Source: a virus
Virus record (IMG/VR): IMGVR_UViG_3300046787_000428
Location: 1 to 42,683 of that record
Length of the DNA stretch: 42,683 nucleotides
Reading direction: 5' to 3' (one strand)
Shown: piece after piece, positions 1 through 42,683 of the stretch
How the letters are laid out: every line of letters starts with the position of its first letter
How positions within the stretch are numbered: position 1 is the first letter of the stretch
Position numbers and translations under genes: made by a program
The notes under the pieces: generated by a model
Told to the model about the DNA's origin: nothing
Databases searched by the model: none
The model's input: only the letters and a program-made list of their open reading frames with translations

Positions 1-145
1 TCACTATGGTGAGCGCCCTGTTCACACTCAACCATTTATCCCTGAAGGAGTTGTTGGAATTGATTGGTTTTTACATGACACTGAAACTCGTGCGACAACA
101 GCGCAGGTCTTGGAAGCGGAAAATAAAAGACTTGAAGACCGCTAA
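1..145 (+). CDS. C-terminal fragment, probably of the HNH endonuclease that begins at 42265
   Basis: An open frame enters from the window edge (frame starting at base 2) and stops at 143-145, giving 47 residues that begin HYGERPVHTQPF and end in a charged helical tail (EAENKRLEDR). In actinophage HNH proteins a YGERP-like segment typically follows the CHN..H core, so this resembles the 3' end of the HNH gene cut off at the other window end. Reading frames are compatible if the ends are joined. It faces the metallophosphoesterase gene across a short bidirectional terminator. Fragment identity is inferred; the open frame itself is clear. Confidence 0.6.
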   Translation, partial: HYGERPVHTQPFIPEGVVGIDWFLHDTETRATTAQVLEAENKRLEDR

Positions 146-152
146 ATGACAA

Positions 153-176
153 AAGCGTACCATTTATGGTACGCTT
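153..176. terminator. Hairpin terminator between convergent genes
   Basis: A perfect 11-bp inverted repeat (AAGCGTACCAT / ATGGTACGCTT) has only TT between the arms. On the minus strand it is followed by a TTTT tract, so it most clearly ends the minus-strand tail operon after the metallophosphoesterase. It also lies just after the plus-strand stop at 145. Confidence 0.8.
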
Positions 177-182
177 GCGCCA

Positions 183-1145
183 TTATTTAGCAGTAAACTT
201 TTGGCCTCGGAACCAAGCAGTTCCGTTGTTTATCTGAACCAATTCAAAAAACGGCTCTTCATTCTCAAGCGTGACAACACAGATACCTTGCTGCCAGTTC
301 TCCCAGAAGGTATGAGGTTTACCATCGACTCCCGTTGCGCCGTTGACGCTTGGTACAGCCCCGTCAACTCGGCAGAGGCAGCCTGGTGATACAGCGACAG
401 ATTTAATTGACCCTGCTCGGTCATAAACAGTTTTTGACTGTAGTTCCTGTCTGTGGACGTGTCCAAAAATGGTTGAGATGTGGGGGTCTGCGTTGGTGTA
501 GGCTGCTGCGGTAGAACCACCTGACCTGACTTTGTTGCCGTGTACAGCCCTAAGGCTTTGCGTGAGCCAGAAAGCGCCCGCTGGGTAGGCGTCAATGTAT
601 TCAACCCCAATTTCATCAAGTCGTAGTAAGTAAGGTATGGACATCACAGGTAGTTCATCTGCGTTTGCCCGCTTCAACCCGTAGGCTGCTGCAGTATTTA
701 TCATAACGAACTTTTCCATGCGACGGTCATGGTTACCTTCGATAAGAACAATGTGTGCATCTGGTCCTGCTGCTGCACGCTGCTCCTGCAAGAACTTGTG
801 CCCACGGTTGAAAGCGTACTGAGTCATACCAGCAAATGCTGGCTCCTGCTCAAAACGTCCCTGCGATGGCAAGTCCAAATAGTCGCCAAGGTTTATTACG
901 CCATCAACCTTGTCGTTGTGATACAACCAGTTAGTGATTTGCAAAGCAACATCCATTGCTCTCTCATCATGGAACGGGTCGAGCACACCGTCGAAGTTGC
1001 GGTAACCAATTTGTGGGTCAGGTAGCACAACCCAAGACTGGTGTTTTGCTTTTGACTTCTTTGGTTCTTTAGGGTTGTTGATAACAACTGGTTGCGCTGC
1101 GGTCACAGGCTGCCATGATGGCGATGGGTAAAGGTTATCTAACAC
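183..1145 (-). CDS. Calcineurin-like metallophosphoesterase
   Basis: This 320-residue protein carries the metallophosphoesterase signature blocks in order: DPQ near residue 43, GDYLD at 87-91, EGNHDRR around 136-142, then AVHG and FGHVHR toward the C-terminus. The family hydrolyses phosphomono- or diester bonds using two metal ions. The usual first motif DxH reads D43-P-Q45, so one metal ligand is substituted. The substrate is unknown; phage members are often assumed to act on nucleic acids or nucleotides. It is the last gene of the minus-strand operon, overlaps its upstream neighbour by 11 bp, and ends just before a hairpin terminator. Confidence 0.88.
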   Translation of the reverse strand: MLDNLYPSPSWQPVTAAQPVVINNPKEPKKSKAKHQSWVVLPDPQIGYRNFDGVLDPFHDERAMDVALQITNWLYHNDKVDGVINLGDYLDLPSQGRFEQEPAFAGMTQYAFNRGHKFLQEQRAAAGPDAHIVLIEGNHDRRMEKFVMINTAAAYGLKRANADELPVMSIPYLLRLDEIGVEYIDAYPAGAFWLTQSLRAVHGNKVRSGGSTAAAYTNADPHISTIFGHVHRQELQSKTVYDRAGSIKSVAVSPGCLCRVDGAVPSVNGATGVDGKPHTFWENWQQGICVVTLENEEPFFELVQINNGTAWFRGQKFTAK

Positions 1146-1356
1146 AGCAGCACGCTTTGTTTCTGTGCTTACGCACTACACCTTCACTCACTTGGAAACC
1201 TCTGTTGGTTAGTTCCTTGGCTAGTGCAAGGTTTGACCAGCGGACGTCCTGTAAAGCGTCTAACAAAATTTTCAAATCCGCTGGCTCTAGGTCTGTTGCA
1301 CGTTGCATCACGGCACACAAACTTTCTTTAACTGGTGGGGTCAATCCCTCTAACAT
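1135..1356 (-). CDS. Small helix-turn-helix-like protein
   Basis: I place the start at the ATG at 1356 because TGAGGAGACG lies just upstream of it; upstream codons in the frame look non-coding. The 73-residue product (MLEGLTPPVKESL...) is helical, with a segment reading LALAKELTNRGFQVSEGVVRKHR that resembles a helix-turn-helix with a basic recognition helix. Its role could be regulatory or packaging-related; I do not recognise a specific family. It overlaps both neighbours (by 29 and 11 bp), which implies translational coupling. Confidence 0.7.
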   Translation of the reverse strand: MLEGLTPPVKESLCAVMQRATDLEPADLKILLDALQDVRWSNLALAKELTNRGFQVSEGVVRKHRNKACCCVR

Positions 1357-1609
1357 TGTCCGTCTCCTCAATGTAAACATCCCAATGCCCTTCAGGGCAT
1401 GAGGCGTGGGGCAAACTTGCCTTAGCATCCATAATACAACCACATTTGCGACATTGGTGTGTAATCTTCATGAAAAATGGGCAAGTTTGGCAAATGGCTA
1501 AACGTTCGCTTTTTACCTCATCTGGCACCCTACCAATATTTGGGTCCAGCATGTCCCAGACACGGGCTGGGCGTTTCAGTGGCGGTATCTTAGGCAGTGG
1601 CTTCTTCAT
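1328..1609 (-). CDS. Cysteine-rich (zinc ribbon-like) phage protein
   Basis: The start at 1609 (MKKPLPKIPP) is preceded by CGGAGAG at good spacing, giving 93 residues. The middle holds a CxxCP ... CxxCGC ... CP.GHW arrangement, a compact metal-binding pattern seen in small proteins encoded near structural genes of many aquatic phages. It is probably a zinc-binding structural module; no enzymatic function can be assigned. It overlaps the next upstream gene by 20 bp. Confidence 0.75.
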   Translation of the reverse strand: MKKPLPKIPPLKRPARVWDMLDPNIGRVPDEVKSERLAICQTCPFFMKITHQCRKCGCIMDAKASLPHASCPEGHWDVYIEETDNVRGIDPTS

Positions 1610-1925
1610 GTTTGAACTCTCCGTCAACGTATAGCAAACCAATGTGGACGCCATTTTCTGGCTCGAACTTAACAAACGTTGGCTGAGCCAAGAACATGTC
1701 AGCCAACTTATCCTGGGCACGCAAAATCTCATACACCTTGCCATCTAGAATTACGGCAATGTGGTGCACGTCAATGTCCTTAGGTGGCTCATTGATGTAA
1801 AGTTCCTGCTGCTTCCAGAATTTGTCAATGACCAGTTTCTTCAGGATTTGAAGCGTGGTCAACTGAATATAGTCAGCCTTCTTCTCGGTGTAAATCTTTG
1901 CACCTGACGGCTTCTTGCGTGCCAT
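1590..1925 (-). CDS. Conserved phage protein, paralogue of the gene at 2638-2856
   Basis: The start is the ATG at 1925, which overlaps the upstream stop by one base (TAATG). Of its 111 residues, the first ~45 are basic/helical. The C-terminal half reads IAVILDGKVYEIL ... FLAQPTFVKFE ... VHIGLLYVDGEF. The same pattern recurs in the 72-residue protein at 2638-2856, so the two share a small beta-rich domain and probably arose by duplication. The function is unknown; context suggests a virion or tail accessory protein. Confidence 0.75.
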   Translation of the reverse strand: MARKKPSGAKIYTEKKADYIQLTTLQILKKLVIDKFWKQQELYINEPPKDIDVHHIAVILDGKVYEILRAQDKLADMFLAQPTFVKFEPENGVHIGLLYVDGEFKHEEATA

Positions 1926-2617
1926 TAGTTGTATTCCTTTCGGTGCCACATGGTTTTCTTGTAACTGCGTGCAGGGTCACGAACAACAGAAGCGTGTGCC
2001 TCTAGGCTGTCAGCATAGCCCTGATTGTTTTTAGTCATCTTCCACGACACCCGTTTGATTGGGATAATCTGGGCAAATGGTGTGCCCTTAGGGATTGTCC
2101 CTTCGAAGTCTTCACGGATGTAGAAAGGTATGTTGCCTGCACCCCAGAACTCGTCTGTGTCCATGATGCCTGACATGATTTTGAATGGCAGGTCATCACG
2201 GTTCAATGGTGGGATTACTAGCGTTGAGTAGTTTCGTGGAGTTTTCCAGCCCCACAATCCAGCAAACACCAAATGGTTTGGTAGGTAGCCTGGGATACGT
2301 GGCATTGTTGAACCCATCTCATGTGGGCGTTCATCGATGAACTGTCCAATCTTGTCAGACTCCCAATCAAGTTTCAGGCTGCCATCCTCATAACGTGAAA
2401 CATGAATGTCCACGGGAATAGTCAAAGCGTAACCGCTAATCATGGCATCAAGATAAGGGATGCACTTTTTTAGTCCAGCCATTTTCTTGTAGTCATACTT
2501 CGCTGACTGAAAATGGGTTTCAGCCTTACGATACCACTCAGGCAAAAAGTTCTTGATTGGTTGTGGCTGACCTGCACCGCCGTGCATACGGTTTGATACG
2601 AAAGAAATAATACGCAT
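1925..2617 (-). CDS. Conserved phage protein of unknown function
   Basis: This 230-residue soluble protein starts MRIISFVSNRMHG and contains FLPEWYRKAE, a region around CIPYLDAMISGYAL, and aromatic-rich blocks (FAGLWGWKTPRNYSTL, FWGAGNIPFYIRED). Similar architectures occur as uncharacterised proteins in aquatic phages; I cannot assign a reaction. No signal peptide or membrane segment is visible. It lies between the two IDG.VY/QPTFV paralogues in the tail operon, with the downstream gene start overlapping its stop. Confidence 0.75.
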   Translation of the reverse strand: MRIISFVSNRMHGGAGQPQPIKNFLPEWYRKAETHFQSAKYDYKKMAGLKKCIPYLDAMISGYALTIPVDIHVSRYEDGSLKLDWESDKIGQFIDERPHEMGSTMPRIPGYLPNHLVFAGLWGWKTPRNYSTLVIPPLNRDDLPFKIMSGIMDTDEFWGAGNIPFYIREDFEGTIPKGTPFAQIIPIKRVSWKMTKNNQGYADSLEAHASVVRDPARSYKKTMWHRKEYN

Positions 2618-2637
2618 GTCGTCTCCTTTGGTTGCGT

Positions 2638-2856
2638 TTACTTAGTGAATGTGCCCGTCGTGGCGTCATACTTGTCGCCAATGGCAACCTCAGCCTTGTC
2701 CACCTGGACAAAGGTTGGCTGCGACATGAACTGGGCTGCAGAGTTGCCATCAGTGTTAAGCACCTGATACACGGTGCCGTCAATGATTAAGGCGATGCTG
2801 TAGTCCAGGTTGTTCTCGTCGATTGACGCTAGTTCTGGGATTTCTGGTAGTGGCAT
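2638..2856 (-). CDS. Small beta-rich phage protein, paralogue of the gene at 1590-1925
   Basis: This 72-residue protein contains IALIIDGTVYQVL, then FMSQPTFVQVD, then IGDKYDATTGTF. This aligns with the C-terminal half of the 1590-1925 product and with a short domain common in phage structural clusters. Its start ATG at 2856 follows AAGGAT. It sits directly downstream of the cysteine-rich adhesin. The function is not known. Confidence 0.75.
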   Translation of the reverse strand: MPLPEIPELASIDENNLDYSIALIIDGTVYQVLNTDGNSAAQFMSQPTFVQVDKAEVAIGDKYDATTGTFTK

Positions 2857-2864
2857 GATTATCC

Positions 2865-3737
2865 TTAAGGGTTCGTTTCTATTGTAGTTGATGCAATGGT
2901 GCTGCCTTGGTTATAGGCCGAAGGTGAAATCATTAGCCCAAACTTTTTAGTAGTAGTTGGTGACGACGGAGTGTATGTCAGGTCTGACCCAATCTGTGTA
3001 GTCATACCAGCATCTGAATAAGGCTTAATAGTAATTGCTGACCCAGAAGTCTTGACCTTAAATGCTGCTGCCACGTTCGCAATAGTCCAGTTAGTAATCT
3101 CAGTGACAGTGTTCGATACGGCCTGAAGCACACGAATATATTGCGGATAACAGGTTGAACAAGAATATGTGTAGCCTGTGCAACCAGATGCGGTGCAACC
3201 ATAAGCAGTACAACCATAACCTGAACATGTATTTGAGTAACTGGTGCACCCAGTTCCAGTACAACCATAAGCGCCACAAGCGTATGGTGGATAGCGGTTA
3301 TAGAACACGCAGCCATAACCCGTGCAACCATAACCTGAGCATGATGAGGAATAACTTGTACAGCCGTAGCCTGTGCAACCGTAGCCTGTGCAACCATAAC
3401 TTGAGCAGACGTTGGTACAGTTACATGACACGGCCTCTTGGCGCATGCCAACAGCCCACCAGTTGTTAGCATCAGTGACCCACAAAGCAGCAGTAGCGCC
3501 CTGTGCAGAAGAAACAACTGACACAGTTGCGTTGCTATAAGGCATGTCCTGAGTCACCATAGGGTAACTTGATGCAGAAGTTGAAGTGGCAGCAGCGCCT
3601 GGGGTTACGTTCCAAGTACCACGGTCAGTGTTCCATTTAGAGCCGTCGGTGGCTATGCCCATACCCGTCGAGGTTCGCTGAAAAGTGTCAACAAACTTCT
3701 TGCGGACAGCAGCAGCAATAGGGTAAAGAGTTCTCAT
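2865..3737 (-). CDS. Jelly-roll tail adhesin with a large cysteine-rich insertion
   Basis: The start is the ATG at 3737, overlapping the stop of the fibre gene by 4 bp (ATGA), giving 290 residues. The flanks (about residues 25-100 and 200-285) look like a LamG/concanavalin-type beta sandwich. Between them, residues 105-198 contain 18 cysteines in a repetitive Y-G-C-T-G pattern with Gly, Tyr, Ser and Thr between. The likely role is receptor binding or a disulfide/metal-stabilised tip on the tail fibre. There is no signal peptide. The insertion is too regular in amino acids and nucleotides to be a frameshift artefact. Confidence 0.8.
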
Positions 3738-5968
3738 AGTGTCAAGTCTCCAGAGAGAATCCAAGTATCGGTGGCACGCTTCAGCAACATGGCCTGTGAC
3801 CATTGGGCACGAGTCTTAGTTCCTGGCGTATAGTTCAAAGTTACACCACCTGCAGCAGCAACCGTAACCTGACCTGCACCAATCTGGGTTAGGTAGATAG
3901 TTGTGCCCACATCAAACGCCACGCTGGCGTTAGTTGGAATAGTAACAGTAATGGCTGACGAGTTGTTTAGTTCAACCATCTTGTTCTTGTCAGCCAACAC
4001 GAGCGTGTAAGTTGTGCCTGTTTGTGAGTTGAATGCGGTAACAGTTGGGGCATCTGCACCTGCGGGCCCTGTCGCACCCGTTGCACCTGTCGCTCCTGTC
4101 GCACCCGTTGCTCCTGTTGGGCCTGCTGGACCTTGAATACCCTGTGGTCCTTGTGCACCTGTTGCACCATCAGCACCTGCTGGGCCTTGCGGGCCTGTTG
4201 CACCTGTTGGGCCTGCTGGACCTGTTGCACCATCAGCACCATCAGCACCATCAGCACCATCTAAACCATTTGCACCTGCAGGCCCTGTTGCACCTGTTGC
4301 ACCCGTTGGTCCTGCTGGCCCCTGTGGACCTGTTGCACCATCTGCACCCGCAGGCCCTGTCGCACCCGTTGCTCCTGTTGGACCTGCTGGTCCCTGTGGA
4401 CCTTCTGGACCCGTTGGCCCTGCTGGTCCCTGTGGACCTGTTGCGCCCGTTGCACCATCTGCACCTGGCACACCCTGGATACCTTGCGGACCAACCTGTG
4501 TATACATAACCTGTGAAACAGTTGTAATGATTGATGGCACACCAGGTGATGGTGACGCTGCAGCAATGTAAGGCAAAGAAACATCAGTCGAAGAAGCAGT
4601 CCAAGCAATTTGCACCACGTGGCCTGCCAGTGCCTCAGCAACAAAATTCAACGTTAAGACAGAAAGGCTTGGTTCACTGCCTTTCTTGGTTGGCAAATCA
4701 ATTTCGGTAGATGAATCAGGGTAGGCTACGCCGTTGCTGATAATCCAAAACTTTGCTTTATGCACAGCGTTGCTATTGTTAGCAATCTGGACAGAAAATG
4801 TCAGGCTGTAAACACCTGGTTCCTCAATAATGATGTCAGTGTGGTTAGTGTCTACGTAAACATTCAAGCCACCTGCTTCACTGTTCATCTTTGCAAGATG
4901 AGTGCTTGTGGTGTTGGCTAAGGTTTGGGTTGTTGTGTCATAGAAACTACCCCAGTGACCTTGCGCTCCACCTGCACCAGGGTCACCCTGAACACCCTGA
5001 GGTCCAGTATCACCAGTGTCACCCTTGTCACCTTTTTCACCCTGAATACCCTGAATACCCTGAGGACCTTCAACACCCTGAATACCCTGAGAACCTTGCG
5101 GACCAGTTGCACCAGTTGCACCAGTTGCACCAGTAGGCCCAGTATCGCCTGTGTCACCCTTGTCACCCTTGATGCCCTGAATACCCTGCGGACCAGTCTC
5201 ACCCTGCGGACCTGTTGCACCCGTGTTACCAGTGTCACCCTTGTCACCCTTGACACCTTGAATACCCTGCGGACCAGTAGGTCCAGTAGCGCCCGTTGCA
5301 CCCGTGTTACCCGTGTCACCCTTGACGCCCTGAATACCCTGAGGCCCCTGAGGTCCAGTGTTACCAGTGTCACCCTTGTCGCCCTTGTCACCTTTATCGC
5401 CCTGTGGGATAGTCAGGTTCAAAACTTGGTCAGGTGACGTGCCAGTAATCTCAGCATCAGCAGAAGAACCAGCATCGCCAGTAAAGACGGTGCCAATGGT
5501 TAAAGTGTTTGCTGGACCCGCTGGACCTTCAGGACCATCTGGACCCTCTGGGCCTGTTGGGCCTGTTGCACCTGCTGGACCTGTCGCACCCGTGTCGCCC
5601 TTAGGTAGTACAAGGCTGAGCGTCTGTGTTGGGGCTGTGCCTGTAATAGTCGCATTGGCTGTAGCCCCCGACGTAACAGTTCCAATAGACAAAGAGTTGG
5701 CTGGGCCAGTCGGACCTGTAGCACCCACAAGGGAATCTAACCAGTCATTTACAGTACCGACAAAACCTTCGGCTATTGCAATCTGGTAAGCGGATAAGCC
5801 CGCTACGCCTTGGGTGAAATAGGGCAGGCTGACCCAGTTCGATGTGCCGTCTCCAATTTTGACCTTAAGAGTATCGTCCTCAACACCCATCTCGCCATCA
5901 GCAAGAACAGGGTTAGCAGAAGTCCACGAGGCTGCTGCGCCACGACGCAACTGAATAATTACTGCCAT
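3734..5968 (-). CDS. Collagen-like tail fibre protein
   Basis: This 744-residue protein starts with a phage fibre N-terminal module ([26 protein letters not shown]). Two long Gly-X-Y collagen tracts, about residues 190-335 and 495-640, are rich in GPQGIQG, GDKGD and GATGPTG. Between them lies a ~150-residue globular beta domain resembling a C1q/TNF-like trimeric jelly roll. The C-terminal ~100 residues ([20 protein letters not shown] onward) match a common phage fibre-end domain. It presumably trimerises and carries receptor-binding elements. It lies one base from the preceding small tail-tip gene. Confidence 0.9.
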
Positions 5969-6222
5969 TAGATTCCTCCGCCGTCAAGGTGTGGGATAGG
6001 TCCATAAATAGTATCAGGATAGCCACCATCAACATTCATCCAACCACCCTCAATATCAGAAAACTTAATCCTGACAGAATCTTTACCATTGTGGCTGTGG
6101 TTACCTGCTGCTGCCTGTGTAGGCTTAATACCCAAAGTGTGGTGCTGCGCCTGTGCACTAGAATCCTTATCAGAGTTAATGTGTAAAGCATTAACTTCTT
6201 CAGAATTGAGCACAGGAGACAT
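5968..6222 (-). CDS. Small histidine-rich tail-tip/fibre-associated protein
   Basis: The first gene of the minus-strand tail operon has 84 residues from the ATG at 6222. It carries [21 protein letters not shown], a motif family found in phage fibre and host-specificity proteins where H-x-H sites can bind metal. The upstream ORF extension looks non-coding. No Shine-Dalgarno precedes the ATG, but TACAAT lies exactly 6 nt upstream, suggesting a leaderless message. The stop overlaps the fibre start (TAATG). Confidence 0.75.
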
Positions 6223-6228
6223 GCTACC

Positions 6229-6234
6229 ATTGTA
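6229..6234 (-). promoter_or_regulatory. Putative -10 of a leaderless promoter for the tail operon
   Basis: Read on the minus strand, TACAAT is followed by GGTAGC and then the ATG at 6222, placing transcription initiation at or next to the start codon. No convincing -35 was seen. The site sits inside a small inverted repeat (GCTAC-CATT-GTAGC, 6223-6236) in a 29-bp divergent intergenic gap. The same -10/N6/ATG layout occurs at 13168 and 28939. Confidence 0.55.
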
Positions 6235-6251
6235 GCGTAAAGGAGACGACC

Positions 6252-6683
6252 TTGAGTAAAGCAAAAGACATCGGCACACGAGCCGAAACAGCAGTAAGAA
6301 ACTACCTGCTAAGCACGGGCTACAACCCGCTAGACGCACACCGCAACGTCCTAAAAGGCACAGCCGATGAAGGCGACGTCTGGCTACGAGAATCCTACGG
6401 ACTAATCGTATTCGAAATCAAAGGCGGTAAGATGGCTAAAGAAGCATCCTACGGTCAAGTCGAAAAATGGATGCAAGAAGCAGAAACGGAGAGACACAAT
6501 GCTTCAGCCAAATTTGGTTTTCTTGTTACTCAACGTGCTGGTGTTGGTTACCCTAGGGCTGGTGAATGGTGGGCTTACGCCAAAGTTCAGGACATTATCT
6601 ATCTGCGTACTCACCTTGACGTTATTGACGAATCTATTGTTCGCCTCCGTCTCAGCGACCTAGTAAAACTAATACATGGCTAA
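6252..6683 (+). CDS. PD-(D/E)XK-type nuclease (VRR-NUC/Holliday resolvase-like)
   Basis: The TTG start at 6252 is supported by AAAGGAG 8-14 bases upstream. The 143-residue product has an N-terminal helical GTRAETAVRNYL segment, then DEGDVWL and IVFEIKGGK, which fit the D...ExK catalytic core of small resolvase-like nucleases. These act on branched or free DNA ends during recombination or packaging. It heads the plus-strand late operon and overlaps the large terminase by 8 bp, so a role in preparing DNA for packaging is plausible but inferred. Confidence 0.75.
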   Translation: MSKAKDIGTRAETAVRNYLLSTGYNPLDAHRNVLKGTADEGDVWLRESYGLIVFEIKGGKMAKEASYGQVEKWMQEAETERHNASAKFGFLVTQRAGVGYPRAGEWWAYAKVQDIIYLRTHLDVIDESIVRLRLSDLVKLIHG

Positions 6684-8211
6684 AGACTCATTCGACCTAC
6701 AAGACGTCCTACTCCAACTAGGAGAAGGACTATCTGAGTCTGTCCACACCCCCAACCTCTACGACTACAAAGCCTCAGATAAGCAGCAACTATTTCACCA
6801 AATGCAACAAAAAGCCCGCCTATACATTGGCGGTAACCGTTCAGGAAAGTCCCTCGGCTCAACCATCGAAGGCATCTACTACGTCACCAAAACCCACCCG
6901 TTCCGCAAAATGCCAGACGAACCAGTGCGAGGCCGTGTCGTAGCCGTTGACTTCTTGAACGGTGTTGATAAGATTATCCTTCCACTATGGAAACAATGGC
7001 TGCCCAAAAAATACCTAATCAACGGTAGTTGGGAACAGTCATACAGCCGTGAACGTCACGTTCTAACCCTAAACAATGGGTCATTCGTAGAGTTCATGTC
7101 CCAGGACCAGGACCTCGACAAGTTCGCAGGTTCATCACGCCATTTCGTGCACTTCGACGAGGAGTGCCCTAAATCAGTCTGGCTGGAATGTTTAGCCCGT
7201 CTTGTCGATACAGACGGAGACTGGTGGATGTCACAGACCCCTGTGCAAGGAATGGAATGGATTTTTGATGACGTTTATCAGCCTGCCAAAGATGGCACCA
7301 AAGACATCGGCATTGTTGAAGCAAGCATGGAGGATAACCCTTCGCTTAGTAAAGAGGCCATTGACAGGTTCATGGAGAACCTCAGTGAAGAAGAGCGTCT
7401 CATCCGCAAGAACGGACAGTACATCCATCTTGGCGGTTCAGTCTTTCCAGAATTCAGCCCTGTTACACACTGTATACCTAGAGGGCAGTTCAAACCCACT
7501 GCAAGACATCGAATTATTCGAACAATGGATTCGGGATACACCAACCCCACAGTCTGGCTGTGGATGGCAGTTGACGAAGATGGAACTATTGTCGTCTTCA
7601 AAGAGCATTACCAATCGAAATGGAATGTTGAGCAGCACGCCCAGGTAGTGAACCGTTGGACCAAGGAAATCCTCAAAGAGTCTGGCGCAGAACTCTTCCT
7701 CACTACAGGTGACCCAGCCATCAAACAAACCAAAGAGCACACTGGCACGTCTATCCTGCAGGAATACGCCAAGCACGGCATCTATCTGGCTGTGGATAAC
7801 ATCCCTACAGACCGCCGAATTGGGTTAGAAAAGATTCAGCAATACATGAAAATCAACCCAAAAACTAAAAAACCTTACCTAATGATTACGGACGACTGCC
7901 CACAACTAATTGCAGAACTCCCTAAACTAAAATGGAAAAAACACGCATCTGCTAGAGTGGCAGAGCAAAAGAATAAACTAGAAGACATACGAGACAAAGA
8001 CAATCACTGCTATGATGCTCTTAAGTACGCCATGACATTCATGGACGACTTGACACCAGAGAAGCAGTTCAGTGCTTCCAAACGAGACGAATTCCACCGT
8101 GAGTTCAGAGGACACTTCGGGGCAACCGAAAAGTTCAAAGAATACGATGATTCATCCGAATGGGGCGACAATTGGCGAGGCGTAGCCTCAGTTAGAGAGT
8201 TAGAAGGATGA
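6676..8211 (+). CDS. terL: Terminase large subunit
   Basis: The 511-residue packaging motor has an N-terminal ATPase with Walker A GGNRSGKS at residues 52-59 and Walker B HFVHFDEE with D161/E162. The C-terminal RNase H-like nuclease has candidate metal ligands D285 (TMDSGYT), D346 (TTGDPAIK) and D447 (DNHCYDALKYAM). It cuts and translocates concatemeric DNA into proheads through the portal. No small terminase lies next to it; the best candidate is on the minus strand at 27203-27925. It overlaps both neighbours by a few bases. Confidence 0.95.
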   Translation: MAKDSFDLQDVLLQLGEGLSESVHTPNLYDYKASDKQQLFHQMQQKARLYIGGNRSGKSLGSTIEGIYYVTKTHPFRKMPDEPVRGRVVAVDFLNGVDKIILPLWKQWLPKKYLINGSWEQSYSRERHVLTLNNGSFVEFMSQDQDLDKFAGSSRHFVHFDEECPKSVWLECLARLVDTDGDWWMSQTPVQGMEWIFDDVYQPAKDGTKDIGIVEASMEDNPSLSKEAIDRFMENLSEEERLIRKNGQYIHLGGSVFPEFSPVTHCIPRGQFKPTARHRIIRTMDSGYTNPTVWLWMAVDEDGTIVVFKEHYQSKWNVEQHAQVVNRWTKEILKESGAELFLTTGDPAIKQTKEHTGTSILQEYAKHGIYLAVDNIPTDRRIGLEKIQQYMKINPKTKKPYLMITDDCPQLIAELPKLKWKKHASARVAEQKNKLEDIRDKDNHCYDALKYAMTFMDDLTPEKQFSASKRDEFHREFRGHFGATEKFKEYDDSSEWGDNWRGVASVRELEG

Positions 8212-8648
8212 GACAGTTCAACGTTTTTGAAAACGGTGCACCATTCCCAGGTACCTGCGTAGGGTGCCGAAGCAACATAAAACTATTCGACCTAGGCACA
8301 GACCTAATTTCAGGCGGTAACGCCATGATTTGTGCCCAGTGCGTAAACGACTTGGCAGAATTTGTAGGCCAAGCACCTAAACAGCCTTTGCTTGACGAAA
8401 TCACTAAACTAAAGGCTGAAATTGTTTCACGTGAAACAGAACTAGAAAAAGTACCAAGCCTAGTAGAGGGACTTATTAATGGAATTCGTAGTAGCGTTAC
8501 TGATTTTGTCTTCGCTGTTTCTTACAGCAGTAGTGTTAGCAGCGAGGAGCCTGTTCAAGAGCCTGAGCCAAGCGAGCCAGGACCAGATAAAACTGAGCAA
8601 ACTCCAAAACGACACGATAAAGCACCTAAGCAACCTGCTGGCAAGTAA
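8208..8648 (+). CDS. Zinc-ribbon/coiled-coil phage protein
   Basis: The N-terminal part of this 146-residue protein has CVGC (residues ~17-20) and, 24 residues later, CAQC, forming a likely zinc ribbon. A charged helical segment follows, and then a low-complexity Ser/Glu/Pro tail. The tail is encoded where a second gene (8479-8805) runs in another frame. The function is unknown; it sits between terminase and portal. It overlaps the terminase stop by 4 bp (ATGA), supporting coupled translation. Confidence 0.65.
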   Translation: MRQFNVFENGAPFPGTCVGCRSNIKLFDLGTDLISGGNAMICAQCVNDLAEFVGQAPKQPLLDEITKLKAEIVSRETELEKVPSLVEGLINGIRSSVTDFVFAVSYSSSVSSEEPVQEPEPSEPGPDKTEQTPKRHDKAPKQPAGK

Positions 8649-8805
8649 AGACCCTTTAGCGTTCCAGCAAGTTCAATCAGTCACAGTTGAACCAGAAACA
8701 CGGTATACTGGACCATATCTATCTGGCGATGAGATAGAACTATTGGAACAGCAAGAAGCGGAAATGCTCAAAGCGTGGAAGTCTCTAGCAGACGACGTGG
8801 AATAA
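8479..8805 (+). CDS. Small membrane-anchored protein overlapping its neighbour
   Basis: The start at 8479 has AGAGGG at good spacing. The 108-residue product has one N-terminal hydrophobic helix (about residues 3-25, FVVALLILSSLFLTAVVLAA). A long, polar, coiled-coil-like cytoplasmic segment and an acidic C-terminus follow. The first 170 bp overlap the zinc-ribbon gene in a different frame. It could be a head assembly or lysis accessory protein; no family was recognised. It ends 4 bp before the portal gene. Confidence 0.7.
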   Translation: MEFVVALLILSSLFLTAVVLAARSLFKSLSQASQDQIKLSKLQNDTIKHLSNLLASKDPLAFQQVQSVTVEPETRYTGPYLSGDEIELLEQQEAEMLKAWKSLADDVE

Positions 8806-8809
8806 GGTT

Positions 8810-10930
8810 ATGGCTAACGACATATTTGGCAGCGACGGAAACCTCGCAGGTGGTGCACCTGTAGAGGGAGACATGACCGATAGTGCTACTCTCAACAAGT
8901 TCAAAAAGCAAGAAGATGCCAAGAAACTAGTTGCATGGGTAAAAGCCGAATACGAGAAGTGCAAGCAGGCCCGCAAGTCTGAAGAACAAGAATGGTACCT
9001 AAACATCTCGTTCTACAACGGATACCAGTACCACTCATGGCGTAACGTTGGCAACAACCAGTTGCTTCAGGAAGAGCCAAACCCTCAAGGTTTGCCACGT
9101 GTAACCGTCAACCGCATCGAGCCAGTAATCCGTACCGAGATTGCTAAGACAACCTCAGGCCACCCATCAGCCACCGTAGCCCCAGCATCTAACGATGACG
9201 ACGACCTTATGTCTGCCTCTGCAGGTGAACAGGTCTGGCAGTCAATCTACGACAAGCACTCTTTCCAGACCAACGTGCTACAGAAGGCTGAGTTCTGGCG
9301 TGCAACCACAGGTAACGCATTCATCAAAACCTACTGGGACTCAAGCGTCAAAGAGGTAACCCCAACAAGCGTTCAAGACCCATACACAGGTCAGAAGCAG
9401 GTTATCCAGCAGGTCACCTCTACTGGCGACGTAGCCTTTGAAGTGGTCTCACCATTCCACCTATTTGTTCCAGACCTATCAGAAGAAAACATTGAAGCAC
9501 AACCATACGTATTCAATGTCTATACAAAGTCGGAGCAGTGGGTTCGTTCAACCTTCGGCAGCGTTCTACCAAAAGACTTCAAGCCAACTAAGGTTTCAAC
9601 CAGCGAAATCCTAGACGCAGCCCTAATGGACATGCGAAACGTGGACAACGCAAAGCCTGACGCTGTGCTAGTTATCGAAATGTGGTGCAAGCCAAACGGT
9701 AACCCACACATGCCAAACGGTGGACTAGTCACCATTGTTGACAACGAAATTGTTCAGTTGGCAGAAAACGGCATCCCATACGCTCACAAGCAGTACCCGT
9801 TCGCTCACCTTTACAGCATCCCGACAGGTAAGTTCTACCGTCGTTCAGTGGTCAAGTCATTGATTCCTATTCAGCGTGAATACAACCGTCTGCGCTCACA
9901 AATCATCCACGCTAAGAACCTCATGGCTAAGCCACAGATGATGTACACAGAAGGCTCTGTAGACCCACGCAAGATTACCGCACGTGCAGGTATCTGGATT
10001 CCTGTCCGCCCAGGTTTCACAAACCCAACCCCAGTCCCTCTGCAGCCATTGCCTAACTATGTGCTCAATGAAGTTCAGCAGTTGCACTCAGACTTCGAAG
10101 ACCTATCAGGTCAGCACCAAGTCTCACGAGGCGAATCAGGTGGCGTAACTGCAGCAACCGCAATCAACTACCTACAGGAACGTGACGACGCCTACCTAAC
10201 CACCGTCTTCTCATCAATTGAGGCAGCAATCGGCAAGGTCGCTAAACAGTCACTAACCCTTTTTGTACAATATGTACAAACCCCACGCCTAGTAAAAACT
10301 GTTGGAACCGACGGAGCATTTGACGCAACAGTCCTATCAGGTGCAGACATTGCATCAGGTACAGACATCCGTATCGAATCAGGCTCAGCCCTACCAACGT
10401 CAAAGTCTGCACGCCAAGCCCTCATCACCGAATGGATGAAGATGGGCTTTTTGCAGCCACAAGACGGTTTGAAGATTCTAGACATGGGCATGCTGAAGCA
10501 GTTCTACAACGTCATCAAGATTGATGAAAACCAGGCTCAGCGTGAGAACCTAATGATGAAGCGCCTAGATGACCAGACCATCCAGCAGTTCCAGATGCAA
10601 TGGGAGCAGGGCGCAGCAAACGGAGAACAAGACAAGATTGTCCCAGGTCAAGTAGACGCAAACGGTCAGCCAGTAGGTTTGGCTGTGCCACCAGTTGTTC
10701 AGGTTCACTCCTACGACAACCACGCAGTCCACGTCGAAATCCACAACCGTTTCCGCAAGTCACAATCTTTCGATATTCTTCCAGACTCTGTGAAAGCAGA
10801 ATTTGAGAAGCACATTAGCATGCACGAGCAGGCTCTACAGCAAAAGGCTATGGAGCAGGCTATGATGGGCATGGGACCACAAAACCCACAACAGGCTCCA
10901 CCACAAGGTGACCAGCCACCAATACAGTAA
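8810..10930 (+). CDS. Portal protein
   Basis: This 706-residue protein has the composition and position of a P22/podovirus-type portal: it lies directly after terminase and before scaffold. It includes a conserved early segment EQEWYLNISFYNGYQYH, a stem/wing region with YSIPTGKFYRRSVVKSLIP, the IQREYNRLRSQI helix, and a Gln/Met/Pro-rich C-terminal tail. Twelve copies normally form the dodecameric DNA channel at the capsid vertex. The start follows AAGGTT at short spacing. Confidence 0.92.
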   Translation: MANDIFGSDGNLAGGAPVEGDMTDSATLNKFKKQEDAKKLVAWVKAEYEKCKQARKSEEQEWYLNISFYNGYQYHSWRNVGNNQLLQEEPNPQGLPRVTVNRIEPVIRTEIAKTTSGHPSATVAPASNDDDDLMSASAGEQVWQSIYDKHSFQTNVLQKAEFWRATTGNAFIKTYWDSSVKEVTPTSVQDPYTGQKQVIQQVTSTGDVAFEVVSPFHLFVPDLSEENIEAQPYVFNVYTKSEQWVRSTFGSVLPKDFKPTKVSTSEILDAALMDMRNVDNAKPDAVLVIEMWCKPNGNPHMPNGGLVTIVDNEIVQLAENGIPYAHKQYPFAHLYSIPTGKFYRRSVVKSLIPIQREYNRLRSQIIHAKNLMAKPQMMYTEGSVDPRKITARAGIWIPVRPGFTNPTPVPLQPLPNYVLNEVQQLHSDFEDLSGQHQVSRGESGGVTAATAINYLQERDDAYLTTVFSSIEAAIGKVAKQSLTLFVQYVQTPRLVKTVGTDGAFDATVLSGADIASGTDIRIESGSALPTSKSARQALITEWMKMGFLQPQDGLKILDMGMLKQFYNVIKIDENQAQRENLMMKRLDDQTIQQFQMQWEQGAANGEQDKIVPGQVDANGQPVGLAVPPVVQVHSYDNHAVHVEIHNRFRKSQSFDILPDSVKAEFEKHISMHEQALQQKAMEQAMMGMGPQNPQQAPPQGDQPPIQ

Positions 10931-10938
10931 GGAAAAAC

Positions 10939-11775
10939 ATGTCTGATGAGACGCAGGTAACACCTGACCAGACTACCGAGACGGTAGAAACCCCAGTAGT
11001 TGAAGAGACAAAGGCTCACCCAGCCCACGAGAAACTACTCGCTGAATTGCCTGAGGCTTGGCACTCAAAGGTAACCCCATACCTTCAGGAGCAGGACAAG
11101 TATTTCCAGCAGCAGTTGGAAAAGTACACCCCGTTCAAAGAGTATGTTGAACAAGGCGTGTCATCTGACCTTATCCTTGGCGGTTTGAACCTTGCACGTG
11201 CAATCGAATCAAACCCACAAGAGGTTTACTCGTCACTGAAAGACTACCTAGGTCAGCAGGGCCTACTCCCTGAAGAGGCTGCACAGGCTGCAGCAGACAT
11301 CATGGAGAATGAGTCAGGCGATGACGTCGAGGACATTTTCGACACAGTTCCAGCGGAACTTAAGCGTGAAATCGAAGACCTCAAGCAGTTCAAATCAAAG
11401 CAGGAAGAGTTCCAATACCAGCAGGAGTTGGAAAAGGAAACTGAACGTTACACTGTAGAACTTGAAACAGAGATGGCTGGCCTAAAGAGCCGTTTCAACA
11501 TCTCTGAAGCACACGAGATTGCTATGTATGACCTCATGAATGCTGCCCTAGGCGCTGGACGAGAAATTACTTTGGCTGACGCTGCGCAGCAGTTGCAGGC
11601 CATGGTAGGTCCGTTTGGCGGAGCAGGTCAGGGCAGCGAACCAGCACCAACCATCGTTGGTTCGGCTGGTGGAGCAGGCGTAGTAGCCCCAAATTTGCAG
11701 GTACCCAAAGACGATAAAGGTAAGAAAGAAATGCTTGCCCAAATGTTTGAGGAATATCGCAAAGCAAACCAGTAA
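10939..11775 (+). CDS. Capsid scaffold protein
   Basis: This 278-residue, strongly acidic protein has a Thr/Glu-rich start (TPDQTTETVETPVVEE), a central coiled coil (about residues 140-185, LKREIEDLKQFKSKQEEF), and a basic C-terminal segment KDDKGKKEMLAQMFEEYRK. This is the composition and gene order (portal-scaffold-capsid) of phage scaffolding proteins. It would direct prohead assembly and then leave the capsid. A GGAAA sequence precedes the ATG. Confidence 0.85.
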   Translation: MSDETQVTPDQTTETVETPVVEETKAHPAHEKLLAELPEAWHSKVTPYLQEQDKYFQQQLEKYTPFKEYVEQGVSSDLILGGLNLARAIESNPQEVYSSLKDYLGQQGLLPEEAAQAAADIMENESGDDVEDIFDTVPAELKREIEDLKQFKSKQEEFQYQQELEKETERYTVELETEMAGLKSRFNISEAHEIAMYDLMNAALGAGREITLADAAQQLQAMVGPFGGAGQGSEPAPTIVGSAGGAGVVAPNLQVPKDDKGKKEMLAQMFEEYRKANQ

Positions 11776-11883
11776 AATCTGCTACGATATTACTGTATTC
11801 CGATGTTACAGCCCTAAGAGGGTCAGGGACTGAAGATAAATTTTAATTCATTTATCCACATCTACTCTTAGGAGAGTAAAACT
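11776..11883 (+). promoter_or_regulatory. Major capsid leader with Shine-Dalgarno inside a hairpin
   Basis: This 108-bp gap before the capsid gene holds a small CCCT-AAG-AGGG hairpin at 11812-11822. At 11863-11878 there is a 6-bp stem TACTCT/AGAGTA whose loop and 3' arm contain the AGGAG ribosome-binding site, 9 bases before ATG. TACGAT at 11783 is a weak -10 candidate. The leader may stabilise the message or tune translation of this highly expressed gene. Confidence 0.45.
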
Positions 11884-13107
11884 ATGGCTGGTCAAGGTAT
11901 TTTGACTTTCGCCTCGGAGGCTCTGAAACTCGTCTACGGCGACATTCACGAGCAACTCCGAGACAAGAACCCTGCGTTGGAATTCATCGAATCTTCATCG
12001 CAGCACATCACCCAGAACGGTAAAGAAGTAATCTTCGATACCCACATTGGACGCAACCAGGGCATCGGTGCTCGTGGAGTTCGAGAGAAACTCCCTACCG
12101 CTGGCGCTCAGAAGTACAAGCAGGCTCACCTATACCTCAAGAACCTATACGGTGCTATCGAGGTTGACGGTCAGTTGTTTGAGCAGGCTGCTGACAACTA
12201 CAACTCGTTCATTAACGTAGTTGACAACGAAATCAAGGGCCTAAAGCGAGACCTATCTCGTGACCTAAACCGTCAGATTTACGGTGACGGAACTGGTACC
12301 CTCGGTGTCGTAAAGACCACTGACTCATCTGCAGACACTTCAGTCGACTTCGACGACGTGCACTGGATTGAGCCAGACATGGTTGTCGACCTACTTGCAG
12401 GAACTGACCTTGTAGACGGAACCCCAACCGTTCTATACGCTGGAATCCAGGTTGTGTCTGTAAACGAAACCACCAACGTTGTAATCTTCGACACTGCTGT
12501 TGCAGTGACCGCAGGTGACATCATTGTTCGTGCATCAAACACCGCTAACTCATTCAACAAGGAACTCACTGGTTTGGGCAAGATTGTTGGTGCAGGCGAC
12601 TCGCTACACGGCATCGACGGTGCAACCACTTCAGTGTGGAACTCAACCATCAAGACCCTAGGCTCAGCAGGTACCCCAGGTACCCTAACTGAACTAAACC
12701 TTATCAACCTCGTTCAGGATGTTGACAAGAAGGGTGGCGACGTTGACGTATTCCTAGCATCACCAGGTGTATACAACGCTTACTGGAACCTGCTTCAGGG
12801 CATGCGCCAGTTCGTAAACGGTGCAGCACTAACTGGTGGTCAGCGTTCATTCACATTCGAAGCATTGGGTAAGCCAATCAAGTTCGTGTCTGACTACGCT
12901 GCTCCAAAGGGCACCTTGTACGCACTATCAAGCAAGGAAATTGTCATCAACCGCAAGAAGGACTGGTCATGGATGGACCGTGACGGTTCTATGTGGTCAC
13001 GTGTGGCTGACACCGACGCTTACGAAGCACGTTTGTACCAGTACTCAGAGATTGGTACCTACCGTCGTAACGCACACGCTAAGTTGAGCAACATCGCTGA
13101 ACTATAA
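11884..13107 (+). CDS. Major capsid protein
   Basis: This 407-residue protein follows the scaffold gene and has the beta/alpha composition of an HK97-fold capsid protein of the P22 gp5-like group. The N-terminus reads GILTFASEALKLVYGDIHEQ, followed by a glycine-rich RNQGIGARG loop and an internal GDGTGTLGVV segment. The C-terminal region GSMWSRVADTDAYEARLYQY is typical. It forms the icosahedral shell. A strong intrinsic terminator follows, isolating it from the tail genes. Confidence 0.92.
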   Translation: MAGQGILTFASEALKLVYGDIHEQLRDKNPALEFIESSSQHITQNGKEVIFDTHIGRNQGIGARGVREKLPTAGAQKYKQAHLYLKNLYGAIEVDGQLFEQAADNYNSFINVVDNEIKGLKRDLSRDLNRQIYGDGTGTLGVVKTTDSSADTSVDFDDVHWIEPDMVVDLLAGTDLVDGTPTVLYAGIQVVSVNETTNVVIFDTAVAVTAGDIIVRASNTANSFNKELTGLGKIVGAGDSLHGIDGATTSVWNSTIKTLGSAGTPGTLTELNLINLVQDVDKKGGDVDVFLASPGVYNAYWNLLQGMRQFVNGAALTGGQRSFTFEALGKPIKFVSDYAAPKGTLYALSSKEIVINRKKDWSWMDRDGSMWSRVADTDAYEARLYQYSEIGTYRRNAHAKLSNIAEL

Positions 13108-13121
13108 GCACTAAATAAACT

Positions 13122-13165
13122 CCCCCGCTACTGTGGTCCGTCTCGCCCAGTAGCGGGGGTTTTTT
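13122..13165 (+). terminator. Strong intrinsic terminator after the capsid gene
   Basis: A perfect 12-bp stem CCCCCGCTACTG / CAGTAGCGGGGG with a 14-nt loop is followed by six T residues. It should end, or reduce, transcription between the capsid gene and the head-tail connector genes. Confidence 0.95.
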
Positions 13166-13167
13166 AG

Positions 13168-13173
13168 TACAAT
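13168..13173 (+). promoter_or_regulatory. Putative -10 of a leaderless promoter after the terminator
   Basis: TACAAT is followed by AGACAT and then ATG at 13180. No Shine-Dalgarno is present between the terminator and this ATG, so a message starting near the ATG would be leaderless, as is common in actinobacteria. No clear -35 is visible, though the upstream sequence is constrained by the terminator hairpin. Confidence 0.55.
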
Positions 13174-13179
13174 AGACAT

Positions 13180-13602
13180 ATGGAAGTCATAAACTTTGCC
13201 CGAATCGACGGCCTGTACTCAGACCACCAGCGTCGAGTAGCAGCCGTAATTTCAGATGTTTTCCCAACAGTCCGTTTGCTTCGTATGGAGCCAGGACACC
13301 CAGCGTTTGACCCAGAACGCCCATTCGCCCTCGTAGACGAACCAAACCTCGGCACCCCTTACCACATCCGCAACCTTCACGAATCAGAAATCGATTCACG
13401 CATACTCGCTTGGTTGCTAGAGAACAACACTCACGACCCAAATTCTAAAGTAAATAAGATACAATTGTTGGAGATGGCTGAGGCTGCGCTTAACGCTAAA
13501 CGTGAAGAAGAATGGCGTGCAGAGCGTAAAGACATTCTAAAGAGCGCCATGAAATCGCACAAGAATTCATGGTCTCACGACGGAAAAACCCTTAGGAAGT
13601 AA
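13180..13602 (+). CDS. Phage structural-region protein, unknown function
   Basis: This 140-residue protein begins MEVINFARIDGL. A mixed N-terminal half includes FDPERPFALVDEPNLGTPYHIRNLHESEID. The C-terminal half is a helical, very basic segment (ALNAKREEEWRAERKDILKSAMKSHK). It may be a head-completion or assembly factor, judged only by its place between capsid and adaptor. Translation probably begins on a leaderless transcript. The next gene starts 3 bp after it ends. Confidence 0.8.
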   Translation: MEVINFARIDGLYSDHQRRVAAVISDVFPTVRLLRMEPGHPAFDPERPFALVDEPNLGTPYHIRNLHESEIDSRILAWLLENNTHDPNSKVNKIQLLEMAEAALNAKREEEWRAERKDILKSAMKSHKNSWSHDGKTLRK

Positions 13603-13604
13603 TC

Positions 13605-14264
13605 ATGCCAGCAGAAGAATTCACCCACACAGGCACAGACGTTGCAGACCGTGTACGCTCACAATTTGGTGACGTATCGGGTGCACAGTTGGCTGATGCT
13701 GCTATTCTTCGCTGGATAAACGACGGTCAACGAGAAATCGTCAACTCAAACCCAATCCTCAGAGCCACCAAAATCTCTGACATTGTTGCAGGGCAACAGG
13801 ACTACACCTTCCCTGGGGACAAAGTATTGGCTATCGAAGCCATCTACGTCTCAGGCTACCCAATCAAAAATGTGTCACCACAGGCTGCACGTGAATACAT
13901 CATCGCCATCGACCCAACCTCACTTCTAAACGCAGAACGCCCAGAAGTCTGGTACGAGCGTGCAGGCGTAATCACTTTCTACCCAGTGCCAAACAAGGCC
14001 ATCACCAACGGCCTGAAAATGGAATACGTAAAAGTGCCAGCCAACATCACAACCTTTGGCAGCACCCTAACCATCCCAGACCGCTACTTCAACGAACTGG
14101 TCAACTACGTCATCTCGCAAGCCCTAGAAATGGACGAGAACTACGACGCAGCATCATACAAAAACCGCCAGTTCCGTGAAGGACTAGACCGCCTAAACCT
14201 GAAAGAGAACCTGTCCCAGACAGACCTATACCAGAGCATCCTCCCAGACGCATTGGACTTCTAA
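13605..14264 (+). CDS. Head-to-tail adaptor (tail tubular A/gp4-like)
   Basis: This 219-residue protein has an N-terminal helical VADRVRSQFGDVSGAQLADAAI and LRWINDGQREIV region. Next come the FPGDKVLAIEAIYVSG strands and a late helical NELVNYVISQALEMDENYD segment. This pattern is typical of the podovirus adaptor ring that binds beneath the portal. Position just upstream of the large beta-rich tail hub supports this. AGGAAG precedes the start. Confidence 0.82.
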   Translation: MPAEEFTHTGTDVADRVRSQFGDVSGAQLADAAILRWINDGQREIVNSNPILRATKISDIVAGQQDYTFPGDKVLAIEAIYVSGYPIKNVSPQAAREYIIAIDPTSLLNAERPEVWYERAGVITFYPVPNKAITNGLKMEYVKVPANITTFGSTLTIPDRYFNELVNYVISQALEMDENYDAASYKNRQFREGLDRLNLKENLSQTDLYQSILPDALDF

Positions 14265-15920
14265 ATGTCTGCAACTATTCGTGAACGCTCAGCAACACTA
14301 CAACGCTTCACTGGTGGTCTAAACAACTACTGGGACCAGTCATCAATCGACGACACCGAACTTGCCAGCATCGTCAACTTCGAATTCACCACCAACGGTG
14401 CGCTAACCTCACGCCCAGCAATCTACCCAGAGTCAACAGGTATTGACATAATGGTGACACCTGAAGCAGGGGAACCACTCGACATCCTCGGCACCTACGT
14501 CAAACAAAACGGCACCCGCTACCTAGTCTGCGTCACAGACTCAAAAACTTGGCTATACGACGTCGAAGCCTACGAGTTCACACAAATCGCAGCATTCCGT
14601 GCATCAGACTGCACCCAATACGACGACAAAGTAGTCCTATCCTCAACCTACACCCACGGCGGATACTGGGACGGAACATCATTCACCGTCACAAACATGC
14701 CATACCTTGGCGGAATTGAACTATTCCAAAACCGTTTCTTCGGCTACGGCGTAGAAGGCACAGGAACAGCCTCAACCGTTTACTGGTCAGACATCACAAC
14801 CTTCGGCCCATCAGGCGAACTAACCAGCATCTGGGACTGGACCGACGACACCTCAAACTACTACTATGTAGAAATCGGTGTAGGCGACGGACAATGGATT
14901 ACCGCAATGGCACAAGGCTACGGAGACATCGTAGTCTTCCGTAACCGCTCCACCTACCGCTACTCATACGGAGACAGCCCAGAAACTGGCACCATGCAAG
15001 CAATGCAGCAAGACATTGGTGCAGAAAACAAACGCTGCGTAGTCAAGTTTGAAAACGCCCACTTTGTATTCTCAGGCGGTATCCTCTACAAATACCAGAA
15101 CTGGCTCTACTACCCGCTCAACGCACAAAAAGTCAAATTCGAATACGACACCGTACCAAACCCACGCTTCCAACACGCCGTCAGCATCGTCGGACGACGC
15201 TGCATCGTATGGCACGACGGCAGCACCTACGTCTACAACCTAGACACCGAAACCTGGTCACAGTGGCAAAGCAGCAGCAAAATCGCATACTTTGTTGAAC
15301 TATCCCGCCTATCAGAACAAGGCACAGAAGCCTCATACTACGGTGTCAGCGGAATAGACTCAGCAACCGAAACCACCACAGACGAATTCTGCCTATGGCG
15401 CATCGAAAACAGCCCAACCACATCAAACGGCTCCGAATCTTTCGAATGCTCACTACGCACCAAAATCTACGACTTCAACACCCCAGTCGAATGGAAACGC
15501 CTATACTTCTGGGCTGTCGATTTGCAGACAACTAACGCTGTGAAAGCGGTAGCCTACCCAGTTTCAATCCCAGAAAGCGCCCTGCAAACCACCTGGGATG
15601 AGTTATCTAAAGACTTTGAAGCCGAGACAGGGTTCTACACGTGGGACCAACTATCAAAAGATGACTCAAGCGACACCATCTACGGAACCTGGGATGCTCT
15701 GACAAGCCCATCTGGCGGTATTGCCACAATCGTTGACAACTTCCCACACACCTACCCACTTCGTATGGAGGTAAAACTCAACCAGGCTTTGCGCTTCAGA
15801 CGCATCTATTTTGAGTTATACTTGACCTGTGACGGTACGGCGTCCACTTCACCTGTACAGATTTTTAGCATCATTCCTTTGATTGGTGCTAAAGCGAAGA
15901 TTGCTAAGGGAGCGAACTAG
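14265..15920 (+). CDS. Beta-rich tail hub/nozzle protein (tail tubular B-like)
   Basis: This 551-residue, almost wholly beta-strand protein begins with LQRFTGGLNNYWDQSSIDDTELA, a conserved opening of podovirus nozzle/hub proteins (SxGG.N....), followed by propeller-like repeats rich in Gly, Tyr and Trp (GTYVKQNGTRYLVCVTD, YDDKVVLSSTYTHGGYWDG). It would assemble under the adaptor ring as the tail conduit. Start and stop abut neighbours directly (TAAATG; TAGTG), implying coupled translation. Confidence 0.82.
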   Translation: MSATIRERSATLQRFTGGLNNYWDQSSIDDTELASIVNFEFTTNGALTSRPAIYPESTGIDIMVTPEAGEPLDILGTYVKQNGTRYLVCVTDSKTWLYDVEAYEFTQIAAFRASDCTQYDDKVVLSSTYTHGGYWDGTSFTVTNMPYLGGIELFQNRFFGYGVEGTGTASTVYWSDITTFGPSGELTSIWDWTDDTSNYYYVEIGVGDGQWITAMAQGYGDIVVFRNRSTYRYSYGDSPETGTMQAMQQDIGAENKRCVVKFENAHFVFSGGILYKYQNWLYYPLNAQKVKFEYDTVPNPRFQHAVSIVGRRCIVWHDGSTYVYNLDTETWSQWQSSSKIAYFVELSRLSEQGTEASYYGVSGIDSATETTTDEFCLWRIENSPTTSNGSESFECSLRTKIYDFNTPVEWKRLYFWAVDLQTTNAVKAVAYPVSIPESALQTTWDELSKDFEAETGFYTWDQLSKDDSSDTIYGTWDALTSPSGGIATIVDNFPHTYPLRMEVKLNQALRFRRIYFELYLTCDGTASTSPVQIFSIIPLIGAKAKIAKGAN

Positions 15921-16105
15921 TGGCGCAGAAAAACACCCTACTCGGCACTTATTCGTTCAACCCTTTCTCGGCTGGTAACAAAATGTATTCAAACATGTCT
16001 GGTGCCCCAACTCGTGGCCCAGTTGACATGGGCGGATACGCTGACCGTGACCGCAGACTCGCAGCAAAGAAGGCTGCGCTACTAAAGATGAAACGAGGCA
16101 TGTAA
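15920..16105 (+). CDS. Small basic structural-region protein
   Basis: The GTG start at 15920 overlaps the upstream stop by one base and has AAGGGAG upstream. The 61 residues are Lys/Arg-rich at the end (RRLAAKKAALLKMKRGM), with an N-terminus reading NTLLGTYSFNPFSAGNK. The function is unknown; it lies at the head of the internal-protein block, and its stop overlaps the next ATG. Confidence 0.7.
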   Translation: MAQKNTLLGTYSFNPFSAGNKMYSNMSGAPTRGPVDMGGYADRDRRLAAKKAALLKMKRGM

Positions 16106-16677
16106 TGGCTATTGGTATTGGTCAGACTACTGACACCGTAGACCCTAACAGCCCTACCCGTTTCTACGCACAGCCAGTTAGCAGAACTGGTCAGATGGGA
16201 CCAATGACTGGCGACCCATCAACTGTTCAGCGTGCAGCCGAATCTTGGCAGTTGGAATCAGACCCTGTATACCAGCAGGCTCTTGCAGGTGGTCAGTCAG
16301 CGTTCAACCGTTCACGAGCCAACGCACTCTCAGATGTTCAGAACCAGACAACCGCTGCGAACCGTCAACTATCTGGCATGAAACAGAACGCTGCAGGTGC
16401 ACGACGCAACCTTGCAGGTAACTTCGCTGCACGTGGCATGGGCCGTGGCGCTTACGGAGCCTACTACCGTGCACAGGACCAAGCAAACGCTTCAGACATC
16501 GCTGCACAGACCAGCGTGAAAGACCAGTTGGCTGCTCTAAACCAGAACTTCTTGGCTAACTACGGTGCCGTTGGAACTGACTGGACTGCTACAAGTGTTG
16601 GTCAGGACTACAGAAACCAAGCAATTCAGCAGGCAATTGCTGCTCAACTAGCCCGTTACGGAGTAAAAAATGGCTGA
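16105..16677 (+). CDS. Putative internal virion protein (small)
   Basis: This 190-residue, Ala/Gln/Arg-rich helical protein contains a glycine-rich centre (LAGNFAARGMGRGAYGAYYRAQDQ). Position after the tail hub and before two larger Ala/Gln-rich proteins matches the order of ejection proteins in podoviruses (T7 gp14-gp15-gp16 arrangement). Role in the genome-ejection conduit is inferred from order and composition, not from a recognised domain. It overlaps the next gene by 8 bp. Confidence 0.65.
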   Translation: MAIGIGQTTDTVDPNSPTRFYAQPVSRTGQMGPMTGDPSTVQRAAESWQLESDPVYQQALAGGQSAFNRSRANALSDVQNQTTAANRQLSGMKQNAAGARRNLAGNFAARGMGRGAYGAYYRAQDQANASDIAAQTSVKDQLAALNQNFLANYGAVGTDWTATSVGQDYRNQAIQQAIAAQLARYGVKNG

Positions 16678-17956
16678 CCCAAAGAAACCACAACCAAAAC
16701 CACTATTCCCTAGTGGCAGGCTCCCTGGCGTAAACCTACCTGCATTGCAGCAGCGCAACAAAAACGCTGCCACAGACCAGGCAGCCTGGTTCTACGACAC
16801 TTTCACACCTGGCATGAATCGCACAGATGCTGGGCGTCAAGCAGCAATTGACAGCGTTGGTCGCAACTTTGGTGCACCAACAAGCACTACCACTACTGGG
16901 CAGGCTGGTGCTTGGTCAACTAACTACGGAACAACCGCAGAGGCTGAAAAAGCAAAACTATTAGCAGCACAGGAAATCCCAAACCCACCTGCAGGCATCC
17001 CTACAACCCGCCCTGTGGCCCCTAAGCCGTTCACAGCAGACATGCTGTACCAGGATGCTACTTCTGCCTACCAGCCACTGCTAGACCTCTACGGACAGCA
17101 ACAGCAGGCTGCACGTGAACGTTACGGCGTCAACCAAGCAGACATCAAAAACATTTTCGGAAACCTAACTACCATTCGTGGCGCAGACAAAGCCAAGATT
17201 GCTCAACAGTTCACGACCTCTATCGAACAACAGCAGCAGGCCCTAGCAGCCCGCACCGCTGAAGCACGCCAAGGTGTTGCTGCAGGTCAGCAAGGAGCAG
17301 CAACCGCTGCAGCCGAAATGGGAACCGCAGGTCAGCCTGCCCCAACTGACTCGCTAACTGCACAGGCTGCCGAACAAGGCATTGCAGACTCAAATGCATA
17401 CCAGACCACATGGGCTGCGCTACAGAACGTTATGTCTCAGCAGGCCCAGAACGATGTCCAGAACGCTGTACAGGGTTACGACTACCAGCAGGCTTCAGCC
17501 CTAGAGCAACTCCGTGCAAACCTCGAAGACCGCCTAGCGGGCATCGAAGGCAACCTAGCAGGAACCCAGTCACAGATTGCACAAACCAACTATGGAAGCA
17601 AACAGAACGTTCTGAACACCAAGTATGCTGAAGAGCAGGCACGTCAAGACGCTATTGCAAGAGCGCAGGCTGCTGCACAGGCTGCTGCCTCAAAGAAGCC
17701 TTCATACGCAAACAACCTGTTTGGTCTACAGCAGCGTGCAGCAGATGCACAAGTTGACTACTCACAGATTCAAAGAACAGTAAATGATGCTTACAGCGCA
17801 GCATGGGCAGCACTAAACCCTACAGGTTCAACGAGAGTCACCACTCCTAAGAAGGCTGACATTCTAAACGCTTGGAACTCAATTAACTCAGGTAGCCCAC
17901 AGACTGCAAATAAGTTGTCGCCATTTGTAACTGAATATGTTGGGCAGATGTACTAA
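16670..17956 (+). CDS. Putative internal virion/ejection protein (medium)
   Basis: This 428-residue protein has a Pro-rich N-terminus. A long helical Gln/Ala-rich body follows (TSIEQQQQALAARTAEARQGVAAGQQG, GNLAGTQSQIAQTNYGSK), then a low-complexity ARAQAAAQAAASKK stretch near residue 330. No enzymatic motif is visible. The composition and its placement between the 190- and 2025-residue proteins suggest a periplasm- or membrane-spanning ejection component. GGAG precedes the start by 7 bases. Confidence 0.65.
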   Translation: MADPKKPQPKPLFPSGRLPGVNLPALQQRNKNAATDQAAWFYDTFTPGMNRTDAGRQAAIDSVGRNFGAPTSTTTTGQAGAWSTNYGTTAEAEKAKLLAAQEIPNPPAGIPTTRPVAPKPFTADMLYQDATSAYQPLLDLYGQQQQAARERYGVNQADIKNIFGNLTTIRGADKAKIAQQFTTSIEQQQQALAARTAEARQGVAAGQQGAATAAAEMGTAGQPAPTDSLTAQAAEQGIADSNAYQTTWAALQNVMSQQAQNDVQNAVQGYDYQQASALEQLRANLEDRLAGIEGNLAGTQSQIAQTNYGSKQNVLNTKYAEEQARQDAIARAQAAAQAAASKKPSYANNLFGLQQRAADAQVDYSQIQRTVNDAYSAAWAALNPTGSTRVTTPKKADILNAWNSINSGSPQTANKLSPFVTEYVGQMY

Positions 17957-17972
17957 CACGCAGTTTATTGCG

Positions 17973-17978
17973 TATAAT
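17973..17978 (+). promoter_or_regulatory. Putative -10 element before the 2025-residue protein gene
   Basis: A consensus TATAAT with TG two bases upstream (TGCGTATAAT) lies in the 51-bp gap before the TTG start at 18008. Initiation would be near 17985, leaving a short leader with AGGA. No -35 match was seen, so it would behave as an extended -10-like promoter. Confidence 0.5.
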
Positions 17979-18007
17979 TGACCTATCTAATGGAATAGGA
18001 TTTCAGT

Positions 18008-21000
18008 TTGGCTTCTCCAACACCAAAACCAGTCAGCCCTTTTGTGCAACCTACAAAAGGTGCTACTAAAAAGGCTGTATCGCCATTCCAGAAACAGGGA
18101 CAGGCAGCGAACGGTGGCGCTGGAAAACCAGGCAACCCACTAAACCCTGGACAGGCTATCATTGATATCCTCAGCATGCCTCTGTACAACATCACGGGGC
18201 GAATCACTGCAGCGCAAAAAGGTAACATTGCTGGAGCAATCTTTGGTGCAGGTGAAGTAAACTCACTCAAATGGCTTTGGGGAGAACGTCCAGAGACTGG
18301 CGCAGATGTACTAAAGAACGCTGGAATCAAAGACCCAGGATTCTGGGAGTCTCTAGGTTTAGACATTGCACTAGACCCAACCACCTACGTTGGTGGAGCA
18401 GCAATCAAGATTCCATTGAAACTTCTTACTACTGGAACAAAGACTGTTGCTAAAGCAGGAAAGATTGCTGCAACAACTGGTGAAGTTGCTGCGAAGGCTG
18501 GCTCTGAAGGTGCTCAAGCATCTAAAGCATTCACCCCAACATACGGCAAAGTAAACAAAGGCTACACAGAATGGAAGGGCACAGGCCCAGTTCCAGAAGT
18601 AACCAACGCCACCCCACGTCAGCAGCGTATCCTTGCAAAGCAAAAGGCGTTGCAAACTGGTGCACAGAAAAACATTGAACGTTTTACTTACACCACCACC
18701 ATCGCACCTGAGAACCGCACTCTTGCTGTAAAGATTGGTGACACGCTTTCATCAATGGTGAACGCTGGCGTAAAGTCATCTGCAAGCATCATTGCTCAAG
18801 AAGTTGCCAAGCGCAGACTAAAAATTTATGCAGCAAAATCTGCTGGTGTTGCACGAAAAGCAAACAAAGCATCTAAGGCCCTTGCAGCAGCCGAAACTGC
18901 TGCACTGGTAGCAGGCGATGACGCAGTAAAAGCAATCGACAATGTTGTCGAATCTGCTACAGCAAAAGCCACTGAAGCCCCCACCGCTGCTCCTGCAACC
19001 CCTAAAACTGTTGCAAAGAGTTTCACGCTAGAACCACTTGTAGACACTGGCAAGAGCCTGCGTGAGACCGTCAAAGATGCAAGCCTTGTAAGCAGCAGCG
19101 CAGAGGTCAAGGTTGCCACAGAACTACTTTCTAAGTTAGATAAGGCTGCTAAGGCTGCTAAGGTAACTAAGGTTTCTGAAGGCAAATCAGAGAACGTTCT
19201 GAAGAGAATTCTTGACCCAGGCAAAGACAAGCAGGTTGCATACATTGAAAATCTGCCAGACTACCTAATCCGCCGTGCAAAAGAAGCAACCGTACGCAAA
19301 CAGGGAACTTCACCATTTGAGTTTTTCCGCAGCCTAACCGAATCATCTCTAAAGCCAGACCAGTCATTGGCTAAATACATTAGCAGCATCCCAATTTTGG
19401 ATGAAGACGGAGCAGCATCAACGCTGTTGGCTTTGGCTAAAAAGTATCCGCTAGACAAAAACATTCCAACCCCTGTGATGGACCAAATCGTTAAAACATT
19501 TGACGTCATTTTCAACAAAGTTGGAACAAGCAAAGACCTGCAAAAGATTCGCCTAAAAGAACTCACAGAAGAACTTGGCAAAGAATTTGCAGACAAATAC
19601 AAGGCACTCACTGCTGGTAACAAAAAACTAGACATCAACGAACTTGTTGCTATGCTTCCTGCACCAGGCACAGCAGCCAAGGGCGGTTACAAAACTGTTG
19701 AAGCGTTGCTGCGTGGTCTACGAAACGGCGACCAGATTGAAACCACTTCACTAAAGAAAATTCTTCAGGCGCTTGACCCTGAAAGCAAACTTGAAATCAA
19801 GGTCGAAAAGGCCATGTCAAACGAAGATGCGTTTGGCGCATACCGTGACTTGCTACTAAAGCAGAACGCAAGCATAAACGAAATGCGTCGTCGTGTAAAC
19901 AAAACTGACCCAGACATGATTTTCAAAGCCAAAAACATCAACGGCGCAGATGTGCTCGCACCATACTACATTGCTCGTCTAAACAACGACATCCCAGTGC
20001 CAGACCCTGTAAAGATTCAGACACGCCAAAAGGCTGCAGAGCGTCTCGACGGAAAGCGTCAAGCAAACGGCAACTCGTACATCGAAAACATTGGCACACT
20101 AGTCAGCCGTGTCATCGAATTTGACATTCGCAAAATGGTTACAGACATGCCATTCCACCAAATCTCAAATCTTGGTGACTATGTTGCACGCTCAATCGAA
20201 GGCGAAATGGATGCCTTCAGCAAAGCAAAGCGCAAGTTTGAATTCAATGAAAACTTTGGCACAGGCATTGCAGCCCTCGCAGCAGCCCGCTGGCGTGGAC
20301 GCAAAATGGACAAAGTTCTCAAGGGCAAAGCATCTAGCAAAGAAATCCTAAAGAACATTGCCGAGGATATTCACGCAGCAAGCGACCTAACCCTCTCAGG
20401 TATGGGTGCACGCTTCATCGTCAAAGAGCAAGCAGTAGACGTCAAACAAGGCCAAGCAGCCCACCTAGTGTTCCTAGAAGTAGGCGACTTCATTGATGCA
20501 TCATTCCTTCACGGATTTGACAACATTGCCGAACGAATGGTCATTCCATTCACGGACAACAAGAACGACAGCGTATCGTTCACAGGTCTAATGGATGCAA
20601 TCCGCATGGTCCTACAAGGCGCAGATACCAAAAACATGCCAACCAAGGCAATGATTGCAAAGCGTATCCGCAGCGTTGGTGAAGAACAAAAGAAACTCTC
20701 ACCAGCCTACAAAGCAGAAATGAAAACCCTTTCAGAGCAGTTGGCTGAAGAGTTATTCAAACCAGAAGTAATCAAAACCTTCCAAGACATCCACTCAGCC
20801 CGTGCACTAGCAGACGTCGAAGACACCCTGCAGCCAGGCATCACCATGATGGAAGAAGTTTGGGACAAACTAGTTGAAGCATGGCGAGTAGTCAACGAAA
20901 ATGGTTCAGACAGCCCAACTGTCAAAGCCGAACAAGCACGACGCCTATTCGCAGAATTCGCATACATCTCACACATCTTCGACCAGTCATACGGCCCAGC

Positions 21001-24000
21001 AGCGGAATCAGTGTTCCGTGCAATGAGCATGGCATTCATCAAAGATGGCGAAATCGCTGGAATCAAACGAGTGCTACGCCCAGAAGATGAAGAAGCATGG
21101 GCACGCCTACGCATAGAAATGAACTCATACTTCAAGCAGGCAGGGCTCCGTGGCGCAGCACCAGCAGGCCGTGAACACCTTCCGTTCCCAACTGACCCAG
21201 CCAAAAACATTGCAGAGCGCATGTACACCAAGGCTCGCAATGAAATTGAACAACACCTAACCACAATCGCCAGCAAAACCACGAAACAAGAAGTGGCAAA
21301 CTGGAACCGCACACTAACCCGTCTAGCAAAAAACCTAGAAACCGCCCGCAACAAAGCATGGGAACGTTGGCTGCCAACCGACCACTGGATGTACGACGCT
21401 GTAAACAACCGTGTCCAGTGGGTTCCAAGCACCCAGTTCGATGAGAAACTTGCTGCAGAACTTGCAGACAAAAACCGTGTCATCATCACCACAGACGGTG
21501 CAGCAAACATCGGCAACGTTCTACACGACAAAAACATCACCACCCCAACACCAAAACTGACCCCTGCACAGAAAAAAGCATCTGCCAAAAAGATTGCTGA
21601 AGCAGCAGATTTCCGTGCAGGTGAACTGGCTGAAGGCGCCCGTGAAGACTCATTTGTTGCTGCATCAAAACTTGCACAAGAAATTCGCAACATGACCGAA
21701 GGCGAATTCGACGGGTTAGCACGTCTAGAGCAAGAGCGCATAATGCGTCCGCTACTAAACCAACAAATCAAAACCTACCTATACAACCCAGCAAATAAAC
21801 TTAGCGCAAAAACAAGCAAAGATGAACAAACGGTTTCTCGTGCAAAAAACATCCAGAAGCACCTAAGTTCAACAGCAGGCAACGCCAGCATCCAGCAGAT
21901 TGCTGTAATTGCTGAAAGCAAACTGATGGGTGCTGTCCAGAACGTTGCAGATGTTTTCACCGACATCGCACGCCGATACGACAAGATTCTGTCAGCAGAA
22001 GACTTCCGCAAAGGCTTCACACTAGCCCTACGCCGAGGCGAAGCAGTAGCACCATCTGAAAACAGCCTAGTCAACGAGTTCGCTAAAGAAATGCGTAAAG
22101 TCCTAGACCCAATCATGGAAGAACTAGGACCAAACAGTAGCATTTCACGTGCAGCCCTAGATAGAGCATTTGAACTAGAAAACCTCAACATGGTTTTTGG
22201 CATTAAAGGCAAAGTATCGGACATGACAGACCTTACTTACTTGCTTGACAAACTTCCATTTACCGAGCCAACAAAAGACATCGCTGCAGAAACCATGGAA
22301 CTAGCAAAATGGAACGAGCGAGCATCTGACTTTGAAAAAGCAAAGGGCAACCCATTTGCAATTGTCAATAGTTTCATTACCGCAGTCCAGCAAGCAAAAA
22401 CTGTCCAATGGATAGGACTGACTTTTGCAAAAGACTTCAGCCACCTAGCACAGGGCGTACCAGCAGAACAAGCAATAAAAGAAGGCTGGGTTGAAGTCAA
22501 AGCCATCCCAGGCAGCGGAATCGACCTAACAGTCGGAATACCAAAGGGCATGCTATTCCCAGAATACATGGCTGAAGGTTTCATGCTAATGAACCGCAAC
22601 TACTCAGGTCTAGTCGAAGACCCAATCAAGGGTTGGACACGTACACTCCTCGACCTAACAGGCATGGTCAAAGCAACCCAAACAATCATCAAACCGAGTT
22701 ACCACATCATCAACAGCGTAAGCGACTCAGTAACATCAGTCATGCAAGGTGCAAACCACGCATCCGACTGGATTGCATCATTCAAAGCAGTCAAACAATG
22801 GGTGGGCGAAGACATTGCAGCATCTTGGAGCCCCAACGCAGGCGTAACAAAAGCCCTAGGCACAAAAGGCATCGACAACCTAAGCCAAGCAGAAATCAAA
22901 TACAACCGTGCACTCCGACGCATGCAAGGCGTAGGGTCTCGTGAATACGACAACATCACCAAAAACGACATTGTTACCGCAGTCATTGGTGGCAAAACAA
23001 AATCATTCGGCATTGCAGAACTAATCAAAATTGGTGAAGACTCTGGTGCGCTCCTAAACAGTCTCTTCGATGACCGAGTACTAAACATGTACGACGAACT
23101 AATCAGCAACCCAATCAAGTTCGGAACCGAAGCCGAACACGTCTACAACAAAGAACTGGGCAAAACCTTCCAAGAAGGCGTCCGCCGTGCAGCATCAAAG
23201 TTCCAGCAAACACTGAAACCAGTAGGTGACTTCGCAGCATACTACGGAAACTTTGCCCGCATGGCAACAGCCATGAGCGTCATCCGCCGAGGAAACTTCA
23301 AGAGCGACGCAGAGATGCTCCGTGAAATCTCAGAAGCAGTGAGCAGAAACCACCCAACACTACAATCGCTCACCGCTTTCGAACGCAAACGCATCCGCCC
23401 ACTAACCACCTACTACACATGGTTGCGTGTCGCACACGGTGCAATGTTCAAACTCGTCACAGACCACACAGCAGCAGTCCTGTTATACCCAAAGGTCCAA
23501 TACGAACTATCGCAAGAAGCAGGTTACGAACCAAACAGTTTCGGAAAGCCATGGGACACCAACAAGCAGGTTCCAAGTTTCCTAAGCAACAGCGTGTTCG
23601 GCCCAATCACCGAAGGACCAAACGGCCCAATGGTTTGGAAGCCATCAATCCTACCAATGGACGTTCTCGACAACTATAGCGGGTTCTCATACGACCCTGC
23701 CTACACTGGCGAACAAAACGTCTTCAAAGGCATAAATGCCACACAGTCACTGGTAGGTAAAAACATCAACACACTCCTCCAGTTACCCCTTGAGTTCGCC
23801 ACCAAGACAGATGTGCGCTACGGTACACCGTCAACTGTGAAAGACCTACCAACCCTCGCAGACCGCCTATTCTCAATGACAGCATTCAGCGGAATCGCAC
23901 AGGGCCTAGGTTACAACCCTCCAAGTAAAGAACTCACAGACCGAGAACGAGAACTCAAAAACATCAGTTTCCTCGTTGGTGGTAAACCAATCGATGTGAA

Positions 24001-24085
24001 CAAAGAGTCCTACCAGAAGTACAGCCAGAAAGAACAATCTGCTAGGATGAAAGCATTCCTAGAACAATACAGTCAAAACAAATAA
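18008..24085 (+). CDS. Giant putative internal virion protein (2025 residues)
   Basis: A single open frame of 6.1 kb begins at a TTG (MASPTPKPVSPF) after TAGGAT. It is mostly helical, Ala/Lys/Glu-rich, with alternating basic and acidic stretches. There is a low-complexity A/K/T region near residues 290-350 and better ordered segments toward the C-terminus (FYTWLRVAHGAMFKLVTDH, YPKVQYELSQEAGYEP). I see no lysozyme or transglycosylase signature. Size, composition and place as the last large late gene fit an ejected internal core protein such as the T7 gp16 class. It takes about 14% of the window. Confidence 0.75.
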   Translation: MASPTPKPVSPFVQPTKGATKKAVSPFQKQGQAANGGAGKPGNPLNPGQAIIDILSMPLYNITGRITAAQKGNIAGAIFGAGEVNSLKWLWGERPETGADVLKNAGIKDPGFWESLGLDIALDPTTYVGGAAIKIPLKLLTTGTKTVAKAGKIAATTGEVAAKAGSEGAQASKAFTPTYGKVNKGYTEWKGTGPVPEVTNATPRQQRILAKQKALQTGAQKNIERFTYTTTIAPENRTLAVKIGDTLSSMVNAGVKSSASIIAQEVAKRRLKIYAAKSAGVARKANKASKALAAAETAALVAGDDAVKAIDNVVESATAKATEAPTAAPATPKTVAKSFTLEPLVDTGKSLRETVKDASLVSSSAEVKVATELLSKLDKAAKAAKVTKVSEGKSENVLKRILDPGKDKQVAYIENLPDYLIRRAKEATVRKQGTSPFEFFRSLTESSLKPDQSLAKYISSIPILDEDGAASTLLALAKKYPLDKNIPTPVMDQIVKTFDVIFNKVGTSKDLQKIRLKELTEELGKEFADKYKALTAGNKKLDINELVAMLPAPGTAAKGGYKTVEALLRGLRNGDQIETTSLKKILQALDPESKLEIKVEKAMSNEDAFGAYRDLLLKQNASINEMRRRVNKTDPDMIFKAKNINGADVLAPYYIARLNNDIPVPDPVKIQTRQKAAERLDGKRQANGNSYIENIGTLVSRVIEFDIRKMVTDMPFHQISNLGDYVARSIEGEMDAFSKAKRKFEFNENFGTGIAALAAARWRGRKMDKVLKGKASSKEILKNIAEDIHAASDLTLSGMGARFIVKEQAVDVKQGQAAHLVFLEVGDFIDASFLHGFDNIAERMVIPFTDNKNDSVSFTGLMDAIRMVLQGADTKNMPTKAMIAKRIRSVGEEQKKLSPAYKAEMKTLSEQLAEELFKPEVIKTFQDIHSARALADVEDTLQPGITMMEEVWDKLVEAWRVVNENGSDSPTVKAEQARRLFAEFAYISHIFDQSYGPAAESVFRAMSMAFIKDGEIAGIKRVLRPEDEEAWARLRIEMNSYFKQAGLRGAAPAGREHLPFPTDPAKNIAERMYTKARNEIEQHLTTIASKTTKQEVANWNRTLTRLAKNLETARNKAWERWLPTDHWMYDAVNNRVQWVPSTQFDEKLAAELADKNRVIITTDGAANIGNVLHDKNITTPTPKLTPAQKKASAKKIAEAADFRAGELAEGAREDSFVAASKLAQEIRNMTEGEFDGLARLEQERIMRPLLNQQIKTYLYNPANKLSAKTSKDEQTVSRAKNIQKHLSSTAGNASIQQIAVIAESKLMGAVQNVADVFTDIARRYDKILSAEDFRKGFTLALRRGEAVAPSENSLVNEFAKEMRKVLDPIMEELGPNSSISRAALDRAFELENLNMVFGIKGKVSDMTDLTYLLDKLPFTEPTKDIAAETMELAKWNERASDFEKAKGNPFAIVNSFITAVQQAKTVQWIGLTFAKDFSHLAQGVPAEQAIKEGWVEVKAIPGSGIDLTVGIPKGMLFPEYMAEGFMLMNRNYSGLVEDPIKGWTRTLLDLTGMVKATQTIIKPSYHIINSVSDSVTSVMQGANHASDWIASFKAVKQWVGEDIAASWSPNAGVTKALGTKGIDNLSQAEIKYNRALRRMQGVGSREYDNITKNDIVTAVIGGKTKSFGIAELIKIGEDSGALLNSLFDDRVLNMYDELISNPIKFGTEAEHVYNKELGKTFQEGVRRAASKFQQTLKPVGDFAAYYGNFARMATAMSVIRRGNFKSDAEMLREISEAVSRNHPTLQSLTAFERKRIRPLTTYYTWLRVAHGAMFKLVTDHTAAVLLYPKVQYELSQEAGYEPNSFGKPWDTNKQVPSFLSNSVFGPITEGPNGPMVWKPSILPMDVLDNYSGFSYDPAYTGEQNVFKGINATQSLVGKNINTLLQLPLEFATKTDVRYGTPSTVKDLPTLADRLFSMTAFSGIAQGLGYNPPSKELTDRERELKNISFLVGGKPIDVNKESYQKYSQKEQSARMKAFLEQYSQNK

Positions 24086-24094
24086 GGAGACACC

Positions 24095-24343
24095 ATGGAC
24101 GAAAAAGAACTAGAAGCCCTGAAACTAGGCGCAACACTAATGTATGACACACTAAACAATGTGTTCCTACTACACGACATGGAAGAAATGGAAGGCGACA
24201 ACACCGCCGAACCAATTGAAGGTTGCAAACACTGCAGCGCCATCGCAGACGCTATCGTCCACTACCCATGCCCAACAGTGCAACTACTACTACGAGACTT
24301 CGAAACAGAAGAACCAGCAAACGAAGAAACCCCCGCCGAATAA
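24095..24343 (+). CDS. Small acidic protein with a CxxC pair
   Basis: This 82-residue, highly acidic protein follows AAGGAG. It contains GCKHC (near residue 45) and a later single Cys, with a Glu-rich C-terminus. It is the last gene of the plus-strand late operon, and its stop codon lies in the loop of a terminator hairpin. The function is unknown. Confidence 0.75.
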   Translation: MDEKELEALKLGATLMYDTLNNVFLLHDMEEMEGDNTAEPIEGCKHCSAIADAIVHYPCPTVQLLLRDFETEEPANEETPAE

Positions 24344-24354
24344 GCGGGGGTTTT
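24330..24354. terminator. Bidirectional terminator between convergent operons
   Basis: A 7-bp GC stem CCCCCGC / GCGGGGG flanks a 7-nt loop containing the TAA stop of the small acidic gene. TTTT follows on the plus strand, and TTTCTT follows on the minus strand, so it can serve the convergent transcripts that meet here. Confidence 0.88.
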
Positions 24355-24368
24355 CCTCTTACAAACTG

Positions 24369-24584
24369 TTAGTCACCAAGTTCACTAATCTTAGAGATTA
24401 GTTCATCAATCTTCATCTGACGCTCAGCCAAACCATTACTGCCATTCTCAGCCAACAACTTCTTCAACTCAGCCAACATGACGTCCTTGTTAGGCTCAGC
24501 AGCAGCGCCACCCTTGCCCATCTTGCAATCAGCGCAGCAATCGCAAGACTCAGACTCAACTTCAATTTCAATACTTGTAGACAT
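24369..24584 (-). CDS. Small acidic Cys-cluster protein
   Basis: This 71-residue protein has an acidic start followed by CDCCADC (residues 14-20), then a helical C-terminal half (LAELKKLLAENG, QMKIDELISKI). The CxCCxxC cluster could bind zinc or another metal. It is the last gene of the minus-strand lysis operon, with its ATG overlapping the upstream stop. The function is unknown. Confidence 0.72.
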   Translation of the reverse strand: MSTSIEIEVESESCDCCADCKMGKGGAAAEPNKDVMLAELKKLLAENGSNGLAERQMKIDELISKISELGD

Positions 24585-24871
24585 TACTTCTTCTTTCTAG
24601 GCATAGGAGCATCCTTGCCCTTACCAACAGACTTAGGTGCAGGAGCAGGCTTAGATTTGTTCCCAGTTGACCAAGCACCAGGGCGCCCAGTCCCACGGAC
24701 CTTAGCCTCAGCAACCTTACGGGCAGCATCAGCAGGCTTACGGTCACCCCAAGGGAAAACAGTGCGATAACCAAAATCGCCAGGACCCTTAGTTACAGAA
24801 CCACGAGGGCTAGGAGAACCATCGGTATTCAACCAATCGTTCAGGTCATCCCAAATATTTTTCTTAGGCAT
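24584..24871 (-). CDS. Small basic protein, unknown function
   Basis: This 95-residue protein opens MPKKNIWDDLNDWLN and becomes Lys/Pro/Gly-rich (AWSTGNKSKPAPAPKSVGKGK, ending PRKKK). It is probably intrinsically disordered with nucleic-acid or cell-wall affinity, but that is inference from charge only. It lies between two other small proteins downstream of the lysis genes; the downstream ATG overlaps its stop. Confidence 0.7.
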   Translation of the reverse strand: MPKKNIWDDLNDWLNTDGSPSPRGSVTKGPGDFGYRTVFPWGDRKPADAARKVAEAKVRGTGRPGAWSTGNKSKPAPAPKSVGKGKDAPMPRKKK

Positions 24872-24873
24872 AA

Positions 24874-25065
24874 CTAGCCCTTGACACCAACGTTAGAAAA
24901 GTCCATACCCTTGAACTTGCCAGCCTTTTTCAAACGCTGAACATCCTCATAAGACAAATCATTCTTAGTGTCCCTCAAAGCCTTAGTGCGGGCAACGGCT
25001 GCACGCTTAGCCTCAACACCAGTCTTAGGCTTACCAGGCATCGGCTTAGGTGTAGGTTTCTTCAT
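24874..25065 (-). CDS. Small basic protein, unknown function
   Basis: This 63-residue Lys/Arg-rich protein (MKKPTPKPMPGKPKTG..., RTKALRDTKNDLSYEDVQRLKKAG) has a Pro-rich start and a short helical region. The ATG at 25065 overlaps the holin stop by one base (TAATG), so it is translationally coupled to the lysis cassette. No family was recognised. Confidence 0.7.
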   Translation of the reverse strand: MKKPTPKPMPGKPKTGVEAKRAAVARTKALRDTKNDLSYEDVQRLKKAGKFKGMDFSNVGVKG

Positions 25066-25346
25066 TATTTCTCTTTCTTCGCATTAGACTTCAAAGTCTC
25101 AATGCTCTCATTAATGTGTGAATCAAAAGCAGCATCAGACACTTCGCCCTTACCAGCATAAGTAAGTAACAAAGCAGCAATCAGCGACGTCAAAACAACA
25201 ATAGCACCAAAAATAGCCGAAGTCAGGGCATCAATACCCATCCAGTTACCCGCACCAGGCGACACAATACCAGCAGCCAAACCAAACGCCAAAACACGCT
25301 TAGCACGCTTCACATGCCTAGGCTCAATAAACTTGTGCTTACCCAC
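25065..25346 (-). CDS. Holin (two-transmembrane)
   Basis: The 93-residue product has a short basic N-terminus (GKHKFIEPRHVKRAKR). Two hydrophobic helices follow, about residues 17-33 and 40-63 (IFGAIVVLTSLIAALLLTY), and the soluble C-terminal tail is charged. This matches class II-like phage holins, which form membrane lesions that release or activate the endolysin. It lies 2 bp downstream of the M23 endolysin gene in the same operon, which supports the call. Confidence 0.85.
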   Translation of the reverse strand: MGKHKFIEPRHVKRAKRVLAFGLAAGIVSPGAGNWMGIDALTSAIFGAIVVLTSLIAALLLTYAGKGEVSDAAFDSHINESIETLKSNAKKEK

Positions 25347-25348
25347 AA

Positions 25349-25918
25349 CTACTCCGCAGGGGTCTCAGCAGGCTTAACAGCCTTCTTAGGGGCTGCAGGG
25401 GCCTTCTTAGCAACAGGAACAGGCTTGACCTCCACAGGGGCCTCAGTAGCCTCTACAGGGGCTGCAGGAGCCGTAGCAGGCTTCACACCAACCTCAGCAG
25501 CAATACGCTTCTTCAAACCAGCCAACGGGTCAACAACCTTACCGTGGCTGTAACCATCAATCTCAGGGCTGCAAGTCCAGTGCAAGTGAGCGCCACGAGA
25601 AACGCTACCCGTGTTACCGACCTTACCCAAAACAGTCACACCAGCAACACACTCAGTACCAATAGGAACACCAGCATCACGCAAGTGGCAATAACCCCAA
25701 AAAACGCCTTTGTGGTCCTCAACAACAACAACGTTACCAAGAGCAGTGTTCCACTTAGAAACAACAACCTTACCAACAGTCGCAGACTTCACAGGAGTAC
25801 CACCAGGCATAGCAAAATCGGTGCCACGGTGAGGGTTAGTGCGAGGCGCTTCCTTATTGCCGAACTCGCCACCCTTAGGGACCTTAGACTCAGGAAATGG
25901 TAGGACGTGAAGAGACAT
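25349..25918 (-). CDS. Endolysin, M23 metallopeptidase
   Basis: The 189-residue protein has an N-terminal M23 (lysostaphin/LytM) domain with zinc ligands H30 and D34 in PHRGTDF and the HxH motif in GAHLHW. YCHL lies between them. The enzyme cleaves peptide cross-links of peptidoglycan. A ~65-residue Pro/Ala/Lys/Val-rich tail replaces a recognisable cell-wall-binding domain and may act as a flexible wall-affinity tail. There is no signal peptide, so export relies on the adjacent holin. Confidence 0.92.
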   Translation of the reverse strand: MSLHVLPFPESKVPKGGEFGNKEAPRTNPHRGTDFAMPGGTPVKSATVGKVVVSKWNTALGNVVVVEDHKGVFWGYCHLRDAGVPIGTECVAGVTVLGKVGNTGSVSRGAHLHWTCSPEIDGYSHGKVVDPLAGLKKRIAAEVGVKPATAPAAPVEATEAPVEVKPVPVAKKAPAAPKKAVKPAETPAE

Positions 25919-25920
25919 AA

Positions 25921-26199
25921 CTAACCCTTAATAATCGAAGTAATAACTGTCGTCCCAACAGCAATTATAGCACCACCAAGCGCCGAATAAGCAATCTTCT
26001 CCACCCACGCACTCCTAGCCTGCTGAATCTCCACCGCCCTCAAACGGTCAGGAACATCCGCCAACTGCTCCAAATGCGTAACAGTCTTAACCAACAACTT
26101 GTTAGTTTCCTGCTGCTCCCTATAAAGGTCATTAATCGTAACCTTCACATGGGTAGGGGTGCTGTCAACGTTAGACACTAGTAACCCACGCCGTTCCAT
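25921..26199 (-). CDS. XhlA-like holin accessory/membrane protein
   Basis: This 92-residue protein has a central coiled coil (INDLYREQQETNKLLVKTVTHLEQL) and a single C-terminal transmembrane segment (ALGGAIIAVGTTVITSIIKG). This is the topology of haemolysin XhlA-type proteins that cooperate with holins and endolysins. The ATG at 26199 has GAAGG upstream; a GTG at 26178 is an alternative start that would cut the overlap with the upstream gene from 29 to 8 bp. Confidence 0.78.
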   Translation of the reverse strand: MERRGLLVSNVDSTPTHVKVTINDLYREQQETNKLLVKTVTHLEQLADVPDRLRAVEIQQARSAWVEKIAYSALGGAIIAVGTTVITSIIKG

Positions 26200-26830
26200 T
26201 CCAAACCTTCACAGAAGATGCCACCCATGCAGACCCATTCCAAACCTTCAGCGGGCCATGCACCCAAACAGACCCAGTCCAAACCTGCCACGTCCCAGCA
26301 GTAGCAGCAGCAGCCACAGTGCCAGAAAATGCTTGCGTAACAGCACCATCACCATTAGCAGCCCGCAAAGTAAACGAATAAGACCCAGCCGTAGTAGGCG
26401 TACCAGTAACAGCACCATTGCTCGTATTCAGGCTAATGCCAGCAGGCAAAGAACCCGCAGAAACCGAATAAGTAGGACTATTAGTTGCGCTCACACCATC
26501 GCTATACGCAACACCAACCTGAAAACCACCCAAAGTGTTATCGCTCCAAGAAGGAGGATAAGTAGGGTTAGCATCAGTGCTGAACGAATAAGACTTATCA
26601 TCAAACCCAGAAGCAGACTCAGCATAAATCGTAAACGTATACGAAGTGCCAGCAGACAACCCAGAAACAGTCGCAGACCCACTACAAGCCCCACTACCAG
26701 AAGCAATCGTTCCAGCAGGACCAGAAACAATCCAGTCCGTTAACGGCGGAGTAGTCGTAGTCGCAGAATACGAAATACTAATACTGGAAGAAGTAGACCC
26801 AGTTTTAGAAATACCAGCAGTAGTGCTCAT
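26171..26830 (-). CDS. Ig/fibronectin-like virion surface protein
   Basis: The 219 residues contain an N-terminal fibronectin type III-like domain (ATVSGLSAGTSYTFTIYAES). A putative Ig-like (He_PIG) domain follows (YSVSAGSLPAGISLNTSNG then GTPTTAGSYSFTLRAAN). Three C-terminal W-rich repeats of the type VWNGSAWV complete it. Such modules decorate phage heads or tails and bind carbohydrates. It is likely a minor tail or capsid-decoration protein; which one cannot be told from the sequence. Confidence 0.82.
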   Translation of the reverse strand: MSTTAGISKTGSTSSSISISYSATTTTPPLTDWIVSGPAGTIASGSGACSGSATVSGLSAGTSYTFTIYAESASGFDDKSYSFSTDANPTYPPSWSDNTLGGFQVGVAYSDGVSATNSPTYSVSAGSLPAGISLNTSNGAVTGTPTTAGSYSFTLRAANGDGAVTQAFSGTVAAAATAGTWQVWTGSVWVHGPLKVWNGSAWVASSVKVWNGTAWVTSV

Positions 26831-26836
26831 CAGGCA

Positions 26837-27190
26837 TTACACCTGAATCCACAAATCACCCGTAGTAGGTGATGAGGGAGCAGAACCAGCCACAGTCAAC
26901 TTACGACCATCCAACTTCAACGCATTCGACGCAGTGGTTGCAGTCGTAGCATCATTCACAGTCCCAGAAGTGGTCTTAGTCTCAAGGGCAGTAATCTTAG
27001 GCTCAGCCGTATCCAAACGACCATCAAGACTCGTAGCAGCAGACTCAACCGCATCCAAACGACCATCAGCAGCAACAGCCTCAGCATCAATCTTGTCCAA
27101 ATTCTCATTAAAAATGGCAGTCTCAAACGCCTGATTAGACCCAGCAACAGCCTTCTTCAAACCCAAACGGGTAGTAGTCGAATACGACAC
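26837..27190 (-). CDS. Coiled-coil tail/fibre-associated protein
   Basis: This 117-residue protein starts with TTTRLGLKKAVAGSNQAFETAIFNENLDKID, an opening seen in phage fibre attachment proteins. Heptad-like repeats follow (AAATSLDGRLDTAEP; LDAVE), ending in a SAPSSPTTGDLWIQV tail common at phage fibre ends. It is likely a trimeric coiled-coil stalk partner of the neighbouring Ig-like protein. It is separated from it by 6 bp. Confidence 0.78.
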   Translation of the reverse strand: MSYSTTTRLGLKKAVAGSNQAFETAIFNENLDKIDAEAVAADGRLDAVESAATSLDGRLDTAEPKITALETKTTSGTVNDATTATTASNALKLDGRKLTVAGSAPSSPTTGDLWIQV

Positions 27191-27202
27191 AACAACACCT
27201 AA

Positions 27203-27925
27203 CTAATCTTCCGAAGCCTCAACAACAATCGTATCATAAACAGGCTCCGCAACCACAGCCAACGGCGACTGACCCGAAGCCAACGCAATCAACTCCCTAG
27301 CAATATTGCGCTTCACCTCAGGCTCACGCACATGACGCAACACAATATCCTGCACCTGCAACAACAACGCAGGCACATCCAACGCAGACTTAGCATTCGG
27401 GTCAAAACGCCCAGTCAACTGATTCAAAAACGTAATCGCCTTCATATCACCCTGCTGCACCAACTGCCCCAAAGCCTGGTCAGCCATCGGCAAATAATGC
27501 TTCAAATTATCTGCAGCCTTCACAGACATCGCACCAGCAAACTCCTTCTGACGCATCCACCCATCCAACTCAGGCAAACCAATCTTCATCTGCTTAGCCA
27601 ACACCTGAGGAGTCTTCACATTCAACGGCGACAAATACGCCTGCAAAAACGTCTCCTGACGCAACGTCAAATTAGGATTCTGCGTAGTCCTAATCCCACG
27701 GTCCAACAACGCACGCTGAAACTTCGACGACCCCCACACCAACTCAACATCAGCCTTAGACAACAAAGCATCCTGGTCACGAATAACCTGCAACTCCAAA
27801 AACATACCCTGACGGTCAGCAGCCACCGCAGCAGCCAACACCCGCTCAAACAAAGCCTGCTCAGCCCGCTCCCTACGAGAAGGCTGCCTCGACTCAAACA
27901 AACTCACATCAAGTTCTTCAGACAC
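27203..27925 (-). CDS. Putative terminase small subunit
   Basis: This 240-residue helical protein contains LTLRQETFLQAYLSP at about residues 86-100. An HTH-like LAKQMKIGLPELDGWMRQKEF segment and helices with MADQALGQLVQQGDMKAITFLNQLTGRF follow. The LTxRQ..F...Y opening plus helix-turn-helix is typical of phBC6A51-type small terminases, which recognise the packaging site. Its gene is unusually remote (about 19 kb) from terL and on the opposite strand. Regulator or other DNA-binding roles remain possible. Confidence 0.6.
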   Translation of the reverse strand: MSEELDVSLFESRQPSRRERAEQALFERVLAAAVAADRQGMFLELQVIRDQDALLSKADVELVWGSSKFQRALLDRGIRTTQNPNLTLRQETFLQAYLSPLNVKTPQVLAKQMKIGLPELDGWMRQKEFAGAMSVKAADNLKHYLPMADQALGQLVQQGDMKAITFLNQLTGRFDPNAKSALDVPALLLQVQDIVLRHVREPEVKRNIARELIALASGQSPLAVVAEPVYDTIVVEASED

Positions 27926-28446
27926 AACAACACCTTCCCCCTCAAATCCTCAAGACTACCATCATTCAAAATCACAGCATTAAAATCAAACCCAGCCAAA
28001 TCAGACTCAGACACATGCCCATTCACAGCACCAACACCAGGACGCACAACCTGCCAAACAACACCACCACGCTCACGAATAGCCTCAGCCTCATTCAAAA
28101 AACGCACATCCGTAAACACAACATCCTCATCACCCAACCCCCTAAACGCCTGCTCAACCCAAAAATCCTCACCAAACAACTCACGACCAACATCAGTCCC
28201 AAAACGCTGCAACAACACACGCACCCCAGGAGCACGCACCTTCAAACCCTCCCAAGACCCCAAAAGGTAAAGAGCATCCATCAAAGGCATAACACCATTC
28301 ACCGTATCCACCAACGGATTCAAACGACACAAAGCCTGACGCATCGGCGTAGCAAAACTCCTACGCACAAACCCCTCAGACACCAACACAGCCCCAACAC
28401 TATCCTTACCCGAACGAGCAAACCCCGCCAACCCAACATCAACCAC
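27904..28446 (-). CDS. Deoxynucleoside monophosphate kinase
   Basis: I choose the GTG at 28446 because GGAGG lies 9 bases upstream and the frame before it is not coding-like. The 180-residue product begins MVDVGLAGFARSGKDSV with a P-loop at residues 8-16. It continues with FGTDVGRELFGEDFWV and VVFTDVRFLNEAEAI, as in T4 gp1-type dNMP kinases. It phosphorylates dNMPs to dNDPs for phage DNA synthesis. It overlaps the XRE regulator by 8 bp and the next gene by 22 bp. Confidence 0.88.
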   Translation of the reverse strand: MVDVGLAGFARSGKDSVGAVLVSEGFVRRSFATPMRQALCRLNPLVDTVNGVMPLMDALYLLGSWEGLKVRAPGVRVLLQRFGTDVGRELFGEDFWVEQAFRGLGDEDVVFTDVRFLNEAEAIRERGGVVWQVVRPGVGAVNGHVSESDLAGFDFNAVILNDGSLEDLRGKVLLCLKNLM

Positions 28447-28927
28447 GACGCAAGCCCTCCAACGCAACCAAATACTCAGGACTAAGCCCCAACCCCGAAA
28501 CAAGCCTACCCGCCAACACATCACCCATAGCCTCCACACGACCCTCCTCAAACTCACGCACAACCGCAGGATTCAACCTCAACAAACTAGCAAACCCAGT
28601 CACCGTCGGAGCAAACTCACGACGCCACTGACCAAACGTGCCATAATACTGACCCAACGTATACGGAGGAATCAACAACAAATTCTGAGCAGCAGGCTTC
28701 AAAACAGGACGCACAGGCGCATCCCACCAAGCAAGCACATCACTGAGCAACTGCTTCGGATTCTCACTCAGCACAGCCAAAATCCTGTCACTAGGCACAC
28801 GAGTCCTACCATCCTCAACAGCAGTAACAGCAGAACGCTGCACACCAGCCAACACAGCCAACTTATTCTGCGACAAACCACGAGAAATCCTAGCCACCCT
28901 CACAGGATGGTCAACAATACGAGCCAT
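28439..28927 (-). CDS. XRE-family helix-turn-helix regulator
   Basis: The N-terminal ~55 residues of this 162-residue protein form a Cro/CI-type HTH (ISRGLSQNKLAVLAGVQRSAVTAVEDGRT). A second HTH-like helical segment near residues 105-150 follows (TVTGFASLLRLNPAVVREFEEG). As first gene of the minus-strand operon, next to a divergent early promoter region, it may control the early/late switch. The ATG has no Shine-Dalgarno but has TAGTAT 6 nt upstream. Confidence 0.88.
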   Translation of the reverse strand: MARIVDHPVRVARISRGLSQNKLAVLAGVQRSAVTAVEDGRTRVPSDRILAVLSENPKQLLSDVLAWWDAPVRPVLKPAAQNLLLIPPYTLGQYYGTFGQWRREFAPTVTGFASLLRLNPAVVREFEEGRVEAMGDVLAGRLVSGLGLSPEYLVALEGLRRG

Positions 28928-28933
28928 AACACC

Positions 28934-28939
28934 ATACTA
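28934..28939 (-). promoter_or_regulatory. Putative leaderless promoter (-10) for the regulator/lysis operon
   Basis: On the minus strand TAGTAT is followed by GGTGTT and then ATG at 28927, the same hexamer-N6-ATG spacing as at 6234 and 13173. TTGCGT, 18 bases upstream of the hexamer, is a weak -35 candidate. A leaderless message would start with the regulator gene. Confidence 0.55.
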
Positions 28940-28989
28940 ATAGACAAGTGTTGTAAAACGCAAATATCCAGGACGAGTGCTAGATATAA

Positions 28990-29075
28990 GGGGACGGCTG
29001 GAATCTTGGTACAACATCGCAGGCGATAGATTTGTTTTGTCAGCAGGGAGGTGCCCTGCTGGTAGGAGGGTAAAA
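28990..29075 (+). promoter_or_regulatory. Early leader element, copy 1
   Basis: The block begins with GGGGACGGCTGGAA and ends at ATG 29076, exactly 86 nt later. It contains a short ATCGC-AG-GCGAT hairpin and an 8-bp stem CAGCAGGG / CCCTGCTG (29041-29061). The loop of that stem is AGGTG, directly ahead of the GGAGGG ribosome-binding site. TATAAG at 28985 is a possible -10 overlapping the motif. Copies 2 and 3 start 30217 and 30817. Confidence 0.6.
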
Positions 29076-29435
29076 ATGCCACTTATTGGAAATGCGACAC
29101 AGGTCGAGGGCTGGGAGTCATTCAGCCACGAGGACAAGGAGATTGTTCACAACTACTGCTTGGTCTTGATGGGCATCGGTATCGGTGAGGTCGAGGCTGG
29201 CAATGTTGGCGAGATTGTGTTTCGAACCAGAATGTTGCAGGGCATCGTTGGCAACTTCTTTTATGGTGAGCCAGCCAAGGCGATAGAGAACGTCAGTTTT
29301 GTGAACCGTCTTGTTGGCTACCGTGCTAACGTGCCAACTGAGGCTTGGGCTGTTTGGTCTAAGCGTGTCCACAATATCCACGCTGGTGAGTATCAGGCGA
29401 TTGCCAAGCGATTGGCTCAGCCAGTACTGGCTTAG
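29076..29435 (+). CDS. First early-arm protein, unknown function
   Basis: The start at 29076 has GGAGGG upstream; the longer open frame before it is the leader element. The 119-residue product (MPLIGNATQVEGWESFSHED...) is mainly helical, with a segment LVLMGIGIGEVEAGNVGEIVFRTRML and a C-terminal basic helix. No domain was recognised. It heads the plus-strand early arm and is probably expressed immediately after infection. Confidence 0.75.
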   Translation: MPLIGNATQVEGWESFSHEDKEIVHNYCLVLMGIGIGEVEAGNVGEIVFRTRMLQGIVGNFFYGEPAKAIENVSFVNRLVGYRANVPTEAWAVWSKRVHNIHAGEYQAIAKRLAQPVLA

Positions 29436-29503
29436 GTTTCACCACCTGAGCATGTGGCTAAACTGCTCACCACAAAACAAACAACTATGGAGGGTAAAAA
29501 GAA

Positions 29504-30148
29504 ATGAATGAACAAATTGTTAAGCCAGTTGCAACTGCTGAGGTCGAGAAGTTCCTTGGCCTTTGGGAAAAATACAACGCACTGGTGTTGAATCACCGCT
29601 GGTCTAGTCTTGAGCGTTATGGGCGTGATTACATCGCTTTGATTGAGATGAATGATGCCATTGCTGAGGATGTGGTGAACAGCCTGAACCCAATTCTTGA
29701 ATTGGGTGAGGCCATGAAGTTGCTTGGTGATGATGTTGCCAAGGCTGCCACCGAGTACCAGTCTTTGCTTTACCACTACAACCGTGCCGTGCAGGACGAG
29801 GCTGAGAAGCCTCGCCGTGATTGGGAGCAGGCCAGAGATGAGATGATTGCCACGTTCAAGAAGGAGGAGCGCAGTCTCTCAATCAAGTTGGGCAAGTTGG
29901 GCAACAAGCGTTGGACTGGCACCGAGGTTGAGAAGGCCTACATTGAGGAGCAATACAAGTTGCTCAATGCCCGCAAGCAAATCGTCGAGTTGACGCTCAG
30001 CGATTTGCAGTACATGCGATACAGCGAGCACGAGGGAACCGAGTTCACCATGGAGTTGGTTGCTGAGGCTGTTGAGTTGCGTCGTGAGCGCATCAATCAC
30101 CTGATTGCAGAGTTTGGTGTTGCTGCCTTGCAAGAGGTTGACGCCTAA
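29504..30148 (+). CDS. Coiled-coil early protein, unknown function
   Basis: This 214-residue protein is almost entirely charged helix, with long coiled-coil stretches (VQDEAEKPRRDWEQARDEMIATFKKEERSLS and AYIEEQYKLLNARKQIVELTLSDLQY). GGAGGG with A-rich spacing precedes the ATG, as in other genes of this arm. Residues around 40-70 carry an amphipathic helix. No catalytic motif is visible; a host-takeover or scaffold-like role would be guesswork. Confidence 0.78.
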   Translation: MNEQIVKPVATAEVEKFLGLWEKYNALVLNHRWSSLERYGRDYIALIEMNDAIAEDVVNSLNPILELGEAMKLLGDDVAKAATEYQSLLYHYNRAVQDEAEKPRRDWEQARDEMIATFKKEERSLSIKLGKLGNKRWTGTEVEKAYIEEQYKLLNARKQIVELTLSDLQYMRYSEHEGTEFTMELVAEAVELRRERINHLIAEFGVAALQEVDA

Positions 30149-30157
30149 TAGAGTTAC

Positions 30158-30302
30158 CCCCTAACCGCCCTGAGCATGGCGTAAAAAGGCTCAATAATCA
30201 TGCCCTGCGGGGCTTAGGGGACGGCTGGAATTGTGTGTTGCGTGGCGGGGCTTGTAGTTTTGTGTTGTCGGCAAGGTGTCGACAGATTAGGGAAGGTAAA
30301 AA
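30158..30302 (+). promoter_or_regulatory. Early leader element, copy 2, with predicted three-way junction
   Basis: GGGGACGGCTGGAA at 30217-30230 lies 86 nt before the GTG at 30303. Upstream, CCCCTAA (30158-30164) can pair with TTAGGGG (30214-30220). This encloses TGAGC/GCTCA (30171-30193) and a GCCC-TGCG-GGGC hairpin (30202-30213), a three-way junction shape. Downstream, TGTCG/CGACA (30266-30284) places AGGTG in a loop before the GGGAAGG ribosome-binding site. Confidence 0.55.
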
Positions 30303-30455
30303 GTGAACAACTACAAGGCAACAAAGGAAGAAATCATTACGGCTATCGGTGTCATTGCTGAGTGCCTAGCACCTACCAGCGCAACACGACAGACCTGCGA
30401 CATGTTGCGTGAACTTTATGATGAACTAGACAACGAAACTGAGGAGGCAAACTAA
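30303..30455 (+). CDS. Small early protein, 50 residues
   Basis: The GTG start follows GGGAAGG. The product (MNNYKATKEEIITAIGVIAE...) has a helical N-terminus, two cysteines and an acidic end. Its stop overlaps the next ATG (TAATG), which argues that it is translated. No family was recognised. Confidence 0.65.
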   Translation: MNNYKATKEEIITAIGVIAECLAPTSATRQTCDMLRELYDELDNETEEAN

Positions 30456-30754
30456 TGAGCGTAGTCGCTTACCAGAGCAAGGCAACCATGAAAGAGGCCG
30501 AGGAATTGCTGGCAGAAAAATTCGCTTTCAATGCTGGCAGTCTCACCGCAAAAATGGAATACATCGATTTAGGCGAACCTGCCCCGATTTATGCCTATGT
30601 TGTGAGGTCTTACGGCGTGGCAATCGCTATTCATGGCAGTGATTCGTTTGCGGACGAGTATTTCAAGCATATTCGTTTTGATGCTTATGACCACAGCACG
30701 ACGACAAGCAAGCATGCCAATATGGTGAAAAGGGCGTGGCAACTAGACAACTAA
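30455..30754 (+). CDS. Early protein, unknown function
   Basis: This 99-residue mixed alpha/beta protein (ATMKEAEELLAEKFAF, then PIYAYVVRSYGVAIAIHG) is coupled to the preceding 50-residue gene by a one-base overlap, with GAGGAGG at good distance. No motif was recognised. A strong terminator follows it. Confidence 0.72.
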   Translation: MSVVAYQSKATMKEAEELLAEKFAFNAGSLTAKMEYIDLGEPAPIYAYVVRSYGVAIAIHGSDSFADEYFKHIRFDAYDHSTTTSKHANMVKRAWQLDN

Positions 30755-30764
30755 ACAAGCCCCG

Positions 30765-30801
30765 AAAGTCCCGCCAGTTCCCCGCTGGCGGGACTTTCTT
30801 T
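30765..30801 (+). terminator. Strong intrinsic terminator
   Basis: A perfect 13-bp stem AAAGTCCCGCCAG / CTGGCGGGACTTT with a 7-nt loop is followed by TTCTTT-type sequence. An outer AAGCCCC (30757-30763) can also pair with GGGGCTT (30809-30815), which lies inside leader copy 3, so termination may be linked to that leader. Confidence 0.88.
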
Positions 30802-30904
30802 GCCCTGCGGGGCTTAGGGGACGGCTGGAACCCTGTGTTGCGTCGCCCTGCTGGCATAGTGGGCTGTGTAGCGGAACTGATAGACAAACAGGGCAGGCAA
30901 TAAA
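30801..30904 (+). promoter_or_regulatory. Early leader element, copy 3
   Basis: The 30 bases from 30801 to 30830 are identical to 30201-30230 (exactly 600 bp upstream), and TGTGTTGCGT follows in both. The shared core GGGGACGGCTGGAA at 30817 lies 88 nt before a GTG at 30905. GCCCTG (30845) can pair with CAGGGC (30889), which overlaps the GGGCAGG ribosome-binding site. The element lies just after a terminator. Confidence 0.55.
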
Positions 30905-30970
30905 GTGAAAATTTCGGTAATTGCAGGGCGGGATTGGCTAGTGGTTTTTCGTTATGTGTTTGTTATCTAA
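30905..30970 (+). CDS. Possible 21-residue peptide after leader copy 3
   Basis: A GTG at the position equivalent to the start codons after copies 1 and 2 opens a frame MKISVIAGRDWLVVFRYVFVI ending at TAA 30968-30970. It is hydrophobic/aromatic. It may be a real micro-protein, a leader peptide, or a decayed gene; its length gives little support. Confidence 0.3.
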   Translation: MKISVIAGRDWLVVFRYVFVI

Positions 30971-31047
30971 AAATGTTGTAAATGCTTGGCAGGTGTTGCT
31001 AGGTTTGTTTTTGGCGGGGTGGTCTCGCTGTTAGGAAAGGTTAAGAA

Positions 31048-31404
31048 GTGGCTGTTATGAGTAAGGAACAAAAGGCTCAAGATTTTGAGCGTGGTTTGGA
31101 GTTGTTGGGTTATCTTGCCGAGAATTTCAGGTCTGGTGAGGCTCGTCTTGTTATTGGTGCTGATTATGGCAAGGGGCTGACTGATTATTTCAGGGTGCTT
31201 GCGGTGTATAAGGATGATGCGGGGCGAATTCAGACCGCTAATTTAACTTGGGCTATTGCTAAGGTTTTGGGGTTTTCTTTGCGGGATAGGAACGGGGCTT
31301 GGTTTCTTGCGTTGAATGGTGGCGGTTATTCTAAGCCGTTTGAGATTGTTCGCCATTTGGCTGGGTTTTATGGTGTGGAGGGTATTCGTCATGAGAGCCT
31401 CTAA
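31048..31404 (+). CDS. Early protein, unknown function
   Basis: The GTG start has GGAAAGG 7-8 bases upstream; an ATG three codons later is an alternative. The 118-residue product contains GLELLGYLAENFRSGEARLVIGADYGKG and a glycine-rich WFLALNGGGYSKPF, a mixed alpha/beta composition. No function can be assigned. Third positions are strongly G/T-rich, like the rest of this arm. It overlaps the next gene by 14 bp. Confidence 0.72.
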   Translation: MAVMSKEQKAQDFERGLELLGYLAENFRSGEARLVIGADYGKGLTDYFRVLAVYKDDAGRIQTANLTWAIAKVLGFSLRDRNGAWFLALNGGGYSKPFEIVRHLAGFYGVEGIRHESL

Positions 31405-31549
31405 ATCTGTTTGTTGTGTTGGTGGGTCTAATCATTCGGCTGATTTGGTTAGTGTTTGGCATGGTGATGTTGTGCCTTTGGTTGTTTGTGGTTTTCATGT
31501 GAGTTGGGATTTGTCTAGGTTGATTGAGGAGAGTGGGAGAAATGTTTAA
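31391..31549 (+). CDS. Small cysteine/histidine protein
   Basis: The ATG at 31391 has GGAGGG 8 bases upstream. The 52-residue product has VCCVGGSNHSAD and a later C.FH, which could form a small zinc knuckle. It is the first of a run of overlapping tiny cysteine-rich genes. The function is unknown. Confidence 0.6.
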   Translation: MRASKSVCCVGGSNHSADLVSVWHGDVVPLVVCGFHVSWDLSRLIEESGRNV

Positions 31550-31772
31550 GCCTTGTCAGAATTGTGGGGTTGCTGTGCCTAGTGATGTTTGGGCTGAGGA
31601 GTTGGGTTTTTGTGTGCCTTGCCAGCATGAGTTTTTTGACCATTTGCCTGAGGGGGCGTGCGGGCATTTTGTCCGTGAGTGTCCTGAGGGGTTGGATTGC
31701 ACTTCTTTTTGTGCTTTGTGTGAGGGTTCGGGCGATGTGTGCCGTGTGTGTGCTGAGAGGGAGGTTGTTTAG
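31542..31772 (+). CDS. Multi-cysteine zinc-ribbon protein
   Basis: The start at 31542 follows GGGAGAA. The 76 residues include CQNC, CVPCQHEF, then C.HFVREC, C.SFCALC and CRVC, enough ligands for about three zinc sites. No other domain was recognised. It overlaps both neighbours, so it belongs to a translationally coupled cluster. Confidence 0.72.
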   Translation: MFKPCQNCGVAVPSDVWAEELGFCVPCQHEFFDHLPEGACGHFVRECPEGLDCTSFCALCEGSGDVCRVCAEREVV

Positions 31773-31888
31773 TGTTTGTTTGTGTTGATTGTGGCGGGGT
31801 TGCTACTCGTGAGTTGGGGACTGGGTTTCCTGTTTGTCGCCCGTGTTGGGCTGTTTGGTTGGCTAAGTATGCGAGGGAGGTGTTTTGA
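31772..31888 (+). CDS. 38-residue zinc-knuckle protein
   Basis: The GTG overlaps the previous stop by one base (TAGTG). The product contains CVDC and, 18 residues later, CRPC, followed by WAVWLAKYAREVF, a minimal CxxC-CxxC zinc ribbon. The next ATG overlaps its TGA. Confidence 0.6.
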   Translation: MFVCVDCGGVATRELGTGFPVCRPCWAVWLAKYAREVF

Positions 31889-32028
31889 TGTTTTGGTTGT
31901 GTGGTTTTGGGTCTTTGTTGTCTGTTTGGTTTGGTGAGCGGGTGTTGTCGTCGGGTGGTGATGCTTGGCCTTTTGTGTGGTTGGCTGGGTTGTTTTTGGT
32001 TGGTTGTGTTGTTTGTTGGAGGCGGTAG
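31888..32028 (+). CDS. 46-residue membrane peptide
   Basis: The ATG overlaps the previous stop (TGATG) and has GGGAGG upstream. The peptide is mostly hydrophobic with two short membrane stretches (FWLCGFGSLLSVWF and PFVWLAGLFLVGCVVC) and ends in RR. It is possibly a small membrane-active early protein; no family was recognised. Confidence 0.5.
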   Translation: MFWLCGFGSLLSVWFGERVLSSGGDAWPFVWLAGLFLVGCVVCWRR

Positions 32029-32029
32029 T

Positions 32030-32152
32030 GTGATTTGTTTGGTGATGCGTTGTCCGTATTGTGGGCGTGTGTTTTTGGCGGGTGATGCTTTGGTTGCGTG
32101 TTCTGTTTGTGGTTTTTGGGACACGGTGGTTGTTGAGAATGTTTCTCAGTAA
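32030..32152 (+). CDS. 40-residue zinc-ribbon protein
   Basis: The GTG at 32030 has GGAGG 5 bases upstream and is preferred to internal starts lacking a ribosome-binding site. The product contains CPYCGRVF and CSVCGFW, a classic two-knuckle zinc ribbon with an acidic tail. It closes the cysteine-rich mini-gene cluster before a 266-bp non-coding gap. Confidence 0.6.
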   Translation: MICLVMRCPYCGRVFLAGDALVACSVCGFWDTVVVENVSQ

Positions 32153-32185
32153 GCCTTTGTTTTGTCGGGTTCCTTAGTGGGGTGG

Positions 32186-32227
32186 TTAGAGTTAGTTATC
32201 TTAGAATTCTAACTTACCTAACTCTAA
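32186..32227. promoter_or_regulatory. 42-bp interrupted palindrome
   Basis: TTAGAGTTAG (32186-32195) and CTAACTCTAA (32218-32227) are perfect inverted arms that share their centre with an inner palindrome TTAGAATTCTAA (32201-32212). Overall 18 of 21 positions are symmetric. It lies in the T-rich gap upstream of the MerR-like gene and may be its operator, an origin element or a partition-like site. Confidence 0.6.
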
Positions 32228-32350
32228 GCAAGTTTCTATATTGAGCGACTTAGGTTTTTGTGTTTTTTGGCTGTGTTCCTTTGTTTTGTTGGGGTTTTGT
32301 TTTTGGTTTTTGTGTGTTGTGTTGTGTTTTGTTTCATTTTGAGGTAGTTT

Positions 32351-32394
32351 TTCTAATGTTCTAGGCTTCCGTATGGTATGTTAGAGCATTAGAA
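32351..32394. promoter_or_regulatory. Second 44-bp interrupted palindrome upstream of the MerR-like gene
   Basis: Arms TTCTAATGTTCTA (32351-32363) and TAGAGCATTAGAA (32382-32394) match at 12 of 13 positions across an 18-bp spacer. TTAGAG and TTAGAA words are shared with the palindrome at 32186. It ends 25 bp before the GTG start at 32419, where a repressor site would be effective. Confidence 0.6.
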
Positions 32395-32418
32395 ATTAAC
32401 GTTTAGAAAGGTGTTTTT

Positions 32419-33048
32419 GTGGCTAAAATGTTTGACCCTGAGTTTGGGGAGATGGTGGACATTCGGGAGGTTTCTCGTTTGACTGGGTTGTCTGTGCATC
32501 AGTTGCGTTCGTGGCGTAAGCCTGAGTTTGCTCATTTGGCTAGGTTTGAGACTTATCGGTCTCCGTTGAATTCTGCGGTTTGGTATCGTTTGGCGGATGT
32601 TGAGTTGTTTTTGCGGGAGCAGGGCATTGTGGTTGGTGCTAGTGGGTTGAGGCGTGATGCTGATTTGCCTTCGGCTTTTCGTGCGCCTTTGGCTGTGCCT
32701 GTGGGTGAGGATGTTCGGCGGGCTTTGGTTGAGTTGGCGGACATTACTACTGAGACTATGTGGTTGAGGTGGAGTAATCGTTTGAGTGATGCTTTGCAGG
32801 TTGAGTATCCTAAGCAGTTGAAGCAACATCAGGCTCGCCTTTATGCTTTGTGGGCTGGTGTGGATGTTGAGGGTTTGCCTGTGTCTGTGCCTTTTGGTTT
32901 GAAGAGTGAGCATCCTGAGCAGTTTTATGTTGGGAATGTGTTGGCTTATCGTCGTATGTTGGCTGATTTGCGTGGGTGGAATGTTGGCGATGAGGAGTTG
33001 TTGGGGTTGCCTGTGGGTGATGTTCCGCCTACTAGGGAGATTAAGTAG
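32419..33048 (+). CDS. MerR-like DNA-binding protein
   Basis: The GTG start follows AAAGG. In this 209-residue protein residues ~12-70 form a MerR/excisionase-type winged helix (VDIREVSRLTGLSVHQLRSWRKPEF, then WYRLADVELFLREQGI). The rest is helical without a metal-binding pattern. Two long palindromes lie immediately upstream, suggesting autoregulation or origin binding. Replication initiator, transcription regulator and recombination directionality factor are alternatives; no integrase was seen. Confidence 0.78.
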   Translation: MAKMFDPEFGEMVDIREVSRLTGLSVHQLRSWRKPEFAHLARFETYRSPLNSAVWYRLADVELFLREQGIVVGASGLRRDADLPSAFRAPLAVPVGEDVRRALVELADITTETMWLRWSNRLSDALQVEYPKQLKQHQARLYALWAGVDVEGLPVSVPFGLKSEHPEQFYVGNVLAYRRMLADLRGWNVGDEELLGLPVGDVPPTREIK

Positions 33049-33125
33049 TTTTCGTTATCGTTTCGTTATTGAAATTGGTGGCGGGTTGTCGTTGCGTTAT
33101 GTTAGCGTAGCGGTTGTTAGGTAAG

Positions 33126-33150
33126 TAAGGTATCGGGAAAGGATACGGAA
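33126..33150 (+). repeat. 25-bp stem-loop ribosome-binding repeat, copy 1
   Basis: This sequence is identical to 33396-33420. GTATC / GATAC form a 5-bp stem around GGGAAAG, so the Shine-Dalgarno-like purines sit in the loop. The last base is the A of the ATG at 33150. Confidence 0.75.
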
Positions 33151-33260
33151 TGTTGAGTGTTGGGGCTTTTGACGGCGTGTTGGCTGAAATCCGTTTGTTG
33201 TTGGCTGAGGGTAAAACTGCTGAGGCTTTTGCTTTGGCTAAGTGGTTGGAGGTGAGGTAG
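33150..33260 (+). CDS. 36-residue helical peptide
   Basis: The ATG is placed directly after the stem-loop repeat. The product (MLSVGAFDGVLAEIRLLLAEGKTAEA...) is a helical peptide with Leu/Ala-rich faces. Its stop is immediately followed by the TTG start of the next small gene. No function can be assigned. Confidence 0.5.
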   Translation: MLSVGAFDGVLAEIRLLLAEGKTAEAFALAKWLEVR

Positions 33261-33398
33261 TTGAGTTTGGAAAAGCAGTTGGCTGATGGTCGCAGGTTTT
33301 TGGAGCGGGCGTTGGATGGTAATAGTGCCGAGAGTGTTGATTTTTGGCGTGGTTATGTTGAGGCATTGGAATTAGCCGTCGTTTTGGCGGGTAAATAA
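33261..33398 (+). CDS. 45-residue helical peptide
   Basis: The TTG start follows GGAGGTGAGG. The product (MSLEKQLADGRRFLERALDGN...) is helical and charged, and ends in the second copy of the stem-loop repeat, which overlaps its stop. It resembles the preceding peptide in composition; no family was recognised. Confidence 0.5.
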   Translation: MSLEKQLADGRRFLERALDGNSAESVDFWRGYVEALELAVVLAGK

Positions 33399-33420
33399 GG
33401 TATCGGGAAAGGATACGGAA
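33396..33420 (+). repeat. 25-bp stem-loop ribosome-binding repeat, copy 2
   Basis: This is an exact copy of 33126-33150, with stem GTATC (33400-33404) / GATAC (33412-33416) and loop GGGAAAG. The downstream ATG lies at 33422, one base further than in copy 1. Confidence 0.75.
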
Positions 33421-33421
33421 A

Positions 33422-33649
33422 ATGGATGTTTTGGATGTTGTTGAGGCTTTGAAGGCTAAGGCTGAGGAGTTGGCTGTTGATGAGTTGGATTGGTTTGAGA
33501 GCGAGAACAATTCTCGTGTTGTTGGTTTGGATTGGTGTGGTGGGGTTGGTTTTGTGATTGACCCTGAGAGCCCTGCGTTTCCGTGCATTGAGCAGTTTGT
33601 TGCTTTTGATGGGGATACTTATGTTGTTTATGAGGGTGAGGGAAACTAA
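33422..33649 (+). CDS. Small acidic early protein
   Basis: The 75-residue product (MDVLDVVEALKAKAEELAVDELDWFESEN...) has an acidic helical start. A beta-rich half follows with WCGGVGFVIDPESPAFPCIEQ and FDGDTYVVYEGEG. Initiation uses the duplicated stem-loop. No family was recognised; the high acidity resembles DNA-mimic proteins, but that is speculation. Confidence 0.7.
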   Translation: MDVLDVVEALKAKAEELAVDELDWFESENNSRVVGLDWCGGVGFVIDPESPAFPCIEQFVAFDGDTYVVYEGEGN

Positions 33650-33877
33650 ATGATGAATAAGGCGCAGTTGTTGGCGTTCATTGAGAAGAACTATACGGAT
33701 GATGATTTGTTTGGTGGTTTGGCTTTTTGGACTAAGGGTGATGTTGAACTGAATGAGGATGTTTCTTTGTCGGTTGAGCAGTTTGAGCGTTTTGATTTGT
33801 GGTTTGAGAAGTATGCTGATGGTTCGTTTGATTACAATGAGGCTGTTGCTTATGCGTTGAAAGAGGAGGTTGCCTGA
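33650..33877 (+). CDS. Small acidic early protein
   Basis: The gene abuts the previous stop (TAAATGATG). The 75-residue product is acidic and aromatic (EKNYTDDDLFGGLAFWTKGDVELNED). Its size and composition resemble the preceding protein, but no close sequence match is seen between them. The next ATG overlaps its TGA. Confidence 0.7.
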   Translation: MMNKAQLLAFIEKNYTDDDLFGGLAFWTKGDVELNEDVSLSVEQFERFDLWFEKYADGSFDYNEAVAYALKEEVA

Positions 33878-34032
33878 TGGCTGATTGGGTTTGGTTGTTG
33901 GTGTCGGGGGTGGCGGTTAGCATGTTGTGGTTGTTGTTGATTGTTGCTGGTGTGGCTTTGCCGTTGGTGTTTGCTGGTTGGTTGTTTGTTTTGTCGGCTG
34001 TTGTTTCTATGGGTCAGATTGGGCGTGAGTGA
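33877..34032 (+). CDS. 51-residue two-helix membrane protein
   Basis: The ATG overlaps the previous TGA and has GAGGAGG 7 bases upstream. Nearly the whole peptide is hydrophobic (VWLLVSGVAVSMLWLLLIVAGVALPLVFAGWLFVL), compatible with two membrane spans. It could be a holin-like or superinfection-immunity protein; the early position argues against lysis. Confidence 0.6.
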   Translation: MADWVWLLVSGVAVSMLWLLLIVAGVALPLVFAGWLFVLSAVVSMGQIGRE

Positions 34033-34196
34033 TGGGTGAGAGTGAAGTGTTTGCTTTTGATGAGGTTTGGCAGGCTGGGTATGAGCAGTGCAAGATTGAT
34101 GACACTAAGAAGGTGGAGTTGGCGTTGCATGTGATTTCGTATTTGGTGAAAGAGAATGACCGTTTGAAGGCTTTGTTGGAGGCTAAGAATGGCTGA
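34032..34196 (+). CDS. 54-residue helical protein
   Basis: The ATG overlaps the previous TGA (TGATG). The product (MGESEVFAFDEVWQAGYEQCKIDD...) continues as a charged helix LALHVISYLVKENDRLKALLEAKNG, possibly a coiled coil. It overlaps the next gene by 8 bp. The function is unknown. Confidence 0.6.
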   Translation: MGESEVFAFDEVWQAGYEQCKIDDTKKVELALHVISYLVKENDRLKALLEAKNG

Positions 34197-34482
34197 GTGG
34201 TTTGGTGATGATTTGAACATGGTTGTGTTGCCTAATGGCGATTTTTATCATGCGTCTGCTGTGGTGGTTGATACTACGGATTGGTCTTTGAGTGATTTCC
34301 GTCAGTTTGATGCTTGTCCTGCTGAGTTGAGGCAGAAGTTGGCTGTGATGATTGATAGCATCAAGCGGGCTGAGCAAATGTCGGTGGTTGAGATTACGGT
34401 TGACCGTAATGGGTTGCAGATAAAGGAAACACCCCCCGCTGGTGAGTTTGCGGAGGGTGTTTCTGGAGGGGAAAGGATGTAA
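34189..34482 (+). CDS. Early protein, unknown function
   Basis: The 97-residue protein has a beta-rich start (VVLPNGDFYHASAVVVDTTD) and a helical middle (CPAELRQKLAVMIDSIKRAEQM). Its 3' end encodes a long hairpin at 34427-34462. It begins within the preceding gene, so translation is coupled. No domain was recognised. Confidence 0.7.
   Translation: MAEWFGDDLNMVVLPNGDFYHASAVVVDTTDWSLSDFRQFDACPAELRQKLAVMIDSIKRAEQMSVVEITVDRNGLQIKETPPAGEFAEGVSGGERM
34427..34462 (+). terminator. Hairpin at the gene end, possible attenuator or weak terminator
   Basis: AAACACCC and GGGTGTTT pair over 8 bp, extended after one mismatch by CCGC/GCGG, with a 10-nt loop. Only GTTTCTGG follows, so termination would be weak. 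It lies inside the 3' end of the 34189-34482 frame. Confidence 0.4.
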
Positions 34483-34590
34483 ATGAGGAACTATTTGTTT
34501 GTGGCGACCAAGCCACAGTATTATTCAAGCATAGGTTTTGGTGTTGTCAAGGCGACTGCGCCGAATGGAAAAGGAGAAATGAATGAGTAA
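34483..34590 (+). CDS. Possible 35-residue peptide
   Basis: The ATG directly after the previous stop has GGAGGGGAAAGG upstream. The product (MRNYLFVATKPQYYSSIGFG...) is basic and aromatic and overlaps the next start by 8 bp. Good translation signals but very short length make it uncertain. Confidence 0.45.
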   Translation: MRNYLFVATKPQYYSSIGFGVVKATAPNGKGEMNE

Positions 34591-34969
34591 GGAACTGAAA
34601 GAGTTTGAGGCGTTGGTTGCTGATGCTAAGGCTCGTTTGATTGCTGGTAAGGCTGTTGCTCAGCCTGAGAGTGATAAGTTGGCTGTTGAGGCTGAGGATG
34701 CTGTTATGGCTAATGAGTTGTTGGCTGAGCGTGAGGCGTTGGATGATGAGATAAAGGTGTTGGAGGCTCGTAAGAAGTCTATTGATGCGATTATCAAGAC
34801 GGCTATTGGTGATGCTGATGAGTTGTTGGTTCATGGGGCTAAGGTCGCTAGTATTAGTAGGTGGCGTGAGACTGCTGTGTTGACTGATGCGGTGAAGGAC
34901 ATGTTTCCGTTGTTGGATTTCCCTGAGTTGTATAAGCGAACTGATAAGAGTAGGTTGAACATTCACTAA
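34583..34969 (+). CDS. YqaJ-nuclease-associated-like coiled-coil protein
   Basis: The 128 residues contain a long helix ALDDEIKVLEARKKSIDAIIKTAIGDADEL, then a beta turn VHGAKVASISRWRETAVLTD. The end is VKDMFPLLDFPELYKRTDKSRLNIH. This pattern resembles the C-terminal accessory region of phage YqaJ exonucleases, here as a separate protein. It might work with the RecB/Cas4-like nuclease 3.3 kb downstream. This is a family-pattern inference. AAGGAG precedes the ATG. Confidence 0.65.
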   Translation: MSKELKEFEALVADAKARLIAGKAVAQPESDKLAVEAEDAVMANELLAEREALDDEIKVLEARKKSIDAIIKTAIGDADELLVHGAKVASISRWRETAVLTDAVKDMFPLLDFPELYKRTDKSRLNIH

Positions 34970-35193
34970 TGTTTGAGTTGCGTGAGAGGTGCAGTTGCGG
35001 TGCTGATTTCAGTGTCGTGGATGCGCCTCTCACGGAGGCTCGTAAGTTGTTGCGTGAGTGGCGTCGTGTTCATGTTTGTGGGCAGGGTGAGGAGGATGTG
35101 GCTATGGTTGCGTCTACTACTGGGGCTGTTGTTGAGCGTGGTAGTGTTTTGGGTTTCAGATGGTCTGAGCCTGTTGAGTTTGAGGAGGATTAG
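34969..35193 (+). CDS. Small cysteine-containing protein
   Basis: The ATG overlaps the previous stop (TAATG). The 74-residue product opens ELRERCSCGADFSV and has a later VHVCG, giving C-x-C plus C/H ligands that could bind zinc. The remainder is beta-rich and acidic at the end. The function is unknown. Confidence 0.65.
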   Translation: MFELRERCSCGADFSVVDAPLTEARKLLREWRRVHVCGQGEEDVAMVASTTGAVVERGSVLGFRWSEPVEFEED

Positions 35194-35195
35194 TT

Positions 35196-35348
35196 ATGGC
35201 TATGGTTTGGGTTAAGGTGAATGCTGGTGTTCGCCGTTATGTTGATGACCGTATGATTTCGCCGTGTCGTGTGTGTGGTGAGGTTTTGTCTGTTTGTTGG
35301 GCATCTGAGTGTGATGGGTCTCGTGAGTTGGAGGCGAAGAGTAAGTGA
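35196..35348 (+). CDS. 50-residue zinc-knuckle protein
   Basis: GGAGG precedes the ATG. The product contains CRVC and, later, two further cysteines (SVCWASEC), with a basic N-terminal half (VNAGVRRYVDDR). The GTG start of the next gene lies 3 bp before its end. It is probably a zinc-binding miniprotein. Confidence 0.6.
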   Translation: MAMVWVKVNAGVRRYVDDRMISPCRVCGEVLSVCWASECDGSRELEAKSK

Positions 35349-35494
35349 GTGGGGAGTCGTGGTTGGAACCTCCAGAGTTTGAGGGTTGTGTTTGCGGGGC
35401 TGATGGTGAGCCTGATGAGTGTGTTTGTTTGGATGATTTTTGTGATGGTTGCGGGTTTGCGGACTGTCAGTGCGATTTTGATGTGAGGAAGTAA
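35345..35494 (+). CDS. 49-residue acidic protein with eight cysteines
   Basis: The GTG start overlaps the preceding stop. The product has C-x-C, C-x-C, C-x2-C-type and C-x-C pairs (CVC, CVC, CDGC, CQC) among Asp/Glu residues. This suggests two metal sites in a very small protein. It has no recognised homologue. Confidence 0.55.
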   Translation: MSGESWLEPPEFEGCVCGADGEPDECVCLDDFCDGCGFADCQCDFDVRK

Positions 35495-35728
35495 ATGAGT
35501 CTTGGTGAGTTGGTTGGTGGCCTTGAGCATGTTCGTCGTGTTTGTGGCTATAAGGATGTTGACATCCAGTTTGATTTGGAGTGGATGTTTGATGATTATT
35601 ATGTGAATGTTTTCCGTGATGGTGTTGTGGTTGCGGAGGGTTTGTCTACTTTGGGTGATTTTGAGCGTGTGTGGGATTGGTTGGGAACTAACTATCCTGA
35701 GGTTGATTGGGGCGAGCAGGAGTTCTGA
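35495..35728 (+). CDS. Small early protein, unknown function
   Basis: This 77-residue acidic protein has a helical start and a beta-rich, aromatic end (DVDIQFDLEWMFDDYYVNVFRDGVVVAEG, ending EVDWGEQEF). Its TGA overlaps the helicase ATG, tying it to the replication genes. No domain was recognised. Confidence 0.7.
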   Translation: MSLGELVGGLEHVRRVCGYKDVDIQFDLEWMFDDYYVNVFRDGVVVAEGLSTLGDFERVWDWLGTNYPEVDWGEQEF

Positions 35729-37251
35729 TGGGGTTAGTGGAGGAGGTTTTGTTTCCGTATCAGATAACGGCTGCTGAGCGTATCGCTGCTCAGGGTAGGT
35801 TGTTGTTGGCTGACCAGCCTGGGTTGGGTAAGACTTTGGAGGTGTTGGGTGGTTTGGAGTTGGCTGGGTTGTTTGATAGGCCTTCTGCGATTTTGATTGT
35901 GACACCGATTGTGAATGCTCAGACCACTTGGCGTGATACTTTGGAGCGTTTTGTGAAGAGGTTCCATGACATTGTGGTTGTGGATGTGTCGGTGGGTAGT
36001 GCTACGGTGAAGGCTAAGGCGTTTCGTGCTGGCATTGTTGAGAGTGTTGAGTCTGGTAAGCCTACGGTGTTTTTGGTGAACCATAATGGTTTGGATTGGG
36101 TGAAGGACTCTCACCGTGTGAAGGGTTTTGATGACATCAGGTTTGATGCTGTTGTTGTTGATGAAAGCCACATGGTGTTGCCTATTCGTATGGGTGGGGG
36201 TGTGACGAACTTTTGGCGTGGGTTGGCTAGGTTGCGTATGCCTGAGGGTTGTGTTCGTGTGGCTGTGTCTGGTACTCCTGACCGTGGGAAGTTGGAGAAC
36301 AGGTTTGGCACTTGGCGGTTTTTGTTTGGTGATGTTGTTGGGCATGATTTGTGGAAGTGGTTGGGTGATTGGTTTTTCATTGTTGACCAGCGTGTTTCTA
36401 AGAGTCGTGTTGTGAAGATGGTTGCGGGTTTACGTAAGGAGAAGGAGTGGGTTGAGCGTGACCGTGTGTGGATGTTGCGTCGCACTAAGGCTGAGGTGTT
36501 GACTCAGTTGCCTCCTAAACGTTATGTGGATGTTGAGGTTGAGTTGTCTGGTCGTGAGCAGGCTAAGTATTTTGGTGCTCAGATGGTTTATGAGGAGCAG
36601 TTGCGTGGTGGTGACCATTCGGGTGCTATGACGTTTGCTTTGAGGTCTCGTCAGTTGGCTACTTGTAGTTGGGATGACGGGTGGGAACCTGTTGTTGGTG
36701 AGGTTTCCGCTAAGTTGGAGTGGTTGGTTGAGTGGTTGTCTGAGCGTGGGTTTGTTGAGCGTGATGACATGGCTGATAATACGGCTAAGGTTGTGATTGT
36801 TTCTCAGTTCAGTAAGGTTTTGCGTTGGGTGCAGAGGGAGTTGAAGAGTATTGGGGTTGATGCTGTTGTTTTGGATGGGTCTGTTGGTAGTGGCGAGCGT
36901 GCTAGTATCCAGAACGATTTCCAGACGGGCAATTTACGTGTGGTTTTGTTGTCTGGTTCTATGGGCGTTGGTATCAATTTGGATGCTGCAGACGATTTGA
37001 TTATGTTGGATTTGCCGTATGACCCTGATAGGGTTGAGCAGATTGAAGACCGTGTGCATCGTGCGTCTAGCAATCATCAGGTGACGATTTGGAATGTTGT
37101 TGCTAGGGATACGATTGACCAAGTTATTTTGGAACGTGTGTCGAAGCGTTACAAGATTACTCGTGAGTTGTTAGATGGTAGTCGTGGTGTTGATTTTGCT
37201 CGTGAGGTTATGGCTATTGTTGTCAAGGAGAAAATGGAGGATGAGGAATGA
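35728..37251 (+). CDS. SNF2/SF2-type DNA helicase
   Basis: The ATG at 35728 (CAGGAG upstream, overlapping the previous TGA) gives 507 residues. Motif I DQPGLGKT is at 29-36, motif II DESH at 145-148, SGTP at 181-184, and QIEDRVHRASS at 438-448, the order of SNF2-like helicases. These use ATP to translocate on duplex DNA, remodelling or opening it. It lies between small genes and whiB; a role in phage replication or recombination is likely. Confidence 0.92.
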   Translation: MGLVEEVLFPYQITAAERIAAQGRLLLADQPGLGKTLEVLGGLELAGLFDRPSAILIVTPIVNAQTTWRDTLERFVKRFHDIVVVDVSVGSATVKAKAFRAGIVESVESGKPTVFLVNHNGLDWVKDSHRVKGFDDIRFDAVVVDESHMVLPIRMGGGVTNFWRGLARLRMPEGCVRVAVSGTPDRGKLENRFGTWRFLFGDVVGHDLWKWLGDWFFIVDQRVSKSRVVKMVAGLRKEKEWVERDRVWMLRRTKAEVLTQLPPKRYVDVEVELSGREQAKYFGAQMVYEEQLRGGDHSGAMTFALRSRQLATCSWDDGWEPVVGEVSAKLEWLVEWLSERGFVERDDMADNTAKVVIVSQFSKVLRWVQRELKSIGVDAVVLDGSVGSGERASIQNDFQTGNLRVVLLSGSMGVGINLDAADDLIMLDLPYDPDRVEQIEDRVHRASSNHQVTIWNVVARDTIDQVILERVSKRYKITRELLDGSRGVDFAREVMAIVVKEKMEDEE

Positions 37252-37577
37252 CTGGTAAGTTGTTAGGTGATGGGTTTGAGCATCGTGAGTTGATGCGTTT
37301 GTATGCTGCTTTGGATAAGGAGGAGTGGCAGGTTCCGTGTGTTCAGGCTCCTGATTTGTATTTCCCTGAACGGCCTGAACATATGAAGGCTGATGTGAAG
37401 GGTGATTTGGCTTTGGCTAACATGGCTAAGGATGCTTGTTTGGATTGTCCTGTGATGATGTTGTGTTTGGAGGTTGCTGTGAATACTCGTCGTGAGTATG
37501 GTATTTGGGGTGGCACTAATTGGCATGAGCGTAAGGCTATTATTCGTGAGCGTAAGAAAGTGAAGAAGGTTGACTAA
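37248..37577 (+). CDS. whiB: WhiB-family iron-sulfur transcription regulator
   Basis: This 109-residue protein has the four WhiB cysteines C31, C64, C67 and C73 (CxxC-x5-C) that ligate a [4Fe-4S] cluster, the YGIWGG turn at 84-89, and a basic C-terminal DNA-binding tail (ERKAIIRERKKVKKV). WhiB proteins are essentially confined to actinobacteria and their phages, so this is the best host clue. They bind the principal sigma factor and may redirect host transcription. It overlaps the helicase by 4 bp. Confidence 0.95.
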   Translation: MTGKLLGDGFEHRELMRLYAALDKEEWQVPCVQAPDLYFPERPEHMKADVKGDLALANMAKDACLDCPVMMLCLEVAVNTRREYGIWGGTNWHERKAIIRERKKVKKVD

Positions 37578-37801
37578 TGGATTTTGATGAGTGGGTAAAG
37601 TTTGGGTATGAGCAGGGCTGGGTTGGTCCTCCTGTTTGTGAAACACATGATGGTTTGCCTTTCACTGAGGCTGAGGCTGATGCTGATGAGCCTTGTATTC
37701 ACATCATGCGTTTGTATGAGAATGCTGAGCATAAGGCTGCTATTGAGGCTGAACATTCGCCGTCGGTTTGGCGTGCAACTAATCAAGGTTGGGGTAAGTA
37801 A
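37577..37801 (+). CDS. Small actinophage protein with Cys/His pattern
   Basis: The ATG overlaps the whiB stop (TAATG). The 74-residue product has VCETHDGLPFT and CIHIMRLY, a spaced C..H / C.H arrangement that recurs in small proteins of actinophage early regions. It is likely metal-binding. The function is unknown. Confidence 0.72.
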   Translation: MDFDEWVKFGYEQGWVGPPVCETHDGLPFTEAEADADEPCIHIMRLYENAEHKAAIEAEHSPSVWRATNQGWGK

Positions 37802-38104
37802 ATGGATGTGAATGAAATGGCTAAGGGGATTAGCCGTCATATTAGCGAACAAGATTTTCAGTATGGTGTTCAGGATGAGCGTGAACGCATTATCAAACTG
37901 CTAGAATACCGCCTTAGCCCGATTACTTATGAAAGTCATGAGTGTGTCGCTATCGAAGATGTTGTCGCTCTTATCAAGGGGGAAAACAAATGCATTCACG
38001 AAATAGAGGTATTTGGTGCACCTTGTTTAGGTGGAGATTTCCATGAATACTGCCTTAAATGTGGTTGGGTTGAGCCTTGTGAGATAGACGGAGAGAACGA
38101 GTGA
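37802..38104 (+). CDS. Small early protein, paralogue of the next gene
   Basis: The 100-residue product has an N-terminal helical YGVQDERERIIKLLEYRL segment, VEDVVALIKGENK near residue 60, and then a C-terminal zinc-like part (CIHEIE, CLKCGW). The first ~60 residues align in pattern with the 38101-38304 protein, so the pair looks duplicated. Codons are less G/T-biased than in upstream neighbours. The function is unknown. Confidence 0.7.
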   Translation: MDVNEMAKGISRHISEQDFQYGVQDERERIIKLLEYRLSPITYESHECVAIEDVVALIKGENKCIHEIEVFGAPCLGGDFHEYCLKCGWVEPCEIDGENE

Positions 38105-38304
38105 GTGTTTTTTACGATGACCTAGACGATAACATGCTAGACCCTGAGTTCGCTTACGAGTTTGGTAGGCAAGAGCGTGAGATGGAAATTATCGAACTAG
38201 CCAAAAAACTAGAACACAGGAGTATGACTCACAGCGAACTTTGCACTCGTGAGCATTACTACGTAGAGAAACTAATTGCTGCTATCAAGGGAGAGAACAA
38301 ATAA
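38101..38304 (+). CDS. Small early protein, paralogue of the preceding gene
   Basis: The GTG start overlaps the previous stop by 4 bp. The 67-residue product contains YEFGRQEREMEIIELAKKLEHR and ends VEKLIAAIKGENK, matching its neighbour's YGVQDERERIIKLLEYRL and ALIKGENK. It lacks the neighbour's C-terminal zinc-like extension. No function was recognised. Confidence 0.68.
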   Translation: MSVFYDDLDDNMLDPEFAYEFGRQEREMEIIELAKKLEHRSMTHSELCTREHYYVEKLIAAIKGENK

Positions 38305-39041
38305 TGGCTACAGTAAAAATTATCAACGGTAAGCAGGATGCAACGGATGATGTTGCTGTTGCTGCAGCACACAAATGGATGCAACGCATCACCGAACTAT
38401 TCCTAACAGAACGTTCTTTCCAAACCGTCATTGGTATTAGTGAGGTTGGGTCTGATTGTCGTAAGTGTGTTGCCCGCAAACTGGCTGGGAAACCTAAGAA
38501 ACCTGACGGCTCATGGTACCCGTTCATTGGTACTGCTGTCCACGCCTCTTTGGAGGAGGGTTTTGCTCGTTGGCCTGACGATTACAAACTCGAGGGTCGT
38601 ATTGATGTGCACGAATACAAGTCGTTGAAACTTGGTGGGTCGTGTGACATGTTTGCTTTTCAGGATGGTGTTGTCAACGATTGGAAGGTTGTTGGTGAAC
38701 GTGCCCTGAAGGAGGCTGCTGGTGGCAAAATTAAAGACCAGTACCGTATCCAGGCTATGCTTTATGGTCTCGGATGGAAAAGAAAAGGTTTCGATGTTAC
38801 GCATGTCGCCTTGACGTTCTTGCCTCGTGATGTAGATTTATCAAACGCACAAGTTGTTATGCTTCGTTATGATGAGGCTGTTGCTCTTGAAGCGTTAGCA
38901 GCGTTGGAGGTTATGATTGATGCTGCAGAGATTATTGGTTGGGATGCTGTTATTGACCGCCAACCTAAGGCTTCTTTCTGTTGGGACTGTAAAAAGTTTG
39001 AGCAGGAAGAAAATGTCAACGATGTTTCGTCGTTGATTTAA
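38304..39041 (+). CDS. RecB/Cas4-like PD-(D/E)XK exonuclease
   Basis: The 245-residue protein has H80 (FIGTAVHASLEEGF), D115 (GSCDMFAF), D126-W-K128 and the QxxxY motif at Q150-Y154, the catalytic set of RecB-family nucleases. C52/C55 and C226/C229 could hold an iron-sulfur cluster as in Cas4/AddB, though the spacing differs from the usual one. It would resect DNA ends for recombination or degrade host DNA. The YqaJ-like helper at 34583 may be a partner. Confidence 0.88.
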   Translation: MATVKIINGKQDATDDVAVAAAHKWMQRITELFLTERSFQTVIGISEVGSDCRKCVARKLAGKPKKPDGSWYPFIGTAVHASLEEGFARWPDDYKLEGRIDVHEYKSLKLGGSCDMFAFQDGVVNDWKVVGERALKEAAGGKIKDQYRIQAMLYGLGWKRKGFDVTHVALTFLPRDVDLSNAQVVMLRYDEAVALEALAALEVMIDAAEIIGWDAVIDRQPKASFCWDCKKFEQEENVNDVSSLI

Positions 39042-39078
39042 AGTAAGAAAACTAGAAAACTAAGTAAAGGAAAAAACA

Positions 39079-39693
39079 ATGGTTGATGTAAACATTATGT
39101 TGCCAGACCCGAACAGTCTTTTGACTGCTCAGTCTGTGCCAAGCATCTCGTTCAAGGATGCAAAGGTTGGCGATGCGTACACTGGTACCATCACTAACTT
39201 GGAAACTGCTCAGGTTCGTAACTTTGAGACGGGCGACCCTGAGTACTGGGAAGATGGTAACCCTAAGTTGCAGATTGTTGTGACTTTGGCTACCGATTAC
39301 CTCGACCCTGATGTCGAGGGGGATGACGGAACTCGTAAGGTTTACCTGTTCGGTCAGAAGTTGCAGGCTGCTAAGCAGGCAATGAAAGAGGCAGGCGTCA
39401 CTAAGTTGGAGAAGGGTTTCAAGTTCACCATCAAGTTCGCTGGTGAGAAGCCATCTTCTAACAAGAAGTACAACAACGTGAAGTTGTATGAGATTACTCT
39501 CGCTAAGGGCTCTTCGAACCCTGCGGTGGATGCTCTGCTTGCTTCAGGTGCTGAGGTGGTTGCTGAGAAGTTGACCCCTGAGCAGTTCGACAAGGCGAAG
39601 AAGTTGGAAGCAGCAGGTTTTGTTGCTGAGGAAATCGCCTCGACTATGGGTGTCAACAAGTATGCTGTTGTGGCTGCTTTAGAACTCATCTAA
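39079..39693 (+). CDS. Putative single-stranded DNA-binding (OB-fold) protein
   Basis: The 204-residue protein has a beta-rich core with AYTGTITNLETAQVRNFETGDPEYWEDG, LQIVVTLATDYLDP and FKFTIKFAGEKPSS. This looks like an OB fold used by phage SSB-like proteins. A C-terminal UBA-like helical part (LTPEQFDKAKKLEAAGFVAEEI) follows. It lies between a nuclease and the primase-helicase, which fits recombination/replication. It is classified by pattern only. AAAGGA precedes the ATG. Confidence 0.65.
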   Translation: MVDVNIMLPDPNSLLTAQSVPSISFKDAKVGDAYTGTITNLETAQVRNFETGDPEYWEDGNPKLQIVVTLATDYLDPDVEGDDGTRKVYLFGQKLQAAKQAMKEAGVTKLEKGFKFTIKFAGEKPSSNKKYNNVKLYEITLAKGSSNPAVDALLASGAEVVAEKLTPEQFDKAKKLEAAGFVAEEIASTMGVNKYAVVAALELI

Positions 39694-39702
39694 AATAGTA
39701 TT

Positions 39703-39753
39703 GAGGGGCACGGCCTACCTCCTCCACACTCACCCCGCCGTGCCCCTCTTTCC
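39703..39753 (+). terminator. Intrinsic terminator before the primase gene
   Basis: A perfect 12-bp stem GAGGGGCACGGC / GCCGTGCCCCTC with a 22-nt loop is followed by TTTCC. The T-run is short, so read-through into the primase gene is likely. Confidence 0.8.
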
Positions 39754-39770
39754 ATCTCTTTTGAAAGGAT

Positions 39771-42281
39771 TTGAAGGCATTGACCAAGCCATTTCAGGAA
39801 CTACTTGAACGTTTAGGACGTTCACCAGACGATGTTGTTACCGTCTGTTACCAGTCCGCAACACAGGGTTTTCGTGTAAAGCAAACTAAAGTTTCGCTTG
39901 CTGACACCATTGTGGATGCGTTGACCGATTTGAATTGCAACGTGTGGTTTGAAATCAACCCATCGGTTGCTGAGGGCCGTGCAAGGGCTGAGGATGTTTC
40001 CCGTCTTGCAGCGGTGTGGATTGACATTGATTTCAAGGAAACAGGTATTCAGTCTGCAGATAATGCTCATGAACTTGTTGACCTGATTACTGATTTGATT
40101 GCTGTGCCACCTACTGCTGTTGTGCAGTCTGGTCACGGCTTGCAACCTTACTGGGCGATTGACCCTGAAGAGGATTTCACGCAGGGGCGTGGCGCTGGCA
40201 TTCTTGCCCGTTGGGGTGCATTTGTTCGTTGGGTTGCTGCATCACAGGGCGGACAGTTGGACAGTGTGTTCGACTTGCCTCGTATTTTCCGTGCCCCAGG
40301 TGGCATCAACTATAAAGACCCTGAGCGTCCAGTCCGTGTAGCATCTGAGTTTGCTGAAAATTGGCGTCCATTGTCTTTGGATGAGTTGGACGACATTCTT
40401 ATTGCTCACGGGTTTGCTACGGTGCAGACCATGCCTGAGGACTTTGAGCAAATGTCTTCAGCAACTGATTGGCAGTACGCTGAGGTTGACTGCGCTTGGA
40501 CACCTAACCTTTTCGCATCGGTCAGACCTACCAGTGGTGTGCCTAAGTCACGTCACGGTTGGTTGTTGCAACAGTTGGTGAAAATCAATGCTGCACACCG
40601 TAATGGTTGCATCACTGAGGAATCTGCCAAGGTGTTGCTTGTTGCGTTGAAGACGCAGTTTGAAGAGTTTTTGAAGCATGCCCCTTCCCGCCCAATGAAC
40701 CCTGGTGAGTTGGAGGGTGCTAACAGGTGGGCGGTTGCTCGTGTCGAGTCTTTTGATGAGAAGAAGTTGGAGGACGAACTTCGTAAGCATAGCCACAAAA
40801 GTGAACTCTCAGTCAACCCAATGGTGGGACTTGAGGGACATGCTATAAAGAATGAGTATGAGCATCAAGAACTTGTAGAAATTTATGACGCTTCGTTCTA
40901 TGCGTTTGGTCGCACCGATGCTGCTAATAGCCACCGTCTCATACACTTCATGCAGAACAACTATAAGTATGTGACTGATGTGGGTTGGCACAAATGGGAT
41001 GGTGCCCGTTATGCGTTGGATAAAGAGAAGTCCATTATGCAGGTCGCTATCGAAGCAACAAAATTTAGTCTAAACTGTAATGCCGATGATGCCCAGTTGA
41101 AGTGGGCTCAACAGTCCGCTAACAAAGATAGGCTACAGAATGCTATTACGATTGCGGGCACTGACGAAGAGGTTCTGGTACCTACTATCCAGTTGGATGC
41201 TGAGGCTGATAACCTTTGCACTCCTGATGGGATTGTCAACCTCCGCACGGGTGAAATTCGCCCAGCGATTAAAGGTGTTGACCTTAATACAAGGCAAACC
41301 AGCGTCTCTCCATCAACTATGGATACTCCGCTGTGGGATACGTTCCTCAAAGAAATAATTGAGGACGAAGACCGCATCAACTATTTGCAAGAACTATTCG
41401 GTGCTTGTTTGTTTGGCGACTCACGTTTCCACGTGTTGCCAGTGTTTGTTGGCACAGGTGCTAACGGAAAGTCAACTATCTTAGATGTCATCTCAGGAAT
41501 CCTCAACGACTACTCAGCAACCATGCCCGAAAACTTTCTACTTGACACTACGGGCAACGCACACCCAACTGACATTGCACGACTTAGAGGAGTACGTCTT
41601 GCCGTGGCTTCGGAAACAAGGCCTGACGGTAAGTTTAACGAAAGCCGAGTAAAGATGTTGACAGGTGGCGACACCTTGTCAGCCCGTTTCATGGGTCAAA
41701 ACTTCTTCGACTTCAAACCAACACACACACTCTTCATGGCTGTGAACCACTTGCCTGAAGTGAAATCTGGTGGTGACGGTTTCTGGCGTCGTCTTCGCAA
41801 AATTGATTTCCGTAAAACTATCCCCGCTGATAAGCGTAAGGAGAACTTTGCCCAGTTGCTCATCCAAGAAGAGGGCCCAGGTATCCTCCAATGGATGGTC
41901 GATGGTGCTGTCCGTCTAACCAACCAAGGCTTCCACGAACCTGACTCAGTGAAGATGGCCACCCAGTCTTACCGTCACGAAGAAGACCACATTGCCAAGT
42001 TCTTGGACGAGAAAACCATTGTTGCTGACACAGCATCGGTCACCAAGGTTGCCATGTACAACAGTTACCGTGACTGGTGCTCTGAAAACGGCGAGAAGCC
42101 TGTCACCCAGAACAACCTATCTCGTGAGGTTCGTGCCCGCCTAGGCGTCGCAGAGTCCTCTAACGCAGGTTTCCGCATGTTCATTGGTGTGGAGTTGTTG
42201 AAGGCTGCCCCACCTCAAGAGGTCAGCATCTCTGAAATGTTCGACATCGTAAACAAGGACAAAGATGAATACTGGCGATGA
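39771..42281 (+). CDS. Primase-polymerase/SF3 (D5-like) helicase
   Basis: The 836 residues combine an archaeo-eukaryotic primase (Prim-Pol) domain with an SF3 helicase. D85/D87 in WIDIDF, SGHGLQPYW near 120-128 and FDLPRIFRAPGG near 167-178 mark the primase. GTGANGKST near residue 562 begins the helicase, which continues with ASETRPDGKFNESRVKMLTGGD. Such proteins make primers and unwind the origin. TTG at 39771 is used; TTG at 39780 has better distance from AAAGG and may be the true start. Confidence 0.92.
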   Translation: MKALTKPFQELLERLGRSPDDVVTVCYQSATQGFRVKQTKVSLADTIVDALTDLNCNVWFEINPSVAEGRARAEDVSRLAAVWIDIDFKETGIQSADNAHELVDLITDLIAVPPTAVVQSGHGLQPYWAIDPEEDFTQGRGAGILARWGAFVRWVAASQGGQLDSVFDLPRIFRAPGGINYKDPERPVRVASEFAENWRPLSLDELDDILIAHGFATVQTMPEDFEQMSSATDWQYAEVDCAWTPNLFASVRPTSGVPKSRHGWLLQQLVKINAAHRNGCITEESAKVLLVALKTQFEEFLKHAPSRPMNPGELEGANRWAVARVESFDEKKLEDELRKHSHKSELSVNPMVGLEGHAIKNEYEHQELVEIYDASFYAFGRTDAANSHRLIHFMQNNYKYVTDVGWHKWDGARYALDKEKSIMQVAIEATKFSLNCNADDAQLKWAQQSANKDRLQNAITIAGTDEEVLVPTIQLDAEADNLCTPDGIVNLRTGEIRPAIKGVDLNTRQTSVSPSTMDTPLWDTFLKEIIEDEDRINYLQELFGACLFGDSRFHVLPVFVGTGANGKSTILDVISGILNDYSATMPENFLLDTTGNAHPTDIARLRGVRLAVASETRPDGKFNESRVKMLTGGDTLSARFMGQNFFDFKPTHTLFMAVNHLPEVKSGGDGFWRRLRKIDFRKTIPADKRKENFAQLLIQEEGPGILQWMVDGAVRLTNQGFHEPDSVKMATQSYRHEEDHIAKFLDEKTIVADTASVTKVAMYNSYRDWCSENGEKPVTQNNLSREVRARLGVAESSNAGFRMFIGVELLKAAPPQEVSISEMFDIVNKDKDEYWR

Positions 42282-42683
42282 CCCTTGCCTGCCATGCCGT
42301 GCAGGTTTCCACAACGAATGCCACTCAACATGGGACGCATCATTCACTGAACTTTGCTGCTGCGGTGGCGAAGTCAAGTTCACAGCAAACGGTGACGTAA
42401 AGGCTGCAGATGCCCCTGTAGGCGACTTTGGTGTGGAAGTTGACTCAGGCTACATCAATGACGGCTATGAGGCTACAAAAGACCTTGCAGACTACAAGGA
42501 CCCAGTGTCCACAGGGCGAAAAAGGGCTGCAGAAATGTACCCCATTTCGACTGGAATGGTCTGCGAGTGGGCTGGTCTTGCTAAGGCTGGCGGTGGAGTG
42601 GTGCCTATCGTGGGTTGTGTTGGTCGCCCAGCCACCGATAGGCACCATGGGCCTGATAAGAACACGATGAACAATGCGCCAAC
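42265..42683 (+). CDS. HNH endonuclease, N-terminal part (runs off the window)
   Basis: The ATG at 42265 overlaps the primase gene by 17 bp. The frame stays open to the window edge (139 full codons). The N-terminus has CLPC, C and CCC motifs (zinc-binding). Near residues 90-139 it reads MYPISTGMVCEWAGLAKAGGG, IVGCVGRPATDRHHGPDKNTMNN, the start of the actinophage HNH core. The CHN..H half is missing. These enzymes nick or cut DNA during packaging or replication. The 3' end is probably the fragment at 1-145. Confidence 0.85.
   Translation, partial: MNTGDDPCLPCRAGFHNECHSTWDASFTELCCCGGEVKFTANGDVKAADAPVGDFGVEVDSGYINDGYEATKDLADYKDPVSTGRKRAAEMYPISTGMVCEWAGLAKAGGGVVPIVGCVGRPATDRHHGPDKNTMNNAP

Follow-up and report, generated by a model that had tools for sequence, protein, structure and literature searches.

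The 14-mer GGGGACGGCTGGAA, which recurs in the 42.7-kb IMG/VR phage record analysed here (the window, taken as a whole), is rather likely to be the asymmetric operator of a regulator with two helix-turn-helix (HTH) domains, probably an activator, at early promoters that lack a −35 element and whose mRNAs would open with a 5' hairpin. To judge from the sequence, the three repeats look like DNA binding sites upstream of promoters rather than parts of one RNA switch. Computation across related phages reveals a conserved and uniformly oriented motif, a preferred offset to the −10 element, a missing −35, covarying hairpins, and co-evolution of the motif with a recognition helix of the regulator.

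The model that best fits these observations begins with the two-HTH regulator, encoded divergently beside copy A, which would bind an operator at each early promoter. This operator would lie about 24 bp upstream of the −10-like hexamer, i.e. at roughly −50 to −37, and the bound regulator would recruit host RNA polymerase. An oriented site at this distance from the −10, together with the missing −35, makes an activator at a class II-like position the most likely arrangement. Transcription would begin some 7 nt past the hexamer, right at the base of the hairpin, so that early mRNAs would start with a stem-loop, probably for stability or an open ribosome-binding site. Binding, activation rather than repression, and the transcription start are what we infer; the features involved are collected in the table.

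Table. Positions of the described features in the window.
Feature	Position	Strand	Details
Divergent regulator gene	28439..28927	−	162 aa, two XRE-type HTH domains (Pfam HTH_31/HTH_3)
TAGACA	28941..28946		conserved throughout the A regions, 30-34 nt ahead of GCTA
GCTA	28979..28982	+	conserved 5-7 nt ahead of the motif in A copies
Putative operator copy A, GGGGACGGCTGGAA	28990..29003	+	motif scans, relatives
ACAACAT	29011..29017	+	A copies only, between motif and −10
−10-like hexamer TAGATT, copy A	29027..29032	+	motif +38
5'-terminal hairpin, predicted A transcript (start ~29039)	29040..29062	+	−15.6 kcal/mol, z −3.1
First early gene	29076..29435	+	119 aa, no family
H-type pseudoknot E1	29442..29468	+	CCAC-CT-GAGCA-T-GTGG-CTAAAC-TGCTC; 6 nt past the preceding gene's stop codon
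H-type pseudoknot E2	30166..30192	+	CGCC-CT-GAGC-AT-GGCG-TAAAAAG-GCTC; upstream of copy B
Putative operator copy B	30217..30230	+	motif scans
−10-like hexamer TAGTTT, copy B	30255..30260	+	motif +39
5'-terminal hairpin, predicted B transcript	30266..30284	+	−9.6 kcal/mol, z −4.2
Intrinsic terminator	30766..30796	+	stem AAGTCCCGCCAG..CTGGCGGGACTT, tail TCTTT; 20 nt upstream of copy C
Putative operator copy C	30817..30830	+	motif scans; without clear hairpin or nearby gene start

The repeated motif and its predicted promoter context

An earlier note, made from the letters of this DNA, had placed the 14-mer at 28990, 30217 and 30817. Exactly these three copies exist, all on the + strand and all between genes in the early region of this actinobacterial phage contig, and the 42.7-kb window holds no fourth match even at up to three mismatches. 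An estimated 3e-4 exact matches to a random 14-mer would be expected in 42.7 kb, which puts three copies far beyond chance. The 30 bases said to be shared by the second and third copies are indeed identical (30201-30230 and 30801-30830) and form part of a 46-nt repeat with 91% identity. ATG 29076, GTG 30303 and GTG 30905 do lie 86, 86 and 88 nt from the motif, but the third does not stand as a start codon. Since its ORF has only 21 codons and lies inside another conserved element, and the next ORF of at least 40 aa after copy C begins at 31048, the third distance is probably accidental.

Motif scanning of IMG/VR, a looser scan, and searches with TerS-like and HTH protein alignments gathered about 42 syntenic relatives, with two to five copies each where enough sequence is present. 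All listed copies in them are oriented towards the early genes. Copy A occupies the intergenic region between the HTH gene and the early genes, the first copy always lying beside the HTH gene, and B and C copies are found further right. Beyond the 14-mer the consensus is roughly GGGRAYGRNTGGAA, followed in B and C copies by TGTG; at five copies (L163, 977 and 1617; L170, 476, 1444 and 3225) the run after the motif consists of TGATGCTGATGATG-like repeats, not TGTGNGTTG. The fixed distance to the start codon proposed earlier did not survive this comparison: the kind of variation that the note itself had named as evidence against its idea is found in the relatives, at 84-226 nt for A copies and 57-307 nt for B copies.

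The second early protein recovered no relatives, the phage collection held no near match to the region, and a search through TerS for prophage or host genomes found none. Distant matches of one relative in the phage collection were discarded as short, lying within coding sequences and apparently of low complexity. Most loose-pattern matches in other viruses are due to chance and set in different contexts. Leftward of the HTH gene lie genes for a deoxynucleotide monophosphate kinase, a conserved protein read as TerS-like, and an M23 peptidase. Elsewhere in the contig a portal protein, major capsid protein, large terminase, tail proteins, helicase, exonuclease and primase/polymerase are recognised, and a WhiB-family transcription factor gene (37248-37577) points to an actinobacterial host.

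Downstream of the motif, a TANNNT hexamer peaks at +38/39 in the main motif class (13/28 A copies and 16/51 B copies), while TAGNT stands at +43 in 9 of 21 B copies of a second class, GGGAATGA. The gap from TGGAA to the hexamer is constant only within classes, at about 24, 28 or 35-37 nt. At 16-18 nt before the hexamer, where a −35 was sought, there are 2.3 matches to TTGACA against a background of 2.5, and in line with this missing element a sigma-70 promoter scan of the region found none. The exceptions are some B copies of three relatives (L168, L169 and L175) with a canonical TTGACA-N18-TANNNT, at which no activator would be needed. Many B and C copies, including copy C of the window, have no clear −10 or hairpin.

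Upstream, a terminator or the pseudoknot E described below lies within 90 nt of 61 of the 76 downstream copies, compared with 23 of 198 random positions. The spacing to the motif is typically 20-35 nt, and no promoter-like sequence lies between terminator and motif in the downstream copies, so a new transcript must begin near or after the motif. Pairing of the motif with its own downstream flanks (−10.50 kcal/mol) equals its pairing with swapped flanks (−10.45 kcal/mol). Taken together, the variable start distance, the −10 offset, the missing −35, the lack of flank pairing and the upstream terminators favour a promoter/operator.

Two other roles were rejected by inspection: pairing of the motif with terminator loops (CCCC with GGGG), as the loops do not follow the GGTGACGG variant, and TAGACA as a −35, as its spacing to −10-like sequences is inconsistent. 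Many terminators in these phages have CCCC loops. In L170 the A motif runs into a strong terminator-like hairpin, pointing rightward and no more than about 50 nt away, so that only a very short RNA could be made there.

The surroundings of copy A contain further conserved elements. ACAACAT, nearly invariant in A copies at 6-17 nt after the motif, may be an operator or some other element that only the first promoter has. GCTA, TAGACA and ACAACAT could belong to a further, upstream promoter, whose transcript would then include the A motif. A second module, TAGACA ... AAATTT(T)-GG ... GGCTAG, occurs at 28941-28982 and 30881-30940 of the window; most relatives carry it before copy A and also, with longer spacing, after copy C.

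The candidate two-HTH regulator and the predicted 5' hairpin

The candidate protein for binding the motif is the product of the divergent gene, which is kept next to copy A in the relatives. Its AlphaFold2 model has two HTH domains (mean pLDDT 91.9), with helices at residues 20-38 and 109-127. In a profile search of PDB sequences, the N-terminal half matches phage repressors and residues 95-137 match the MBF-like 2mez. Foldseek returns single-domain XRE proteins (434 Cro, SinR and C proteins), all with E above 0.1.

Motif copies agree at 13.0 of 14 positions within a phage and at 11.4 of 14 between phages. One phage-specific variant common to all copies of a phage is what a trans-acting factor would be expected to produce. 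On a regulator tree built without the second recognition helix, changes in that helix fall on the same branches as changes in the motif: in 12 phages R124S goes with G to A at motif position 4, in 3 phages R124K and a further change at 125 go with G to T at position 3, and in 8 phages P120A goes with C to T at position 6. No more than three branches show such co-changes, and in L170 position 4 carries the 'other' base in two copies. Across the relatives, TGGAA hardly varies, and nor does the first recognition helix. Because second-helix changes track changes in the 5' half of the motif while TGGAA and the first helix stay nearly constant, the variable 5' half would be read by the C-terminal HTH and the invariant TGGAA by the N-terminal one.

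The hairpins that the earlier note drew for copies A and B fold as described, the one at 29040-29062 with AGGTG in its loop. Their z-scores (see table) were obtained with folding cut at the predicted transcription start; whole leaders of 89-90 nt are unremarkable (z −1.25, −0.61 and −0.07 for copies A, B and C). The structure claimed for the third copy is not confirmed on the same measure, its 90-nt leader folding no better than shuffles. Among 56 non-redundant copies with a −10-like hexamer, hairpins begin 10-14 nt past the hexamer start (+11 in 24 copies, +12 in 28 and +13 in 25, against 0-4 at most other offsets), a statistic somewhat favoured by the choice of hexamers, which were picked by pattern within motif +35 to +48. 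Less affected by that choice is an arm-exchange test, in which 68% of copies form a strong hairpin from their own arms and 28% (maximum 40%, 200 swaps) do so when the 3' parts are swapped. The compensatory change suspected earlier is supported by this result. RNAalifold detected no structure in a plain MAFFT alignment, owing to variable loop lengths and misaligned arms, and the arm-exchange test was used instead.

Given where the covarying stem lies, the hairpin would form the 5' terminus of the predicted transcripts. Hairpins that stabilise mRNAs of bacteria and phages from the 5' end, ahead of the ribosome-binding site, are known, ompA being one example. The predicted stem-loops share with them a start at, or a few nucleotides from, the mRNA 5' end; they differ in being tied to a repeated operator-promoter module and in having arms that covary among copies.

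Alternative readings and known systems

The closest functional precedent is found in the cluster A mycobacteriophages, in which a monomeric repressor uses two domains to bind an asymmetric site, with site orientation tied to transcription (PMC9283540); that system confers superinfection immunity and halts elongation. Both systems have short, asymmetric, intergenic sites in one orientation relative to transcription (stoperators of L5 and TipsytheTRex, about 13 bp; here a 14-bp motif co-oriented with the early genes), one protein with two DNA-binding domains (here predicted), and site variants that differ between phage groups. Other features differ. Cluster A genomes carry more than 20 sites genome-wide, as opposed to three in the 42.7-kb window and two to five per relative. 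The sites here lie just upstream of −10 elements, and the second domain of the regulator looks like a second XRE HTH. The regulator has no tblastn match in 50,697 phage records, and the cluster A repressor is absent from its PDB profile matches, which are generic XRE proteins. The module may work like cluster A repressor/stoperator pairs; with homology undetected and with site number and placement different, it is not filed as a member.

This precedent gives weight to a reading in which the same protein and sites serve repression, the motif being the operator or stoperator through which an immunity-type repressor would keep early transcription silent or stop read-through into the early operons. 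The regulator gene lies divergently beside the early genes, as a repressor gene would, and the canonical promoters in L168, L169 and L175 need no activator. Repression nevertheless appears unlikely, if worth keeping in mind: the sites stand upstream of the −10 and not over it, they are three and not more than 20, the main motif classes have no −35, and no integrase (PF00589, PF00239) was found in the contig, which may be incomplete. It is quite improbable that the motif is a promoter element for another factor, such as a host alternative sigma factor, the phage WhiB-like protein or a MerR-like protein (32419-33048). WhiB proteins often act together with the principal sigma factor; the contig has its WhiB match and weak MerR matches, and MerR-like homologues occur in L006 and L013. 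However, the phage-specific motif variants track the recognition helix of the adjacent HTH protein on the tree, which argues against a host sigma factor in particular, as this would not change so unless the hosts differ.

Very unlikely is the view taken in the earlier note, of a structured RNA leader that controls early translation, whether riboswitch-like or protein-binding, with the 14-mer as its conserved 5' part. The downstream hairpins do covary, the motif always lies upstream of genes in the same orientation, and a TAGACA/TATAGA-like stretch upstream of A copies could put it in a transcript. Against this stand flank pairing no better than with swapped flanks, a start distance of anywhere from 57 to 307 nt, and downstream copies that come after terminators with nothing promoter-like between. 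The note had recognised no riboswitch or other RNA family, and it was right: none of the Rfam 15 covariance models reaches its gathering threshold, the single match (E 0.82) being due to chance, and a known family was rejected on this search.

The start-associated sequences (SAS/ESAS) of cluster K mycobacteriophages are likewise asymmetric repeats of 13-14 bp, found upstream of small non-structural genes; SAS sit 3-7 bp from the start codon and have been proposed to act in translation (PMC3203893). The present motif shares their length, asymmetry and single orientation, but it tracks promoters, and its distance from the start codon (57-307 nt) rules it out as one of them.

Pseudoknot E and the meaning of the module

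The RNA novelty of the region is probably not the repeated leader but the pseudoknot called E. In the window it occurs twice between the motif copies, spans 27 nt and reads S1(4)-CT-S2(4-5)-1/2 nt-S1'-A-rich loop-S2'; its S1 in the relatives takes the forms CGTC/GACG, CGCC/GGCG, CGAC/GTCG, CCAC/GTGG, CATC/GATG and more. A search pattern with one S1 pair left free found E in at least 120 viral stretches and 58 contigs of bacterial genomes, and among the matches listed 156 of 163 have a Watson-Crick pair at the free position. With S2 left free in a second pattern, S2 pairs in 101 of 129 listed matches, 100 of them at the same offset and in 31 combinations; with swapped 3' parts it pairs in 32%, a control inflated by common sequences.

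Among the matches listed, E lies within 60 nt after a long ORF in 119 of 145 cases (background 26%), and its start peaks 5-6 nt after the stop codon (55/158). Read-through at E was rejected as a general explanation, the in-frame extension after the stop having a median of 19 codons. Rfam has no family matching E apart from matches in tmRNA-like loci, and a literature search found no description of it. In two cases E lies at the 5' region of a tmRNA, confirmed by Rfam in L310 and assigned by similarity in L319; among these loci is the 5' part of a Nautiliaceae tmRNA. E shares with the PK1-type pseudoknots of tmRNA and with viral recoding pseudoknots a compact H-type fold, a short L1 and an A-rich L3. 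Unlike them, it sits 5-6 nt after the stop codons of unrelated genes and has, on average, no long read-through or frameshift extensions. It seems likely, on these grounds, that E is a very large RNA family absent from Rfam, present in unrelated phages and bacteria, usually 5-6 nt past a stop codon, where it would act on terminating ribosomes or mark and protect the ends of mRNA segments in operons.

Two neighbours of E may be recorded. In B regions a small hairpin with a C-rich loop precedes it (in the window at 30153-30165, GTTACCCCCTAAC), with a covarying stem (GTTA/TAAC, GCTA/TAGC, CTTG/CAAG). In a Polynucleobacter MAG contig (L293), E directly precedes a hammerhead ribozyme detected by Rfam; hammerheads lie there at 7271-7325 and 7541-7595 on the − strand.

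The overall verdict is that the repeats are a promoter/operator module of a known kind and that E deserves separate study. If the model is right, an uncultured group of actinobacterial phages controls its early genes through one two-HTH protein and an asymmetric operator, at promoters whose mRNAs open with a hairpin. Base changes in the operator could then be read against helix changes across dozens of phages, giving a second, independent case of site-specificity evolution in a protein with two unlike HTH domains. E may matter more than the operator, given its fixed distance from stop codons in many phages and bacterial phyla: a structured element so placed would point to an unstudied step in translation termination or mRNA end formation.
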